Shown: one piece after another, positions 1-64,000 of the stretch | How the letters are laid out: every line of letters starts with the position of its first letter | Numbering within the stretch: the stretch's first letter is position 1 | Origin: Candidatus Tectimicrobiota bacterium | GTDB taxonomy: Bacteria; Tectomicrobia; Entotheonellia; Entotheonellales; Entotheonellaceae | Direction of reading: 5' to 3' | Assembly (NCBI GenBank): GCA_026005175.1 | Contig: BPKO01000002.1 | Location: 342,501 to 406,500, forward strand | DNA: 64,000 bases | Program-made: the position numbers and the translations under genes | Notes under the pieces: model-generated | Told to the model about the DNA's origin: nothing | Database searches by the model: none | Seen by the model: the letters and a program-made list of their open reading frames with translations, nothing else

Positions 1-229
1 GCACCTGGGTATCTGGCCGCAGCAGCCCTGGGTCGTCGAACAGCAGCTGGTGCCACGCCTGCGTGAGGCCTGCCAGCGGGCCGGGATCGAGATTCCGGGT
101 GATCGGGTGGTGGTGTTTTACCGGCCGCGCGAGGCCCGCCCGGTGCTGCCGTGGTCGCGTAGCCCGCGGGCGGCCGGGGCGACAGAACGCGCGTCGCCCC
201 GGCCCGCGCCTGAGACGCCCCAGGCTTAG
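1..229 (+). CDS. C-terminal end of an MscS-like channel protein (partial)
   Basis: Only the last 75 codons lie in the window; the reading frame begins at base 2 and stops at TAG 227-229. The tail contains VPRLREACQRAGIEIP, which resembles the closing helix-strand of the cytoplasmic vestibule of MscS-type mechanosensitive channels, where a helix is followed by GIEIP. It then ends in a Pro/Arg-rich extension. The stop overlaps, tail to tail, that of the lipoprotein on the other strand. A second MscS-like gene lies at 3984. The assignment rests on the short tail motif alone, so the family is likely but not certain. Confidence 0.45.
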   Translation, partial: HLGIWPQQPWVVEQQLVPRLREACQRAGIEIPGDRVVVFYRPREARPVLPWSRSPRAAGATERASPRPAPETPQA

Positions 230-1216
230 CCGCTAGGGGCTCCGGAGGTAATAGGCCGCACCAGGATTTCCGTGCGCCGGTTGCGGGCCCGCCCCTCGCG
301 GGTGGTGTTGGGCGCGACGGGTTCGGCCTTCCCCTTCCACTCCAGGGTGATGCGGTTGGGCGAGATGCCCTGCGAGGTCAGGTAGTCGCGCACCGCCTCG
401 GCCCGCCGCTGCGACAGCCGCAGGTTGTAGGCGTCAGAGCCCGTGGCGTCGGTGTGGGCCACAATATGGGCACGCAGCGAGAGGTCGTAGCGCATCTCGC
501 GCACCACGGCGTCGAGATCGCGAAACGCTTCGGGATTGACCAGCCCTTCCTGAATCCGGTAGCGGTCGACCCGATGATACACCACCGCGCGGCGCTGGAC
601 GGCCACCGTGGCCGTCGTGGTATCCGAGCCCCCACGCCCGTCTTCCACGGTGAGGCGCACCGTGTAGAGGCCGGCCTGGGCGTAGCGGTGGGTGGCCATG
701 GGGAAAGAAAAGCGCGCTTGCGCCCCATCGCCAAAGTCCCAGATATACGTGAGCTTGTCGCCATCGGGATCCGCCGACGCGGTGGCGTTGAAGGTAAGCA
801 GGGCATTCACCTCTCCCTGTGCCGGCGCCTTCAACGCTGCCCGTGGCGGCTGGTTGGCCGGCGGCGGTGGGGGGGGTGGTGGCGGCGGGGGGGGGTGGCG
901 GCGGGGCTGCCTGCCGCTCGGCCATCAGCGCACCAAGGTCGGCGATGATGGCGCGCGCCATCTCCGAAGCCCGGACATCCTGGCAGGAATAGAAAACCCC
1001 ACGGGCTTCTCGGTAGCGCTTTTCCAGCGCCGCCAAGTCCTTGGGAAAGCGCTCGGCGGCGCCGGCCTGCTTGGCCTGATCCAGCGCTTGCCGTGCCTGA
1101 CGCAGGTCCTGTATCGCCTGCAGCGTCTGTGGCTCGCGGATGGCACAGCCGGCCGCCAGGAGCAGCAAGCAGCCCACCGCGCCCAGAAAGCAACTGCGCA
1201 GCGTTGGTCGTTTCAC
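226..1216 (-). CDS. PKD/OmpA-domain lipoprotein, frameshifted in a poly-G tract
   Basis: The GTG start at 1216 follows GGAAGGAGG. Residues 1-24 form a lipoprotein signal ending LLLLAAGC, so Cys24 would be lipidated. A helical segment of about 80 residues (rich in Gln, Ala and Arg) follows, then a proline-rich linker, a PKD domain (motif WDFGDG) and a C-terminal OmpA-like peptidoglycan-binding domain (AHTDATGSDAYNLRLSQRRA, then NRRTEI). The frame changes inside the linker, where the plus strand has runs of 8 G (869-876) and 9 G (887-895). Removing one base joins the halves into 329 residues. The product probably tethers the outer membrane to peptidoglycan, like Pal. The broken tract may be a sequencing error or a slippage-prone switch. 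Confidence 0.75.
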
Positions 1217-1449
1217 ATCGTCCTCCTTCCCGCGATACCGTGGCCTCTGTCCCTGAACCGCCTGCCGGCTTCTCTCGCACGAAGCGGCCCGTAGCACACT
1301 GTCCCAGAAAGCCATATGGAAACCCAGTGGGGCTTGACGGCGGCACTGTCCTGCTTTGCAGATAAGGACAGCCCCTCCACAGGGGGTACAGAGAGGCGAC
1401 GGCAAATTTTTTACTATCTTAGCACGCCCATGCTGCGTGTCAAGCAAAA

Positions 1450-1486
1450 CCGCCACCGCCGGTGGCGGTGCGAAATGGTGTATACT
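1450..1486 (+). promoter_or_regulatory. Perfect palindrome and -10 box upstream of corA
   Basis: CCGCCACCGCCGGTGGCGG at 1450-1468 has perfect 9-base arms around a single central C. TATACT at 1481-1486, preceded by TG, is a good -10 box; I see no convincing -35, which may indicate an activator or extended -10 promoter. The palindrome sits where a repressor or activator would bind, or it could form a hairpin if transcription starts upstream. The rest of the 307-base divergent gap (1217-1523) holds no other feature I can support. Confidence 0.4.
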
Positions 1487-1523
1487 CTGCTCGCGGCAAG
1501 TACCGTGCGGAGGAGGAGCGAGC

Positions 1524-2597
1524 ATGGTCTGGCGCAAGCGCTACAGTCCCCCGGGCACCCCGCCCGGCACGCTGCGGCCCCCGGAAGTGCCGCAGCCGGT
1601 GCGGGTGACGGCCATCCACTACACGGCCGAGACGTACACCGAGCAAGAAGTGGCCGACGTCGACGCCTTTCTCAAAGACGTGCCGCGCCAGGGCGTCTTG
1701 TGGCTCAACGTTGACGGCCTGGGAGACGTGGCGCTGCTGGAAAAACTCGGGCAGCACTTTGGCCTTCACCCCTTGAGCCTGGAAGACGTGCTCAACGTGC
1801 CGCAGCGCCCCAAGCTCGAAGACTACGAAGCTTACCAGTTCCTCGTCATCCGCATGGCCATGGTACAGGACATGGCCGATTTGTCGGGGCGCACCGAGCA
1901 GGTGAGCCTGTTTCTGGGTCCCACATACGTGCTCACCATCCAGGAACACTATGGCGACGTCTTTGAGCCGGTGCGGCAGCGGCTGCGTCAGGCGCGGGGC
2001 CGCATCCGGCGCAGCGGTCCGGACTATCTCGCCTATGCCTTGCTCGATGCCGCCATCGACGGCTTCTTCCCAGTGCTAGAACACCTAAGCGACCGCCTGA
2101 CTGCCCTGGAAGAGGCCGTGCTGGCCAGGCCGACGCGCGAGACGCTGGAGGAGATCTACGCCGTGCGCCGGGCCCTGAACGGCCTGCGCCGCGCCCTGTG
2201 GCCGGCCCGCGAGGCAGTCAGCGCCTTTGCCCGCAGCGACTCGCCCCTGGTCAGCGAGCAGACCAAGTTTTTTCTGCGCGACTGCTACGACCACGTGCTG
2301 CAAGTACTCGACGTCCTCGAGAGCTACCGCGAGCTGAGCGCCGGGCTGATGGAGACTTACCTGTCGTCGCAGAGCCACCACCTCAACGAGGTGATGAAAG
2401 TGCTGACCATCATCGCCACCATTTTCATCCCGCTTACGTTTATTGCCGGCATCTACGGCATGAACTTCAACCCCGACCGCAGCCCCTGGAACATGCCCGA
2501 GCTCAACTGGTACTGGGGCTACCCCTTCAGCTTGCTGCTCATGGCCGCCATTGCTGCCGGGCTCGTCTTTTACTTTCGCCGCCGCGGCTGGCTCTAG
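1524..2597 (+). CDS. corA: CorA-family magnesium/cobalt transporter
   Basis: A 357-residue inner-membrane channel protein. The large N-terminal cytoplasmic part (about 1-290) has the CorA alpha/beta fold, with WLNVDG and LEDVLNVPQRPKLEDY. It is followed by the long stalk helix and two membrane helices; YGMNF, the family signature for the periplasmic mouth and selectivity filter, ends the first. The C-terminus FYFRRRGWL is basic, as usual. The ATG at 1524 is chosen because GGAGGAG lies just upstream and the upstream in-frame codons are not CorA-like. Length is typical. It is the first gene of a row of five envelope genes (corA, yihY-like, mscS-like, tamA, tamB), 11 bases before the next. CorA proteins pass Mg2+, Co2+ or Ni2+; which is not readable here. 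Confidence 0.92.
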   Translation: MVWRKRYSPPGTPPGTLRPPEVPQPVRVTAIHYTAETYTEQEVADVDAFLKDVPRQGVLWLNVDGLGDVALLEKLGQHFGLHPLSLEDVLNVPQRPKLEDYEAYQFLVIRMAMVQDMADLSGRTEQVSLFLGPTYVLTIQEHYGDVFEPVRQRLRQARGRIRRSGPDYLAYALLDAAIDGFFPVLEHLSDRLTALEEAVLARPTRETLEEIYAVRRALNGLRRALWPAREAVSAFARSDSPLVSEQTKFFLRDCYDHVLQVLDVLESYRELSAGLMETYLSSQSHHLNEVMKVLTIIATIFIPLTFIAGIYGMNFNPDRSPWNMPELNWYWGYPFSLLLMAAIAAGLVFYFRRRGWL

Positions 2598-2608
2598 GAA
2601 AACGGGAG

Positions 2609-3955
2609 ATGCGGTTTCGGCAAGGGCTCTGGGAAAGCGCGGCGCGCCTGCGCGCGTGGGTGTGGCGGGAGCTGCTCGATGCCACCCCGGCGCCGGCGCT
2701 GCGGCGGCTGCGACGCCGCCTGCTGCAAGGAGGGCTCGTCGTCTGGCGCGGCTTTTTCTACGACCACCAGTGCCTGCTACGCGCTTCGGCCCTCACCTAC
2801 ACCACGCTGCTGGCGCTGGTGCCCATGCTGGCCTTTGCCTTTGCCTTTCTCAAAGGCCTGGGGGTGCCAGACCTGCTCGAGCGGCTGCTGCGCGAGCGCC
2901 TGGCACCGGCTTCGGAAGAGGCGGTGCGCCTGATTCTTGCCTACGTGAGCAACGTCAAGGCCGGCACCCTGGGAGTCATGGGCTTGGGCGCCCTCTTTTT
3001 CTCTACCTTGCTCCAGTTTGGCACCGTGGAGCAGGCCTTCAACACCATCTGGGGAGTGCCCAGAGGAAGGCCGCTGCTGCGCAAGCTGACCGACTACCTC
3101 AGCCTCATGGTGGTAGGGCCGGTGGTCTTGCTGCTGGCCACGGCGCTCACCGCGGCGCTCCGGAGCAATACCCTGGTTGCCCTGCTGCTGGAGAGGCGGC
3201 TGATCGGCGACGCCATGCTGGCTTTTTTTACCCTGCTGCCTTACGTGGCGGTGTGGCTGGCCTTTACGTTTTTCTACCTGGTCATCCCCAACACGCGGGT
3301 CCGCCTGGGTCCAGCCCTGCTGGGCGGGCTCGTCGGCGGCACCCTGTGGCAGCTGGCACAGTGGGCTTACCTGGTGTTCCAAATTGGGCTGACGCGTTAC
3401 CACGCCATTTACGGGGCCTTTGCCCAGCTGCCGCTGCTCATGATCTGGATCTACCTCAGCTGGGTCGTCACCCTCCTGGGGGCAGAGATCGCTTTTGCCT
3501 GCCAGCACGCCCCGCGTGCCGCCCTGGAGCGCCTTGCCCCCAGTATCTACGCGCGCGAGTGGCTGGCCAGCAGCCTCTACTTCTCGCTTGTGCGCGCCTT
3601 CCGCGCCGGGGAGGCGCCCTGGTCGGCAGCGGCGTTTGCCCACCAGCTGAGCCTTCCCCTGCACCTGGTGCACGAGGTGGTGGCGACCCTGGTGCAGGCG
3701 GGGCTGCTGGTGGAAGTGGCGGCGCCACCTGAGCACTACGTGCCAGCGCGCGACCCCGCCACCCTCACCCCCTGGCAGGTGCTGCAGGCGCTGCGCCACC
3801 ACGGCGACCCCCGCCTGGAAGCACTGCTGGCCGGGCGCGATGCGCTGGCCAGCAGCCTGATGCAGCGGGCGGAAGAAGCCATGGCCCACGCCGCCGGAAC
3901 CTGTAGCGTTACGCAGTGGCTGGCGGCGGCGCCGCCCCTTCCCCGCCCGGACTGA
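2609..3955 (+). CDS. YihY/BrkB-family inner-membrane protein with winged-helix-like tail
   Basis: 448 residues. Six hydrophobic segments cover about residues 60-300, with family features such as SALTYTTLLALVPMLAFAFA near the start and QFGTVEQAFNTIWGVPRGR in a loop. The family was long called ribonuclease BN by mistake and is now an uncharacterised membrane family, so no enzyme activity is claimed. About 140 residues after the last membrane helix (APWSAAAFAHQLSLPLHLVHEVVATLVQAGLL) read like a winged-helix domain, a common extension in Gram-negative homologues. The start codon ATG at 2609 follows GGGAG and lies 11 bases after corA, so the two are likely co-transcribed. Confidence 0.85.
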   Translation: MRFRQGLWESAARLRAWVWRELLDATPAPALRRLRRRLLQGGLVVWRGFFYDHQCLLRASALTYTTLLALVPMLAFAFAFLKGLGVPDLLERLLRERLAPASEEAVRLILAYVSNVKAGTLGVMGLGALFFSTLLQFGTVEQAFNTIWGVPRGRPLLRKLTDYLSLMVVGPVVLLLATALTAALRSNTLVALLLERRLIGDAMLAFFTLLPYVAVWLAFTFFYLVIPNTRVRLGPALLGGLVGGTLWQLAQWAYLVFQIGLTRYHAIYGAFAQLPLLMIWIYLSWVVTLLGAEIAFACQHAPRAALERLAPSIYAREWLASSLYFSLVRAFRAGEAPWSAAAFAHQLSLPLHLVHEVVATLVQAGLLVEVAAPPEHYVPARDPATLTPWQVLQALRHHGDPRLEALLAGRDALASSLMQRAEEAMAHAAGTCSVTQWLAAAPPLPRPD

Positions 3956-3983
3956 GAAGGCTTTCGCCAGGAAGGAGCATGGC

Positions 3984-4589
3984 ATGCAGCAAGTGGCGCC
4001 GAGCTTCGTCCCTTACCTGACCACACTGGCCAGCGTGTTGGTGGTCGTTGCCCTGGGCTTCCTGGCCTATGGCGTAGTGCGCCGCAGCCTGCGCCTGCTG
4101 GTGCAGCGGCAGTATCTTTCTGCCCCGCTAGGCGCCATGCTGCAAGGACTGGCGCGCTGGGGTATCGGCATCCTGGTGGGGCTGCTCGTCTTGCAGCAGG
4201 CCGGCTTGCGCGTGGCCAGCCTGTGGGCTACCCTGCTCACCCTGGCCGGCATGGTCACCGTGGGCTTCATCGCCGTGTGGAGCGTGCTCAGCAACGTCCT
4301 GTGCGCCGTCTTGCTGGTCCTCTTTGGCCCGTTTCGCCTTGGTGACGACATCGAGATCATCGAGGCCACCGGCGGCCGTGGCCTGCGCGGTGAGGTGATC
4401 GGCTTCAATGCGCTCTACACGACCCTTCGCGAGGTGCGCGAGGAAGGCCCCGGCGAGGCGGTGGTGCAGGTGCCCAACAATGTCTTTTTCCAAAAGACGC
4501 TGCGCCGCCGCCGCGGCAACAAGACACAGGGCCTGGAGACGGCCCTGTTTGCCCAGGCGACTCCCGGACAGGCCGGTAGCCAGGAGTAA
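3984..4589 (+). CDS. Short MscS-family mechanosensitive channel
   Basis: 201 residues. Three membrane helices are visible; the third region carries the Gly/Ala-rich pore-helix pattern of MscS, followed by FGPFRLGDDIEI, the family boundary between pore and beta domain. The beta domain (GEVIGFNALYTTLREV, VVQVPNNVFFQKTLRRRRG) is complete, but the C-terminal alpha/beta vestibule of E. coli MscS is missing and only a polar tail remains. GAAGGAG lies close upstream of ATG 3984. It follows the yihY-like gene by 28 bases and precedes tamA by 9, so it belongs to the same envelope operon. Its likely role is release of osmolytes on osmotic downshock; a truncated vestibule may change gating. Confidence 0.82.
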   Translation: MQQVAPSFVPYLTTLASVLVVVALGFLAYGVVRRSLRLLVQRQYLSAPLGAMLQGLARWGIGILVGLLVLQQAGLRVASLWATLLTLAGMVTVGFIAVWSVLSNVLCAVLLVLFGPFRLGDDIEIIEATGGRGLRGEVIGFNALYTTLREVREEGPGEAVVQVPNNVFFQKTLRRRRGNKTQGLETALFAQATPGQAGSQE

Positions 4590-4598
4590 GTCCCGGGC

Positions 4599-6522
4599 AT
4601 GCGGCGCCGGCTGCGGGGAAGCACTGCCTGGTGGCGGTGGGGACTGCTGGGGGGGCTGCTGCTCGCTTTGGTGGCCTGTGCCGGCAAAACGCCGCGGGTC
4701 CCCGAGGCAAAGGTGTCCGAAGCATTGCCCGAGGTGACCCGCATCACCTTCCAGGGCAACACCCACTTCAGCAGCCGTGCCCTGCGCCGCGTCATGGCCA
4801 TCCGCCCGCGCCCGCTGTGGCCCCCTTGGCGGCGCGGCGAGCCGTACAACCCGCCGACGCTGGCTGCCGACTTGCGCCGCCTCAAGAAGTTTTACTTTGA
4901 CCGCGGCTTCTTGCAGGCGCAGGTGCGTCTGGCGGCCGTACACGAAAGCGCGGAGGGCACGCAAGTGCAGCTGGAAATCGCTATTGACGAGGGCCCCGAG
5001 ACACGCGTGGCGGCGGTGCAGCTGGCCGGCACCCTGCCGCCAGAGCTGCCGCCGGCCCCACAGCTGCTGGCTGCCTTGCCGCTGCGCGCTGGGATGCGCC
5101 TGAGCAAGGCGGCGTTTGACCAGAGTCGCGAGCTGCTCCGCGAGCGCCTGCACGCCGCTGGCTATGCCCGCGCCCGCGTCATCCCCCATACCGAAATCGA
5201 CCTCAAGACGCATGCCGCCACGGTAACCTTTACCCTCGAGCCCGGGAAGCGAGCCACCGTGGGACGCCTCACCATCCGCGGCGCCCGCCAGGTGCGCGAG
5301 ACGGCTATCCGCCGCCAGCTCACCCTGTGCGAGGGCGAGGTCTTCAGCAGTACCCGGCTGCGCGAAAGCCTCGAGGCCATCTACGGTCTGGGCATGTTCC
5401 AGGCCGTCACCCCCCACCTGCAGCGCCTCGAAGAGCCCGACGCCCCGCTTGACGTGGTCATCGAGGTGCGCGAGCGGCGGCCGCGCAGCGTGGAAGTGGG
5501 GTTTGGTTTTAGCACCGTAGAGCGCTTCCGCCTGCAAACCGCCTGGACGCACCGCAACCTCTTTGGTGGCGCCCAGCGCTTCAGCGCCACGGGGAAGGTC
5601 TCTTCCCTGGAGCAGACCCTGGAAGCCCGCCTGCGCCTGCCAGCGCCGCTGGGCCGGCGCACCGCCCTCACCCAGACCTTTTTCGTGCGCAACGAGCAGG
5701 AAATCAACACCGATCCCCTGGGGCTGAGCGACGCCCTCTTCGATATCAAAGATCCCCAGCCGGCGTTCGACCTCCTGCGCCTGGGCGCCAACGCTGAGCT
5801 GACCTACCGCCTCAGCCGCCGCCTTAGCGTTCTGGGCGGGCTCGAGCTGAGCCTCAACCAGTTTCGCAACGTGGATCCGCAAGCCCTGGCCAGCGTCGGC
5901 CCCGGCCTTGGGGAAGACAACCTCCTGCTGGTGCAGTTCGGCGAAGCACAGTGGAACAGCAGCGACCATCCCCTTGACCCCACCCGCGGCCTGGTGCTGC
6001 GTGGCCGCCTCGAACACGCCACCACCGCCATGCTCTCCGACACCAGCTTTGTCAAAGCGGTGGTGGAAGTGCGCCACTACCTGCGCCTGTGGCGCCAGCT
6101 GGTCCTGGCCACCCGCCTCGAACTCGGCAGCCTGCAACCCTACGGCGCCAGCGACGAGGCGCCGTTTAACGTGCGCTTTTTTGCCGGCGGGCCCGGGCAG
6201 CGTGCGCGGCTTTGCCCAAAATCGCCTCGGTCCCCGCGATGCCCAGGGCAACCCCGTGGGCGGCAACAGCCTGCTCGAAGGCAGCGTCGAACTGCGCTTC
6301 CCCCTCTTCGCCCCCCTCGCCGCCGCGCTCTTCGTCGATTTTGGCAACGTGTTTCCCGAATCTTTCACGTATGACTTGAGCGATTTGCGCTTTGCCGTGG
6401 GGCCGGGGCTGCGCTATCGCACGCCGGTGGGGCCGCTGCGGCTGGACGTGGGGGTGGTGCTCAACCGGCGGGCGGGGGAGGAGGTGGGGCGGTTTGAGTT
6501 CAGCATTGGCCAGGCGTTTTGA
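4599..6522 (+). CDS. tamA: TamA/BamA-family outer-membrane assembly protein (one frameshift)
   Basis: 640 residues once one extra base is removed. POTRA-like domains cover about 45-330 (TRITFQGNTHFSSRALRRVM, then LTIRGARQVRETAIRRQL), followed by a 16-strand-type beta barrel with NLFGGAQRFSATG, the L6 motif GGPGSVRGF, and a terminal Phe in FSIGQAF that the Bam machinery would recognise. The frame breaks at GGGCCCGGG (6191-6197), within the L6 motif itself; one base too many. Adjacency to tamB, 15 bases downstream, argues for TamA rather than BamA. Unusually, the signal sequence ends LALVACAG, a plausible lipobox with Cys27, whereas characterised TamA is not a lipoprotein. Together with TamB it would insert proteins into, or carry lipids to, the outer membrane. 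Confidence 0.85.
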
Positions 6523-6537
6523 GCGAGGAGGCAGACG

Positions 6538-9500
6538 ATGGGCAAGGGCTGGCGCTGGGCGGTGGTGATGCTGAGCCTTCTGGGACCCCTGGCCCTGGGA
6601 GGCGCCGCCGATCCCTTGCTCGACCCGCTGCGCGACTTGCTGGTGCAGGCGGTGGCCAAGGCCATCTCCCGCTCCCTGCAGGGCCGCCTGGAGGTGGGAG
6701 CCTTGCGCGGCTCGCTGCTGAGCGCTCCGACGCTCGAAAACGTGGTGCTGCGCGACGCCCAGAACCATATTGTGGCACGCATCGCTCGCTTGCACTTATC
6801 GTATGATCTTAAGACTTTACTTAAAGGTTACCTGCGCGTGCACCGTCTCGAGGTGGTGCAGCCGTGGTTGCGGTTGGAGGAGGGGGCAGACGGGCGCCTG
6901 AATCTCCTGCGGATCTTTTCCGCTCCATCGCCGCCGCCTGCTCCATCACCGTCGCCTGCTGCCGAGGGGGGTGACTTGCCCTTTGCGGTGGCGGTGGAGC
7001 GCCTGGTGCTGCGCGATGGAGCGCTGGAGGTGCGGCTGCCGGCGCTACCTGGGGTCGACCGCGTGGAGGGACTTCAGGCGCAACTGCGCCTGCGGCTTGC
7101 GGCGCAGGGCCTGCAAGTGCGCTTTGAGCAGCTTACGGCCACCGCCCTCCCGGCGGACGTGACCCTGCGTGCCTTGCGCGGCGTGGTGCGCCTGCTGGCC
7201 GAAGGCACGCAGCTCGAAGCGCTACACTTGGAAACCGACCACAGCCGCCTTGCCCTCACCGGCGTCCTGCCCGGGGGCAGGCAGCCGGCGAGCCTGCAGG
7301 TGGCGGCCCAGCCGCTGGCGGTGAGCGAGCTGGGACAACTGCTGGGCCAGGCGGCGCTCCAGGGCGAGGTGCAGCTGCGCCTGGCGCTGACGGGGCCGCC
7401 CTCGGCCTTGCAGCTTGCCGCCGCGCTGCACAGCGCCGAGGGCCGCGTGGTGCTCCACGGCGAGGTGGATACCACGGCAGCGCCGCCGCGCTACCACGGC
7501 ACCCTGGAGGTGGCCCACCTCGACCTGGGAACGCTGCTGCGCCGGGCCGGCTGGCAGAGCGACCTGAACGTGCAAGTTGACTTGCAGGGCACTGGCACCA
7601 CCTTGCCGCCGCTGCGCGGCCGCGCTCAGGTGCGCGTGCTGCCCTCGCGGCTGGGAGACCTCGTGCTGTCGCCTTCTCGCCTCGACCTCGAGGTGGCTGA
7701 GCGCCGCTTTGCCGTGCACCACTTTTCCCTTATCACTTCGGGAGCCCAGCTACAGGCCGCAGGGGTGATCGATCTGGAGGGAACCTCGCACGTCGACTAC
7801 CGCCTCCACGCCGATCTGGCGCAGCTACGGGCCTTGCTGCCTGAGCTTTCCCCGGCCGGCCGCCTCGAACTGCAAGGAGAGGCCAGCGGGGAGGGGAGAG
7901 CCGTGCGCACACAGGGCACCCTCCAGGCCAGCGGCCTGCGTGTTGGCGACTATGCCGCCCAGCAGCTGCGGCTTACTTATGCCGGCGAGGACCTGGCAGC
8001 GCAGCCCCGCCTGCACGCCGAGGTGGTGGCCGAGCAGGGCGCCGTGGCGGCGCTTTCCCTGCGCCGGCTCGAAGCCCAAGCCACCTATGAGGCGGCAACG
8101 CGGCAGGGGACGTTTGCCGTCGAACTCACCCAGGCGCCAGGGCGCGGCGGGGGAAGCGCGCGGCACCTTGGCTCTGGGCGAGCACGGCCAGGAACTCACC
8201 CTGACGGTGCTGCGCGTGCAGCTAGAGGGCCGCACTTGGCAAGCGGCGGCGCCGCTGCGCCTTGCCCTGGCCCCGGGCCGCTTCCAGCTCTCCCCGCTGC
8301 GCCTGGTGCATGCCGACGAAGTGCTGGAGGTGGCAGGCACCCTTGCCGCCCAGCGCCTGGAGGCGGTGCAGCTGCGTGTGACGCGTCTCGACCTGGCGCC
8401 CTGGCGCCGCCTGCTGGCTTTGCCGGCCCTGCCCGAGGGCCGCCTCAACCTGGCGTTGCAGCTTGCCGGGCCGCTGGCTGCCCCGGCCTTACGTGCCAGC
8501 CTGACGCTGGAGCCCGTGTCGCCTGCACCGGCGCGCCTCGAGGCCACGCTGGCTCTACGAAGAAACCCGGCTGCGTGGCGACCTGGTGCTGTCTCAGGCG
8601 GGACGCCAGGCGCTGGCGCTGCACCTGGCGCTGCCCGTTGACTTGGCCCTGCAGCCGTTGCCCCTGGAAGCGCGGCTGCCGCAGGGCCCCCTGACGCTGC
8701 AGCTCGCCCTTGACCGTCCGACGCTGGCCCCGTGGCTGCCCCTGCGCGGGGGCCTGGAAGGGAGCGTGCGCCTGGAAGGCACGTATGCCGAGTTGGCCCT
8801 GGAGGGCCACTTGCGGCTTGCCGAGGTGTCCCCGGCCGGCGCCCCGCTGCACCTGCAAGCACCCCTGCACCTGCAGGCGACGCTGCGCCCGGCCCCCTCG
8901 CTGGCAGCGCTGCACCAGGCGCTGCAACAAGGGGCGCCGCTGCCAGCGGCCGTGCAGCTGGCGCTGCGTGCTCCGACCCTGAGTGTCTTCTTGCCGGATG
9001 GGGAGGAGATCCGGGTGCGGGAGCTGTCGCTGGCGGCTGGCGGCGCGTGGTCTTCCCAGGGATGGCAAGCCACGGTGCAGGCGCTGCGCCTGCACGCGCA
9101 AGCGCCGGGCTTGCCGCCGGCCACCGCCAGCCTGGCCGGCACCTTGACGCCGCAGCGGCTGGTGCTGTCTCGCTTGCAGGTGGCGCTGCCGCACGGCCAG
9201 CTGCTGGGCCGCGGCACTTACGCCCTGGCGACGCAGCAGCTTCGCTTGCAGCTCGATTTTCCCCGCCTTGTGCTGTCTGACTTGCTTCCTGCCTTGCCGG
9301 CGGCGTGGCCGCCCGAAGTCAGCGGCAGCGTTGCCCTCCAAGGCCCTCTGGCGGCGCCGCAGCTGGTGGCGCAGCTGGAGTACGCTGGGGCGCCGCTTAG
9401 CGCCGAAGCCACCGTGCAGTGGCAGGCTCCCCTGCCGCGCTACGAGGCCACGGTGCGGCTTGCCAACCTCGAGGTGGCGCGGCTGCTGCCTGGCTGGTCA

Positions 9501-11924
9501 GGCCAGAGCCAGGTCGAGCTGCAAGTGAAAGGCCGTGGCTGGAGCGGCACGCAGCGCCAGGCCGCGCTTTCTTTGCGACTGACGGCACCCGACTTTTCTC
9601 TCGTCCCGGGTCTGGCGTTGCAGCTGCAAGCCCGCGTGCAGGGAGAGACGGTTGTCCTTGACCGCCTAGACCTCGAGAGCTTCCCGGCCCGGCTGCAAGC
9701 GCACGGCACGCTGGAGGCCGGGCGCCAGGTGGACCTCGCCTACACCCTGACGCTGGGCGATCTGGCCGCCGTGCCCGCCCTGGTGGCGCTCGCTCCCCAG
9801 GCCACGGGCACCTTTAGCGGCACGCTGCGCGGCCGGCTCGACGCCCTGCAAGCGCAGGGCACGCTGCGCCTGGCGAAGTGGCAGCTGGCGGCGTTTTCCG
9901 GCGGCGCCATGCACGCCGAGGTGCAAGCCGCGGGGCTGCCGGCGGCGCCGCAGGTGCGCCTCGCGGCGCGCCTCGAGGCGGTTACCGGTCCGGCTCTGGC
10001 GTCGAGCGCCTTGCGGCTGCGGGCCGACTACGCGGCAGGGCAGGGAAAGGTGGCGGTTGCGGTGACCGGAGGGCCCTACGCCGACTCGCACCTTGCCGGG
10101 CAGGTGGCGCTGGGAGAAGGCGTGCGGCTCACCCTGGAGCGGCTGCGCCTGCGCTACGCCGAACAGGTGTGGGAGAACCCGCGTCCGGTGGTGGTGGCGC
10201 GCACCGCCCAGGGAGGGTGGCAGCTGCTTGCTTTTGACTTGCGCAGCGGCGAGCAGGCCCTGGCGGTGCAAGGCACGCTCGACCCGCGCGGACAGGTGCA
10301 GGCCCAGCTGCGCTTGCAGGGACTTCTCCTCCAGCCACTGCTGGCGCAGCTGGCGCCTGCGGTGCCAGGGCAGGGGCGGCTCGACCTTACGGCCACCGTG
10401 CAGGGCGCCCTGCCGCAGCCGCGGGTGCAGGCCCAGCTGCGGCTGGCGGCCCTGCGCTGGCAGCAGCACGGGCTGGGAGACGTTGCGGCGCAGCTTACCT
10501 TTGCCGACGGTACCCTGGCGACAGACGTGCACTGGCAAGCCGCACAGCAGGAGGTCTTGCGCGTGCAGGGCACCCTGGGTGCGGCGCCGCCGCATGCCCT
10601 GGCCTTGCACCTGCAGGCGACCGAGGTCGACTTGGCCGTCCTTTCTACGCTGAGCCCGCAGCTGCGCCAGAGCGCTGGCCGACTGACGCTTGATGTGCGC
10701 CTTACCGGCACCGCGTCGCAGCCACAGGCCTGGGGAACGCTGCGCCTCGAAGAGGGGGCGGTACAGCTGGCGGCCACTGGCGAAACGTACCGCCAGGTGC
10801 GGTTGCACGTGCGCTTTGCTGGCGAGCGCCTCACCTTGGAGGAACTACACGTCGGTTCGCGCCGCGGCCCGCTGCGGCTAAAGGGCGAGGCCGAGCTGGC
10901 CGGTCTTGGCCTGCGGCAGCTGGCGCTGCAGGTGCAGGCCGAGGAGTTTGCTGCCGTACGCACTCCGGAAGTAGAGGCGGTGGTGTCGGCAGCGGTACAG
11001 GCTTCCGGGACGCTCGACGCCTTGGAGGCCACCGGCACCCTTACCGTGTCGCGGGCGCGCTTGCGGTTGGGTGGCCGGCTCGGCGGAGGTCCGGCCGACG
11101 TCGAACCCTGGGAGCTGACGGTCGAAGGCGTCTATGGTCCCGGCCCCCAGGCCATCGCTGCCGGGGACGGTGCCCAGCCGCCACCGCCGCGGCGCCCCCT
11201 CTTGGCCGGCCTGCGGGCTGACCTCACCATCGACTTGCCGCGCAACGTCTGGGTGCAGGGCAGTGGCACGGCCATCGAGCTGCAAGGAAGGCTGCACGTG
11301 ACCAAAGAAAGAAAAGAGCCGTTTGTGCTAAGCGGGACAGTGCAGACGGTGCGGGGCTTTGCCACCTTTTACGGCAAGAAGTTCGTGGTGCAAGAGGGCG
11401 TGGTAACGTTTACCGGCTCTGGAGAGCTCAATCCCTTCCTTGACGTCACCGTGACGCACGCCGTCTCGGGGTATCTGGTGACTATTCACGTGGCGGGCCG
11501 GGCGCGGCAGCCGCAAATCGAGCTCAGCAGCACGCCAGAGCTCGAGCAAGCCGACATCGTGTCACTGCTGGTAATTGGCAAAACGACCGACCGCCTCACC
11601 GCGGCCGAGCAGCAGTCGCTGGCCGGGCGGGCCCAGCAGCTGCTGGGTGGCGTGGCTGCCAGCCAGCTGGAACAGCTCTTGGCGCGGCCGCTGGGGCTGG
11701 ACACTCTAGACATCGAAGCCGGCGCGCAGCTGGGAGAAGCCAGCATCAGCGTCGGGCGCTACCTCACCCAGGACCTCTTTGTCTCCTTTGGCCACCAGTT
11801 TGGCGAAGAGGCGGCCAATACGGTGAACCTCGAGTACAACCTCGGCCGCCGCCTCAAGCTGCGCGGCAGCAGCACCAGCGGCGGCGAAACCGCCGTCGAC
11901 TTGCTGTGGCAGCTCGATTACTGA
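6538..11924 (+). CDS. tamB: TamB-like AsmA-superfamily protein (two frameshifts)
   Basis: 1794 residues after correcting two single-base insertions, one in GGGGG at 8149-8153 and one near 8544-8556; 5387 bases minus two is a multiple of three, which supports this. An N-terminal signal anchor (WRWAVVMLSLLGPLALGGAA) is followed by an immense repetitive region rich in Leu, Gln and Ala with alternating beta-strand pattern, as in the hydrophobic groove that spans the periplasm. The conserved C-terminal TamB domain (old DUF490) is clear from about residue 1590: VRGFATFYGKKFVVQEG, GELNPFLDVTV, TPELEQADIVSLLVIGKTTD, and a final LLWQLDY. ATG 6538 has GAGGAGG upstream. It is longer than E. coli TamB (about 1260 residues), suiting a role as inner-to-outer membrane bridge. 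Confidence 0.9.
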
Positions 11925-11975
11925 GGGGCACCCGGCCGCGCCCTCCTGGAGAGGGCCTGCGGCCGGGGCGGGCTC

Positions 11976-13118
11976 TCACGACAGCGGAAAGCCGTAGAGC
12001 TTGGCGGCATTTTCGCAGACGATTTTGCGCCGCGTCGCCGCGGGCAAGTGGCCAAGCTGGCGCGCGATGAACTGCCGCGACTCCGGCCACAGGCCGTCGG
12101 GGTGCGGAAAGTCCGAGCCCCACATGATGCGATCCTCGCCCAGCAGGTCAAGGAGGCGGATGCCGGTGGCATCCTGCTGAAACGTGGCGTACATCTGCCG
12201 GTGCCAGTAGGCGCTGGGCTTCATGGTGAGCTCCAGGGCCTGGAATTGGTCTTCCCACTCGTAGTCCATGCGTTCGAGCACGTAGGGGATCCAGCCGATG
12301 CCGCTTTCGGCCAGCACCACCTGCAGCCGCGGGTGCCGCTCGAGCACGCCGCCGAAAATCACCGCCGCCAGGTGGCGGGCCATGGCCATCTGGAACTCCG
12401 TCAGGCGCGTGGCCTGCGCGGCCAGGCGCACGGTGGGGCTTACGTCCTCGGGCAGTTCGGTGCCCACTCCCAGAGTGTGGAAAGAGATGGGCACGTGGCA
12501 TTCTTCGACCGCCTCCCACAAGGGTTCCCAGTAAGGGTGCCAGAGGGGGTAGCGGGCGGTAGAGACGTTGAACTCCACGCCGCGCATGCCCAGCGCCACG
12601 GCACGCCGCACCTCGGCAGCGGCCTGCGCCACGTCGTGGTTAGGGATGCAGCCCAGGCCGGCAAAGCGCTCGGGGTGGGTGCGCCACAGGCTGGCGGCAT
12701 ACTCGTTGTAAATGCGGTAGACCACCGCGGTGGCTTCGTCGTCGTGCATGCGGTTGGAAATGCCCAGGATGCCGTACACGACCTCGGCCTGGATGCCGTC
12801 GGTTTCCTGGTCCTGCAAGCGCCGCTCGGGGTCGGCCAGGCGCAGGATGCCCCGTTTGCCGTCGTCGTAGAGGCCGTAGGCGGCCATGACGTCGGCGCGG
12901 TGGATGGTGCCGGGGATGTATTCGCGGCCAAAGGTGCCCACCCCGCCCACATAAGCGATATGCTCGCCCTTGCCGTTGACCCAAGCCTTGCCTTTGGGCG
13001 TGTCCACCACGTGCGGCATGCGTGCCTTCCACTCCGGCGGGGCGTGATCGACAAAGAGGGTGGCCGGAAGCCAGCCGATGTCGAGGTGGCAGTCGGCGGA
13101 AATGACCTCATAGTGCAT
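11976..13118 (-). CDS. Amidohydrolase-2 family metal-dependent hydrolase
   Basis: 380 residues; a TIM-barrel hydrolase of the ACMSD/gamma-resorcylate decarboxylase type. The metal-binding strand 1 motif is altered to SADCHLD, where most relatives have DxHxH or DSHxxE. ISFHTLG carries the strand-5-type His, and HPRLQVVLAESGIGW and RIMWGSDFPHPDG, with the essential Asp, close the barrel. ATG 13118 follows GGAGAGGCG. It starts 25 bases after the end of hmgA on the same strand, which suggests a shared transcript and a role on an aromatic or ring-cleavage product. These enzymes either hydrolyse or non-oxidatively decarboxylate; substrate cannot be read from sequence. A relative lies at 45517-46641. 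Confidence 0.8.
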   Translation of the reverse strand: MHYEVISADCHLDIGWLPATLFVDHAPPEWKARMPHVVDTPKGKAWVNGKGEHIAYVGGVGTFGREYIPGTIHRADVMAAYGLYDDGKRGILRLADPERRLQDQETDGIQAEVVYGILGISNRMHDDEATAVVYRIYNEYAASLWRTHPERFAGLGCIPNHDVAQAAAEVRRAVALGMRGVEFNVSTARYPLWHPYWEPLWEAVEECHVPISFHTLGVGTELPEDVSPTVRLAAQATRLTEFQMAMARHLAAVIFGGVLERHPRLQVVLAESGIGWIPYVLERMDYEWEDQFQALELTMKPSAYWHRQMYATFQQDATGIRLLDLLGEDRIMWGSDFPHPDGLWPESRQFIARQLGHLPAATRRKIVCENAAKLYGFPLS

Positions 13119-13143
13119 CTTCGCCTCTCCTCCGCGGTGCGGC

Positions 13144-14415
13144 TCAAGAGAGCCAGCTGTTTGGGTAGTCCTTGTCTTCCAGGGTTTCGGCCCAGGGGGT
13201 GGTCGACAGCGGGGCACTGGTTTCCACCATGACGAAGTAGCCCTCAAAGAGGAAGGCGCCTTCGCGCTGGCGGCGCTCCAGGGCCCGCTTTAAGGCGCGC
13301 GGGTGTGGCCCGTGCGAAAAGCCACGGGCATGAAAAGTGAGGGTGCCGGCTGCCGAGGTATCTTTGGAGAAAAACACCCCTTCGGAGTAAAACACCACCT
13401 CATCGCGCTCGTGGTTCATGTGGTCGAAGGGCACCGGCAGGGCGTACTCCGCCGTTTCCACTGGCCGCGGCACGAAAGAGCAGACTTCGAAGCCGTTGCC
13501 CAGGAAGGTGCAGTAAGCCGAAGGCGGGATGTGGGCCCGCCAGCTGGTGATGGGCTTGACGTCGCGGATGTTGAGGCGGAAGGGGGCAAGATCGCCGTCC
13601 CAGCCAATGACGTCGCAGGGGTGGTGGTCGTAGTGGTAGGCGGTAAAGGTGCCGCCCTGCTTCACCACCACCTGGAAGTCGCCGCGGCTCAGGGAGTAGC
13701 GCAGCGTTGGCACCTCGATGTTGCGGTGGTAGTAAATGGCGGCATCGCCGGTGATGCCGGTATCGGGCTTCTGGAACTTCTCGCCGTAGTTTTCCAGGTG
13801 GAAAAGGAAGAGGTGCGGGCTATCGGGGACGATGCGGTATAGGGTCCCGCGGGGCACCCAGACGTAGTAGCCCTTTTCCAGGCCAAGGGGGCCGAACTCG
13901 GTCTCCAGCACCCCCTCGCCTTCGTGCACGAAGAAAAGGTCGTCGCCGTCGGCGTTGCGGAAAAAGTAAGGCATTTCCCGGGTGCAGGTGCTGATACCGA
14001 GGGCCACGTCGGCGTTGTAGAGCAGGGTACGCAGGTTCTGGATGGCGTGTCCCTGCTCGATGGGCGCGGCACGGTAGCGGCGCGGCTGGCAGCCCACAAA
14101 GCGCGGCGGGGCGTAGCGGCCGGTGACCCACAGCGGCGCCACCTCTTCGGCGGCCAGGCGCTGGATGCCGTCGCGCCGCCAGCTGGGGCCAGGGTGGGCG
14201 CGGTAGAGGTAAGCGGTGGCGTGATCGCGGGTGGGAACAAACCCGGCGCGCGTGTACTCCTGCTCGCGCACCTGCTCGGGGTCCACCCCGGGCGGCAGGC
14301 TGGCCGGGTCGGGCATCACGTGCGGCGACGGGGTACGCAGGCCATTGAGCTGGTTGTGGTAGCACCATCCTGTCTGGTAGGTAATGTCGCGAACGCTGGC
14401 TGCCTGGCGTTCCAT
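13144..14415 (-). CDS. hmgA: Homogentisate 1,2-dioxygenase family protein
   Basis: 423 residues, two cupin-like halves. Features recalled from the family are YHRNIEVPTLRYS, FVPRPVETAEYALPVP, NHERDEVVFYSEG and the late GFSHGPHP, which supplies an iron-ligand His. The enzyme opens the ring of homogentisate with O2 to give maleylacetoacetate in tyrosine and phenylacetate breakdown. Members of this subfamily differ from the human enzyme, so another hydroquinone-type substrate is possible. ATG 14415 has AGGGAGGAG upstream; an own promoter is likely (-10 at 14461-14466). No maleylacetoacetate isomerase or fumarylacetoacetase follows; instead an amidohydrolase gene does. Confidence 0.75.
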   Translation of the reverse strand: MERQAASVRDITYQTGWCYHNQLNGLRTPSPHVMPDPASLPPGVDPEQVREQEYTRAGFVPTRDHATAYLYRAHPGPSWRRDGIQRLAAEEVAPLWVTGRYAPPRFVGCQPRRYRAAPIEQGHAIQNLRTLLYNADVALGISTCTREMPYFFRNADGDDLFFVHEGEGVLETEFGPLGLEKGYYVWVPRGTLYRIVPDSPHLFLFHLENYGEKFQKPDTGITGDAAIYYHRNIEVPTLRYSLSRGDFQVVVKQGGTFTAYHYDHHPCDVIGWDGDLAPFRLNIRDVKPITSWRAHIPPSAYCTFLGNGFEVCSFVPRPVETAEYALPVPFDHMNHERDEVVFYSEGVFFSKDTSAAGTLTFHARGFSHGPHPRALKRALERRQREGAFLFEGYFVMVETSAPLSTTPWAETLEDKDYPNSWLS

Positions 14416-14460
14416 CGGCGTGCTCCTCCCTGGAACGGATCCTGTGGCACGGCAGCCCCC

Positions 14461-14466
14461 ATTGTA
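14461..14466 (-). promoter_or_regulatory. -10 box for hmgA
   Basis: On the minus strand TACAAT lies in the 86-base gap between folC and hmgA, preceded by GGTA. A weak TTCCGC is 17 bases upstream. This would let hmgA and the amidohydrolase be expressed apart from the folP-folC operon. Confidence 0.45.
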
Positions 14467-14501
14467 TACCAAAGTCGCCTCTGGCGGAACCACGGATCGC
14501 C

Positions 14502-15851
14502 TCAGGGCCACTCCAGGGGCAGGCCCTGCAGGCGGGTTTTGAGCTCGCCGATGAGCAGCAGGGAGCCGGTGACGCAGACCAGATCGCCGGGGCCGGCCGC
14601 GGCGCGCGCCAGCGCCAGGGCGCTCAAGGGGTCAGGGGCAAGGCGCACCGGCCGCCCCTGCGCCTGCACTGCCGCCGCCAGGCGCTGGAGGTCACAGGCG
14701 CGCGGGCTGTGAAAGCGGGTGGCAATGACCTGCTGGGCCAGCGGCGCCAGCACCGCCACGATGCCCTCCACGTTCTTGTCCGCCGCCATGCCCAGCACCA
14801 GGTGCACGGGAGCGCCGGGGAAGAGCTCTTCCAGAGCCTGGCGCAGGCACTGCGCCGATTCCACCGTGTGCGCGGCGTCCAGCACCACCCAGGGGGAAGT
14901 CTCGAGCACCTCCAGGCGCCCCTCCCAGCGCACCCCGGCCAGGCCGGCGCGCAGGGCGGCTTCGGGCAAGGTCCAGCCTTGCGCGCGGAGTTCTTCGACC
15001 ACGGCCAGGGCCACCGCAGCGTTGGTTGCCTGGTGGCGGCCCAGCAGGGGCACGTGCACGTCGTCGAGCTGCAGCGTGCGGCCGCAAAAGTGCAGGCGGC
15101 TGCCCTGGCGGGTGGCTTCGACCACTTGCCAGTGGAAGTCGCGTCCGGCCAGCTGTAGGGTAGCGGCTTGCTGCCGGCAGGTCTCGGCAAACACCTGGCA
15201 CACTTCCGGGGCCTGCGGGGCGCTGACCACGCGGCTGCCGTGCTTGATGATGCCGGCCTTTTCGCGAGCAATGGCGGGAAGCGTGGTGCCCAGGATATGG
15301 GTGTGCTCCAAGCCGATGGGGGTCAGCACCGCCACCTGCGGGGTGAGCACGTTGGTGGCATCGAGGCGGCCGCCAAGACCCACTTCCACCACTGCGATGT
15401 CCACGTGCTGCCGGGCAAAGTAAAGAAAGCTGAGCGCCGTGGTGAGCTCGAAAAAAGTGCGAAAGCGCTGGGCCGGGGGCTGGCCGCGGCGCTCGAGGGC
15501 GGCCTGCAGCTCGGCCACCAAGGCGGCGAAATCCTCCGGGCTGATGAGGTGGCGATCGATCTGGGTGCGCTCGCGGATGGTCACCAGGTGCGGCTTGGTA
15601 AATAGCCCGGTACGCAGGCCGGCCTGCGAGAGCATGGCCGCCACCATGGCCGCCGTCGACCCTTTGCCTTTGGAGCCGGCAATAAGCACGCTGGGGAAGG
15701 CCCGGTGCGGGGCGCCCAGGCCGTCGAGGAAGGCAGCAAAGGCGGTGAGGTCAAAGTGCTCGGGGTCGTACGGCACGTGCCGCTGCCGCTCGTAGTTAAC
15801 GAACTGCGCCAGGTAGGCCAGGGCCTCCTCGTAAGTCAGCGTCAGCGTCAT
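14502..15851 (-). CDS. folC: Folylpolyglutamate/dihydrofolate synthase
   Basis: 449 residues. The P-loop region IAGSKGKGSTAAMVAAML, the FTKPHLVTIRERTQID segment that binds folate, the carbamylated-Lys region EVGLGGRLDATNVL and the HTHILG motif are all in the order expected of Mur-ligase-fold FolC. It adds L-glutamate to dihydropteroate and then to reduced folates in the cytoplasm. Its ATG overlaps the stop of lysK by 4 bases, indicating coupled translation. With folP at the head of the same run, two steps of folate synthesis are in one operon. Confidence 0.92.
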   Translation of the reverse strand: MTLTLTYEEALAYLAQFVNYERQRHVPYDPEHFDLTAFAAFLDGLGAPHRAFPSVLIAGSKGKGSTAAMVAAMLSQAGLRTGLFTKPHLVTIRERTQIDRHLISPEDFAALVAELQAALERRGQPPAQRFRTFFELTTALSFLYFARQHVDIAVVEVGLGGRLDATNVLTPQVAVLTPIGLEHTHILGTTLPAIAREKAGIIKHGSRVVSAPQAPEVCQVFAETCRQQAATLQLAGRDFHWQVVEATRQGSRLHFCGRTLQLDDVHVPLLGRHQATNAAVALAVVEELRAQGWTLPEAALRAGLAGVRWEGRLEVLETSPWVVLDAAHTVESAQCLRQALEELFPGAPVHLVLGMAADKNVEGIVAVLAPLAQQVIATRFHSPRACDLQRLAAAVQAQGRPVRLAPDPLSALALARAAAGPGDLVCVTGSLLLIGELKTRLQGLPLEWP

Positions 15852-17386
15852 GCCGCTTCCCCTTGCCCCTGTGCCGCCTCCTGCAGGCGCCGGCGTACGA
15901 AGTCAAAGTCGAGCGAGCTCAGAAACCAGCCGGCGCGCGGCCCCTGGGGCTGGCCGAGAAAGGCAAGGTAAATGGCGGCAAAGAGCTCCTTGGCCGGCAG
16001 CCCGCACGCCTGAGCCAGCGTGTACACCAGGGCGTGGATGGCGTCGCCGTCCATCTCCGGCTGCAGGCGCTGCGCCAGTTCGCCCAGCGCCTGCCGCTGG
16101 GAGGGGCTGAGCTGCGCCACCGCCGGCGGCAGCGTGTCTTGAAGCTCTACGCGCAGCTGCGGCGGGCAGAAGTGCGCAAGCCAGTGGCGGGCGTAGGCGA
16201 TGCGGCTCTCGAGCACCTGGCGCGGGGGGACGGGCAGGCGCTGACGCTTCAGAATGGCGGTAATTTTGTCGGCGTCGCCGCCGGTGAGCTGCACCAGGGT
16301 GACGAGGTGCTTGAACGGAAAGCCTAGCGGCGGCGTGCCGTCGAGGCGGGCCAGCTCGGCGGCGCGGGCGTTGCGCTGACTGCCTTGCAGGTTATCGTAC
16401 TCGTCCACCAGGTTGAGCAGGGGCAGGCCGGGGTCGAAGACGAGGTGGCGCATAGGGCGGACGCGGAAAATCATGTAGCGCACCACCTCCGGCGGCACCG
16501 TTTGCGTCAGGTTGAAGATGCTGATCAGGTTGCCCTTGCTCGAGGACATGTCGCCTTGGCCGGCCAGGGCGATCCACTCGTAGGGAATGGGGTAGGGAGG
16601 CTCGCCGCCAAAGACTTCGCGCACGATGCGCTGGCCGGTATCGTAAGACCCGCCACGCGAGGCGTGGTCCTTGCCAAAGGGTTCGATGGTCACCCCCAGC
16701 GCCTGCCAGCGCGCTGGCCAGTCGACGCGCCAGGTGAGCTTGCCCGCCTGCGACACCGGCGCCGTGTCGCGGTGACCGCAGCGGCAAGCGTAGGAGACCG
16801 TCTTGGCCGCCACGTCGAAGCCGGTCACCCGCGTCGTGGTGAGGCGGCCGCAGGCGGCGCACAGGGGGGTAAAGGGCGACCAGTCTTCGGCCACTTCCCG
16901 CCCCGTCTCCTCGTGCAGGATGCGCTTGATGGTCTGGGTGTGCTGCAAGGCGGTGAGGATCTGGGCGTCGAGCTTTCCCTGCCGGTAGAGGGCATCGGCC
17001 CGCAGCACCTCCAGGGTGATACCCAGCTTCTGCACCGCCTGCAGGAAAGGCTCGAGGTAGTGCTCGGCGTAGCTGGGATGCCCGTCGCAGGGGCAGGGAA
17101 TATCGCAGAGCGGCTTGCCCACCGCCTCGCGGTAACGCGCCGGGTCAAGAAAGGGGTAAACGTGCCGCAGGGGGTCCATGCTGTCGGCGACGTAGTGGAA
17201 GCGACAGGAGACGCCGCGCTCCTTGAGGGCACGGTAGACGGCTTCGGCGGTGAGCACTTCGCGCAGGTGGCCGACGTGGAACTCGCCCGAGGGGGTAATG
17301 CCGGTGCTGATGACGTGGTGCGCCTGACGCTGCAGCACCGCGTCGGCGATCTCGTCGGCCCAGTGGCGGGCAGCGGCAGAAGTCAT
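15848..17386 (-). CDS. lysK: Class I lysyl-tRNA synthetase
   Basis: 512 residues. This is the class I enzyme, common in archaea and patchy in bacteria, not the usual class II LysS. The HIGH-type motif appears as SGEFHVGHLREVL and the KMSKS-type loop as DMSSSKGN. A Zn-binding-like segment (CAACGRLTT, then CRCGHRD) lies between. The C-terminal region is helical, as expected for the anticodon-binding part. ATG 17386 lies 27 bases after murD; the last bases overlap folC. No class II LysS is seen in the window. Lineage-specific use of class I LysRS is a useful phylogenetic marker. Confidence 0.92.
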   Translation of the reverse strand: MTSAAARHWADEIADAVLQRQAHHVISTGITPSGEFHVGHLREVLTAEAVYRALKERGVSCRFHYVADSMDPLRHVYPFLDPARYREAVGKPLCDIPCPCDGHPSYAEHYLEPFLQAVQKLGITLEVLRADALYRQGKLDAQILTALQHTQTIKRILHEETGREVAEDWSPFTPLCAACGRLTTTRVTGFDVAAKTVSYACRCGHRDTAPVSQAGKLTWRVDWPARWQALGVTIEPFGKDHASRGGSYDTGQRIVREVFGGEPPYPIPYEWIALAGQGDMSSSKGNLISIFNLTQTVPPEVVRYMIFRVRPMRHLVFDPGLPLLNLVDEYDNLQGSQRNARAAELARLDGTPPLGFPFKHLVTLVQLTGGDADKITAILKRQRLPVPPRQVLESRIAYARHWLAHFCPPQLRVELQDTLPPAVAQLSPSQRQALGELAQRLQPEMDGDAIHALVYTLAQACGLPAKELFAAIYLAFLGQPQGPRAGWFLSSLDFDFVRRRLQEAAQGQGEAA

Positions 17387-17413
17387 GGTACGGTCCTTTC
17401 GGGTTGCCAGAGC

Positions 17414-18805
17414 TCAGGGCAGGCGCGCCACCAGGCGGCGAAAGTGGTCGCCGCGGGCTTCGTAGTTTGGAAACTGGTCGTAGCTGGCGCACGCCGGTGA
17501 CAGCAGCACCACGTCCCCTGGCTGCGCCAGGGCAGCGGCTGCCGCCAGAGCCGCCTCGAGATGGGGCAGCTGCTGCACCAGCGGGGCCGGCCGCTCCGGT
17601 GCCTGCGCGGCCGCCTGCGCCACCGCGCGGGCCAGCTTGTCCGCCGTGGCGCCATAGAGCAGGGCCGCTTTGGCACGCGCGTGAATCGCCTGCCCGAGCT
17701 CGGCAAAAGAAACCCCCTTGTCGTAGCCACCGGCCAGCAAAATAACCGGCTGCGCAAACGCCTCCAGGGCGCGCTGGGTGGCCAGCGGCGTGGTGGCTTT
17801 CGAGTCATTATAGTACGTCACGCCGCGGCGCGTTGCCACCCACTCCAGGCGGTGCGGCAGCCCCTGGAAGTCCTGCATGCCGCGGGCGAGGGTGGCCGGG
17901 GGGACCCCCAGGACCACCGCCGCGGCGGCGGCCGCCGCGGCGTTGCTGGCGTTGTGCAGGCCGGGCAGGCGCAGGTCGTGGCGGCGGCAAAGCACCGTGC
18001 AGCGGCCCTGGCGGGCGCTAAAAAACGTTTCCTCGGCGAAAAACACCCCCTCGCTGAGCCGCTCCTGCACGGAGTAAAACAAGCAGTGGCCGCGCGTGGC
18101 CATGGTGCGCACCGTCGGGTCGTCCCAGTTGAGCACCGCCGTGTCTTCGGGGCGCTGGTAGGCGAGGATCCCTTCTTTGGCGCGGCGGTAGGCCTCGAAG
18201 GTGCCGTGGCGGTCGAGGTGGTTGGGCACCACGTTGAGCACCAGCGCCAACGGCGGGCTGTAGCGCTGCCAGGCCAGCTGCTCGAGCTGGAAGCTGGAGA
18301 GCTCGAGCACGACAAAGGTCTCGGGGGTGATGGCTGCCAGCTTTCCCAGCAGGGAGCCACCCAGGTTGCCCCCCACCAGGGTGTCGGGACGGTGGCGGCG
18401 CAGGATGGCACCCAGCAGCGCCGTGGTGGTGCTCTTGCCCACGCTGCCGGTGATACCAATGACGCGGCCGCGGCACAGGCGCACAAAGAGGTTGATCTCG
18501 CTGTCAAGCGGCACGCCATGGGCGCGCGCCAGCTGCAGGTAGGGCGAGTCGAGGGGCACGGCAGGATTGACGAAGACGACGTCGGTGTCGATAAAGTCGC
18601 GCTCGCGGTGCTCCCCGAGGACGAAGCGGATGGGCAGGCCGCGCAAGGCCTCAAGCGACGCCGCCAGCGCCTCGGGGCCTTTGAGGTCGGTAACCGTTAC
18701 CTGCGCACCCTGGCTGGCCAGGTAGCGGGCCAGCCCCACGCCGCCCCCGAAGGCGCCCAGCCCCATCACAGTGACGCGCTTGTGCTGCCAGTTCGTGGTG
18801 CTCAT
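17414..18805 (-). CDS. murD: UDP-N-acetylmuramoylalanine--D-glutamate ligase
   Basis: 463 residues with the MurD three-domain plan: N-terminal Rossmann-type domain (VTVMGLGAFGGGVGLARYL), central ATPase with GSVGKSTTTALLG and LELSSFQLEQL, and C-terminal domain with NDSKATTPLA and LLAGGYDKG. It adds D-Glu to UDP-MurNAc-L-Ala in the cytoplasm during peptidoglycan precursor synthesis. The ATG at 18805 overlaps the folP stop by 4 bases. Being placed among folate genes instead of in a dcw cluster is unusual; MurD and FolC share the Mur-ligase fold, which may explain the clustering historically but not functionally. Confidence 0.92.
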   Translation of the reverse strand: MSTTNWQHKRVTVMGLGAFGGGVGLARYLASQGAQVTVTDLKGPEALAASLEALRGLPIRFVLGEHRERDFIDTDVVFVNPAVPLDSPYLQLARAHGVPLDSEINLFVRLCRGRVIGITGSVGKSTTTALLGAILRRHRPDTLVGGNLGGSLLGKLAAITPETFVVLELSSFQLEQLAWQRYSPPLALVLNVVPNHLDRHGTFEAYRRAKEGILAYQRPEDTAVLNWDDPTVRTMATRGHCLFYSVQERLSEGVFFAEETFFSARQGRCTVLCRRHDLRLPGLHNASNAAAAAAAAVVLGVPPATLARGMQDFQGLPHRLEWVATRRGVTYYNDSKATTPLATQRALEAFAQPVILLAGGYDKGVSFAELGQAIHARAKAALLYGATADKLARAVAQAAAQAPERPAPLVQQLPHLEAALAAAAALAQPGDVVLLSPACASYDQFPNYEARGDHFRRLVARLP

Positions 18806-19959
18806 GGTCCGTGGCGTGCCATCACGTCCAGGAGGGCCAGCAGCCGCTGCACGGGCGCCACGTCGTGCACGCGTACCAGGGCCGCCCCCTGCAAGGCGGC
18901 GTACAGGACGCTGACCAGGGTGTCCTCGAGCCGGTCGCGCGCTGCCGGGGGCAGGTAGCGGGCCAGCAGCAGCTTGCGCGAGGTCCCCACCAGCAGCGGC
19001 TGGCCCAGGCTGCGGAAGTGGGCCAGGTCGCGCAGCAGGTCCAGGTTGTGGGCGCCGCGCTTGCCAAAGCCAAAGCCCGGGTCGAGGACGATGCGCTGGC
19101 GGTCGATGCCCTGCGCCATGGCGTAGCGCAGCCGAGCGGCAAGAAAGCCGTAGACGTCGTCGACGACGTGGTGGTACGTTGGGGCCTGTTGCATGGTGCG
19201 CGGCGTGCCCTGCATGTGCATGAGCACCACCGCTGCCTGGTGGCGGGCCAGCAGGGGCGCCATTTTGGGGTCGAAGCGCAGGGCGCTGATGTCGTTGACC
19301 ATCACCGCTCCGGCATCCAGCGCCGCTTCGGCCACGCGGGCGCGGTAGGTGTCCACCGACACCAGGGCGCCAAAGCGCTTGACGATTTCCCGTACCACGG
19401 GCACCACGCGCTGCCACTCCACCTCCGCCGGCACCGGCACGGCGCCAGGTCGCGACGACTGCCCGCCGACGTCGATGAGGTCGGCGCCGGCGCTGAGCAT
19501 GGCTTCGGCGTGCTTGAGGGCCTCCTCGGGGCGCAGGTAAAGGCCGCCGTCCGAAAACGAATCGGGGGTGACGTTGAGGATGCCCATGAGGCGCGGGCGG
19601 CTCAGGTCGAGAGTGGCTGACCCCAGCTGCAAGGTGCGGGGCGGCTCCTGCAGCAAGGCCAGGGCCGCTTCCAGGGCAGTGGCCACCGGCTGCAGCGCCG
19701 GCTGTGCCGCCGCGGCCTGCCCGAGCGTGCCGGGGAGGGCGGTGCTGCCGCCAAAAAGCACGTCCACCGTGTCGGGGTGGGCGCCCGGCGCACTACACCA
19801 CCAGCCGCCCTGCTGTGCCAGCCAGGCGGTAAACACTGCCGCGGTGGCCTGCGGCACGGCGATCAGCTTCCACACCTGCGCCAGCGGCGGAGCTGCCCCA
19901 CCCATGCGGGCCAGCTCGCGCGGCACGGCTTCGCCCTGGGGAAACACACGCGCGTACAT
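18802..19959 (-). CDS. folP: Dihydropteroate synthase with N-terminal extension
   Basis: 385 residues. The catalytic TIM barrel starts near residue 115 with LMGILNVTPDSFSDGG and continues with DVGGQSSRPGA, VMVNDISA, MHMQGTPRTM, LDPGFGFGK and GTSRK, all DHPS signatures. About 110 residues precede it, an extension seen in several deltaproteobacteria-like homologues (PRELARMG). It joins pABA to hydroxymethyl-dihydropterin pyrophosphate. ATG 19959 is chosen because the extension looks family-like, although no clear ribosome binding site precedes it; a start at a later Met is possible. It heads the folP-murD-lysK-folC run and is divergent from the flavoprotein gene. Confidence 0.9.
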   Translation of the reverse strand: MYARVFPQGEAVPRELARMGGAAPPLAQVWKLIAVPQATAAVFTAWLAQQGGWWCSAPGAHPDTVDVLFGGSTALPGTLGQAAAAQPALQPVATALEAALALLQEPPRTLQLGSATLDLSRPRLMGILNVTPDSFSDGGLYLRPEEALKHAEAMLSAGADLIDVGGQSSRPGAVPVPAEVEWQRVVPVVREIVKRFGALVSVDTYRARVAEAALDAGAVMVNDISALRFDPKMAPLLARHQAAVVLMHMQGTPRTMQQAPTYHHVVDDVYGFLAARLRYAMAQGIDRQRIVLDPGFGFGKRGAHNLDLLRDLAHFRSLGQPLLVGTSRKLLLARYLPPAARDRLEDTLVSVLYAALQGAALVRVHDVAPVQRLLALLDVMARHGP

Positions 19960-19977
19960 TTTGCTTGGCTCGGCGGC

Positions 19978-20022
19978 TTGTCGCACCCTGGCGTGCCTGC
20001 TATGCTTGCTGGTGGACCACCA
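19978..20022 (+). promoter_or_regulatory. Promoter and palindromic operator of the flavoprotein gene
   Basis: TTGTCG (19978-19983), a 17-base spacer ending in TGC, then TATGCT (20001-20006): an extended -10 sigma70-type promoter. Right after it, over the likely start of transcription, lies TGGTGGACCACCA (20010-20022), perfect 6-base arms around one base, a good place for a repressor. Confidence 0.6.
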
Positions 20023-20034
20023 CGGAGGTGCCGC

Positions 20035-21366
20035 ATGGATTGTACGGGATCCGCTGGGGTGCGGCAAGGGACGCGGCGGCGCGGCCGTGTCGACGTCACC
20101 GTCATCGGCGCTGGCCCGGCTGGCGCCCTGCTCGCTTACTGGCTGGCGGTGCGCGGCCTGCGCGTAGTGCTGGTGGAAAAGGCGCGTCTGCCGCGCGTCA
20201 AGCCCTGCGGCGGGGGTCTCACCCAGAGAACCGTCGCCTTGCTGCCCTTTGCCATCGATGCGGTGGTCGAACGCCGCGTGGCGCGGCTCGTCCTGACGCA
20301 GAACCTGCGGCGGCCCTTTGCCCGCACGTCTCCTACCCCTCTTGTCACTCTGGTCACGCGAAGCGACTTTGACGCCTTCTTGGTGCAGCAGGCAGCGGCG
20401 GCGGGGGCGCAGGTTTACGACGGCTGCCAGGTGACAGCGATCGAGGTGCAGCCGCGCGCGTTTGTCTTGCGCAGTCGCACCCTGGGCTGGGAGAGTCGCT
20501 ACCTGGCCTTTGCCGACGGCGCCCGCGGCACGCTGCGGCGCCGCCTGGGCTTTGCCGCCGTGGCGCCACACGATCTGGGCCTGGATCTGGTGCTGGCGCC
20601 GCCGGCGGGCCCCTGGGATCCCGAGACCCTCTACATCGACTGGGGCACTTGGCCGCAGGCCTACGCCTGGGCCTTTCCCAAAGCCGACCACTGGTCGGTG
20701 GGCGTTAAAGGTCCGGCGGCGCTGGGGCCGTACCTCGAGCAGTACTTGCGGGCTTTCCTGCGCCGCTGGGGGGTGGCGCCAGGCGACGAGCTGGCTTACC
20801 TGGCCCACATGCTGCCCACGCGCACCCCGGACTTGCCGCTGGTGCGGGGACGGGCGCTGGTGGTGGGCGATGCCGCCGGCCTGCTTGAGCCGTTTACCGG
20901 CGAAGGCATTTATTACGCGGTGCGCAGCGCCCAGCTGGCTGCCGAGGCGCTCAGCGCGGCCTGCGCCACCGACGCCGAGCCGCAGGCTTACGCTGAGGCC
21001 GTCGCCGCCACGCTCATGCCTGAGCTGGAAGGGGGACGGGCCTTGCAGCAGCTCTTTGACGCCTGGCCTTGGCTCTTTCACACCCTGCTGCGCTACCACC
21101 GGCGCTTCTGGCGGGCGATGACCAAAATCCTGCGGGGAGAGCGCGGCTTTGCCGACGTGCAGCGCGTGCTGCAGCACCACCCTTATTTGGTGCGGGCCCT
21201 GCGGTGGGCTGGCGCCTGGCAGCGGGCCCTCAGGCCAGCAGGTCGCGGATCACCCGTGCCGCTTCCTCCACCTGCGCGCGTGACACGTCGAGGTGGGTCA
21301 CCAGGCGCATGGTGGTGCGGTCGAGAGCCAGGGCCAGCACGCCGCGGGCGCGCATGGCCTGCATGA
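20035..21366 (+). CDS. Geranylgeranyl-reductase family FAD-dependent oxidoreductase
   Basis: 443 residues as read. The FAD-binding fold begins at about residue 20 ([19 protein letters not shown], then [20 protein letters not shown]), and the second FAD motif is [19 protein letters not shown]. The PCGGG signature and overall order fit the geranylgeranyl reductase family, which saturates isoprenoid chains of lipids, quinones or pigments. ATG 20035 follows CGGAGG. The final 137 bases run antisense into ltaE and look like non-coding continuation rich in Arg and Pro. The true C-terminus may be shorter; a one-base error in GGGCCC near 21225 would give a stop at 21283. Substrate unknown. Confidence 0.8.
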
Positions 21367-22264
21367 GGGCAAAGGCGTCGAGGCGGGCGGTGGCCAGGTC
21401 GAGGCGCAGGTAGACCATGTTGGTTTCCACCTCGGCCGGGTCAAGCAGCACACCGCGCAGGCCGTAGAGGCGTTCGGCCAGCAGCTTGGCGTGCTGGTGG
21501 TCCTCGGCCAGCCGTTCCACGTTGTGCTCCAGGGCGTAGAGGCCGGCCGCGGCGAGGATGCCGGCCTGGCGCATGCCGCCGCCAAACATCTTGCGGTAGC
21601 GCCGGGCACGCTTGATAAAGTCGGCACTGGCGGCGATCACCGAGCCCACCGGTGCTCCCAGCCCTTTGGAGAGGCACAGGGTGCAGCTGTCGAAGTATTG
21701 CGTGTACGCCGGCGCCGGCAGGCCGGTCGCCACGCAGGCGTTGAGCAGCCGGGCGCCGTCGAGGTGCATGGCCAGGCCGTGCGCGCGCGCCACGGCGTGG
21801 ATGGCGCGGATGTGCTCCAGGGGGTAAATGCTGCCGCCGCCGCGGTTGTGGGTGTTTTCCAGGCAAATGAGGCGCGTGGGGGCGTGGTGGACGTCCTCGC
21901 CGCTGCGAATGACCCGGGCCACCTGCTCGGCGGTGAGGATGCCGCGCACGCCGTCAAGGAGCTGCACCTGCACCCCGGAGAGGGCGGCAAGGGCGCCCGA
22001 CTCGTTGGCAAAGGGGTGGCTGGTGCGCTCCATGATGATCTCGTCGCCGGGCTGGGTGTGGACTTTGATGCAGATCTGGTTGGCCATGGTGCCCGAGGGC
22101 ACAAAGAGGGCCGCTTCCTTGCCCAGCAGCTGCGCCGCCACTTCCTCCAGGCGGTTGACCGTGGGGTCTTCGCCAAAGACGTCGTCGCCCACTTCTGCTG
22201 CTGCCATGGCCTGGCGCATGCCGGGGGAGGGCTTGGTGACCGTGTCGCTGCGCAAGTCGATCAT
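21230..22264 (-). CDS. ltaE: Low-specificity threonine aldolase
   Basis: 344 residues, a fold-type I PLP enzyme. [19 protein letters not shown] at the N-terminus, [30 protein letters not shown] and the PLP lysine in [12 protein letters not shown] are diagnostic. It cleaves L-threonine and allo-threonine to glycine and acetaldehyde. The ATG at 22264 overlaps the dapF stop as ATGA and gives the canonical N-terminus; an in-frame ATG 9 bases upstream (22273) is an alternative. It is the last gene of anmK-slt-DUF123-dapF-ltaE. Confidence 0.92.
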
Positions 22265-23112
22265 CGCTGCCATGCCTTTTCGTCGAGCCACTCGCCGCGG
22301 AAGACTTCCACCGCCGGGCCGGTCATGAACACGTGGTTGCTCGCCGCGTCCCACTCGAGCTCGAGCGCGCCGCCGGGCAGGTGCACGGTTACCTGGCGCT
22401 CGGCTTTGCCCGCCAGGTGCGCCGCCACGGCGGCCGCGGCGGCGCCGGTGCCGCAGGCCAGGGTCTCGCCCGAGCCCCGCTCCCAGACGCGCAGGCGCAG
22501 GCGGTGCGGGTCGAGGACCTGCACGAACTCGGCATTGACGCCGCGGGGAAAAGCGGGGTGGTGCTCAAACCGCGGCCCCCAGTGCGCCACCGGGAAGCCC
22601 TCTACGTCTTCGACGAAGACCACGCAGTGCGGGTTGCCCATCGACACCGCGGTGACAAGGAAGCGTTCCCCGTCGACGTGCAGCGGTTCTTGCAGCACGG
22701 GGCCTGCGGGGCCTTGCATGGGGATGTCGGCGCGCTGCAGGCGAGGCTCGCCCATGTCGACGCGTACCGCCTCCACGCGGCCGTCTTTCACCGTCAGGCG
22801 CAGCTCCAGAATGCCGGCCCCGGTTTCGACTTGCAGGGTGGTCTTGCGCGTCAGGCCGTGGTCGTAGACGTACTTGGCCAGGCAGCGGATGCCGTTGCCG
22901 CACATTTCGGCTTCGCTGCCGTCGGCGTTAAAGATGCGCATGCGGAAGTCGGCGCGCGTCGAAGGCAGGATGAGGATGAGGCCGTCGCTGCCGATGCCGA
23001 AGTGGCGGTCGCTGACCACGCGCGCCACTGCTGCCGGGTCGGCGAGCGTTTCTTCAAAGCCGTTGACGTAGATGTAATCGTTGCCGAGGCCGTGCATTTT
23101 GGTGAACTTCAT
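22261..23112 (-). CDS. dapF: Diaminopimelate epimerase
   Basis: 283 residues. Starts [16 protein letters not shown], the typical DapF N-terminus. Both catalytic cysteines are present: [16 protein letters not shown] and [14 protein letters not shown]. It interconverts LL- and meso-diaminopimelate, the latter being the crosslinking residue of Gram-negative peptidoglycan and the lysine precursor. Its start overlaps the DUF123 stop by 4 bases and its stop overlaps ltaE by 4, so the genes are translationally coupled. Placement after slt and anmK ties DAP supply to wall turnover. Confidence 0.95.
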
Positions 23113-23552
23113 GGCCGCACTCCTGACGCCAGGCGCCACGGCGGGCGCCGCCTGCCGGGGTAATATAGCAAATGGCTGGCGCAGGCACAATCCGAAGCCC
23201 CAAAGCCGCGTACCACGGGGCGTCCGTGGCAGGCCAGCTGGCGGTTGAGCAGGCACTCGGGCCAGGTGTCGCCCGCGTACACCTGCCAGGCCAGCACGCG
23301 CACGTGCGGCCGCAGGTAGTCAAGATGCCAGTGGCGGGTCGCGGCGCCGTGCAGGTGCCGGTGCAGCCGCGCCCGCAGCGCCCGCCGGGCCCGGCCCGTG
23401 TAGGTGTAGTAGCCGCGGGGAAAGGCGCACTCCCCCAGGGCGCCGATGTGCAGCCGCTGCGGCACCGGCAGCCACAGCAGCAGCGTGTAGGTGCCGCCGG
23501 GGGGCAAGGGCGCAGCGTCAAGAGCGCGACACAGCTGTGTACAGGCGTGCAT
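23109..23552 (-). CDS. DUF123 / GIY-YIG-like small protein
   Basis: 147 residues from ATG 23552. The body matches the DUF123 pattern: [42 protein letters not shown] and [19 protein letters not shown]123 proteins are distant GIY-YIG nuclease relatives of unknown job, sometimes fused to endonuclease III or RecJ-like proteins. With this start the gene overlaps the 3' end of slt by 35 bases; a TTG at 23507 right before the conserved core would remove the overlap. The stop overlaps the dapF start (ATGA). A nuclease-like gene inside a wall operon is unexplained. Confidence 0.75.
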
Positions 23553-25702
23553 AGACGGCCAGGTTGCGCAGCACGAGCTTGACATAAAGGCGCGTGGCCT
23601 CAATCGGCAAGCGCTCGATGAACTCGTCGGGCGGCCGCTCCCCCCACGCTTGCTGCCAGGCCGTGGCGCGGCGCGGGCCGGCGTGGTAGGCAGCCAAGGC
23701 CAGCACCAAGTTGCCCTCGTAGCGCTGCAGCAGCGAGGCCAGGTAGTGGGTCCCCAGGGCGAGGTTGGCCTCCGGCCGGTGGAGGGCGGCCCGCGAAGGC
23801 CGCGGCCAGCGCAGCTGGCGCGCCACGTCGCGCGCCGTGGCCGGCATAAGCTGCATCAGGCCGCGCGCGCCGGCAGGGGAGACGGCCAGGGGATCGAAGG
23901 CGCTTTCTTGCCGCATGACGCTCAGCACCAGGTAGGGGTCGAGGCCGGTGCGCTGCGCTTGCCGCTGCACCGTTTCCCAGAAGAGGCGCGGGTAGAGAAG
24001 TTCCCAGAAGCGCCCCGGCAGGCGGCGCACTTCGGCCGCTGGCAAGTCGGCGACCAGGGCATTGAGCAGGCGGAAGGCGGGCAGGTAGTGGCCGCTGGCG
24101 GCCAGCAGCTCGGCCACGAAGAAGCGGTGCGCCGGGGTGTCGGGCAGCAGCCGCTGCAGTGCCGCCGCCTCGCGGGCAGCCAGGGCGTGGAGCTGCAGAG
24201 CTTGCAGCTCGCGCACCCGCTGCAGGTGAAAAGCCGCGCGGCTGTCCGCGGCCGGGGCAGGAGGCGGCGCCGGGGTGTCGCCGTCCAGGAGCGCCTCGCT
24301 CAAGGGATCGGCCACCGGGATGCCCAGTTCTTGCAGGCGTGCCTGGGCCTGCAGGCCGTAGTAGTGTACCGGGTAGGCTTCTGCCAGTTGCCGGTAAAGG
24401 GACGCCGCCGCCTGCGTTTTCCCGCTTTCTTGCAGCGCGCGTGCTTGCCAGTAAAGGGCGCGTGGCAGCACGGGAGAGTCGGGAAAGCGCTGGCGCAGCG
24501 CCTGCCACAGCCGGGCGGCGGTGCGGTAGCGCTGCAGTCGGTAGTGCAGCCAGCCGGCCTGCCACTGGCTCTCTGCCGCTTCGGGGTGGGTGGGAAAGTC
24601 GCGCGCCAGCTGCGCGTAGAGCTTGGCGGCGCGCGTGAGGTGCTGCCGCTCGGCCAACAGTGTCGCCAGGTCGAGCAAGGCCTGGGCTGCCCAAGGCGAG
24701 CGCGGGTGAGCAGCGATGAGGCGGCGGAGCTGGCGTTCGCTGTGTGCGGTGTGCCCTTGGCGCCGGTGGACCACGGCGAGCCAGTAGTGGGCAGCGGCTA
24801 CGTGTTCGCCGTGCGGGTAGCGGCGCAACACCTGGTGCAGCAAGGTGTGGGCCAGGGCCAGGCGCCCTCGCCGCAGGGCGGCTTCGCCACGCGCCAAGAG
24901 CACGCGCGCCGCCAGAGAAGGGGGCAGCTTGGCAGCGTGCAGCAAGTCCAGGCGGCGCTCCACTTCTTCCCACTGGCCGGCCTGCATCAGGGCCTCGAGG
25001 CTGGCCAGTAAGCGCTCGGGCGCCAGTGGCGGCCGCTGCTCTGATGGTCCCTGCGCCCACAGCCGGTGGCTGCGCCGCAGCGCCGCCGCGGCCCGGGGGT
25101 AGCGCGGATACGTCTCGCCCAGCCGCTGCCAGGTGCGGGCGGCTCGGGGGAGGTCGCCCAGCGCTTCAAAGACCTGGGCCAGCAGAGCCAGCGCATCTGG
25201 GGTGTCGGGGTGGCCGGGATAGGAAGCCAGCCACTGCTCAAGCGTGGCACGCGCCACCGCCGCCTGCCCCAGCCGGGCCTGCACCTCGGCCAGGGTGAGC
25301 TGGCAAGCAGGCAAGTGCAGGCTGAAGGGGTAGCGCTCCGCCAGGGTGGCTACCGTCTCCTGGAGGGGCTCCAGCAGGTCCTGTGCCGCGTGGGCCCTGC
25401 ACCAGCTCCCAGGCGGCGTAGTCGGCCAGAGGCGGGTAGGCGTCAAACACCCGCTGGAAGTCGGCCAGCGCCGCTTCCGGGTTGCCGTGGCGCTGGTAGA
25501 GCAGGGCCCGCAGGAAAAGGAGGCGGCCGTGCGCTGGCGCCGCCGGCGTGGCGGCGTCAAAGTCGCCAAGCAGCCGCAGCGCTTCCTGCCCGTTGCCTTC
25601 GGCTTGCAGGGCCAGGGCGCGCGCAAGCAGCGCGTCCGGCGAAGCCACCGCGGCGCCGTAGCTCAAGAGCACGACAAGAAGCAGACACAGCGAGCGCGGC
25701 AT
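23518..25702 (-). CDS. slt: Soluble lytic murein transglycosylase with TPR-like region (one frameshift)
   Basis: 727 residues after removal of one base in GGGCCC (25392-25397). A signal peptide (LCLLLVVLLSYGAAVASP) sends it to the periplasm. A long superhelical TPR-like region (about 30-560) is followed by the Slt catalytic domain: VMRQESAFDPLAVSPAGARG with the catalytic Glu, GLMQLMPATA, and ALAAYHAGP. It cuts the MurNAc-GlcNAc bond, releasing 1,6-anhydroMurNAc products. That is exactly the substrate type of AnmK, encoded 9 bases upstream on the same strand, so the pair makes sense as a recycling unit. Confidence 0.9.
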
Positions 25703-25711
25703 ACGCCCTCC

Positions 25712-26890
25712 TTACCTGGGTGGCACGATTTTGCCCAGCACCACGGCACGCCGAGCCCCGGTGGCGCAAGGCACGTTGGCCGCCTGGCCGTGGATCGTCT
25801 CGTTGGCCAAAATGGCAAAGAGAATGGCCTCCAGCGCCTCATTGGGGTAGCCGTAGTCCTCTGGCGTGGTCACCAGCAGCGGCTGCAGGCGCTGCCGCAG
25901 CAGCTGCATGAGCACGGGGTTGGCCGCCCCGCCTCCGCAGACCACCACCTCGGCAATGGGCCAGCGGGGAAAAATAAAGCGCCGGTAGTTGGCATAGATC
26001 GCTTCCACGGTAAAGGCGGTGCAGGTGCGCACCACGTCGGCCGGCGCCAGCCCCAGCGCCTGGCTGCGGGCCAGCACCTCGCGCCACAGGGCCGGGCCAA
26101 AGGTCTCGCGTCCGGTGGCCTTGGGCGGCGGCTGCTGGAGGAAAGGATGCTGCAAGAGCTCGGCCAGCAGTCCTTCGTGCACCGTCCCCTGGGCGGCCAG
26201 GGCGCCATTGGCGTCGTAGTGCCGGGTGCCGCCGCTGAAGTGGCGCACCGCTTCGTCAATAAGTACGTTGCCCGGGCCGGTGTCGAAGGCCAGGGGCACG
26301 GTGCCCTCGGCCAGCACGGTGACGTTGGCCATGCCGCCGATGTTCTGTACGGCTTTGGGGCGGGACGGGTCGGCAAAGAGCAGGGCGTGGCCGTAAGGCG
26401 CCAGGGGGGCGCCGAGGCCACCCGCCGCCATGTCGCGCGGGCGAAAGTCGGCCACCGTGGTGATGCCGGTGCGCTCGGCGATGACGCACGGCTCACCCAG
26501 CTGCAGCGTGGAAGGCAAGCGGGTGGGGGTGGCCTGCGGCAGGTGATAGACCGTCTGGCCGTGCGAGCCAATGAGGTCGACCTCGGCCGGCGTGAGCCCG
26601 GCGCGGGCGATAAGGGCCAGCGCGGCCTCGGCAAAGCAGTGGCCCAGGGCGAAGTTCAGGTGGCAGAGGAGCTCCACGTGCCCGGTGGCCGGCTCGCAGG
26701 CCGCCAGGATCTGCTGGCGCAAGGGCTCAGGATAAGGGTAGGTGGCGTGGGCCAGCACCCGCACCCGCGTGGCCCGGCCGTAGCCGTGCAGCTCCACCAG
26801 GGCGGCGTCCACCCCATCGGCCGAGGTCCCGGACATCAAGCCTACGACGCGTTTGGTGGGGCGTGAGCAGAGCGCAGTCCAGAAGGCCAT
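25712..26890 (-). CDS. anmK: Anhydro-N-acetylmuramic acid kinase
   Basis: 392 residues. N-terminal ATP-binding motif GLMSGTSADGVDAALVE; later DLIGSHGQTVYHLP, QLGEPCVIAERTGI with VADFRPRDMAAGG, NIGGMANVT, FDTGPGN and VVCGGGAANPVLM. This is the hexokinase/actin-fold AnmK family. It cleaves the anhydro ring of anhMurNAc and phosphorylates it to MurNAc-6-phosphate during wall recycling. ATG 26890 is chosen by fit to the conserved start of the family. It is the first gene of the operon running to ltaE, divergent from lon. Confidence 0.93.
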   Translation of the reverse strand: MAFWTALCSRPTKRVVGLMSGTSADGVDAALVELHGYGRATRVRVLAHATYPYPEPLRQQILAACEPATGHVELLCHLNFALGHCFAEAALALIARAGLTPAEVDLIGSHGQTVYHLPQATPTRLPSTLQLGEPCVIAERTGITTVADFRPRDMAAGGLGAPLAPYGHALLFADPSRPKAVQNIGGMANVTVLAEGTVPLAFDTGPGNVLIDEAVRHFSGGTRHYDANGALAAQGTVHEGLLAELLQHPFLQQPPPKATGRETFGPALWREVLARSQALGLAPADVVRTCTAFTVEAIYANYRRFIFPRWPIAEVVVCGGGAANPVLMQLLRQRLQPLLVTTPEDYGYPNEALEAILFAILANETIHGQAANVPCATGARRAVVLGKIVPPR

Positions 26891-26981
26891 CGCGCTCCCG
26901 CAGGAAAGGCAATGGTGCAGGCCGCTGCAGAGGATGGCAACCCGTCCCCGCTGAAAGGATTGTGGCAGAGGCAAGCGCGCG

Positions 26982-27028
26982 CTGTCAAGCGTTCTCGCCT
27001 TGACAGGCCACTGCCGGCCGCGTACGCT
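26982..27028 (+). promoter_or_regulatory. lon promoter with overlapping inverted repeat
   Basis: TTGACA (27000-27005), 17-base spacer, TACGCT (27023-27028) make a sigma70-type promoter for lon. A perfect inverted repeat, CTGTCAAG (26982-26989), nine bases, CTTGACAG (26999-27006), covers the -35 box. The N9 spacing matches that of the CIRCE element bound by HrcA, but the arm sequence differs from CIRCE. A heat-shock-type repressor site is the natural guess. Confidence 0.6.
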
Positions 27029-27077
27029 AACGGGCGGCCCTTGGTCGTGATACGGGACGGGAAGAAAGGAGTAAGCA

Positions 27078-29488
<2,411 letters not shown>

Positions 29489-29492
<4 letters not shown>

Positions 29493-30718
29493 ACCACCCG
29501 CACCCGGTGGTAGCGCTTCTTGCCGGCGCGCAGCATCAGCACGCCGTCGCGCACGTCGGCCGGGGTGAGCACCACCTCGGTGTGGGTAACACGGGCGCCG
29601 TTGAGCTGGCAGCCTCCCTGCTGGATGAGGCGCCGCGCCGCGCTCTTGGAAGGGGCCAGGCCGGTTTCGACCAGCAAGTCGACCAGCGGCAAGCCGGCGG
29701 CCAGCCGCGCCTTGGGCACGCAAGTCTCGGGCATACCCTCGGCGTCTTTGCCCTCGCGGAACAGGGCGCGGGCTGCCGCGCGGGCTTGCTCTGCCGCCGC
29801 CATGCCGTGGGTGAGGGCGGTGGCTTCAAAAGCCAGCACTTCTTTGGCCTCGCGGATGGCGGCGCCCCCAAGGGCGCTCAAGCGGGCGATTTCGCTGCGC
29901 GGCAGCAGCGTGTAGTAGTTGAGAAAGCGCGGCACGTCACGGTCGTCGACGTTAATCCAGAACTGGTAGAACTCGTAAGGCGAGACAAGGGCAGCGTCGA
30001 GCCACACTGCCCCGGCGGCGGTTTTGCCCATTTTCTGCCCGCTGGCGGTGGTAATGAGGGGAAACGTCATGGCAAAGGCCTCGCCGCGGGCCACGCGGCG
30101 GATGAGGTCCACCCCGGCCACCATGTTGCCCCACTGGTCGTCGCCCCCCAGCTGCAAGAGGCAGCCGTAGCGCTGGTAGAGGACCAGGAAGTCGTAGGCT
30201 TGCAGCACCTGGTAGTTGAACTCCAGGAAAGAAAGACCGGTTTCCAGGCGCTGCCGGTAGGTCTCAAAAGAAAGCATGCGGTTGACGCTGAAGTGGCGGC
30301 CGATGTCGCGCAGGAAGTCGATGTACTTGAGCTCTTCGAGCCACTCGGCATTGTTGAGCACGAGCGCGGCGTTTTCTCCCTCAAAGCGCAAGTAGCGGCG
30401 AAGTTGCGCTTCGAGGGCGCGCGCGTTGGCCGCCAGCGTCTGGCGCGACAGCAGCTGCCGCATCTCGGTCTTGCCGCTGGGGTCGCCGATGAGGCCAGTG
30501 CCGCCGCCGAGAATGGCAATGGGGCGGTGGCCCGCCCGCTGCAGGTGCACCATGGCCATGATGGGCACCAGGTTGCCCACGTGGAAGCTGGGTGCCGTGG
30601 GATCAAAGCCCACGTAAAACGTCACCCGCTCCTTGCCCAGGCGTTGCCGCAGCACCTCGCCGTGGGTGACTTGCTGGATGAAGCCGCGCGCTTGCAGTTC
30701 GTCAAAGACATTGTCCAT
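29489..30718 (-). CDS. tyrS: Tyrosyl-tRNA synthetase
   Basis: 409 residues. Class I Rossmann fold with the HIGH-type motif in FDPTAPSFHVGNLVP, tyrosine pocket GGDDQWGNM, and the KMSKS-type loop QKMGKTAAGAVWLD. An S4 RNA-binding domain ends the protein (SKSAARRLIQQGGCQLNG). The HVGN and KMGKT forms mark the longer TyrZ-like branch rather than E. coli-type TyrS. ATG 30718 starts the conserved body; it is divergent from mutS. Confidence 0.94.
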
Positions 30719-30794
30719 AAGCGCTGCCGTGTGCGGATGGTCTCGCCACAGAACTGTACACGACTCCGGCGCCCCGCGCAACAGCCCCTCCCCC

Positions 30795-30823
30795 TTGTCA
30801 GGCTGCGGCGGCTGTGCTAGCGT
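30795..30823 (+). promoter_or_regulatory. mutS promoter
   Basis: TTGTCA (30795-30800), 17-base spacer ending in TGC, TAGCGT (30818-30823): extended -10 promoter 26 bases ahead of the mutS ATG. Confidence 0.55.
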
Positions 30824-30848
30824 CTCAGCACCAGCCAGAGGAAGTGGC

Positions 30849-33473
30849 ATGCGTGCGCGAGCCCCCAACGCCGAGGCCGCCCGCGCCGCCGACGGGCGGC
30901 CCCTTACCCCCATGCTGCGGCAGTACGCCCGCGCCAAAGCCGCGCACCCGGATGCCCTAGTGCTGTTTCGCCTCGGCGACTTCTACGAGCTTTTCTACGA
31001 GGATGCCCATGTTGGGGCGCGCTTGCTGGAGCTGGTGCTCACCTCGCGCGAGGTGGGCAAGGGCAACCGCATTCCCATGTGCGGCATTCCCGTACACGCC
31101 CTGGAGGCGTACCTGGCGCGCCTGCTGGAGGCCGGCTACAAAGTGGCCATCTGCGAGCAGCTCGAAGACGCGCGCCAGGCCAAGGGGCTGGTGCGCCGCG
31201 AGGTGGTGCGCGTCATCACCCCGGGCACGGTGACCGAGGAGGCGCTGCTTGAGGAGCGCCGCAACAACTTCCTGGTGGCCGTGTGCCCGGCCGCCGGGGC
31301 CTTTGGCCTGGCCGCCCTCGACGTCTCCACCGGCGAGTTTCTGGCCACCACGCTGGAGGGCCCGGCGGCAGAGGCCGAGCTGCACACCGAGCTGGCCCGC
31401 TTGCGCCCGGCCGAGTGCCTGGTGCCCAGGGCCTGGCAGGCCGATCCGCGCTGGCAGGCCTTGCAAGAGCGCCTGCAGCTGCGCAGTACCCCCTATGGCG
31501 AAGCGGCCTTTGACGCAGGGCAGGCGCGCCAGCGCCTGCGCCAGCGCTTTGGCGACGCTGCCCTGCAGGCGCATTCTTCCCTGGCGCTGGCTGCCGCTGC
31601 CGCGGTGCTCCAGTACGTGGAAGAAACCCACCAGGCGGCGCTGGCTCACCTGACCGGCCTGCGCGGCTACCGCCTGAGCCAGTACTTGGTGCTCGACGCG
31701 GTGACGCGGCGCAACCTAGAGCTCGTGCAGTCTTTGCGCCACGGGGGGCGGCAGGGCAGCCTGCTGGCGGTGCTCGACGAGACGGTGACCGCCATGGGGG
31801 CGCGGCGGCTGCGCCGCTGGCTGGAGCAGCCGCTGCTGCAGCTAGAGACCATCAATGCCCGCCTCGACGCCGTGGCCGAGCTGGCTGCCGACACCGTGCG
31901 CCGCCAGGCGCTGCGCCAGGCCTTGCGCCAGGTCTACGACATCGAGCGCCTGCTTGGCCGCGCCGCCTGCGGCACTACCAGTCCCCGTGACCTCGCAGCC
32001 CTGCGCCAGTCCCTGGCGGCGCTGCCGGCGGTGCGTGAGGCCCTAGAGGGGTGTCAGGCGCCGCTGCTCGTCGCCCTGCGCCAGGACTGCACGGGAGAAG
32101 CGGCGCTGCGCGACCTCCTGCAGCGGGCCCTCGTCGACGACCCGCCGCCCACGCTGCGCGAAGGGGGGCTCATCCGCCCCGGCTACGACGCCACCCTCGA
32201 CGCGCTGCTGCGCGAAAGCGAGCGCCACGCCCAGTGGCTGGCCCGCCTCGAGGCGCGCGAGCGCCAGCGCACCGGCATCAAGTCGCTCAAGGTACGCTAC
32301 AACCAGGTCTTTGGCTACTACATCGAAGTCAGCAAGGCCAACTTGCCCCGCGTGCCGCCCGACTACGTGCGCAAGCAGACGCTGAGCCAGGGCGAGCGCT
32401 TTGTGACCGAGGAGCTAAAGGCGCGGGAAGTGGCCATCCTGCACGCGGCCGAGCGGCGCAGCGCGCTCGAGCAGGCGCTGTTCGTCGAGCTGCGCCAGCG
32501 CGTGGCGCAGCAGGCGGCGCTGCTGCAGCGCCTGGCCGCCGCCGTGGCGCAGCTCGACGTGCTGGCGGCACTGGCCGAAGTGGCGGTGCTGTACCACTAC
32601 GTGCGCCCCCAGCTTGAAGACAGCCGCCGCATCGTCGTCCGCCAGGGGCGCCATCCGGTGGTCGAGCGCCACGTGGAGGGCTTCGTGCCCAACGACCTCG
32701 TGCTGGACGGTGAGAGGCAGCGGCTGCTCATCCTCACCGGCCCCAACATGGCCGGTAAGTCCACGTACCTGCGCCAGCTCGCCCTCATCGTTATCCTGGC
32801 GCAGATGGGCAGCTTCGTGCCGGCCGCCGAGGCCACCATCGGCCTGGTGGACCGTATCTTTACCCGCGTGGGCGCCGTGGACGACTTGGCCGGCGGCCGC
32901 AGCACCTTCCTGGTGGAGATGGACGAAACGGCGTATCTCTTGCGCCACGCCACGCCGCGCAGCCTACTCATTCTCGACGAGATCGGCAAGGGCACGAGCA
33001 CCTTTGAGGGGCTGAGTCTGGCCTGGGCGGTGGCCCTCTACATTGCGCGCCGCCTCGGTGCGCGCGCCCTCTTTGCCACCCACTACCACGAGCTCACCGC
33101 CCTGGAGGCGCTCTGCTCCGGGGTGCAGAACCTGCACTTGGTGGTGCGCGAGACGCCCGACGGCCTCGTCTTTCTGCGCCAGGTGGCGCCAGGCGGCGCC
33201 AGCAAGAGCTACGGCTTGCACGTGGCACGCCTGGCCGGGCTGCCCGAGGAGGTGCTGGCAGAAGCCGCCCGCGTGCTGCACTACCTGGAGCAGCAAGGGG
33301 AGCAGCCGCCGGCCACCCGCGACAACGGCACGCCGGCAGCGGCGCCTGCGGTGCCGCTGCTGCGGCAGCTCCTGAGCCTCGACGTGTGCCAGGTGACGCC
33401 GCTTCAGGCCCTGACGCTGCTGCACGCCTTGCAGCAGCAGGCGCGGCAGCTTTTGGGGCAGGGCTCAGCGTGA
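30849..33473 (+). CDS. mutS: DNA mismatch repair ATPase MutS
   Basis: 874 residues. Mismatch-binding domain I contains the FYELFYEDA motif, in which the first Phe stacks on the mispair (RLGDFYELFYEDAH). The clamp and lever domains follow, then the ABC-type ATPase: Walker A GPNMAGKSTYLRQ, GRSTFLVEMDETAYLL, Walker B LLILDEIGKGTSTFEG, and FATHYHELT. A C-terminal tail of about 70 residues resembles the dimer-to-tetramer region. The ATG at 30849 is directly at the start of family-like sequence. The stop codon shares bases with the mutL start (TGATG), so the two are translated together. Confidence 0.97.
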   Translation: MRARAPNAEAARAADGRPLTPMLRQYARAKAAHPDALVLFRLGDFYELFYEDAHVGARLLELVLTSREVGKGNRIPMCGIPVHALEAYLARLLEAGYKVAICEQLEDARQAKGLVRREVVRVITPGTVTEEALLEERRNNFLVAVCPAAGAFGLAALDVSTGEFLATTLEGPAAEAELHTELARLRPAECLVPRAWQADPRWQALQERLQLRSTPYGEAAFDAGQARQRLRQRFGDAALQAHSSLALAAAAAVLQYVEETHQAALAHLTGLRGYRLSQYLVLDAVTRRNLELVQSLRHGGRQGSLLAVLDETVTAMGARRLRRWLEQPLLQLETINARLDAVAELAADTVRRQALRQALRQVYDIERLLGRAACGTTSPRDLAALRQSLAALPAVREALEGCQAPLLVALRQDCTGEAALRDLLQRALVDDPPPTLREGGLIRPGYDATLDALLRESERHAQWLARLEARERQRTGIKSLKVRYNQVFGYYIEVSKANLPRVPPDYVRKQTLSQGERFVTEELKAREVAILHAAERRSALEQALFVELRQRVAQQAALLQRLAAAVAQLDVLAALAEVAVLYHYVRPQLEDSRRIVVRQGRHPVVERHVEGFVPNDLVLDGERQRLLILTGPNMAGKSTYLRQLALIVILAQMGSFVPAAEATIGLVDRIFTRVGAVDDLAGGRSTFLVEMDETAYLLRHATPRSLLILDEIGKGTSTFEGLSLAWAVALYIARRLGARALFATHYHELTALEALCSGVQNLHLVVRETPDGLVFLRQVAPGGASKSYGLHVARLAGLPEEVLAEAARVLHYLEQQGEQPPATRDNGTPAAAPAVPLLRQLLSLDVCQVTPLQALTLLHALQQQARQLLGQGSA

Positions 33474-35167
33474 TGCGCATCCATCGCCTCGATCCCCTTA
33501 CCGTCAGTCGCATCGCCGCCGGCGAGGTCATCGAGCGCCCTGCCTCGGTGGTCAAGGAGCTGCTCGACAACGCCCTCGATGCCGGCAGCACGCGCATCGA
33601 CATCGAGCTGGAAAACGGCGGCCGGCGCCTCATTCGGGTAAGCGACAACGGCTGCGGCATGACCGCCGAGGAGGCGGTACTGGCGCTGCAGCGCTTTACC
33701 ACCAGCAAGATCCGCCACCTCGACGACTTGCGCCGCCTCACCACCCTGGGGTTTCGCGGTGAGGCCCTGCCCAGCATTGCCGCCGTGGCCGAAGTGGAGC
33801 TGGTCACCCGCCCTGCCGCGCAGGCCGAGGGGGCGCGCGTTGTCTGCCGCGGCGGCGAGGTCACTGTGCAGCCCTGGGGCTGCCCGGCAGGCACGCGGGT
33901 GAGCGTGCGCCAGCTCTTTGCCCACACCCCGGTGCGCCGTCAGGCCCTCAAGTCGGTGGCGCAGGAAGTGCAGCGGGTGCAGGAGCTGGTGGTCCACTAC
34001 GCCCTGGCGTACCCGCAGGTCACCTTGCAGCTTTGCCACGACGGCCGCCGGCTGCTGTTTGCGCCGGCCAGCAGCGAGCTGCGCCAGCGCCTGCACGTGC
34101 TGCTAGGACGCGAGCTGGCCTCGCAGCTTTTGCCCGTGCACTGGCAGAGCGTGGATCTGGAAGTCCGCGGGGCGGTGGGCTCACCGGCAATAAGTCGCGC
34201 CACGCGCCAGCGGCAGTACGTGTGGGTCAACGGCCGCCCCGTGCGCAGTGGGCTGGTGAGCGCTGCCCTGGCGCGCGCCTATGGCGCCTTGCTGCCCCCC
34301 GGGCGCCATCCCGTGGCCGCCTTGGGGATTTCCCTGCCGGCCGCCCTGGTTGACGTGAACGTCCACCCGCGCAAAACCGAAGTGCGCTTTCTGCAAGAGC
34401 GCGCCGTTTTTGCCGCGGTCTACGAAGCGGTGCAGCTTGCCCTGCAGGCGCTGCCGCCAGAGACGCTGTTGCCCGAAGGGACGCCGGTGGCGGAGCTGCC
34501 GGCATGGCCAGAAGCCCCTCCCTGGCAGGTGCGAGAAGCCACCGTCCCGTATCGTGGCGGCGGTCCCTTGCGGCCGCTGGGGCAAGTGGGCAACGCCTTC
34601 GTGGTGGCTGCCGGTGCCGAGGGCTTGGTGGTGCTTGACCAGCACGCGGCGCACGAAGCGCTGCTCTTTGCGGCGCTGCTGGCGGCAGAGGCGCCGCCGC
34701 ACGAGCTGGCCGAGCCGCTGCTACTTGCCTTGCCGGCGGGCGCGCAAAGTTGGCTGGCGGTGCTGCCGGGGCTGGCCTCCCTGGGCGTCCACCTTGAGCC
34801 CTTTGGCAAGGACCGCCTGCTGCTGCGGGCCGTGCCTTCTCTTGAGGGAGTGACGGCCACCGCGGTGCGCGAGGCGCTAGAAGCGGTGTGGCAGCAGCCG
34901 GCGCCCCAGGCCACGCCGGAAGCGGTGCGCGAGCAGCTGGCGGCGGCGCTGGCCTGCCGTGCGGCGGTGCGGGCCGGCGACCAACTGACCCCGGAGCAGC
35001 TGACGGCGCTGGTCGACGCCGTGGCGCAGCAGCACCTGGCCTACACCTGTCCCCACGGCCGCCCCACCTTTTTGACCATGAGCCTTGCCGACTTGGAGCG
35101 GCGTTTCCTGCGCCTGGGCGCTTGGCCGCCGGCGTGGCACTGCGGCGGCGAAAGGGAAGCCCTTTGA
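33473..35167 (+). CDS. mutL: DNA mismatch repair protein MutL
   Basis: 564 residues. GHKL ATPase N-domain: RIAAGEVIERPASVVKELLDNALDAG, DNGCGM, TTSKI, GFRGEALPSI. The C-terminal dimerisation domain carries DQHAAHEALLFA, ACRAAVRAG and CPHGRP, the metal-dependent nicking endonuclease motifs of MutL in bacteria without MutH. The DQHA(X)2E(X)4E motif is only partly kept: the first Glu is there, the second is Ala. The start is ATG 33473 inside the mutS stop; a GTG three bases earlier is possible. It couples MutS recognition to strand removal. Confidence 0.95.
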   Translation: MRIHRLDPLTVSRIAAGEVIERPASVVKELLDNALDAGSTRIDIELENGGRRLIRVSDNGCGMTAEEAVLALQRFTTSKIRHLDDLRRLTTLGFRGEALPSIAAVAEVELVTRPAAQAEGARVVCRGGEVTVQPWGCPAGTRVSVRQLFAHTPVRRQALKSVAQEVQRVQELVVHYALAYPQVTLQLCHDGRRLLFAPASSELRQRLHVLLGRELASQLLPVHWQSVDLEVRGAVGSPAISRATRQRQYVWVNGRPVRSGLVSAALARAYGALLPPGRHPVAALGISLPAALVDVNVHPRKTEVRFLQERAVFAAVYEAVQLALQALPPETLLPEGTPVAELPAWPEAPPWQVREATVPYRGGGPLRPLGQVGNAFVVAAGAEGLVVLDQHAAHEALLFAALLAAEAPPHELAEPLLLALPAGAQSWLAVLPGLASLGVHLEPFGKDRLLLRAVPSLEGVTATAVREALEAVWQQPAPQATPEAVREQLAAALACRAAVRAGDQLTPEQLTALVDAVAQQHLAYTCPHGRPTFLTMSLADLERRFLRLGAWPPAWHCGGEREAL

Positions 35168-35300
35168 GGGCGGGCGCTTCTCCAAAGGCGTCAGAAGCGG
35201 CGTCTTTGGCTACAAAAGCGCGACAAGGTCCAGGAAAGGGCGAAACGCTTGCAGATCCCACGAGTGCAGCCCCTGGGGGCTCAGCTCGCCAGTTTCCCCC

Positions 35301-35329
35301 TTGACACCTCAGCGGGGGCTTGGTAGAGT
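35301..35329 (+). promoter_or_regulatory. Promoter of tRNA-Ile
   Basis: TTGACA (35301-35306), 17-base spacer, TAGAGT (35324-35329), 13 bases before the mature tRNA. The rest of the gap after mutL (35168-35300) shows nothing I can name. Confidence 0.65.
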
Positions 35330-35342
35330 ACCTACGCAACCT

Positions 35343-35416
35343 GGGCCTGTAGCTCAGTCGGTGAGAGCGCACGCCTGATAAGCGTGAGGTCGGTAGTTCG
35401 ACTCTACCCAGGCCCA
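35343..35416 (+). tRNA. tRNA-Ile (anticodon GAT)
   Basis: A 74-base cloverleaf. The acceptor stem pairs GGGCCTG with CAGGCCC and the discriminator is A. The D arm contains AGCTCAGTCGGTGAGAGC, the anticodon loop CTGATAA has GAT for isoleucine, and the T loop is TTCGACT. CCA is not encoded. Its own promoter lies upstream. Confidence 0.95.
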
Positions 35417-35482
35417 TCCTGCCGTGGTTCTTCCTTGCAGAGCTGTCACTCCGTAAGGCCTTCCCGGGGCGGCCAAGTGCCC

Positions 35483-35512
35483 TTGACACGGCGGGCGCCG
35501 AGGGGCTAAGCT
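35483..35512 (+). promoter_or_regulatory. Promoter of tRNA-Ala
   Basis: TTGACA (35483-35488), 18-base spacer, TAAGCT (35507-35512), 16 bases ahead of tRNA-Ala. The second tRNA therefore need not be co-transcribed with the first. Confidence 0.55.
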
Positions 35513-35528
35513 TCCCTGCGCCGGGCGT

Positions 35529-35600
35529 GGGGAATTAGCTCAGGGGGAGAGCGCCGCCCTTGCAAGGCGGAGGTCGCGGGTTCGAATCCCGCATTCTCCA
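35529..35600 (+). tRNA. tRNA-Ala (anticodon TGC)
   Basis: A 72-base cloverleaf. The acceptor pairs GGGGAAT with ATTCTCC (one G-T pair), the anticodon loop CTTGCAA gives TGC for alanine, the T arm is GCGGG TTCGAAT CCCGC, and the discriminator is A. CCA is not encoded. Together with tRNA-Ile this is the pair normally found between 16S and 23S rRNA genes, but no rRNA flanks it here. Confidence 0.95.
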
Positions 35601-35733
35601 CTGGTTGCGCACCCTGCCTGCCCTAGCGGGGCAATGCCCCATCTGGGCTGGCAAAAGCGTGTCATGCCTTCCCGTTGTGGCGGCCTTGTCGGGCCGTCTC
35701 GCCTAGGATAGCCACCCCGAGGAGAACCCCAGG

Positions 35734-36469
35734 ATGCCGGTCGAGGCCACGCCAGGCGTCAAAATGCTTTATCTTATTCGGCGCCGCCCGGGCGTGTCGC
35801 ACGATGAGCTGGTGATGCACTGGTTCGCGTACCACATGCCAGCCGTGATTCGGGCGCAACAGGAAGCAGCGGCCGCAGGCCGGCCGCACGCGCGGCGCTA
35901 CTTGGTCACGCTATTTGACGCCGCAGCAGAAGGGGAGCTGCCCTGGGACGGCGTCGCGCAGCTGTGGTGGGACGCGCCCCCGCCGCGGCCGCCGCAGCCA
36001 CACGGCACCACACCGCGGGATACGTTTCAGCAAAGAGCCGAGCCTTACCTGCCCTGGGCCACCACCGAGTACGTCGTGCTTGCCGGGACCGAGTTTCTCG
36101 CCACGGCGCCGCTTACCCTGAATGCCCCGCCGTATCCCTCGACGCGCTCAGGGTTCGTGCGCTTCACCTTCCTGGTCAAAGCCAAAGCGGGGACGAACTA
36201 CGCCGCCTTTTTTGACCACTGGCTGCACGTGCACGTGCCCAACGTCAAAGCTACCCTGGAGCAAGCCGGCGGGTTTCGCTACGCCGTCAGCCTGAGCCTC
36301 ACCCCAGAGGCAGAGCCGTACGCCGGCATGGCCGAACTCTACTTTCCCGATGTCGCAGCTTGGGAACGCTACTGCGCCTTGCGCCGGCCCCGACGGCATG
36401 GCGCGCTGGGTCGATCCGCAGGGCACGGTGGTGCTGCGCGGCAGCACCGACATGATCGGCATTCCGTAA
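35734..36469 (+). CDS. Tandem EthD-domain protein (one frameshift)
   Basis: 244 residues after removing one C in GGCCCC (36386-36391); the corrected frame ends in CARWVD-like sequence and TAA 36467-36469. Two EthD-like ferredoxin-fold (dimeric alpha-beta barrel) repeats are seen: MLYLIRRRPGVSHDELVMHW with the family HMP motif, and FVRFTFLVKAKAGTNYAAFF with HVHVPNVK. EthD proteins occur near ring-cleaving and ether-degrading enzymes; roles vary from accessory protein to small enzyme. ATG 35734 has GAGGAG upstream. The gene stands alone on the plus strand. Confidence 0.7.
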
Positions 36470-36530
36470 CTTCAGGCCCACCCCAGGCGCTGCCGCGCGA
36501 GCGTCGGTGGCTGCCCGCGGCGCGCGGCGT

Positions 36531-37532
36531 TCAGGGCGCGGAGGCGCCGGCAGCCGGCAGGGCAGCGAGCGCAGCCCCGACTTCGGCCGCCAGCAGCGCG
36601 TGCGCCGCCGCCGTGGGGTGTAGAATGTCCCAGAAAAGGTAGGTGTTCTGCACTGCCGGGTCGTCGCTGCACACCGCGGTGAACGTAAAGGGATCGCCGT
36701 CAAGGCAGCTCTCGGTGACTTGCGCAAAGCCAAACGCCGCCGGGTCTTCCAGCACCGCGTTAAGCTGCGCAAAGGTGTCGAACCAAACGACCCACACCCC
36801 CGGCAGCGCTGCCAGGCGCTGGACCACCCGTCCCAGGGCGGCGTTGAAAGCCTCCGTCAGTGCTGTGGCCAGGGCCACCGCCGCCTCGCCCAGCGCCCGC
36901 GTTTCGGGAATGGCGCCGAGGTCAGGGAGATTGAGGATGAGAAACTGCCGGGCCCCGGCCAAAGCCAACAGCCTCAGGCTCCGGGCCAGTCGGCGCACCG
37001 CCCTGCGGAGCGCGGCGGCGGCCGCCCTCTTGTCGCTTTTGCCGGTGACCGCGGCCTGCACCGCATCGCGGATGTCCGACGCCCCGCCCCACACGACGTA
37101 TAGCGCCTGCGGGTCGGCGCGGAAGCGCTGCTGGCGAAGGTAAAGGCTGACTTGCACCAGCACTCCCGCGGCGCGGGCACCGCCAAAGGCAAAGTTGGAA
37201 CCGCCGGCGAGGGCTGGAAGAACTGCCAGCCCAAGGTCTTCTGCCAGATGCTCCACCCATACCGGCCCGTTAGAAAAGCGCCCCGCGAAGTACGGCGGCG
37301 AGGGAGGTACGGTGTCCCCCGTGGCCAGAAAGGCATTGCCGGTGTCAGAGAGGCTGTCGCCAAAGACCCACATGCCGCTAAAATTCTCAGCCGCGGCCAG
37401 CCCCGCCGATCCGCACAGCAGGGCCACCGCCGCAATGAGGACAACGATCCAGGGGCCATGCCCCTGGTAGGCCCGCAAAGCGCAGTGTCTTGCGCCGCAG
37501 GGCGTGAGGCGCCTCCTCGTTTCCTTTCCCAT
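36531..37532 (-). CDS. Secreted SGNH/GDSL esterase or lipase
   Basis: 333 residues. A signal segment (IVVLIAAVALLCGSAGLAAA) precedes block I, FGDSLSDTGN, with the nucleophile Ser. GGSNFAFGGA gives the block II Gly, VVWGGASDIRD the block III Asn/Asp region, and DILHPTAAAH the block V Asp-His of the catalytic triad. The layout matches the phospholipase/lecithinase/hemolysin subgroup of SGNH hydrolases. It would act outside the inner membrane on ester lipids or acyl groups. It starts 13 bases after the cyclase-family gene, so they likely share a transcript. Confidence 0.85.
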   Translation of the reverse strand: MGKETRRRLTPCGARHCALRAYQGHGPWIVVLIAAVALLCGSAGLAAAENFSGMWVFGDSLSDTGNAFLATGDTVPPSPPYFAGRFSNGPVWVEHLAEDLGLAVLPALAGGSNFAFGGARAAGVLVQVSLYLRQQRFRADPQALYVVWGGASDIRDAVQAAVTGKSDKRAAAAALRRAVRRLARSLRLLALAGARQFLILNLPDLGAIPETRALGEAAVALATALTEAFNAALGRVVQRLAALPGVWVVWFDTFAQLNAVLEDPAAFGFAQVTESCLDGDPFTFTAVCSDDPAVQNTYLFWDILHPTAAAHALLAAEVGAALAALPAAGASAP

Positions 37533-37545
37533 CCGTTCGCCCCCT

Positions 37546-38235
37546 CTACGCCGGCGGCGTCTCCTCGTCTTCCAGCAGGGCAAAGAAGCGCGCCGGCGCC
37601 CCCTCGGCGCCGGCCAGCTTGAGGAATGCCCCAAAGAAAAGAAAGCGGCGCTGCCGCGGCAGCTGTGACAGGTTGGTGAGCTGCTGCATGAGCAACACGC
37701 CGCGCTCGAGCAGGATCTTGTGGATGACGAAGTCCTCCGAGGTAAAGTCGGGCAAGCGGGCGCTGTACTCGCAGAAGCAGTCGAAGCCGACGGCTTTCAC
37801 CCCCTGTTCGACCAGCCAGGTCGCCGCTTCCGGCGTACAGTAAGGCGACTCCAGGTAGTAGGTGGGAAAATTTCCCCACTGCCGCTCGCTCCAGTCGGTA
37901 CGCACCAGCACGATGTCGCCCGGGCGCAGCGCCGGCGCCCGCACCGCCAGGTCGGCAACGGTAATGGCGTGGTTGGCCCCCACCGGGCTCAAGTCCACCA
38001 CCACCGCTTCGCCACAGACGTGCGTCAAGGGCACCTCGGCCGCCGTGGCACCCTCCGGGCGCACGTGGCGGGGAAAGTCAACGTGCGAGCCGGTGTGCAG
38101 GAGCATCTCCACTTTGCTTGCCTGCCAGAAGCCCGGCGGCCGGTGGTAGCGGGTCAGTGTCAGCCGCAGGCCCACCGACGGCGGGCTCAGGGTCTCTTCG
38201 CCAATGACCACCGACAAGTCCACGATGCGAGCCAT
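37546..38235 (-). CDS. Cyclase-family (kynurenine-formamidase-like) hydrolase
   Basis: 229 residues. The metal-binding signature HTGSHVDFPRH is the HxGTHxDxPxH motif of this family, and LSVVIGEETLSPP opens the protein as usual. Relatives include bacterial kynurenine formamidase (KynB), isatin hydrolase and polyketide cyclases. Without kynureninase or tryptophan dioxygenase nearby, the substrate is open. ATG 38235 has AAAGGAGAGG upstream. Confidence 0.82.
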   Translation of the reverse strand: MARIVDLSVVIGEETLSPPSVGLRLTLTRYHRPPGFWQASKVEMLLHTGSHVDFPRHVRPEGATAAEVPLTHVCGEAVVVDLSPVGANHAITVADLAVRAPALRPGDIVLVRTDWSERQWGNFPTYYLESPYCTPEAATWLVEQGVKAVGFDCFCEYSARLPDFTSEDFVIHKILLERGVLLMQQLTNLSQLPRQRRFLFFGAFLKLAGAEGAPARFFALLEDEETPPA

Positions 38236-38301
38236 GCCTCTCCTTTCCCGGCAGCGCCGCAACGGACGGGTTTCTTGCTTACCTTCGACCCAAGAAAAGG
38301 C

Positions 38302-38331
38302 TTGCCAAAGGCGGGGCGGCGACCGTATGAT
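38302..38331 (+). promoter_or_regulatory. Promoter of the B12/radical SAM gene
   Basis: TTGCCA (38302-38307), 18-base spacer, TATGAT (38326-38331), 54 bases before the ATG. Confidence 0.5.
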
Positions 38332-38385
38332 ACCGCAGGGTTGTCGTCGTCCGCTAGGCCAATCTGCACACAAGGGAGGCAGCGT

Positions 38386-39901
38386 ATGCGCGTGACTCTG
38401 GTGCAGCCGCCGCAGGGCGCCCGCTTTGGCTTTACCAAAGTGTTGCTGGTGGAACCTGTGGGACTCGAATGCGTGGGGGCAGCGCTCAAGCTTCACGAGC
38501 ACGAGGTGCACTTGCTCGACTTGCGCCTCGACCCCCCAGCGGTCCTTTGGGAGCACCTGCGCACCGTGCGCCCGCAAGCGGTGGGGATCAGCTGTGGCTT
38601 TACCACCGACGTCTACAGCGCCTTGCAGACGGCGCGGCAGGTTAAGGAGGCCCCTGCCCGGGACCACGGTGTTCTGCGGCGGTCACCATGCCTCCCTTAT
38701 CCCCGGGGATTTCCTCTTTCCCGGCTCGCCGGTGGACGCGGTGGTAATCGGCGAGGGCGAGTGGACAGCCCTTGAACTCGTGGATACCCTGGAGCGGGGC
38801 GACGACCCGGGGCGCGTGCCGGGGGTGATGACGGCGTGGAACCGGCACGATGGCTTTGCACTGCGGCCCCTGAGCAGCGACCTCGACGCCGTGCCGTTGC
38901 CCGATCGCCAGCTGACGCGCCGCTACCGCCGCCGCTACCACCACGGCTTTGCCACCCCTTCGGCTTGTGTGGAGACCTCACGCGGCTGTCCCTTTGACTG
39001 CAACTTCTGTAGCATCTGGGTCTTTTACCAGCGCCGTGCCCGCCGGCGCTCGCCCGAGCGCATCCTCGAAGACCTGGAGCAGGTGCGCGCCTTGGGAGAA
39101 AAGTACGTCTTTTTCACCGACGACATCGCCTTTTTGCAGTATGAAGCCTACGAAACCCTGGCACGGCAGATCCGCAAAGCGGGCCTGCGGCTGCACTATT
39201 CGTGTGAGACGCGTGCCGACTTGGTGGTGAAGTACCGCGACCTCTTCCCGCTGTGGAAAGAAGTGGGCTTGCACACCGTCTTTCTGGGCATCGAGAAAAT
39301 CGACGCCACTGGCCTTGAGGCGGTGCGCAAGCGCGTCAAAGGTGGCGCCGACACCAACGTGCAGGCCATCGACTTTCTGCGCCGCCTGGGCATCGTGCCC
39401 ATGACCTCGTTTATCGCCGATCCCGCTTGGGGAGAGGAGGACTTTGACCGCCTCGAGGCGTTCGTCACTCGCCTGCGCCTGCCCAATCCCATGTTTACCG
39501 TGCTCACGCCGCTGCCCGGCACCGAGCTGTGGGAGATGTGCAAGACGCAAATCACCACCTGCGACTACAGCTACTTTGACGTCGGCCACCTGGTGCTGCC
39601 CTCGCAGCTGCCCCCCGAGCGCTTTTACGCGCGCTTTGCCCGCCTCTTTACCCTGGCCGAAGCACGCACCCGCCTGAGCTGGCGCGCCTTGTGGAACCTG
39701 GTGGTGATGGCGCTTTTGGGGCAGACGTTTGCCGTGCGCCGCGTCTACAGCGCCGTGCGTGACCTGCGCAACCCGCGGGCCTACCTGGCCTATCCCGGCT
39801 CCACGCCGCGGCCGGACTTCGTGCCGGCCGCCTTTGGCACTCTCGAGTGGATCGACCAGGCGCGCTCGCCGCTGGCGCGTCAGGCGCAGCCGGTGGGCTA
39901 G
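38386..39901 (+). CDS. B12-binding radical SAM protein, HpnR-like (one frameshift)
   Basis: 504 residues after removing one C in GGCCCC (38649-38654). The N-terminal cobalamin-binding domain (VTLVQPPQGARFGF, VEPVGLECVGAALK, VFCGGHHASL) precedes a radical SAM core with the cluster motif SRGCPFDCNFCSIW (C-x3-C-x2-C). Downstream, VFFTDDIAFL, FLGIEKIDATGLEAVRKRV and TPLPGTELWE, with DVGHLVLPSQLPPERF near the end, recall from memory the hopanoid C-3 methylase HpnR. The B12 class B radical SAM methylases methylate unreactive carbons. No squalene-hopene cyclase is in the window, so a different lipid or natural product substrate cannot be excluded. ATG 38386 follows GGGAGG. Confidence 0.75.
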
Positions 39902-39903
39902 GC

Positions 39904-42900
39904 TCAGGCCAGGGCGGCCAGCAGCGCCTGGGCCTCCTGCAAGTCGGCGGTGTCAAACCCTTCGCGAAACGTGCCGTACACGGCCTCAAGCAGTACCCGG
40001 GCCTCGTGGCGGCGGCCCTGCTGCTGCCACAGCCGCCCCAAGGCGGTGGCCGCCCGCAGCTCGACGCTACGCGCCCCCTGGCGCCGCGCCCACCCCAGGG
40101 CTTCCTGGAAGCAGGCGGCCGCCTCCAGAGGGGAGGAGGATGCCAGCAGCTGGCCCTTGCCGCGGTAGAGTTCTGCCAGCCACAGGCGCTCGCCGCTTTT
40201 TTCCACCAGCGCAAAGGCCTCGTCGAGCAGCGCCAAGGCGGCGCCCGCCTCTCCGCTGCCGGCGGTGGCCTCGGCCAGCATCAGCAGCACGTAGGGGTAC
40301 CACAGTTCGGCACCCGTCGCCCGCCAGGCCTCGAGTCCCCGGCGCAGCTCTGCCAGGCCGCCGGCATGCTCGCCCCGCTGCATCAGGGCCCCGCCGCGCA
40401 AAATGGTGGCCAGGGCGAGGTAAAGCGGCAGGCCCTGCTCTTGCGCTTGGGCGGCAGCCAGGGTGGCAGCGGCCTGCGCCGCGGCGGCGTCGCGGCGAAA
40501 GAGGTGGATGAGGGCCACGTAGTTGGCCGCAATCGGCAGGCTCAGGGGAGAAGGCGCCTGCTGCGCCAGGGCCAAGGCCTGCTGGCTCAGCTGCCGGGCC
40601 TGCTCGGCGTAGCCCTGGTGCCACAGGGTCCAGGCCACATAGAAAAGGCAAGAGACCCGCGGGTCTTGGACGAAAACGCGGCCGTAAGCCTGCTGCGGGT
40701 CGTAGAGGGCCAGGCCTTGCGCGAGGTGGCTGCGCGCTGCGGTGAGCTCGCCTTGGTGGAACAGCGTCTCCCCCATAGCGGCATGGGCGCGCAGCTGCAG
40801 CACGGCGTCGTCGCTCTTTTGCGCCAGGGTGCGCAGCTGCTGCGCCAGGGCTAGGGCGGTGGGCAGCTGGCCGCGGATAAAGTAGAAGTTCCACAGCCCC
40901 ACCAGCAGGCGCGGCAGCTGCACCGTTTCCCCTACCTGCTGCGCCAGCAGGCGGGCGCGGGCAAAGACTTGTTCCACTTCGGCGGCGGCGTAGCCCTTGG
41001 CCACCATCAGCGCCGCGCCCAGGGTGGTGAGCAGCAGCAGCTCGCGCTGGGCGCGCCAGGGGGTGGGCGGCAAGGGGTGCAGCAGCTCCAGGCCTCTGCG
41101 CAAATGGGCAATGGCTTCCTGGTTGGCGGCGCGGGCATAGGCGTGGCGGCCGGCGCGGTACCAGAAGGTGATGGCCTGCTCGGTGAGCCCGGCTTCGGTG
41201 GCGTGGTGGGCCAGCAGCTCGGGCTGTGCCGCCACCACGTCGGAAAACTGCGCCGTCAGCGCCTCGACAATCTGCTGGTGGTACTGCCGCCGCGTGCGGC
41301 GCAGCAGGGTCTCGTAGGCCACTTCCTGGATGAGGGCGTGCTTGAAGAAATAGGTGGCGTGTGGCGGGGTGCTGCTCTCCAGCAGCAGCCCGGCGCTCAC
41401 CAGGCGCTGCAACCCCTGCTGCAGCGCCGTCTCGTCGAGGGAGGAGACAGCCCGCAGCACGGCATAGGAAAACTGGCGGCCCAGGGTGGCGGCCAGCTGC
41501 GCCACCGCCTTGGCCGGCCCCAAGCGGTCCAGCCGGGCCATCAAGGAGTCACGCAGGGTGGCCGGAATGGCCGGGGCGGGCAGCGGCCCGGCGAGCTCGT
41601 AGCGGTCGCCGGCGTCGCGCAGGTAGCCGGCCTCAAGCACCATCTGGGTCAGCTCTTCCACAAACAGCGGCACGCCGTCGGTGCGGGCGGCGATGCGGGC
41701 CACCACCTCGGCGGGCAGGGCTTTACCGCCGGCCACCTGGGTGACCAGGGCTGTGACCTCTTCCTGGCCCAAGCGCTCGAGGAAAAGCGACGTACTGCCT
41801 GCGGGCAGCGGCCAGGGGGGCGCAAAGTCGGGGCGCGCCGTGAGCACCAGCAGCATGCGGGCGGTGACCACGCGCGGCAGCGACCGGGCCAGCAGTTCCA
41901 GCGTGGAAGGGTCGGCCCACTGCAGGTCCTCGGCCACTGCCAGCACCGGGTGGCGGGCGGCTTCGGCCAGCAGCCAGGCGATCAGCACCTCCAGCGTCCT
42001 CTCTTTTTGCCGCTGCGGGCTAAGCGGCAAGGGCAAGTAGGAGGCCGGCAGCGGCAGGGCTAGCAAGGCGGCCAGCAGCGGCACGGCGGTGGCCAGCGGG
42101 AAGCGGTAGGCGCGCAACACCCGCTCGAGCTTGGCCAGCTTCGCCGCGGGGGACTCGTCACGGCGAAACTGGAAGACGTGCTGCAAGTGTTCAACCAGCG
42201 GGTGCAGGGCGCTCTGCTGGTGGTAAGGCAAGCAGCGCACCACGATCGGCACGGCGTCCTGCTGCTCGGCTTCCTGGCGCAGGGCCTGCACCAGGCGGGA
42301 CTTGCCGATGCCCGCCTCGCCGCGCAGCAGCACCACCTGGCCCTGGCCCGCTCGGGCCTGCGCCCAGAGCGCGCGCAGCCGGTGCAGCTCCTGGGCTCTC
42401 CCCACCAGGGGGGTAAAGCCGGCAGGGGGCGCCGCTTCCCGCAGGCCGGTGGAGGTAGCCGCGGCCTGCACGCGGTAGACGGCCATGGCTTCCGCCAATC
42501 CCTGGAAAGCGTGCAGGCCCAGGGGCTCGCACGTGAACCGGCGGCGGATGAGGCGGTAGGTGGTGGCGCTCACGAGCGCCGTGCCCGGCGCGGCCAGGCC
42601 CTGGAGGCGTGCCGCCAGGTTGGGCGTCTCGCCCAGGGCCAGGCGCTCCTGGCGGCTGCCGCTGCCCACCTCGCCGACCACCACCAGGCCGGTGTGGATG
42701 CCCACGCGCACTGCCAGGGGCAGCGGGGCGGTCTGGGAGAGCTGGCCTTGCAAGTGCCGGACAGCCTCGACGAGCGCCAAGCCGGCGTGTACGGCGCGCG
42801 CGGCATCGTCTTCGTGCGCCTGCGGGAAGCCGAAGTAGACGAGCAGTCCGTCGCCCAGGTACTGGGCGACGTGTCCGCCCAGGCGCTCGATGACCTCGCC

Positions 42901-43188
42901 ACAGGCAGCCTGATAGGCGCGCACCACCTCGCGGTAGTCTTCGGGATCAAGCTGGCTGGCCAGGCGCGTCGACGCCACCAGGTCGCAAAACAGCACCGTA
43001 AGCTGGCGCCGCTCCGCCGGTGTGGCCAGGGGCGAGGCAGCAAGGGCGGTGCCGCAGCGGTCGCAAAACGCCGCCCCTGGCGCCTGGGCAGCGCTGCAGG
43101 TAGGACACGTCACGGCCAGCGGAGAGCCGCAGGCCGCGCAGAAGCGGGCGCCCTCGCGGTTGGCGTGCTGGCACTGCGGGCAGTCCAT
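39904..43188 (-). CDS. Class III nucleotide cyclase fused to zinc ribbons, AAA-type ATPase and TPRs
   Basis: 1094 residues. Two N-terminal double zinc ribbons (CPQC, CAAC, CPTC, CDRC within residues 3-45) lead into a class III cyclase domain (about 62-240) with both metal aspartates, D69 in FCDLVAST and D113 in LGDGLLVYFG. An STAND-type ATPase follows, with Walker A RGEAGIGKSRLV and VAEDLQWADPSTLELL, and then TPR-like helical repeats to the end. This architecture is widespread in actinobacteria and large-genome bacteria as probable stimulus-gated cyclases or regulators; cAMP versus cGMP is unknown. ATG 43188 follows AAGGAGGG. It lies 98 bases downstream of the LigB-type gene on the same strand. 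Confidence 0.88.
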   Translation of the reverse strand: MDCPQCQHANREGARFCAACGSPLAVTCPTCSAAQAPGAAFCDRCGTALAASPLATPAERRQLTVLFCDLVASTRLASQLDPEDYREVVRAYQAACGEVIERLGGHVAQYLGDGLLVYFGFPQAHEDDAARAVHAGLALVEAVRHLQGQLSQTAPLPLAVRVGIHTGLVVVGEVGSGSRQERLALGETPNLAARLQGLAAPGTALVSATTYRLIRRRFTCEPLGLHAFQGLAEAMAVYRVQAAATSTGLREAAPPAGFTPLVGRAQELHRLRALWAQARAGQGQVVLLRGEAGIGKSRLVQALRQEAEQQDAVPIVVRCLPYHQQSALHPLVEHLQHVFQFRRDESPAAKLAKLERVLRAYRFPLATAVPLLAALLALPLPASYLPLPLSPQRQKERTLEVLIAWLLAEAARHPVLAVAEDLQWADPSTLELLARSLPRVVTARMLLVLTARPDFAPPWPLPAGSTSLFLERLGQEEVTALVTQVAGGKALPAEVVARIAARTDGVPLFVEELTQMVLEAGYLRDAGDRYELAGPLPAPAIPATLRDSLMARLDRLGPAKAVAQLAATLGRQFSYAVLRAVSSLDETALQQGLQRLVSAGLLLESSTPPHATYFFKHALIQEVAYETLLRRTRRQYHQQIVEALTAQFSDVVAAQPELLAHHATEAGLTEQAITFWYRAGRHAYARAANQEAIAHLRRGLELLHPLPPTPWRAQRELLLLTTLGAALMVAKGYAAAEVEQVFARARLLAQQVGETVQLPRLLVGLWNFYFIRGQLPTALALAQQLRTLAQKSDDAVLQLRAHAAMGETLFHQGELTAARSHLAQGLALYDPQQAYGRVFVQDPRVSCLFYVAWTLWHQGYAEQARQLSQQALALAQQAPSPLSLPIAANYVALIHLFRRDAAAAQAAATLAAAQAQEQGLPLYLALATILRGGALMQRGEHAGGLAELRRGLEAWRATGAELWYPYVLLMLAEATAGSGEAGAALALLDEAFALVEKSGERLWLAELYRGKGQLLASSSPLEAAACFQEALGWARRQGARSVELRAATALGRLWQQQGRRHEARVLLEAVYGTFREGFDTADLQEAQALLAALA

Positions 43189-43286
43189 AGGGCGCCCTCC
43201 TTGGCGGGCAAGGGAGAAGAAGCGGGCTCTGCTCCATTGTAGGGGGGGAGCTGTGGCCACACAAGGAAAAACCCCTCGCCGGTAGC

Positions 43287-44216
43287 TCAAGCCGCGGCGG
43301 GAGGCCAGTAAGCAAACGCCAGGCCGGTCTTGGCGTGGTGCGCCGGGATGTAGTCCACCACCTGCGCCGGCCGCTGCATGGCAGCGGCCACGGTGATCCA
43401 GGCGCGGATCTCGCCCGTGCCGCCGCGCAGGGTGTCAGAGTCAAACGTGAACAAGTGGGTGAGGGCCTCGCTGTCGTTGCGCGCCAGGCGCTCGAGCACC
43501 CAGCGGTCGAGCGGCTCGTCGATCCAGCCGGCGCGGGGCCCGAAGGGGTCGTGCGAGAGGCCGCCCGAGGCGTAGATGGCCACGCGCTCGGGCCGCGGCG
43601 CCAGGATGTCGCGCAAGGCCAGGCCCAAGGCATGGCAGCGCGCCGCGCTGGGCAGCGGGGGGAAGTACTCGTTGATAAACAGCGGGATGAGGGGGACGTC
43701 CAAGTCGGGGACGAGCCGCGGCACCGGCTGGGCAATGGCGTGTGAGACGCCGTGCTCCGGGCGTCCCAGCGGGCGAAAGACGGCGCTGGAGACGAGATCG
43801 AAGCCGCGGCGCACCAGCTCCTTGTGCAGCAGGCGGGCCAGCTCGGCGTGGCAGCGAAACGTCACCCGGCGGCGCTCAGCCAGCGGCCGGTACGGCGTGC
43901 CGTCTAGCCCCCACAGCGTCTCCCCGGTAAAAAGGCAAAAGGTGGGGTTGAAGCTGTCGTCGAACATGTCGCCCTGGTCGTCACCCACCACCAGGAGGGC
44001 GTCGGGGCGATAGGCGCGCAGCTGCGCTGCCAGCACGTCGAAAGCGGCGTTGATGCGCGCGATATAGCCGCGAATGACTTCTGGCGTCTCGAGTTGTGCC
44101 GTGTGGGGCTGCGAGGCTTTGGTGTACTCGGGAATGGCGCTGTAGATGAGCGGCCAGCGCTCTGCGGGTTCGAACATGGCCGGGGCGTGAGACGAAGCCA
44201 AGCCGAGCTCCAGCAT
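43287..44216 (-). CDS. LigB-type class III extradiol dioxygenase
   Basis: 309 residues. The fold is the catalytic beta subunit of protocatechuate 4,5-dioxygenase and its relatives. LGLASSHAPAMF gives the first iron His, VVGDDQGDMFDD a conserved acidic loop, and YASGGLSHDPFGPRAGW the C-terminal His. It cleaves a catechol-type ring beside the hydroxyls using Fe2+ and O2; gallate- or protocatechuate-like substrates are typical. ATG 44216 follows GGAGGAG. It is third in the row amidohydrolase, CoA-transferase, dioxygenase, which looks like an aromatic breakdown operon. No alpha subunit (LigA-like) gene or domain is visible. Confidence 0.8.
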   Translation of the reverse strand: MLELGLASSHAPAMFEPAERWPLIYSAIPEYTKASQPHTAQLETPEVIRGYIARINAAFDVLAAQLRAYRPDALLVVGDDQGDMFDDSFNPTFCLFTGETLWGLDGTPYRPLAERRRVTFRCHAELARLLHKELVRRGFDLVSSAVFRPLGRPEHGVSHAIAQPVPRLVPDLDVPLIPLFINEYFPPLPSAARCHALGLALRDILAPRPERVAIYASGGLSHDPFGPRAGWIDEPLDRWVLERLARNDSEALTHLFTFDSDTLRGGTGEIRAWITVAAAMQRPAQVVDYIPAHHAKTGLAFAYWPPAAA

Positions 44217-44256
44217 CGGGTTCTCCTCCACGTTGCGGGGTTGTCGCCACGCGTCC

Positions 44257-45463
44257 TCAAACCACCCCCTCGGCGCGCAGCTGCTCGATCTCGGCGGCGC
44301 TGTACCCCAGCAGGGTGGAGAGGACTTCCGCGGTGTGCTGTCCGATGCGCGGCGCCGGGGTTTCCACGGTGCCGGGGGTTTTGGAGAGCTTGAGCGCCGA
44401 GTTGGTGATAACGACGGGCCCCGTAGTCGGGGTGGGTGATTTCCACGTGCATGCGGCGTGCTTTGACCTGCGGGTCGTTGACCATCTCGGCAATGGTGTT
44501 CACCGGCGCTGCCGGCACGCCGTGGGCAGTAAGCAGCTCGACGGCCTCCTCCCGGGTTTTGTCGCGCAGCCAGGCCTGGATGATGGCGTCGAGCTCGTCG
44601 GCGTGCGCCACGCGGTCCATGTGCTCGGCAAAGCGCGGGTCTTCGAGCAGTTCGGGCTGGCCGATGAGGTGGCAGAAGCGCTCCCAGATGGAGGGGCTCA
44701 CCAGCGCGAGGGCGATCGAGCCGTCGCGGGCTTCGTACTCGCCGTAGCCGGCAGCCAGGAAGTGGCGGTTGCCCACGCGCCGCACCACGCGGCCGGTCAT
44801 GGTGTAAATCTCGGCAGCGCTGTCGAGGGCGGTGACCAGCGCGTCGAGCAGGGCAATGTCGATGTACTGTCCCTCGCCGGTCAGGTCGCGGTAGCGCAGG
44901 GCAGCCAGAATGGCCACCGCGCAGTGCAGGCCGGCAAAGTAATCGGCAATGGAGTTGCCGGTCTTGGTGGGCTTGCCGTCGGGAAAGCCGGTGAGATCCA
45001 TGAGGCCGCTGCGCGCCTGCGCCAGCATGTCGTAGCCGCGGTGGTGGGCCAGGGGACCCGTTTGGCCGTATGCCGAGACCGAGGCGTAGACGATGCGCGG
45101 GTTGACCCGCCGCACTGCTTCGTAGTCGACACCCAGGCGCTTGACAACGCCGACGCTGAAGTTTTCCACCACCACGTCGGCGTGGCGGCACAGGGCAAGA
45201 AAAATGTCCCGCCCTCGCGGGTCCTGGAGGTTCAGGGTCATGTGCTTTTTGTTGCGGTTGGCGTAGAGGTACCAAGTGGGCACCACTTCTCGCTTGCCGT
45301 CGCGCTCGCGCTGCGGCCCAACTTGCAGGATGAACTCGGCGATTTCCCGCTCTTCCACTTTGATCACTTCGGCGCCCAGGTCGGCCAGCAGCATGGTGCA
45401 GTAGGGCAGGGCAATGATCTGTCCCATGTCGAGGACGCGGATGCCTTCGAGGGCCTTGCGCAT
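44257..45463 (-). CDS. CaiB/BaiF-family CoA-transferase (one frameshift)
   Basis: 401 residues after removing one base in GGGCCCC (44416-44422), which restores YG-PVVITNSALKLSKTPG and a normal C-terminus ending SAAEIEQLRAEGVV. The class III CoA-transferase features are clear: EGIRVLDMGQIIALPYCTMLLADLGAEV, LNLQDPRG, and the region RSGLMDLTGFPD with the catalytic Asp. Such enzymes move CoA between carboxylic acids through an aspartyl-CoA intermediate. Donor and acceptor are unknown; its neighbours suggest an aromatic or dicarboxylic acid. ATG 45463 lies 53 bases after the amidohydrolase. Confidence 0.87.
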
Positions 45464-45516
45464 GGCTCACCCCTCTCTGCCGGTCCCCGGCGGGCCGACC
45501 CGCCGGGGACCGGACC

Positions 45517-46641
45517 TTACACCGTGAAGCCGTAAAGCTCGGCGCAGTTGTCGTGGACGATCTTGCGCGTTTCCTCCTCGCCCAGGTCTTTGAAGTCGCG
45601 GGCAATCACCTCGCGCGAGTGGGGCCAGGTCGAGGCCTGGTGCGGGTAGTCGCTCGACCACATGAAGTTGTCCGCCCCCACCAAGGCCACGGTGAAGGTG
45701 CCCACCGGGTCGTCCATGAAGGTGGCGTACACCTGGCGGCGGAAGTAGGCGCTGGGCGGCATGGTGAGCGGCGTGGGGCTGAGGTGGCGGAAGCGCTTGT
45801 AGGCGCGGTCGGCGCGGTAGAGGTAGTAAGCTACCCAGCCGATGTCGTTTTCGGCCGAGACGATTTTGAGGCGCGGAAAGCGCTCCAGCACCCCGGAAAA
45901 GAGCAAGGCGGTGAGCGAGCGCTGGATCTCGGCCGGCTGGTTCAGGTTGCGCTGGTAGCGGTCCATCGACTCATCGGCCAGCCCTTTGCTTTCCCACCCC
46001 TGGCCGGTGAGGATGTGCAGGCTGATGGGCATGTCGAGGTCCTGGGCAGCGGCCCAGAAGGGATCGTAGTCTCTGCTGGTGAAGGGGCGCTCCGCGGGCG
46101 GCGAGGCCCAGATCATGGCGCCGCGCAGGCCCAGGCGGCGGCAGCGCTGCAGCTCCTCAACCGCGTGGTCAACGCGCCACAAGGAGATCAGCCCCAGGCC
46201 GGCAAAGCGCGTCGGGTCGTGGCTGACGAACTCGGCCAGCCAGTCGTTGTAGACGCGGAAGCAGGCCTCCTGGAAGTCGGCGTCGGTGATCCAGAAGAGG
46301 TTGAAGCCCAGGCTGGTATACAGGACTTCGGCGGCCACCCCGTCCAGAGCCATGTCTTTGAGGCGCTCTGCTGGATCCCAGCCGCCGGGGCGTGCCGCCT
46401 CGTAGCCTTTTTTCCAGTGGTCGGCGAGCTCCTCGTCGGTTTTGCCGGCCCCAAAGAGCCCGGCAGCGCGAATAGGGGGAACGCCGGGGCCGCCGAAAAA
46501 CCACCCGTTTTTGCCCTCGTCCCAGTAAACGCGCGGGGCTCGCTCGCGGTAAGGGGCTGCAAGCCGCTGTACCCAGAGGTCGGGCGGCTCGAGCATGTGG
46601 GAGTCGGCAGAAATGATGGGGGTGGTTACCGGTACGCTCAT
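45517..46641 (-). CDS. Amidohydrolase-2 family metal-dependent hydrolase
   Basis: 374 residues. ISADSHMLEPPDLW is the strand 1 motif of the ACMSD-like amidohydrolases; ISLHILTGQGW supplies a His, FPRLKIVSAENDIGW and FMWSSDYPHQAST the C-terminal Asp. It resembles the 11976-13118 protein in fold and length but differs strongly in sequence. Relatives hydrolyse or decarboxylate aromatic acids and lactones. ATG 46641 follows GAGGAGG. It heads the operon with the CoA-transferase and the LigB-type dioxygenase. Confidence 0.82.
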   Translation of the reverse strand: MSVPVTTPIISADSHMLEPPDLWVQRLAAPYRERAPRVYWDEGKNGWFFGGPGVPPIRAAGLFGAGKTDEELADHWKKGYEAARPGGWDPAERLKDMALDGVAAEVLYTSLGFNLFWITDADFQEACFRVYNDWLAEFVSHDPTRFAGLGLISLWRVDHAVEELQRCRRLGLRGAMIWASPPAERPFTSRDYDPFWAAAQDLDMPISLHILTGQGWESKGLADESMDRYQRNLNQPAEIQRSLTALLFSGVLERFPRLKIVSAENDIGWVAYYLYRADRAYKRFRHLSPTPLTMPPSAYFRRQVYATFMDDPVGTFTVALVGADNFMWSSDYPHQASTWPHSREVIARDFKDLGEEETRKIVHDNCAELYGFTV

Positions 46642-46733
46642 GGGAGGCCTCCTCTGCCGGAAAGGGGATAGGCACACCTGCTTGCCGCTGCAGCGTACGC
46701 CGCTTCTCTGCCAAAGTCAACGCCGCGGTGGTC

Positions 46734-46762
46734 TTGACCGCCGCCTGCTTCTTCCCTAGAGT
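46734..46762 (+). promoter_or_regulatory. Promoter of the first MFS transporter
   Basis: TTGACC (46734-46739), 17-base spacer, TAGAGT (46757-46762), 24 bases ahead of the GTG start. The -10 is identical to that of tRNA-Ile. Confidence 0.6.
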
Positions 46763-46786
46763 GGGCGGGCACAGGAGAGGAGCCCG

Positions 46787-48019
46787 GTGGCAGCAGAGCA
46801 GCCCCAAACCACGGTCGGCCGCGTTGGGTACTGGCGCCTGCTGCGGCGTAACGCCGCCTATCGCCGGCTGTGGCTCGGCGTGGTGGTGAGCATGGCCGGC
46901 GACTGGTTCCGCACCATCGCCCTGTACCGCCTGGTGCTGGCGCTCACCGGGACCTCTGGCCTGGCTCTGGGCGCTGTGCTGAGCGTCGAGATGCTGGCCA
47001 TTTTCGTGTGTAGCCCCCTGGCCGGGGTGGTAGCCGACCGCTACAGCCGCAAAGCGGTCATGGTGGCGGCCGACGGGGTGCGGGCGGTATTGGTGCTGGG
47101 CTTTTTGGGGCTCACGGCCGACCGGCTGTGGCTGGCTTACGGGCTGGCGGCGGCGCTTATGGGCGCCGCGGCGTTCTTCCAGCCGGCCTACCTGGCCACC
47201 ATCCCGCTGCTCACTTCGCGAGAGGAGCTGCTGGTGGCCAACGCCCTGGGCAGCGCCTCGTGGGCGGTGATGCTGGCGGTGGGCTCGGCCCTGGGCGGGG
47301 CGGTGGTGGCGGTGCTGGGTACCCAGGCGGCCTTTGTCATCGACGCCGTCTCTTACCTGATTTCGGCACTGTGCATCGCCACCGTGCCCATTCCTGCCGG
47401 CGGACAGGCGGCACGGATTCCCGGGGGCTGGCAGGCCCTGGGGCAGGGACTGCGCTACGTCGCGGCGCAGCCGCGCGTCAGGCGCCTGCTCACCGTGAAG
47501 GCCTGCGGCGCCGGACTGGGTGGGGGGATGCTGCTGCTCTTTGTCCTCTTTGCCGAGGAGGTTTTTCATGCTGGCGCCCTGGGGCTGGGGGTGCTGTACA
47601 TGACGCGAGGCCTTGGCGCGGCGGTGGGGCCAGTGTTGGCACGGCGGCTGGCCGGCGAGCGACCGGCGGCCATGGAGCAGGCCATTGGCTGGGCCTTTGG
47701 CCTTACCGGAAGCCTCTACGTGGCCTTTGCCCATACCCCCACGCTGCTTGCGGCGGCGCTGGTGCTGTGCCTTGCTTACATGGCGGCGAGCGTGCTGTGG
47801 GTCTTTAGCACCACCTTGCTCCAGGTGTGGGTGCCCGACGCCTACCGCGGCCGCGTTTTTGCTGCCGACTTCGCCCTCTTTACCTTCACCATGGCGGTGT
47901 CGGCGCTGCTGACCGGCTGGGCGGCGGACACCCTGGCGCTGTCGCCGCGCACCCTGGCCACCGTGCTCGGCATCCTCGTGCTGCTGCCAGCAGGCTTTTG
48001 GCTCTGGCCGCGCCGCTGA
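46787..48019 (+). CDS. MFS transporter, EntS-like
   Basis: 410 residues with 12 predicted membrane segments. N-terminal RLLRRNAAYRRLWLGVVVSMAGDWF and GVVADRYSRKAVMVAADGVRA, the loop 2-3 signature, resemble the enterobactin exporter EntS group (MFS_3). A second-half match is VPDAYRGRVFAADFALF. It probably exports a small molecule using the proton gradient; no siderophore gene is near, so the cargo is unknown. GTG 46787 follows AGGAGAGG. Confidence 0.85.
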   Translation: MAAEQPQTTVGRVGYWRLLRRNAAYRRLWLGVVVSMAGDWFRTIALYRLVLALTGTSGLALGAVLSVEMLAIFVCSPLAGVVADRYSRKAVMVAADGVRAVLVLGFLGLTADRLWLAYGLAAALMGAAAFFQPAYLATIPLLTSREELLVANALGSASWAVMLAVGSALGGAVVAVLGTQAAFVIDAVSYLISALCIATVPIPAGGQAARIPGGWQALGQGLRYVAAQPRVRRLLTVKACGAGLGGGMLLLFVLFAEEVFHAGALGLGVLYMTRGLGAAVGPVLARRLAGERPAAMEQAIGWAFGLTGSLYVAFAHTPTLLAAALVLCLAYMAASVLWVFSTTLLQVWVPDAYRGRVFAADFALFTFTMAVSALLTGWAADTLALSPRTLATVLGILVLLPAGFWLWPRR

Positions 48020-48022
48020 GGG

Positions 48023-48604
48023 CTACCACGGCGGCAGGGGCAGGTCCGGATCGTAGGCGGGGGGGGGCCGGGGGGCTTTAAGCGGGGGCGTATGGCCACC
48101 GCCCAGCAGCCGGGCCGTGGCGCCAAAAGAGGCGCTGACGCCCAGGAAGCACGGCAGGCACGCCAGCTTGGCGGCCTCGGCCAGCGGCAAGGCGTAGAGG
48201 AGGGTCAAGAGACGGGCAGTTGCCAGCGTCGCCAGCCCGCCCCACAGCAGGAGGCGAAAAGGCCCGGTGGCGCCGTCGTAGAGCGCCTGGCGCAGGCGCA
48301 GCAGCTGGCTGAGGCCGGCCAGCGCCAGGGTCGTAGCCAGGGCCAGGCCGGTGGTGATTAGGGTGAGGGGAAAGAGGCGGTGCTGGCCGACAAAGCGGGC
48401 CAGGCGCGGCAGCCCGCCGTGCATGGCGACGTAGCGCGCCCCGATGGCCGTCTCCGGGTAAGCAAGCCAGAAAAGGGCATACTGCGAGAGGAAAATCCCC
48501 AAGAGGAGGGCAGCCAGAAGGTAGACCACCCCCAGGTGCAGGAGGGCGCTGCCTGCCGCAGACAAAAAAGGCCGTGCCGGCTTCGTGCCGTCTCGTTGCC
48601 GCAT
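48023..48604 (-). CDS. Hypothetical inner-membrane protein
   Basis: 193 residues, not recognised. About four hydrophobic helices (around residues 17-40, 75-97, 110-130 and 140-165) and a Pro-rich cytoplasmic tail ending DPDLPLPPW. Its stop meets that of the MFS gene three bases away, on the other strand. ATG 48604 follows GGAG. A coding sequence is supported by the orderly hydrophobic pattern and good codon use. It shares the divergent 243-base region with the amidase. Confidence 0.55.
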   Translation of the reverse strand: MRQRDGTKPARPFLSAAGSALLHLGVVYLLAALLLGIFLSQYALFWLAYPETAIGARYVAMHGGLPRLARFVGQHRLFPLTLITTGLALATTLALAGLSQLLRLRQALYDGATGPFRLLLWGGLATLATARLLTLLYALPLAEAAKLACLPCFLGVSASFGATARLLGGGHTPPLKAPRPPPAYDPDLPLPPW

Positions 48605-48719
48605 CGTCGCACTCCACGCGCTTGCAGTGACCAGTGCTGGCAAGGCGCGTGCCAGAGCCAAGTGTCTCGATATGCCTGGACTTGGCGGCTCGGTGCCTGC
48701 AGCCTGGGGTCTGCGGCAT

Positions 48720-48810
48720 GAGACACCGCGGCGCTGCGGTCTCACCCTTGAGACCGCGGTGCCGCACCAGGCAAGTTCAGCCGGTTTGTTTGCCCCGGGA
48801 GCTGCCGGGG
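48720..48810 (+). promoter_or_regulatory. Structured leader with alternative hairpins upstream of amidase
   Basis: A strong stem pairs 48728-48743 (GCGGCGCTGCGGTCTC) with 48750-48765, 16 pairs including two G-U, with the six-base loop ACCCTT. The left arm can also pair with GAGACACCGC at 48720-48729, so two hairpins exclude each other. A third stem, CCCCGG and CCGGGG, lies at 48793-48810, ahead of the ribosome binding site. No U-tract follows, so it is not a simple terminator. It may be an attenuator or ligand-responsive leader. I see no known riboswitch consensus. Confidence 0.4.
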
Positions 48811-48847
48811 ATAAAGCAAGCCGCTTCACATGAAAGGAGAGATGCCT

Positions 48848-50266
48848 ATGGCAGACCAGGACCTGGCTTTTACCCCGGCTTCTGTGCTGCGCGAGTGGAT
48901 CGCCAGCAAGCGTGTGTCGCCGGTAGAGCTCACCGAGCTTTACTTGCAGCGCATCGAGCGCCTTGATCCGCAGCTTCACGCCTACCTCACCGTCACCCAC
49001 GAGGTGGCCATCAAGCAGGCGCGGGCGGCCGAGGAGGCGGTGATGGCCGGCAAACCCCTTGGGCCGCTGCACGGCGTGCCGCTTTCCATCAAGGACCTGG
49101 AAGTCACCAAGGGCATCCGCACCACGCTGGGGTCGCTGGTGTTCAAAGACACGGTGCCGGAAGTAGACAGCATCGTCGTCGAGCGGGTGCGGCAGGCGGG
49201 GGCGGTGATTCTGGGCAAGACCAACACCCCGGAGTTTGGCCTGCGCGGCACCACGGAGAACCGCCTCGGGGAGGCCTGCCGCAATCCGTGGCAGCCGGCC
49301 TGCACTGCCGGAGGCTCCAGCGGCGGTGCGGCGGCGGCAGTGGCGGCCGGCCTCTGCGCCCTGGCCACGGGCAGCGACGGCGGCGGGTCGATCCGCATTC
49401 CGGCGAGCTTCTGCGGCATTTACGGCCTCAAGCCGACGCAGGGGCGCGTGCCGCGCTACGGTGGGCTGGGGCGCCCGGTGGTGGCGCAGTTTTCGCAGTC
49501 TGGCCCCATGGCGCGCACCGTGCGCGACGCCGCCCTCCTGCTGCAGGTGCTGGCTGGCCCGGATCCCCGTGACGTTAGCTGCCTGCGCCAGCCGCCGCCG
49601 GACTTCCTGGCGGCTCTAGAGGGCGGGGTGCGCGGGCTGCGCCTGGGGTGGAGCCCGGACCTGGGCTACGCCGCCGTTGACCCGGAAGTGGCGCAAGTGG
49701 CCCAGCAGGCAGCGCAGGTCTTTGCCGAGCTGGGCGCGCAGGTAGACGCGGTGGACGTGCGGCTCGAAGAGCCCTTTACGCCGTTCTGGACTATCTTCAG
49801 CACCAACGCCTACGCCAGCTACGGCCACCTGCTGGCCGAAAAGGGCGAGCTGCTCACTTCTTATGCCCGCGACGCCCTGGAGTTTGGCGCGCGCGTCTCG
49901 GGGGCTGACTACGCGCGGGCGCTGCTCGCTGTGGAGCAGCTGCGGGCCCAGTTTGCCACCCTGATGCAGACTTACGATCTGCTCTTGACGCCCACTACCG
50001 CGGTGCCTGCTTTTCCCGTCGAGCAGCCGCCGGCCACCATTGCTGGGCGGCAAGTCAACCCCTTGTGGGGTTACTTGCCGTTTACTTTCCCGGTGAACAT
50101 GGCCGGCCACCCGGCAGCCAGCCTCCCCTGTGGCTTTTCGGCTCGCGGGCTGCCCATCGGCTTGCACCTGATCGGGCGCTGGGGCGACGAGGCGACGGTG
50201 CTGCGGGCCTCGGCGGCCTTCGAGGCCGCCCGTCCCTGGGCTGGCCAGCGGCCGCCGCTCTCTTGA
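48848..50266 (+). CDS. Amidase-signature family hydrolase
   Basis: 472 residues. Catalytic Ser-cis Ser-Lys triad region is complete: VPLSIKDLEV (Lys), CTAGGSSGGAAAAVAAG (cis-Ser) and ATGSDGGGSIRIPASFCGIYGLKPTQG (nucleophile Ser in the DGGGSIR motif). Related to GatA but without gatB/gatC nearby, so a free-standing amidase on a small amide is more likely. ATG 48848 has AAAGGAGAG seven bases upstream; earlier in-frame ATGs at 48830 and 48842 lack that spacing. The structured leader upstream suggests regulated expression. Confidence 0.88.
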   Translation: MADQDLAFTPASVLREWIASKRVSPVELTELYLQRIERLDPQLHAYLTVTHEVAIKQARAAEEAVMAGKPLGPLHGVPLSIKDLEVTKGIRTTLGSLVFKDTVPEVDSIVVERVRQAGAVILGKTNTPEFGLRGTTENRLGEACRNPWQPACTAGGSSGGAAAAVAAGLCALATGSDGGGSIRIPASFCGIYGLKPTQGRVPRYGGLGRPVVAQFSQSGPMARTVRDAALLLQVLAGPDPRDVSCLRQPPPDFLAALEGGVRGLRLGWSPDLGYAAVDPEVAQVAQQAAQVFAELGAQVDAVDVRLEEPFTPFWTIFSTNAYASYGHLLAEKGELLTSYARDALEFGARVSGADYARALLAVEQLRAQFATLMQTYDLLLTPTTAVPAFPVEQPPATIAGRQVNPLWGYLPFTFPVNMAGHPAASLPCGFSARGLPIGLHLIGRWGDEATVLRASAAFEAARPWAGQRPPLS

Positions 50267-50269
50267 GGG

Positions 50270-51064
50270 TCAGGAAAAGGCGGCATTCAAGCGCTCGAGC
50301 TGCGCGGCAGAAAGGCGCCAGCCCGACGCCCCGCAGTTTTCTTCGATGCGCTCGCGGCGGTTGGACTTGGGAATGGCGATGACGTTGGGGTGGGCGATGC
50401 ACCAGTTGAGCGCCACCTGGGCCAGGGTCTTGTTCACTTCGCGGGCGACGGCAGCCAGGACCTGCATGCGCGGCTGGGAGGAAGGCACGGCGAGGCGGCC
50501 GTCATCTAGCGGGGTGTAAGCAATCACGGTGATACCCTGCTGCTGGCAGTAAGGCAGCAGCTCGCGCTCGATGTCGCGGCGGTTGAGATTGTACAGCACC
50601 TGGTTGGACACGATGGGGTGGTGGCGCGCCGCCGCCTGGGCCTGCTGCAGCGCCTGGAGGGAAAAGTTGCTGACCCCCAAAAAGCGCACCTGCCCGCGAT
50701 CCACCAGGGTCTCCATGGCGCGCAGGGTTTCGGCGATAGGCACGCGCGGGTTGGGCCAGTGGATCTGGTAGAGGTCGATCACCGAAGTGCCCAGACGGCG
50801 CAGGCTGGCTTCGGCGGCACGCAGCACGTCATCGTAGCGCAGATGGGCGGCGGAGACTTTGGTGGCCAGGAATACCTGCTCGCGGCAGTCCCGGAGGGCT
50901 TCGCCGACGACTTCCTCGGTGCCGTAGATCTCGGCCGTGTCGATGAGCCGCGCGCCCAGGGCGATGCCGTGGCGCAGTGGCTCGACGCCGCCGCGGTAGC
51001 GCCAGGTCCCCAGGCCGATCTCAGGCACCAAGACGCCGGTGTTGCCAAGCGGTTTGTATTCCAT
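50270..51064 (-). CDS. Aldo/keto reductase
   Basis: 264 residues, TIM barrel. Catalytic tetrad seen as Asp and Tyr in IDTAEIYGTEEVVG, Lys in LATKVS and His in YQIHWPN; NADPH region IPKSNRRERIEENC near the C-terminus. Reduces aldehydes or ketones in the cytoplasm; substrate unknown. ATG 51064. It is convergent with the amidase, with stops three bases apart. Confidence 0.9.
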   Translation of the reverse strand: MEYKPLGNTGVLVPEIGLGTWRYRGGVEPLRHGIALGARLIDTAEIYGTEEVVGEALRDCREQVFLATKVSAAHLRYDDVLRAAEASLRRLGTSVIDLYQIHWPNPRVPIAETLRAMETLVDRGQVRFLGVSNFSLQALQQAQAAARHHPIVSNQVLYNLNRRDIERELLPYCQQQGITVIAYTPLDDGRLAVPSSQPRMQVLAAVAREVNKTLAQVALNWCIAHPNVIAIPKSNRRERIEENCGASGWRLSAAQLERLNAAFS

Positions 51065-51142
51065 GGCCGGTGCTCCTCAGGTTGACGCGTCTGCCTGCCT
51101 GCTCGCTTCCAGCATAGAGCGCTGGCGGTGGCCGTGCAAGCC

Positions 51143-51220
51143 TTGCCGTCGTACGGCTCGCGTGCTATGGTGACCAGGACGGGTTCTCTGCACCTGTGGC
51201 CAAGTGCCTTGACGAGGCAC
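51143..51220 (+). promoter_or_regulatory. Promoter and leader hairpin of the nucleoside transporter gene
   Basis: TTGCCG (51143-51148), 17-base spacer ending TGC, TATGGT (51166-51171). Downstream, GTGCCT (51204-51209) and AGGCAC (51215-51220) form a 6-pair hairpin with loop TGACG, ending 11 bases before the ATG, where it could hinder ribosome binding. Confidence 0.5.
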
Positions 51221-51231
51221 GGTAGATCCCT

Positions 51232-52491
51232 ATGCCCGTTGTGCACAGCGCCTTCGGCTACCTGCTGCTGCTTGCCCTGGCCTGGCTGCTGGGGCGCCGC
51301 TCGCGGCGCCTCCCCTGGAAAACGGTGGTGGTGGCCACCTTGCTGCAGGTGGGGGTGGCTGGCGTGCTGCTGCGCACCGGGCTGCGGCGGGTGCTGTTTG
51401 AGCTTATTGGCACCCTGACCGAGGTGCTACAGACCACTGCCTTGCAGGCCAACCGCTCGCTGCTCTTTGTCGGCGTCAGCAACCGCCGCTTCACCGAGAC
51501 CTACGGGCCGATGATTGCCCTTGAGATTATGGCCATTCTCGTCTTTGTGGCGGCGGTGGCGCGGCTCCTCTACCACTATGGCGTGCTGCCCTGGCTCATT
51601 GCCCGCTTAAGCCGCGCCATGCAGGCGCTGCTGGGCATCAGCGCTGCCGAGAGCGTGGCGGTGGCCGCCAACATTTTCCTGGGCATGACCGAGGCGCCGC
51701 TGCTGGTGCGGCCGTACGTGGCGCGCATGACCGAAAGCGAGCTCTTCTGCCTGATGACTGCCGGGCTGGCCACCATTGCTGGCACGGTGATGGTGCTTTA
51801 TGCCAGCATGCTGCAGCAAGCCCATCCCGACATTGCCGGCCACCTTTTTACTGCCTCGCTCATCAGTGCCCCGGCGGCTATTGCCGTGGCCAAGCTCATG
51901 GTTCCCGAGACCGGGGTGCCGGAGACCGCTGGCAAGCGGGTGACGCTGTGGCGCGAAGACACCGTCAACGGCATCGATGCGGTGACGCGCGGGGCGGCCG
52001 AGGGCATGCAGCTGGTCATCAACATCATTGCCATGCTCATTGCCTTCATCGGGCTGGTGGCGCTGTGTAACTGGGGCATCGGCGCGCTGGACCGCTGGGT
52101 CAACGGGGCGCAGGCCGGCAGCTGGAGCCTGCAGGCCGCCGCCGGCTGGGTCTTTCGCCCCCTGGTGTGGCTGATGGGCATTCCCTGGTCGGAGACGGCA
52201 CCCGTGGCCAAGCTCATGGGGCTCAAGACGATCCTCAACGAGTTTGTGGCTTACGTCGAGCTTTCGGCCCTCATGCGCGGCCCGCATCCGCTCAGCGAGC
52301 GCCACTTCCTCATCACCACCTACGCCTTGTGCGGCTTTGCCAACTTCGGCTCGGTGGCCATTTTGCTTGGCGGCGTCGGCGGCATCGCGCCGAGCCGGCG
52401 GCAGGACCTTGCCCGCCTGGGCCTTCTCTCCCTCATTGGGGGCACCCTGGCCACCCTGCTCACCGGCGCCGTGGCCGGCCTCTACGTCTGA
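51232..52491 (+). CDS. nupC: Concentrative nucleoside transporter (NupC/CNT family)
   Basis: 419 residues. CNT signatures: an N-terminal helix pair, the gate/core segment ETYGPMIALEIMAILVFV, GISAAESVAVAANIFLGMTEAPLLVRPY, TAGLATIAGTVMVLYASML, and the C-terminal core ILNEFVAYVEL and ALCGFANFGSVAILLGGVGG. It would import nucleosides with Na+ or H+. ATG 51232 has only a weak ribosome site, and a hairpin sits just before it, hinting at translational control. Confidence 0.92.
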   Translation: MPVVHSAFGYLLLLALAWLLGRRSRRLPWKTVVVATLLQVGVAGVLLRTGLRRVLFELIGTLTEVLQTTALQANRSLLFVGVSNRRFTETYGPMIALEIMAILVFVAAVARLLYHYGVLPWLIARLSRAMQALLGISAAESVAVAANIFLGMTEAPLLVRPYVARMTESELFCLMTAGLATIAGTVMVLYASMLQQAHPDIAGHLFTASLISAPAAIAVAKLMVPETGVPETAGKRVTLWREDTVNGIDAVTRGAAEGMQLVINIIAMLIAFIGLVALCNWGIGALDRWVNGAQAGSWSLQAAAGWVFRPLVWLMGIPWSETAPVAKLMGLKTILNEFVAYVELSALMRGPHPLSERHFLITTYALCGFANFGSVAILLGGVGGIAPSRRQDLARLGLLSLIGGTLATLLTGAVAGLYV

Positions 52492-52517
52492 GCATTGCGG
52501 CTTTACAAGATAAAGTC

Positions 52518-52533
52518 TGGCCGCACTCCTGCC
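52518..52533 (+). promoter_or_regulatory. Possible sigma54 promoter upstream of the PilZ gene
   Basis: TGGCCGCACTCCTGCC has GG and GC with ten bases between them, as in the -24/-12 elements of sigma54 promoters, 35 bases ahead of the ATG. The match to the consensus is partial, so this is tentative. Confidence 0.3.
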
Positions 52534-52567
52534 GATAGAAGGGAAGAACCCTAAGGGAGTGCGGACC

Positions 52568-53068
52568 ATGGCGCAGGTGCAGGAAAAAGGCGGCCCTGTC
52601 ACCACTAGAGCCTTCGTCAACGAGCGACACGAGGCCACCATTGTCTGTCCGGAGTGCGGGCGCTGGAAAACCATCGATACCACGCCGTTTGCCGCCCTGG
52701 CGCGGCCGCTGCGGGTCAAGTGCGGCTGTGCGTTGACGTTCTATGTGATCCTGGAGCGGCGCCGCTTCTATCGCAAAAAGACCGACTTGCCCGGCACCTA
52801 TGTCAAAATCGGGGTGCCCGAGGCTACCCCGGAGCCCATGCGGGTGGAGAACCTCTCTTTGGGGGGGGTGGGGTTTCGCACCCGCTACCGGCACGATCTC
52901 AAGGTAAACGACGTGCTGGAAGTGCGCTTTGTGCTCGATACCGCCCGCCGTCCTGAAATCGTGCGCACGGTGATCGTTCGCAATGTGGACGATCGCTACA
53001 TCGGGGCAGAGTTCCGCGAGCCGGATCCTTACGATGAAGAACTCGGCGGTTACCTTGCGCCTGACTGA
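52568..53068 (+). CDS. PilZ-domain protein with N-terminal zinc-ribbon-like segment
   Basis: 166 residues. Residues about 30-60 carry CPECGRW and KCGCAL, four cysteines suggesting a small zinc site. The PilZ domain follows with RRRFYRKKTD (the R-x3-R c-di-GMP switch) and ENLSLGGVGF (the [DN]xSxxG motif), then ARRPEIVRTVIVRN and YIGAEF. The key residues are intact, so c-di-GMP binding is likely. It is followed by a class III cyclase gene 155 bases downstream. ATG 52568 follows AGGGAG. Confidence 0.85.
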   Translation: MAQVQEKGGPVTTRAFVNERHEATIVCPECGRWKTIDTTPFAALARPLRVKCGCALTFYVILERRRFYRKKTDLPGTYVKIGVPEATPEPMRVENLSLGGVGFRTRYRHDLKVNDVLEVRFVLDTARRPEIVRTVIVRNVDDRYIGAEFREPDPYDEELGGYLAPD

Positions 53069-53223
53069 GGCGCCGCGGCTTCGCCCTGGCAGCTGCCACT
53101 TCCGGCGTGGCGGTGCCGGTGCCGGTGCCTGAGGGGCAGACGGTTGTCTCTCTCCACAGGGTCCCCATACCGGATGGCTGCCTGCTCTGCCCGGTAGGGC
53201 AGGCATGAAGAGGACTGCCCTTC

Positions 53224-56134
53224 ATGGCCGAGGTCGAGCACCTGGAGGCCCTGCTGCGGCAAGGGCGTCGCGAGGAAGCCCTCGCTGCGGCACGCCAGCA
53301 TCTGGCTACGGCTGCGGCGGCTGAGAAGGCAGCCCTCTGTTACTTTCTGGGCGCCTGCTTGCTTGCGCAACAAGACGAAGCCGCCTGGGCGGAGGGGGAA
53401 GCGTACCTGGAGCAGGCCAAGGCGCTCTACCTCCAGCTGGGCCAGACGGAGCAGGCGGCACTGGCCTTGGCCGAGCAGGCGCGGCGCGCCCTCCACAGCG
53501 GCAGCGCTGCGGCCCTGCAAGCGGCGCTCAAAACCCTGGACCTGGCGCAGGCGCTTCAGGGCGAAGCGACGGGGAAGGCCGCTGCCCGCATTGCCCACTA
53601 CCGCGCCGTAAGCTATGACCAGCTAGGAGACAAGGCGCGGGCCTTTGAGTACTTCATGCGCGCTTACGAGCTGGCCCAGGATGAAGCCGAGGCCGCCCGT
53701 ATCCTCGACGATCTTGGTCTCTATTACGCCTCCATCGGCAAAAGGCGCCTGGCCCGCTCCTGCCTGCGACAGGCCATGGCCAAAAAGGTGGCGGTGGGCG
53801 ACCAGCAGGGACAAGCCCGCACCGCGGGGCGACTTGGCCGGCTGCTCCTTGAGGCCGGGGACATGGCCGCAGCGGTGACTGCCCTCGAGCAGGCCCTCGA
53901 GCTCGCCGAGGCGGTGGATGACGCCTACGAGCTGGCATGGGACTACTGCAGCCTGGCCCGCGCTTATATGGGCATGCAGGCCTACGCCCGTGCCGCCGCG
54001 TGTCTTGAGCGTGGTCTTGCGCTGGCCACCCGCCACGGCTTTGCCACGCATATCGCAGCAGCACACATCGGCCGTGCCGAGCTCTTGCTGTGTCAGGGAG
54101 ACGCCACGGCGGCCCTTGCCGTGCTACGGCAGCACGCCATTCCCGAACTCCGTGCCCGGCAACAGCCGCGGGAACTCGCCGCCGCCTACCACCTCGAAGG
54201 GCGCATTCTGGCGCGTCTAGGCCAGCACCACGAGGCCGTGTCGGCGCTGCGTGAAGCCATCCTCCTCTACCACCAGCACCTGTGCCCTTGTGAGCAGGCC
54301 ACGGTGACTCTGACCCTGGCGCGGCTTTACATCGCCATGCGCTGCCCCGAGGAAGCCAAGGCCGCAGTGCGCGCCGTCGTCGAGATGGCCGAGACGCTGG
54401 GCCATACCCAGCTGGTGCGGGAAGCCGATGAGCTGCTTGAGCAACTCGATCCCAAAGAAGCCGTGCAGCGCGCCTTTCGCCGCCTGACCGGCCAGGAGGC
54501 AGGCGGGCAGACCTTTCTCCTGGGCGGGCAGCGCGAAGAGCTCACCGTGCTGGCTTCGGACATCGTCGGCTTTACCGCTTACGCCATGCTGCAGGACCTG
54601 CAGGCGGTAACGCAGACCCTCAACGACTACTTTGCCCTCATGACCGAGGTCATCCGGCGCCACCACGGCTACGTCGACAAGTACGCCGGGGACGGCTTAC
54701 TGGCCATCTTCCGCCCTTTGCCCGGCGCCGCCCACCACGCCCACCGTGCCGTGCAGGCGGCCATGGCCATGCTCGACCGGCTGCACGACCTCAACCGCGA
54801 GCGGGCCATCCTTGGCCAGGAAGCGCTGCGCATTCGCATCGGCATCAGCTCCGGCGAAGCCATCCTCGGCAACATCGGCTGCTACGGCAAGATGGACTAC
54901 ACCGCGGTGGGGCCGCCGGTGATCCTCGCTTCGCGCCTGGAGGAATATGCGGCCGCCAATACCATCTGCATCAGCGAGGAGACGCACGCCCTGCTGGGCG
55001 GCCACTTCCACGTGGTGCCGCTGCCTTCCTTTACCCCCAAGGGCTTTCCCACGCCGCAGCGCGTCTGGCAGGTGCTGGGCAACCGCCCGCTGCTCAAGTA
55101 CCCGGTTGCCTTCATGCCGCGGGACGCCGCGGCGTCCCTGCCGCCGGGGGCGATCGCCCTCAAAGTGCCGCTGCCGGCGCTTGAGGGGGCACCGGTGCTG
55201 ACCTTTGCGGCACGAGAGGCGACTGCCTCGGTGGCGGCGCAGGTCTATGCCAATCCTGACCGCATTCGACACTACGCCGAAAGCGCCGGCAAGCAGGTTC
55301 ACTTGCTCATGCCGCAGCAGCCCGACTTTGACACGGTGGTTGCCGCTTACCTGGTACAGGAGATCCTCGAAGCCGGCACCCTGCCGCGGGGTGCCAAGGC
55401 CCTGGTCGACTACGCCGGGCACGTGCTCGCCGATACCCTCCCGCCGCCTGCCGCCTGGTGGAACACTCCCTATGGCGTGGTGCTGGGCATCTGGGGGCGC
55501 AACGCCCGCTACTGTGCCGAGCATGGCCTGGGACCAGAGCAGCAGGATCTGTACAGCCTCCAGCGCCTCTTTTACTTCCTCCAGTATCTCCTTGGCCGCC
55601 TGGTTGCCGGCGTCGACCTCTTGCGTCCCGAGGCCAACCCGCCCCTGTTTGCCGACGGATTCCCGTTCCGCCCGCCGTTTGAGCGCGAGCGGGCGTTTGT
55701 CAAGCGCGACTACGAGGCTTATCAGCATGATCTGACGTACGCCACCGTGTTTAACTTGCCACCGGCCACGGGGCCTTCTGCCACGGCAGTGGCGGTCGAA
55801 GCCCCCACCAGCACCCTGTTTGCTTTCTGGGGCCCACCACGACACCGGCCGCACGGAGAGCGGGTTTGCCCTGGTGCTTGTCTATACGGCAGGCCACTGC
55901 TGCCTGACCGTACGGCTGCCGCTGCGCCCAAGGCTTGCCGCCTTGTGCCAGGCCCTGGCGCAGGCCGAGCAGTCCCGATGGTGCCAGGCGGGCCTGGAGC
56001 CGCCGGCTGGCCCCCTCTGGCAAATACAAGCGCAGCCCGGGGTGGCCAGTCTGGAGCCCGCAGCCGGCAGCACCCGTCTCTCCCGAGAGGAACTCATCGC
56101 GGTGCTGCGCGATCCCGCCTCCTGGGAAGCCTAA
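53224..56134 (+). CDS. TPR-class III nucleotide cyclase with DHH-like C-terminal region (one frameshift)
   Basis: 969 residues after removing one base in GGGGCCC (55829-55835). TPR-like helical repeats fill residues 1-400. A class III cyclase domain lies at about 430-610: TVLASDIVGFTAYA (first Asp), YAGDGLLAIF (second Asp), RIGISSGEAILGNIG and YTAVGPPVILASRLE. After it come about 320 residues not typical of cyclases. At about residue 697 is QQPDFDTVVAAYLVQEILEAG, like the first metal motif of DHH phosphoesterases, then LVDYAGHVLADTL; the rest is unrecognised. This could be a cyclase joined to a phosphoesterase-like or sensing module. ATG 53224; only a weak ribosome site. Confidence 0.8.
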
Positions 56135-56203
56135 CCTTGCCGGCGGGCAGCCGTCTTGTAGGCATCGCGCAGCAAGCGTGCTAAGATCCGCAAGCGCTTT
56201 GTG

Positions 56204-56236
56204 GCCTTGCGTGCAGGAAAAAAGTGCACGCGAGGC
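56204..56236 (+). promoter_or_regulatory. Long inverted repeat upstream of the second MFS gene
   Basis: Arms GCCTTGCGTGCA (56204-56215) and TGCACGCGAGGC (56225-56236) pair over 12 positions (one T-G) around GGAAAAAAG. It lies 56 bases before the GTG start. No T-run follows on either strand, so a repressor site or leader hairpin is more likely than a terminator. Confidence 0.5.
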
Positions 56237-56292
56237 GGCGTCCGACCCGGTCGCCTCACCTGGCGTGGCGGCCACAGCTTGCGGAGGAAGCC

Positions 56293-57549
56293 GTGCGGCC
56301 ACCGCTACCCACAGCCGGCGTCTCTTTCCCGCACCTGGTGGGGCGGGTCTTTGTCCCCTTTGCCTGCGGCTACTTTCTGTCATACCTCTTCCGTACCGTC
56401 AACGCGGTAATTGCCGCCGATTTGGTGCAGGCCGTAGGCCTCACGGCCGCCCAGCTAGGGCTGCTGACGAGCGTGTACTTTCTTACCTTTGCTGCCTGTC
56501 AGCTGCCCCTGGGCGTGCTGCTCGACCGCTACGGCCCGCGGCGGGTGGAGGCGGCACTGCTGCTGGTGGCGGCGCTGGGGGCCCTGCTGTTTGGACTGGG
56601 CACACGTCCCGAAACGCTCGTCCTGGGTCGCGCCCTCATTGGCATCGGCGTTTCAGGGTGTTTAATGGCGGCCTTCAAGGCCTTTGTCCTGTGGTTTCCG
56701 GCGCCCCAGCTGCCGCTGGTCAACGGCTGTATCATGGCCTGCGGGGGACTAGGGGCCCTCATGGCCACGGCGCCGGTAGAGGCGCTGCTGCATCTCACGA
56801 GCTGGCGCGGTCTTTTCCTGGGGCTGGCCGGGGTGACCCTGGCGGTGGCCGGACTTCTTTTTGCTGCGGTGCCGGAGCACCCTGCAGGGCGTACCACCTC
56901 CGGCTTGGCTGCCGAAGTCCGCGGCGTGATCACCGTGTTTCGCAGTCACTTTTTCTGGCGCCTGGCGCCGATCACCACTCTGGCCAATGCCGCCCTCTTC
57001 AGCCTCCAGGGCCTGTGGGCTGGCCCCTGGCTGCGCGACGTGGCCGGCTTGGAGCGCCAGGCAGTGGCCACCCATCTCTTTGTCATCGCCGCGGCCCTGC
57101 TCTGCGGATACTTGGCCCTGGGCGCCCTGGCCAGTCGCTTGCAGCGGCGTGGCCTTCCTCAAGGCCTGGTGGTCGGCGGCGGCCTGCTGGTTTTTCTGGT
57201 CGTCCAGGGGCTGCTCGCTTACGGTGTCACTGCTGCCACCGCGGTGCTGTGGGGAATTTTTGGTTTCTGCGGTGCGGCGGCCATTTTGCCCTACGCGCTG
57301 GTTTCGCAGCACTTCCCCGCCGCGCTGGCCGGACGGGCCAACACGGCCCTCAACGTGCTGGTCTTTGTCGCCGCCTTTCTCTGCCAGTACGGCATGGGAG
57401 CCATGATCGCCTTGTGGCCGCCGGCGGCTGGCGGGGGCTACGTGCTGGCGGCGTACCGCGCCAGTTTTGGCGCGCTCTTGGGACTCCAGGCCCTGGCATA
57501 CTTGTGGATGGTGTGGCCAAGACACGATGGGACGAGGAGGACAAGATGA
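56293..57549 (+). CDS. MFS transporter
   Basis: 418 residues, 12 membrane segments. PFACGYFLSYLFRTVNAVIA starts helix 1; LPLGVLLDRYGPRRVEA is the loop 2-3 signature; GRALIGIGVSGCLMAAFKAF follows. This resembles the NarK/ProP-like or GlpT-like sugar-acid and organic-acid carriers, but I cannot name the cargo. GTG 56293 is preferred because GGAGGAAG lies just upstream and the codons before it do not look coding. Its TGA overlaps the ATG of the DUF423 gene. A long inverted repeat upstream may bind a regulator. Confidence 0.85.
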   Translation: MRPPLPTAGVSFPHLVGRVFVPFACGYFLSYLFRTVNAVIAADLVQAVGLTAAQLGLLTSVYFLTFAACQLPLGVLLDRYGPRRVEAALLLVAALGALLFGLGTRPETLVLGRALIGIGVSGCLMAAFKAFVLWFPAPQLPLVNGCIMACGGLGALMATAPVEALLHLTSWRGLFLGLAGVTLAVAGLLFAAVPEHPAGRTTSGLAAEVRGVITVFRSHFFWRLAPITTLANAALFSLQGLWAGPWLRDVAGLERQAVATHLFVIAAALLCGYLALGALASRLQRRGLPQGLVVGGGLLVFLVVQGLLAYGVTAATAVLWGIFGFCGAAAILPYALVSQHFPAALAGRANTALNVLVFVAAFLCQYGMGAMIALWPPAAGGGYVLAAYRASFGALLGLQALAYLWMVWPRHDGTRRTR

Positions 57550-57909
57550 GCACGACGGCATGCCTGCGCCTGGCAGCGATTTGTGGCTTTGCCGCCGTGG
57601 CCCTGGGGGCCTTCGGGGCTCACGGCCTGCGCCCGCTGCTGGCGGCCCATCACACCGAGGCGCTGTGGGACAAGGCGGTGCTCTACCACTTCGTACACAG
57701 CCTGGCCTTGCTGGCGCTGGCGCTGCGCGAGCCGGTGCCGACAGGGGCGGTGGTGAGCTTCTTGCTGGGCATCGTGCTGTTTAGCGGCAGCCTCTACGTG
57801 CTTGCTGTTACCAACCTGCGCTGGCTGGGTGCCATCACACCCTTAGGGGGGACCAGCTTCCTGGTGGGCTGGGGCCTGGGCAGCACTGAGCGCCGGGAGC
57901 GGGCGGTAA
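57546..57909 (+). CDS. DUF423 (YgdD-like) small membrane protein (one frameshift)
   Basis: 120 residues after removing one base in GGGGCC (57871-57876), which gives the usual ending GTSFLVGWAWAAL and TAA at 57907. Four membrane helices; AALGAFGAHGL-like segment (LGAFGAHGLRPLLAAHH) and KAVLYHFVHSLALLAL are the family hallmarks, as is GAITPLGGTSFL. Function unknown. Its ATG overlaps the MFS stop (ATGA). Confidence 0.82.
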
Positions 57910-57923
57910 GCCACGCGGCAGGC

Positions 57924-57952
57924 TTGACAGCGGGGGGAAAGGCTTCTATCGT
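57924..57952 (+). promoter_or_regulatory. Promoter of the acyl-CoA dehydrogenase gene
   Basis: TTGACA (57924-57929), 17-base spacer, TATCGT (57947-57952), 48 bases before the ATG. Confidence 0.6.
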
Positions 57953-58000
57953 CGAGAGGCCAGGTGGGAAGCAGCGACGTTCACGAGTGAGGAGAGCGCC

Positions 58001-59215
<1,215 letters not shown>

Positions 59216-59230
59216 CGGGGGAGGCAGGGG

Positions 59231-59993
59231 ATGCGTCTGGCCAACAAGGTGAGCCTCATCACCGGTGCCGGCTCGGGGATCGGGCGCGCCACGGCGCTGC
59301 TGTTTGCCCGCGAAGGGGCCAAAGTCGTTGCCGCCGACTTGCGGCTCGAGGCGGCCCCAGGAGACGGTACGGCAGCTCCGCGATGCCGGGGGAGAGGGGC
59401 GCGCCGTGCAGGTCGACGTCAGCCAGGCGGCCAGCGTGCAGCGCATGGTGCAGGAGACAGTGGCGGCGTACGGCCGCCTTGACGTGCTGGTCAACAACGC
59501 CGGCTACGGCTTTGCCGCCACCGTGGAGGAGACCGAGGAGGCGGACTGGGACCGCCTGATGGCCGTAAACCTCAAAGGCGTGTACTTGGGCTGCAAGTAC
59601 GCCATTCCGGTAATGCGTCAGCAAGGCGGGGGGGTGATCATCAACACCGCCTCGGTGGTGGCCCTAGTAGGCATCGAAAACCGCGCCGCCTACTGCGCCT
59701 CCAAAGGCGGCGTCGCCGCCCTCACCCGCGCCATGGCCGTCGATCACGTGCGCGACGGCATCCGCGTCAACTGCGTGGCGCCTGGGACCATCGACTCGCC
59801 GTACCTGGCACCCATTTTTGCCGCCAGCTCCGAGCCGCAGCGCCTGCGCGAGCAGTTGGCGCAGCGCCAGCTCATGGGACGTATGGGCACCCCGGAAGAG
59901 GTGGCCTACGCCATGCTCTACCTGGCTTCGGACGAGTCCTCGTTCACCACCGGCACCATGCTTGTCGTCGACGGCGGCATGACGGCCCGCTGA
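59231..59993 (+). CDS. Short-chain dehydrogenase/reductase (one frameshift)
   Basis: 253 residues after removing one C in GGCCCC (59353-59358). Cofactor motif [21 protein letters not shown]; catalytic Ser in INTASVVAL and YxxxK in YCASKGG; C-terminal [20 protein letters not shown]. The classical SDR fold, probably a 3-hydroxyacyl or alcohol dehydrogenase partner of the acyl-CoA dehydrogenase just upstream. The frame break falls in the early variable segment between the cofactor loop and strand 3. ATG 59231 follows GGGAGG. Confidence 0.88.
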
Positions 59994-60024
59994 CCCTGCC
60001 GCTGGGCAGCGGGCCCCGCGGGTG

Positions 60025-60043
60025 TGGTATACTGTATACGTAC
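60025..60043 (+). promoter_or_regulatory. Promoter and operator of the toxin-antitoxin pair
   Basis: Extended -10 TGGTATACT ends at 60033. The same bases form GTATACTGTATAC (60027-60039), a palindrome with 6-base arms, continued by GTAC to 60043. Such overlap is typical of sites bound by ribbon-helix-helix antitoxins. Confidence 0.55.
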
Positions 60044-60059
60044 AAAGCAGGAGTAGCCT

Positions 60060-60308
60060 ATGCGAAAGGCAACAACGACGATTACCATTCGCATTCCCGT
60101 GCAGCTCAAGGAGCGCCTAGAGCAGCTGGCGCAGACCACGGCACGGAGCAAATCGTGGTTAGCAGCGGATGCGCTTCGCACTTATGTGGAAGAGCAGGAA
60201 TGGCAAATCCGAGAAATTGAAGCCGGCTGCCGCGCCGCCGATGCCGGAGACTTCGCCGCCGACGCGGACGTGGAGGCCGTCTTCACCAAGTGGACCGATG
60301 CCCCTTAA
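60060..60308 (+). CDS. Ribbon-helix-helix antitoxin
   Basis: 82 residues. The N-terminal TTITIRIPVQLKERLEQLA is a CopG/ParD-type ribbon-helix-helix, with SKSWLAADALRTYVEEQE as helix 2. The acidic C-terminus would wrap the toxin. ATG 60060 follows GCAGGAG. It overlaps the toxin gene by 11 bases and would repress its own promoter at 60025-60043. Confidence 0.85.
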   Translation: MRKATTTITIRIPVQLKERLEQLAQTTARSKSWLAADALRTYVEEQEWQIREIEAGCRAADAGDFAADADVEAVFTKWTDAP

Positions 60309-60576
60309 ATGGACCCGTCTGGCGCTGGGCAGTGTGGAGGCCGAAGCCGCGCGCTTGGCGCGGGAAAACCCGCAAATCGCCAAGCGCACGGTGAAACGCA
60401 TCCATGACGCCGTGCGTACGCTATGCAAGTACCCCGCCCTTGGCCGCCCCGGGCGCATTCCCGGCACGCGCGAGCTCTCCGTTCCCGCGGTGCCCTACGT
60501 GGTGCCGTACCGCGTCCGGGATGACCACGTGGAAATTCTCTGCCTGCTGCACGTAGCCCGCCGCCACGCGTCCTGA
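60298..60576 (+). CDS. ParE/RelE-family toxin
   Basis: 92 residues from ATG 60298. The ParE pattern is good: LALGSVEAEAARLARENPQIAKR, LCKYPALGRPGR, TRELSVPAVPYVVPYRV and VEILCLLHVARR. ParE toxins inhibit gyrase, RelE toxins cut mRNA; the sequence is ParE-like but target is not proven. Overlap with the antitoxin gene gives coupled translation. Confidence 0.85.
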   Translation: MPLKWTRLALGSVEAEAARLARENPQIAKRTVKRIHDAVRTLCKYPALGRPGRIPGTRELSVPAVPYVVPYRVRDDHVEILCLLHVARRHAS

Positions 60577-60599
60577 GGCGCCGACCCCGCAGGCCTGCC

Positions 60600-61301
60600 T
60601 CATCCCTCGCTGTCCTGCGGGGTCGCTGGCAGCCACCGGGCTTGCCAGCCCTCTTCGGGCTGTGCCAGGGCAAACGCCCACGGCTGGCCCCAGCGCTCCC
60701 AGAATGCCACGTGCTTGACCGGCTTGCGGCGCACCGGGCCGTGCCGGTCCCGCGGATAGCCCAGCGGCACCAGACAGTAAATCTCGTACGAGGCCGGGAT
60801 GGCAAGTAACGCCGCCAGCTCCTCCGGCCGCACCAAGGGCAGGTTAAAGATCGAGGCCCCGAGGCCCAGGCCGCGCGCCGCCAGGAGCAGGTTCTGGACG
60901 GCAGGGAAGATGCTGCCTCCAGGGGTGTGGTGGCGCCCCCGCTCTCCGCATACCACGATAATCACCGGCACTTCGGCCAGGTGCTGCACCAGCCAGGCCA
61001 CCGCCTTGAGCGCCAGCCGCGGCGTCCGCGGCAGCTGCTCCAGCAGCGCGGGCTCGGCCGCATAGCGCGGCTGATAGCGGGCCCAGCCTTCTGCCGCCCA
61101 TGCCTGGAGCTGCCGCTTCACCGCCGCGTCGGTAACCAGGACAAAACGCCAGTCCTGGGCGTTGCGGCCAGAGGGGGCCCGAATGGCGGCGTCGAGCAGC
61201 TGGAAGAGCACCGCTTCGGGCACGGGGTCCGGCTTGAGACGGCGTAAGGCGCGGGTGGTGTAAAGGGCGGTAAAAAGGCCGATTTGTGGCGAGGGTTCCA
61301 C
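60600..61301 (-). CDS. Nitroreductase-family flavoprotein
   Basis: 233 residues. FMN-binding N-terminus RALRRLKPDPVPEAVLF and AAIRAPSGRNAQDWRFVLV; the middle has GGSIFPAVQNLLLAARGLGLGASI; ends in a family-like YEIYCLVPLGYPR. It would reduce nitro groups, quinones or flavins with NAD(P)H, or act on a natural-product intermediate. The start is GTG 61301 with GGAGAGGAAG upstream. Confidence 0.85.
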   Translation of the reverse strand: MEPSPQIGLFTALYTTRALRRLKPDPVPEAVLFQLLDAAIRAPSGRNAQDWRFVLVTDAAVKRQLQAWAAEGWARYQPRYAAEPALLEQLPRTPRLALKAVAWLVQHLAEVPVIIVVCGERGRHHTPGGSIFPAVQNLLLAARGLGLGASIFNLPLVRPEELAALLAIPASYEIYCLVPLGYPRDRHGPVRRKPVKHVAFWERWGQPWAFALAQPEEGWQARWLPATPQDSEG

Positions 61302-61341
61302 CGTGGTGCGCTTCCTCTCCCTGTGGCTTTGGTCTTGCCGG

Positions 61342-61704
61342 TCATAGGACGACGAAAAGGATGGTGAGGGCAGCCGCTAGCGCGGCACTGAATCCGACCA
61401 GATCGACGGCTTGCCGCCGCAGTTGCCGCGCGGCCGCTGCAGCGGGCCACCGCTCCACCTCTCCATCGAACCGGCGCGCGCCACGCGCCGCCAAGAGGAC
61501 TCAGGTGCCAGTGCGGGCCTGGAGCAGGCCCAGCAGGCCGCTCCACAAAGGGAAAAAGAGCAGCCCGCGCCACGCTGGTGCCGCCGCGGTGATCAGAAAA
61601 ACAACCCCCAGGACGGCGCTTACCGCCAGGCTCAGCACGCCCAGGAGACGACGCCGGCGCCGCTCCCCAGGCCCGATGTTGCCCATCTTGCCGGGCTGGT
61701 CCAT
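61342..61704 (-). CDS. Small membrane protein with in-frame UGA: candidate selenoprotein
   Basis: Read through the UGA at 61501-61503, the frame gives 120 residues ending at TGA 61342-61344. Upstream are two membrane helices (LLGVLSLAVSAVLGVVFLI and GLLFFPLWSGLLGLLQ), then QARTGT, the UGA and VLLAARGARR. Next comes a basic stretch, then a third membrane helix (LVGFSAALAAALTILFVVL). Related proteins, as I recall them, read QAREKTC-VALAARG, with Cys at the UGA. No other stop lies in the downstream frame. A SECIS-like hairpin follows the UGA. Function is unknown. If selenocysteine is not used, the gene is a truncated 67-residue protein or carries a base error. ATG 61704; TTG 61710 is an alternative. 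Confidence 0.6.
61473..61492 (-). promoter_or_regulatory. SECIS-like hairpin after the in-frame UGA
   Basis: Counting the U of UGA as 1, GGCG (12-15) pairs with CGCC (28-31), G16 is bulged, CGCG (17-20) pairs with CGCG (24-27), and the apical loop is UGG (21-23). In E. coli fdhF the SECIS bulge is U17 and the loop G is 22-23, so the geometry is close, although the bulged base is G and not U. Confidence 0.4.
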
Positions 61705-61811
61705 CTCCAAGGGTCCTCTGGCCAGTCTGATTCCCGGCCTGCCCTACAGCGCCTCAGAGGCAAGCGCAAGCCGGCTTCTTGCTTTGCCACCATAGCCTTG
61801 CCGACGGCCTT

Positions 61812-62615
61812 TCAGGACGCCGGGCGCTGCGCCCGCAGGGCGTGCACTTCCTGCACCAGACGCGGCAGCAGCTCCCCGGTAGGGCCGCGCAGGCTGAGGG
61901 TGCACAGGGGAGTCAGCTCGCTCTCGTAGAGATTCACTTCGATGAGCACGCCGCCTCGCTCGCGCACCGCCAGGGGAAACCAGGCAGCCGGGTACACGGT
62001 GGCCGAGGTGCCAGCCACCAGCATGCAGTCGCAGCGCTCGACTTCCTGGAAGCAGGCCTCCAGCACGTCAGCGGGGATGGGCTCCCCAAAGGCAACCGTG
62101 TCGCTCTTGAGAATGCCGCCACACTGCGGGCAGTGCGGCGGCAAGGTGTCCAGGGAGATGGTGTCGGCGGGAAAGCGAGCCGTACAGCGAATACAACGCA
62201 CCAGGGTGTAGTTGCCGTGAATTTCCAGCAGGCGGCGACTGCCGGCGCGGCGGTGCAGGTTGTCGACGTTTTGGGTGATGAGCGCCCGCAACACCCCCAT
62301 CTCTTCGAGGTGCACCAGCGCCACGTGGCCGGGGTTGGGCTGTGCCACGGCAATGGTGTCGCGGATTTCCTTGCTCGCGCCACTGGGCGCTAAGCGCTCC
62401 TCCCAGGCCTTTTTGGGGTCTTGCAAGAAGCGCCGGTAGCCGTCCATAGGCGGCTCGCCGTACTTGGTCCACAACCCGCCCGGGCCGCGAAAAGGCGGAA
62501 TGCCGCTTTCCACCGAGATGCCGGCCCCAGTGAGGGCCACCACGTAGTCAGCGGCCGCCAAGAGCTCGGCTGCCCGGCGCAGGTCAGCCTGCGGGTTGGT
62601 CACTGCATGGCTCAT
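61812..62615 (-). CDS. cobB: NAD-dependent protein deacylase (sirtuin)
   Basis: 267 residues. VALTGAGISVESGIPPFRG opens the Rossmann domain; TQNVDNLHRRAG and catalytic His in LEIHGN follow; the zinc site is CIRC and CPQC; GTSATVYPAAW and EVNLYESELT complete the NAD pocket. Uses NAD+ to remove acyl groups from lysines. With the bacterial class, the exact acyl preference depends on residues I cannot assign with certainty. ATG 62615. Confidence 0.92.
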   Translation of the reverse strand: MSHAVTNPQADLRRAAELLAAADYVVALTGAGISVESGIPPFRGPGGLWTKYGEPPMDGYRRFLQDPKKAWEERLAPSGASKEIRDTIAVAQPNPGHVALVHLEEMGVLRALITQNVDNLHRRAGSRRLLEIHGNYTLVRCIRCTARFPADTISLDTLPPHCPQCGGILKSDTVAFGEPIPADVLEACFQEVERCDCMLVAGTSATVYPAAWFPLAVRERGGVLIEVNLYESELTPLCTLSLRGPTGELLPRLVQEVHALRAQRPAS

Positions 62616-62663
62616 TCCCCGTCCCCCACGGCACAAGGCGCCGGCCACTGCGGGGCAGACGCC

Positions 62664-63014
62664 TCAGTGCTTGCTAAAGAGCGACATTTCGACCCGTTCG
62701 CGGCCGATGTACCAGAACAGAAGAATAGCCACCACCATCTTCAGCACGTTGGGCACGATCAGCGCCGCGTCTTCGTAGACGAGGGGCTGCAGCCATGCCT
62801 GGGCAAAGTAAACGACGATGCCTGACAGCAGGGTCACACAGACGCCAGCCAGCGCCCAGCGCTGCCGCACGAGCAGGCCCAGGCAGAAGAGAATGGCCGC
62901 CACCGAGACGATGCCTTCGGCAAGATTGGCATGGCGCAGCTGCAGCACGGCCAGCACGCCCAATACAATGGCAAAGAGAATCACGCCCAGGTAACTGCCC
63001 CTGCGTTCGCTCAT
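62664..63014 (-). CDS. Hypothetical four-helix membrane protein
   Basis: 116 residues, not recognised. Four hydrophobic segments: about 8-24 (YLGVILFAIVLGVLAVL), 31-50, 55-75 and 85-103. ATG 63014 follows GGGAGG. It ends VEMSLFSKH. It lies between the sirtuin gene and a divergent small ORF; no domain name can be given. Confidence 0.6.
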   Translation of the reverse strand: MSERRGSYLGVILFAIVLGVLAVLQLRHANLAEGIVSVAAILFCLGLLVRQRWALAGVCVTLLSGIVVYFAQAWLQPLVYEDAALIVPNVLKMVVAILLFWYIGRERVEMSLFSKH

Positions 63015-63074
63015 CGCCGCCTCCCTTGCAGTGGTGGTCTTCGCTTGCTTCCGGCTTCTCCTGTGTGGTACGGC

Positions 63075-63102
63075 TTGTCGTATCCTGTGCCGTGTTTATA
63101 GC
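63075..63102 (+). promoter_or_regulatory. Promoter of the small ORF at 63156
   Basis: TTGTCG (63075-63080), 16-base spacer, TATAGC (63097-63102). It faces away from the membrane-protein gene. Confidence 0.4.
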
Positions 63103-63155
63103 AGGCGTTCGTTGCCAACTCAAGAGCAGAAACCGCTCCACACGAGGAGATGGCG

Positions 63156-63336
63156 ATGGCCTATACCCTCTGGCACCAAGCCCCGGGCAGCGACACCTGG
63201 ACTTTCGGCGGCCTTCAGACCGACAGCGAGAAGTTGGCAGAGCAGCTCTTCGCCATGTACCCCCTGGCTCCGGGCGAGGCCCTCCAGCTGCGCGATCCCG
63301 AAGGCGTGGTGATCGCCGAGCGCCGGGGCCCCGTGA
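63156..63336 (+). CDS. Hypothetical small protein, about 59 residues (one frameshift)
   Basis: ATG 63156 has GAGGAG six bases upstream. The reading MAYTLWHQAPGSDTWTF, then EQLFAMYPLAPGEALQL and VVIAERRAP, ends at TGA 63334-63336 only if one base is removed from GGGGCCCC (63325-63332), the same type of site that breaks other genes here. Uncorrected, the frame runs on antisense into the GH15 gene. Family not recognised. Confidence 0.45.
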
Positions 63337-63344
63337 GAGACGAT

Positions 63345-64000
63345 TCAGGCGCGCTGGCCGGCGGCCGACAGGCGGCGGTTGAGGTCGTAAGCGGCGCTGA
63401 TCAGGGCCAGATGGGTGAAGGCCTGCGGGAAGTTGCCCAAGTGCTCGCCGCGCGGCCCCAGCTCCTCGGCGTAAAGGCCCAGATGGTTGGCGTAGCCAAG
63501 CATCTTCTCGAAGTAAAAACGGGCTTTTTCCAAATCCCCGGCACGCGACAGGCACTCCACGTACCAGAAGGAACACATCGAGAAAGTGCCCTCGCCGCCG
63601 TGCAGGCCGTCGGAGAAGCCGTGGTCGAGCCGGTAGCGATACACCAGGGAGTCCTCGACGAGCTCGGCTTCGATGGCCCGCAGCGTCGAAAGCCAGCGCG
63701 GGTCGGTGGGGCTGATGAACTTGACCAGCGGCATGAGCAGGCTGGCGGCGTCCAGCGTGCGGCCGCCGCGATACTGCACAAAGGCCTGCCGCTGCGCGTC
63801 CCAGAAGCCCTCGAAGATGTCGCGGTAGATCTCGTCCCGCACCTTCAACCACCACTCCAGCGGTGCCGGGAAAGAGCGCTTCTGCGCCAGGCGAATGCCG
63901 CGGTCAACCGCCACCCAGCACATCACCCGCGAGTAGAGGAACTCGTGGCGGCCACCGCGCGTCTCCCAGATGCCTTCGTCTGGCTGGCGCCAGTTGGTAC
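63345..64000 (-). CDS. C-terminal part of a GH15 glucoamylase/trehalase-like enzyme (partial)
   Basis: The gene enters from the right edge; 218 residues are in the window. [20 protein letters not shown], with the likely general-acid Glu in [20 protein letters not shown], and the late [26 protein letters not shown] are typical of bacterial GH15 proteins. Members cleave terminal alpha-glucosidic bonds of starch, isomaltose or trehalose. The start lies outside the window. Confidence 0.88.

Follow-up and report, generated by a model that had tools for sequence, protein, structure and literature searches.

The locus examined here raises the question of whether an in-frame UGA codon within a small membrane-protein gene terminates translation or is read as selenocysteine (Sec). 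It lies in a window of 64,000 nucleotides (the whole stretch of DNA that was analysed), taken from a 3.99 Mb assembly of 14 contigs representing a 77% complete metagenome-assembled genome. On the minus strand, a frame of 120 codons that begins with the ATG at 61704 and runs to 61345 is interrupted only by this TGA, beyond which 52 codons remain open up to a second TGA (Table 1). The frame, the UGA and the 52 open codons had been described in an initial annotation, and all were found to be present as claimed. The 120-residue read-through protein is laid out as MDQPGKMGNIGPGERRRRR, helix 1, helix 2, QARTGT-U-VLLAARGARRFD and helix 3. The UGA is inferred from sequence comparison to specify Sec in a genuine selenoprotein, with a probability of about 95%, selenium in the protein not having been shown experimentally. 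The comparative evidence behind this reading is strong and consists of the read-through frame, a UGA/Cys column in homologues, selection on a hairpin and Sec machinery in the genome.

Table 1. Features of the locus and its surroundings, in window coordinates.
Feature	Position	Strand	Details
Possible Shine-Dalgarno sequence, AGAGGA	61714..61719	(-)	9 nt before ATG 61704; sequence inspected, inferred
Predicted selenoprotein gene	61342..61704	(-)	120 aa, Sec = residue 68; terminal TGA 61342-61344
NIGP motif end and transmembrane helix 1 (residues 12-38)	61591..61671	(-)	AlphaFold2, hydropathy
Helix 2 (residues 50-65), stops 3 residues before Sec	61510..61557	(-)	AlphaFold2
In-frame UGA, predicted selenocysteine (U68)	61501..61503	(-)	TGA/TGC/TGT column in homologues
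SECIS-like hairpin	61472..61490	(-)	nt 11-29 after UGA, 8-bp stem, loop GGC (61480-61482)
Transmembrane helix 3 (residues 89-119), dependent on UGA read-through	61348..61440	(-)	AlphaFold2, hydropathy
Nitroreductase gene, 40 nt downstream	60600..61301	(-)	PF00881, E 3e-26

A direct search yielded a single distant homologue, 35% identical (E = 1e-11) and likewise carrying TGA at this position; profile searches then identified ten genomes of that homologue's phylum, as well as others outside it. The distant homologues are 22-47% identical, belong to about 14 phylum-level groups and carry TGA or Cys at the Sec column; no TAA, TAG or other residue was found there among the homologue copies read. 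The tBLASTn-type comparison suggested in the initial annotation was thereby answered; homologues ending before the UGA would have refuted the proposal, and none of the full-length ones does so. The alignment has no gaps between the NIGP motif and the UGA site, and a fixed-spacing DNA signature was therefore usable, comprising N-I-G, R, Q, T-[TGA/TGC/TGT]-[V/I/M] and D at set spacings and matching all known members. The window contains one match and 100 shuffled versions contain none, and the match is not a chance one. When 84,980 species were scanned, 110 loci were recovered (89 TGA, 18 TGC and 3 TGT), all 110 of which read as true homologues also at positions left free by the pattern; their groups include Gemmatimonadota, Acidobacteriota, Rokubacteria, Methylomirabilota, Chloroflexota, Myxococcota, Planctomycetota and Zixibacteria. 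The 89:21 ratio of TGA to Cys is conditional, since the signature admits only TGA, TGC or TGT. An unbiased HMM search of 395 genomes from one phylum gave 34 full-length matches, 30 with a single TGA, four free of stops and none with TAA or TAG. The Sec site was inspected in 27 of the 30 loci retrieved from this search (L170, L176 and L177 were left out), and was TGA in 24 and Cys in three stop-free matches (L154, L163 and L166); three of the four stop-free matches were thus read, the gene of genome G774 not being among them. Cys at the Sec site was found in 21 of the 110 signature loci and in L023, L163 and L166. A Cys-form gene (L066) is carried by the cultured Melghirimyces thermohalophilus DSM 45514. 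A single-protein scan of genome contigs and an alignment scan of viral contigs gave no match, and there was no plasmid match to the family.

The motif quoted in the initial annotation, QAR..TC-V.LAARG, agrees with the family consensus QAREKT-[U/C]-VxLAARG, and the invariant or near-invariant residues are N9, I10, G11, R18, G22, Q62, T67, U/C68, A72, G75, R77 and D80. The accompanying statement that the UGA replaces Cys holds only in part: Cys is indeed present in aligned homologues, but a change from Cys to UGA cannot be assumed, because TGA is common and Cys in the minority. At least 12 Sec/Cys changes were needed on a quick tree, in which many forks were unresolved. A more distant, stop-free homologue (L037; NIGRAEIRMR...FHFCAGFGMKGVFNFG) was seen in genome G468, in which no selA was found, and suggests a wider Cys-form branch. 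Another member, at 1501-1737 of L030 (genome G169), looks decayed, with three TGA codons in all, one at the Sec site and the others where relatives have Trp (RWWR) and Arg (LAARG), followed by a TAA and the loss of helix 3.

The third-position excess was 2.11 before the UGA and 2.16 after it (48 related gene pairs, non-independent), and this equality on both sides indicates that the downstream part is under protein selection. Such values bear on the possibility that the codon is an ordinary stop, arising from a nonsense mutation, pseudogene formation or a sequencing error, with the 52 downstream codons as mere relics. The origin of the window in a single, 77% complete assembly and the decayed L030, with its three TGA codons and missing C-terminus, could be cited for it, but the codon recurs at this column in dozens of unrelated genomes without TAA or TAG, the codon-position bias is protein-like on both sides, and the hairpin described below is under selection. 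This explanation has virtually no probability left and is already refuted in practice.

The hairpin placed at 61473-61492 in the initial annotation is real, its coordinates being off by no more than two bases. In the window it reads CGGCGCGU-GGC-GCGCGCCG, with a folding energy of -13.9 to -15.3 kcal/mol and a loop at nt 19-21 after the UGA. The SECIS element of Escherichia coli fdhF has G23/U24, counted from the U of UGA, and a bulged U17. Similarly, the commonest family loop, GGU (nt 19-21), places G and U at 23/24 in slightly more than half of the members, whereas the window has the loop GGC and a stem without a bulge in its 8-bp core. The constraints given for bacterial SECIS elements (PMC13188914), namely a loop of 3-9 nt, G in the first two loop bases, a distance of 16-37 nt from the UGA and an MFE of -7.5 or lower, are satisfied by the window hairpin (GGC, 18 nt from the UGA, and the energy given above). 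The model RF00031 (SECIS_1) was the wrong family, matched nowhere and was not counted as evidence.

Since the alignment is also gapless around the hairpin, its bases are comparable column by column. In the family, bases 13-18 pair with 24-29 after the UGA around a loop at 19-23, whose first bases are GG in almost every gene, usually as GGU or GGG, and third codon positions fall at bases 15, 18, 21, 24 and 27. Base 15 is G in 90/96 Sec genes (94%) versus 9/22 Cys genes (41%; Fisher, 1.2e-7), and base 21, the end of the loop Gly codon, is T or G in 82/96 (85%) versus 6/22 (27%; p = 2e-7), compared with 34% for the other Gly codons of these Sec genes. The pair 15-27 covaries (permutation p = 0.0002, relatedness ignored). 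An energy search with loops up to 37 nt after the UGA chose another, later hairpin in the window, and the energy test was hence limited to loops 16-22 nt after the UGA, a limit set after the sequences had been inspected. The hairpins of Sec genes averaged -11.6 kcal/mol, versus -6.4 kcal/mol for synonymous recodings (z about -18), and those of Cys genes differed only weakly from their recodings (z = -2.5); in the restricted test, 95% of the 96 Sec genes reached -7.5 kcal/mol or lower, against 41% of synonymous recodings. The exact z value is inflated because related genes were counted as independent, and the key point of these statistics is the Sec/Cys contrast. Judged from base composition and predicted energies, the hairpin is clearly selected for in Sec genes and hardly in Cys genes.

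The genes whose presence the initial annotation had left to be checked, selA, selB, selC and selD, are all in the genome, outside the window. The selA gene (C3:364895, 638 bits) is adjoined by selB (C3:366298), the tRNA-Sec gene at C3:375030 has the anticodon TCA, giving tRNA-Sec(UCA), and selD (C9:120631-121554, L199) has an in-frame TGA at ACAG-U-ASK. The UGA-containing selD is a second selenoprotein gene of this genome and an internal positive control. Across the family, selA scored above the cut-off in 36 of the 41 Sec-form genomes, with fragments in a further two, versus 13 of 22 Cys-form genomes (p = 0.013). Full-length selA was not found in the Sec-form genomes G186, G190 and G553, all three of which contain a UGA-containing selD, and assembly gaps or a divergent selA may be the reason. 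In the proposed mechanism, SelB and tRNA-Sec, guided by the hairpin just 3' of the codon, would insert Sec at the UGA. Recoding of the UGA as Trp, Arg or Gly, or leaky read-through without Sec, has nothing to support it beyond the general existence of such codes; it is contradicted by homologues whose alternative is always Cys where read, by strong selection on a SECIS-like hairpin in UGA genes only, by the Sec machinery and UGA-containing selD, and by neighbouring genes that read normally with translation table 11, and is considered highly improbable. The locus is taken to be a genuine selenoprotein gene because of the UGA/Cys column, the coding bias, the fold, the hairpin selection and the Sec machinery, and the new selenoprotein suspected in the initial annotation is supported by its homologues, by that machinery and by the selected hairpin.

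AlphaFold2 (70 sequences, with Cys modelled at the Sec site) returned a single confident three-helix fold for the full read-through protein (pLDDT 95.6, pTM 0.86), with residue 10 forming part of a strand or bridge and residues 76-78 a strand (strand pairing not derived). The third hydrophobic helix noticed earlier beyond the UGA corresponds to helix 3. The loop following helix 2 has 8 Lys/Arg, the N-terminal part has 6 and the segment between helices 1 and 2 has one, a distribution that suggests, as a prediction, that Sec lies on the cytosolic side. A PDB sequence search gave no match, and a PDB fold search gave none at E <= 0.001, the best Z of 7.1 (Mrp subunit) being in the range expected of helical bundles and so neither a fold match nor proof of a new fold. 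According to PMC4513850, UGA-Sec decoding is frequently incomplete, at 30-40% in vivo, and a truncated product therefore probably exists too. On this incomplete decoding rests the idea that the 67-residue, UGA-terminated form is the functional product and read-through a minor regulatory event, but helix 3 and the post-Sec loop show conservation and the full-length protein is the sole product of Cys-form homologues, and the idea keeps no more than a slender chance.

The gene product would be a three-helix inner-membrane selenoprotein, in which U68 lies close to two conserved segments, NIGP and G-x-R-x-x-D, where helix 2 ends on what is probably the cytosolic side. There, U68 would most likely be the lone Sec of a redox centre on the surface of the membrane, with a peroxide, a disulfide or another electrophile as its target. 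Selenium incorporation, topology, redox chemistry and substrate are all inferred, and the redox role, which has no direct support, is only somewhat favoured. No conserved CxxU/UxxC pair and no second conserved Cys or His exist in the family, which has a single conserved Sec/Cys position. In 32 of 89 Sec genes a Cys stands three residues ahead of NIG, and a resolving Cys is therefore optional at most. Regeneration of the Sec would fall to an external thiol, or to this upstream Cys in some members.

The nitroreductase gene is possibly co-transcribed with the selenoprotein gene, and is not a conserved partner, the neighbourhood not being kept among homologues. A Sir2 gene lies upstream, beside which a minus-strand ORF (62664-63014) encodes a hydrophobic protein of 116 aa without a Pfam match. 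No conserved gene neighbour was found outside close relatives. At 10 loci of Pyrinomonadaceae and other Acidobacteriota (e.g., L095), the family gene lies just 3' of an efflux-type membrane fusion ORF, about 51 nt away on the same strand, the identity of the ORF being judged by eye only. Small polytopic proteins are frequently metal binders or transporter accessories. The selenoprotein could accordingly have a structural role in the membrane, or bind or transport a metal or metalloid, rather than catalyse a redox reaction, and the efflux-type gene order would fit; however, the lone conserved Sec/Cys position, without His or a second Cys, and the clade-specific nature of the efflux neighbours make such a role less likely, though still a real possibility.

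The protein has no family match in Pfam or NCBIfam, although the latter holds models for many of the families in PMC13188914, and a scan of NCBIfam with 70 members gave no selenoprotein model among the best 25 of 27 weakly matching families. The 119-entry prokaryotic catalogue of 2026 (PMC13188914, Table 1; families and subfamilies) contains no family with a matching domain or T-U-[V/I]..A motif, and nothing fitting was found in other open-access literature on selenoproteins, preprints excluded. The in-frame UGA, downstream bSECIS, Sec/Cys exchange and decoding by SelA, SelB and tRNA-Sec are shared with the catalogued families, but the membrane families among them, MerT (PF02411), YeeE/YedE (PF04143) and SO_0444 Cu/Zn efflux, have other domains and motifs. 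PF11127 (DUF2892, YgaP-like TM) is also a membrane protein, likewise begins with N-x-G-x-x-[DE]-R-x-x-R and conserves a Cys beyond helix 2, but is about 66 aa long, has a GFCPLYxLLG context and lacks a third helix. The window protein gave no match to it, its gathering cut-off was not reached, weak matches came from 8 of 70 members (best E = 0.0014), and hhalign gave a probability of 23-33% for the N-terminal part only; a distant link to YgaP-like TM domains, good by eye and unconfirmed by hhalign, is left open. For GOS_A (PMC2398784), 2 Sec and 155 Cys forms were reported, the opposite of the present ratio (no sequence comparison was made).

These genes form a widespread bacterial membrane selenoprotein family that is absent from Pfam, NCBIfam and the catalogue of PMC13188914. 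It is a tentative suggestion, held with low confidence, that they represent an unrecognised and widespread class of selenoenzyme whose membrane fold is not that of thioredoxin and whose single Sec, on the cytosolic face, would reduce membrane-borne substrates such as lipid hydroperoxides, independently of a conserved partner gene. The family adds a selenoprotein of mostly uncultured bacteria in about 14 phylum-level groups, whose genes standard annotation likely truncates at the UGA. Among the recovered members, Sec forms are more numerous than Cys forms, and the protein is a small polytopic one of the membrane, not an enzyme with a thioredoxin fold. The approximately 120 natural orthologues with Sec or Cys, some under SECIS selection and others not, are also well suited to testing bacterial SECIS prediction.
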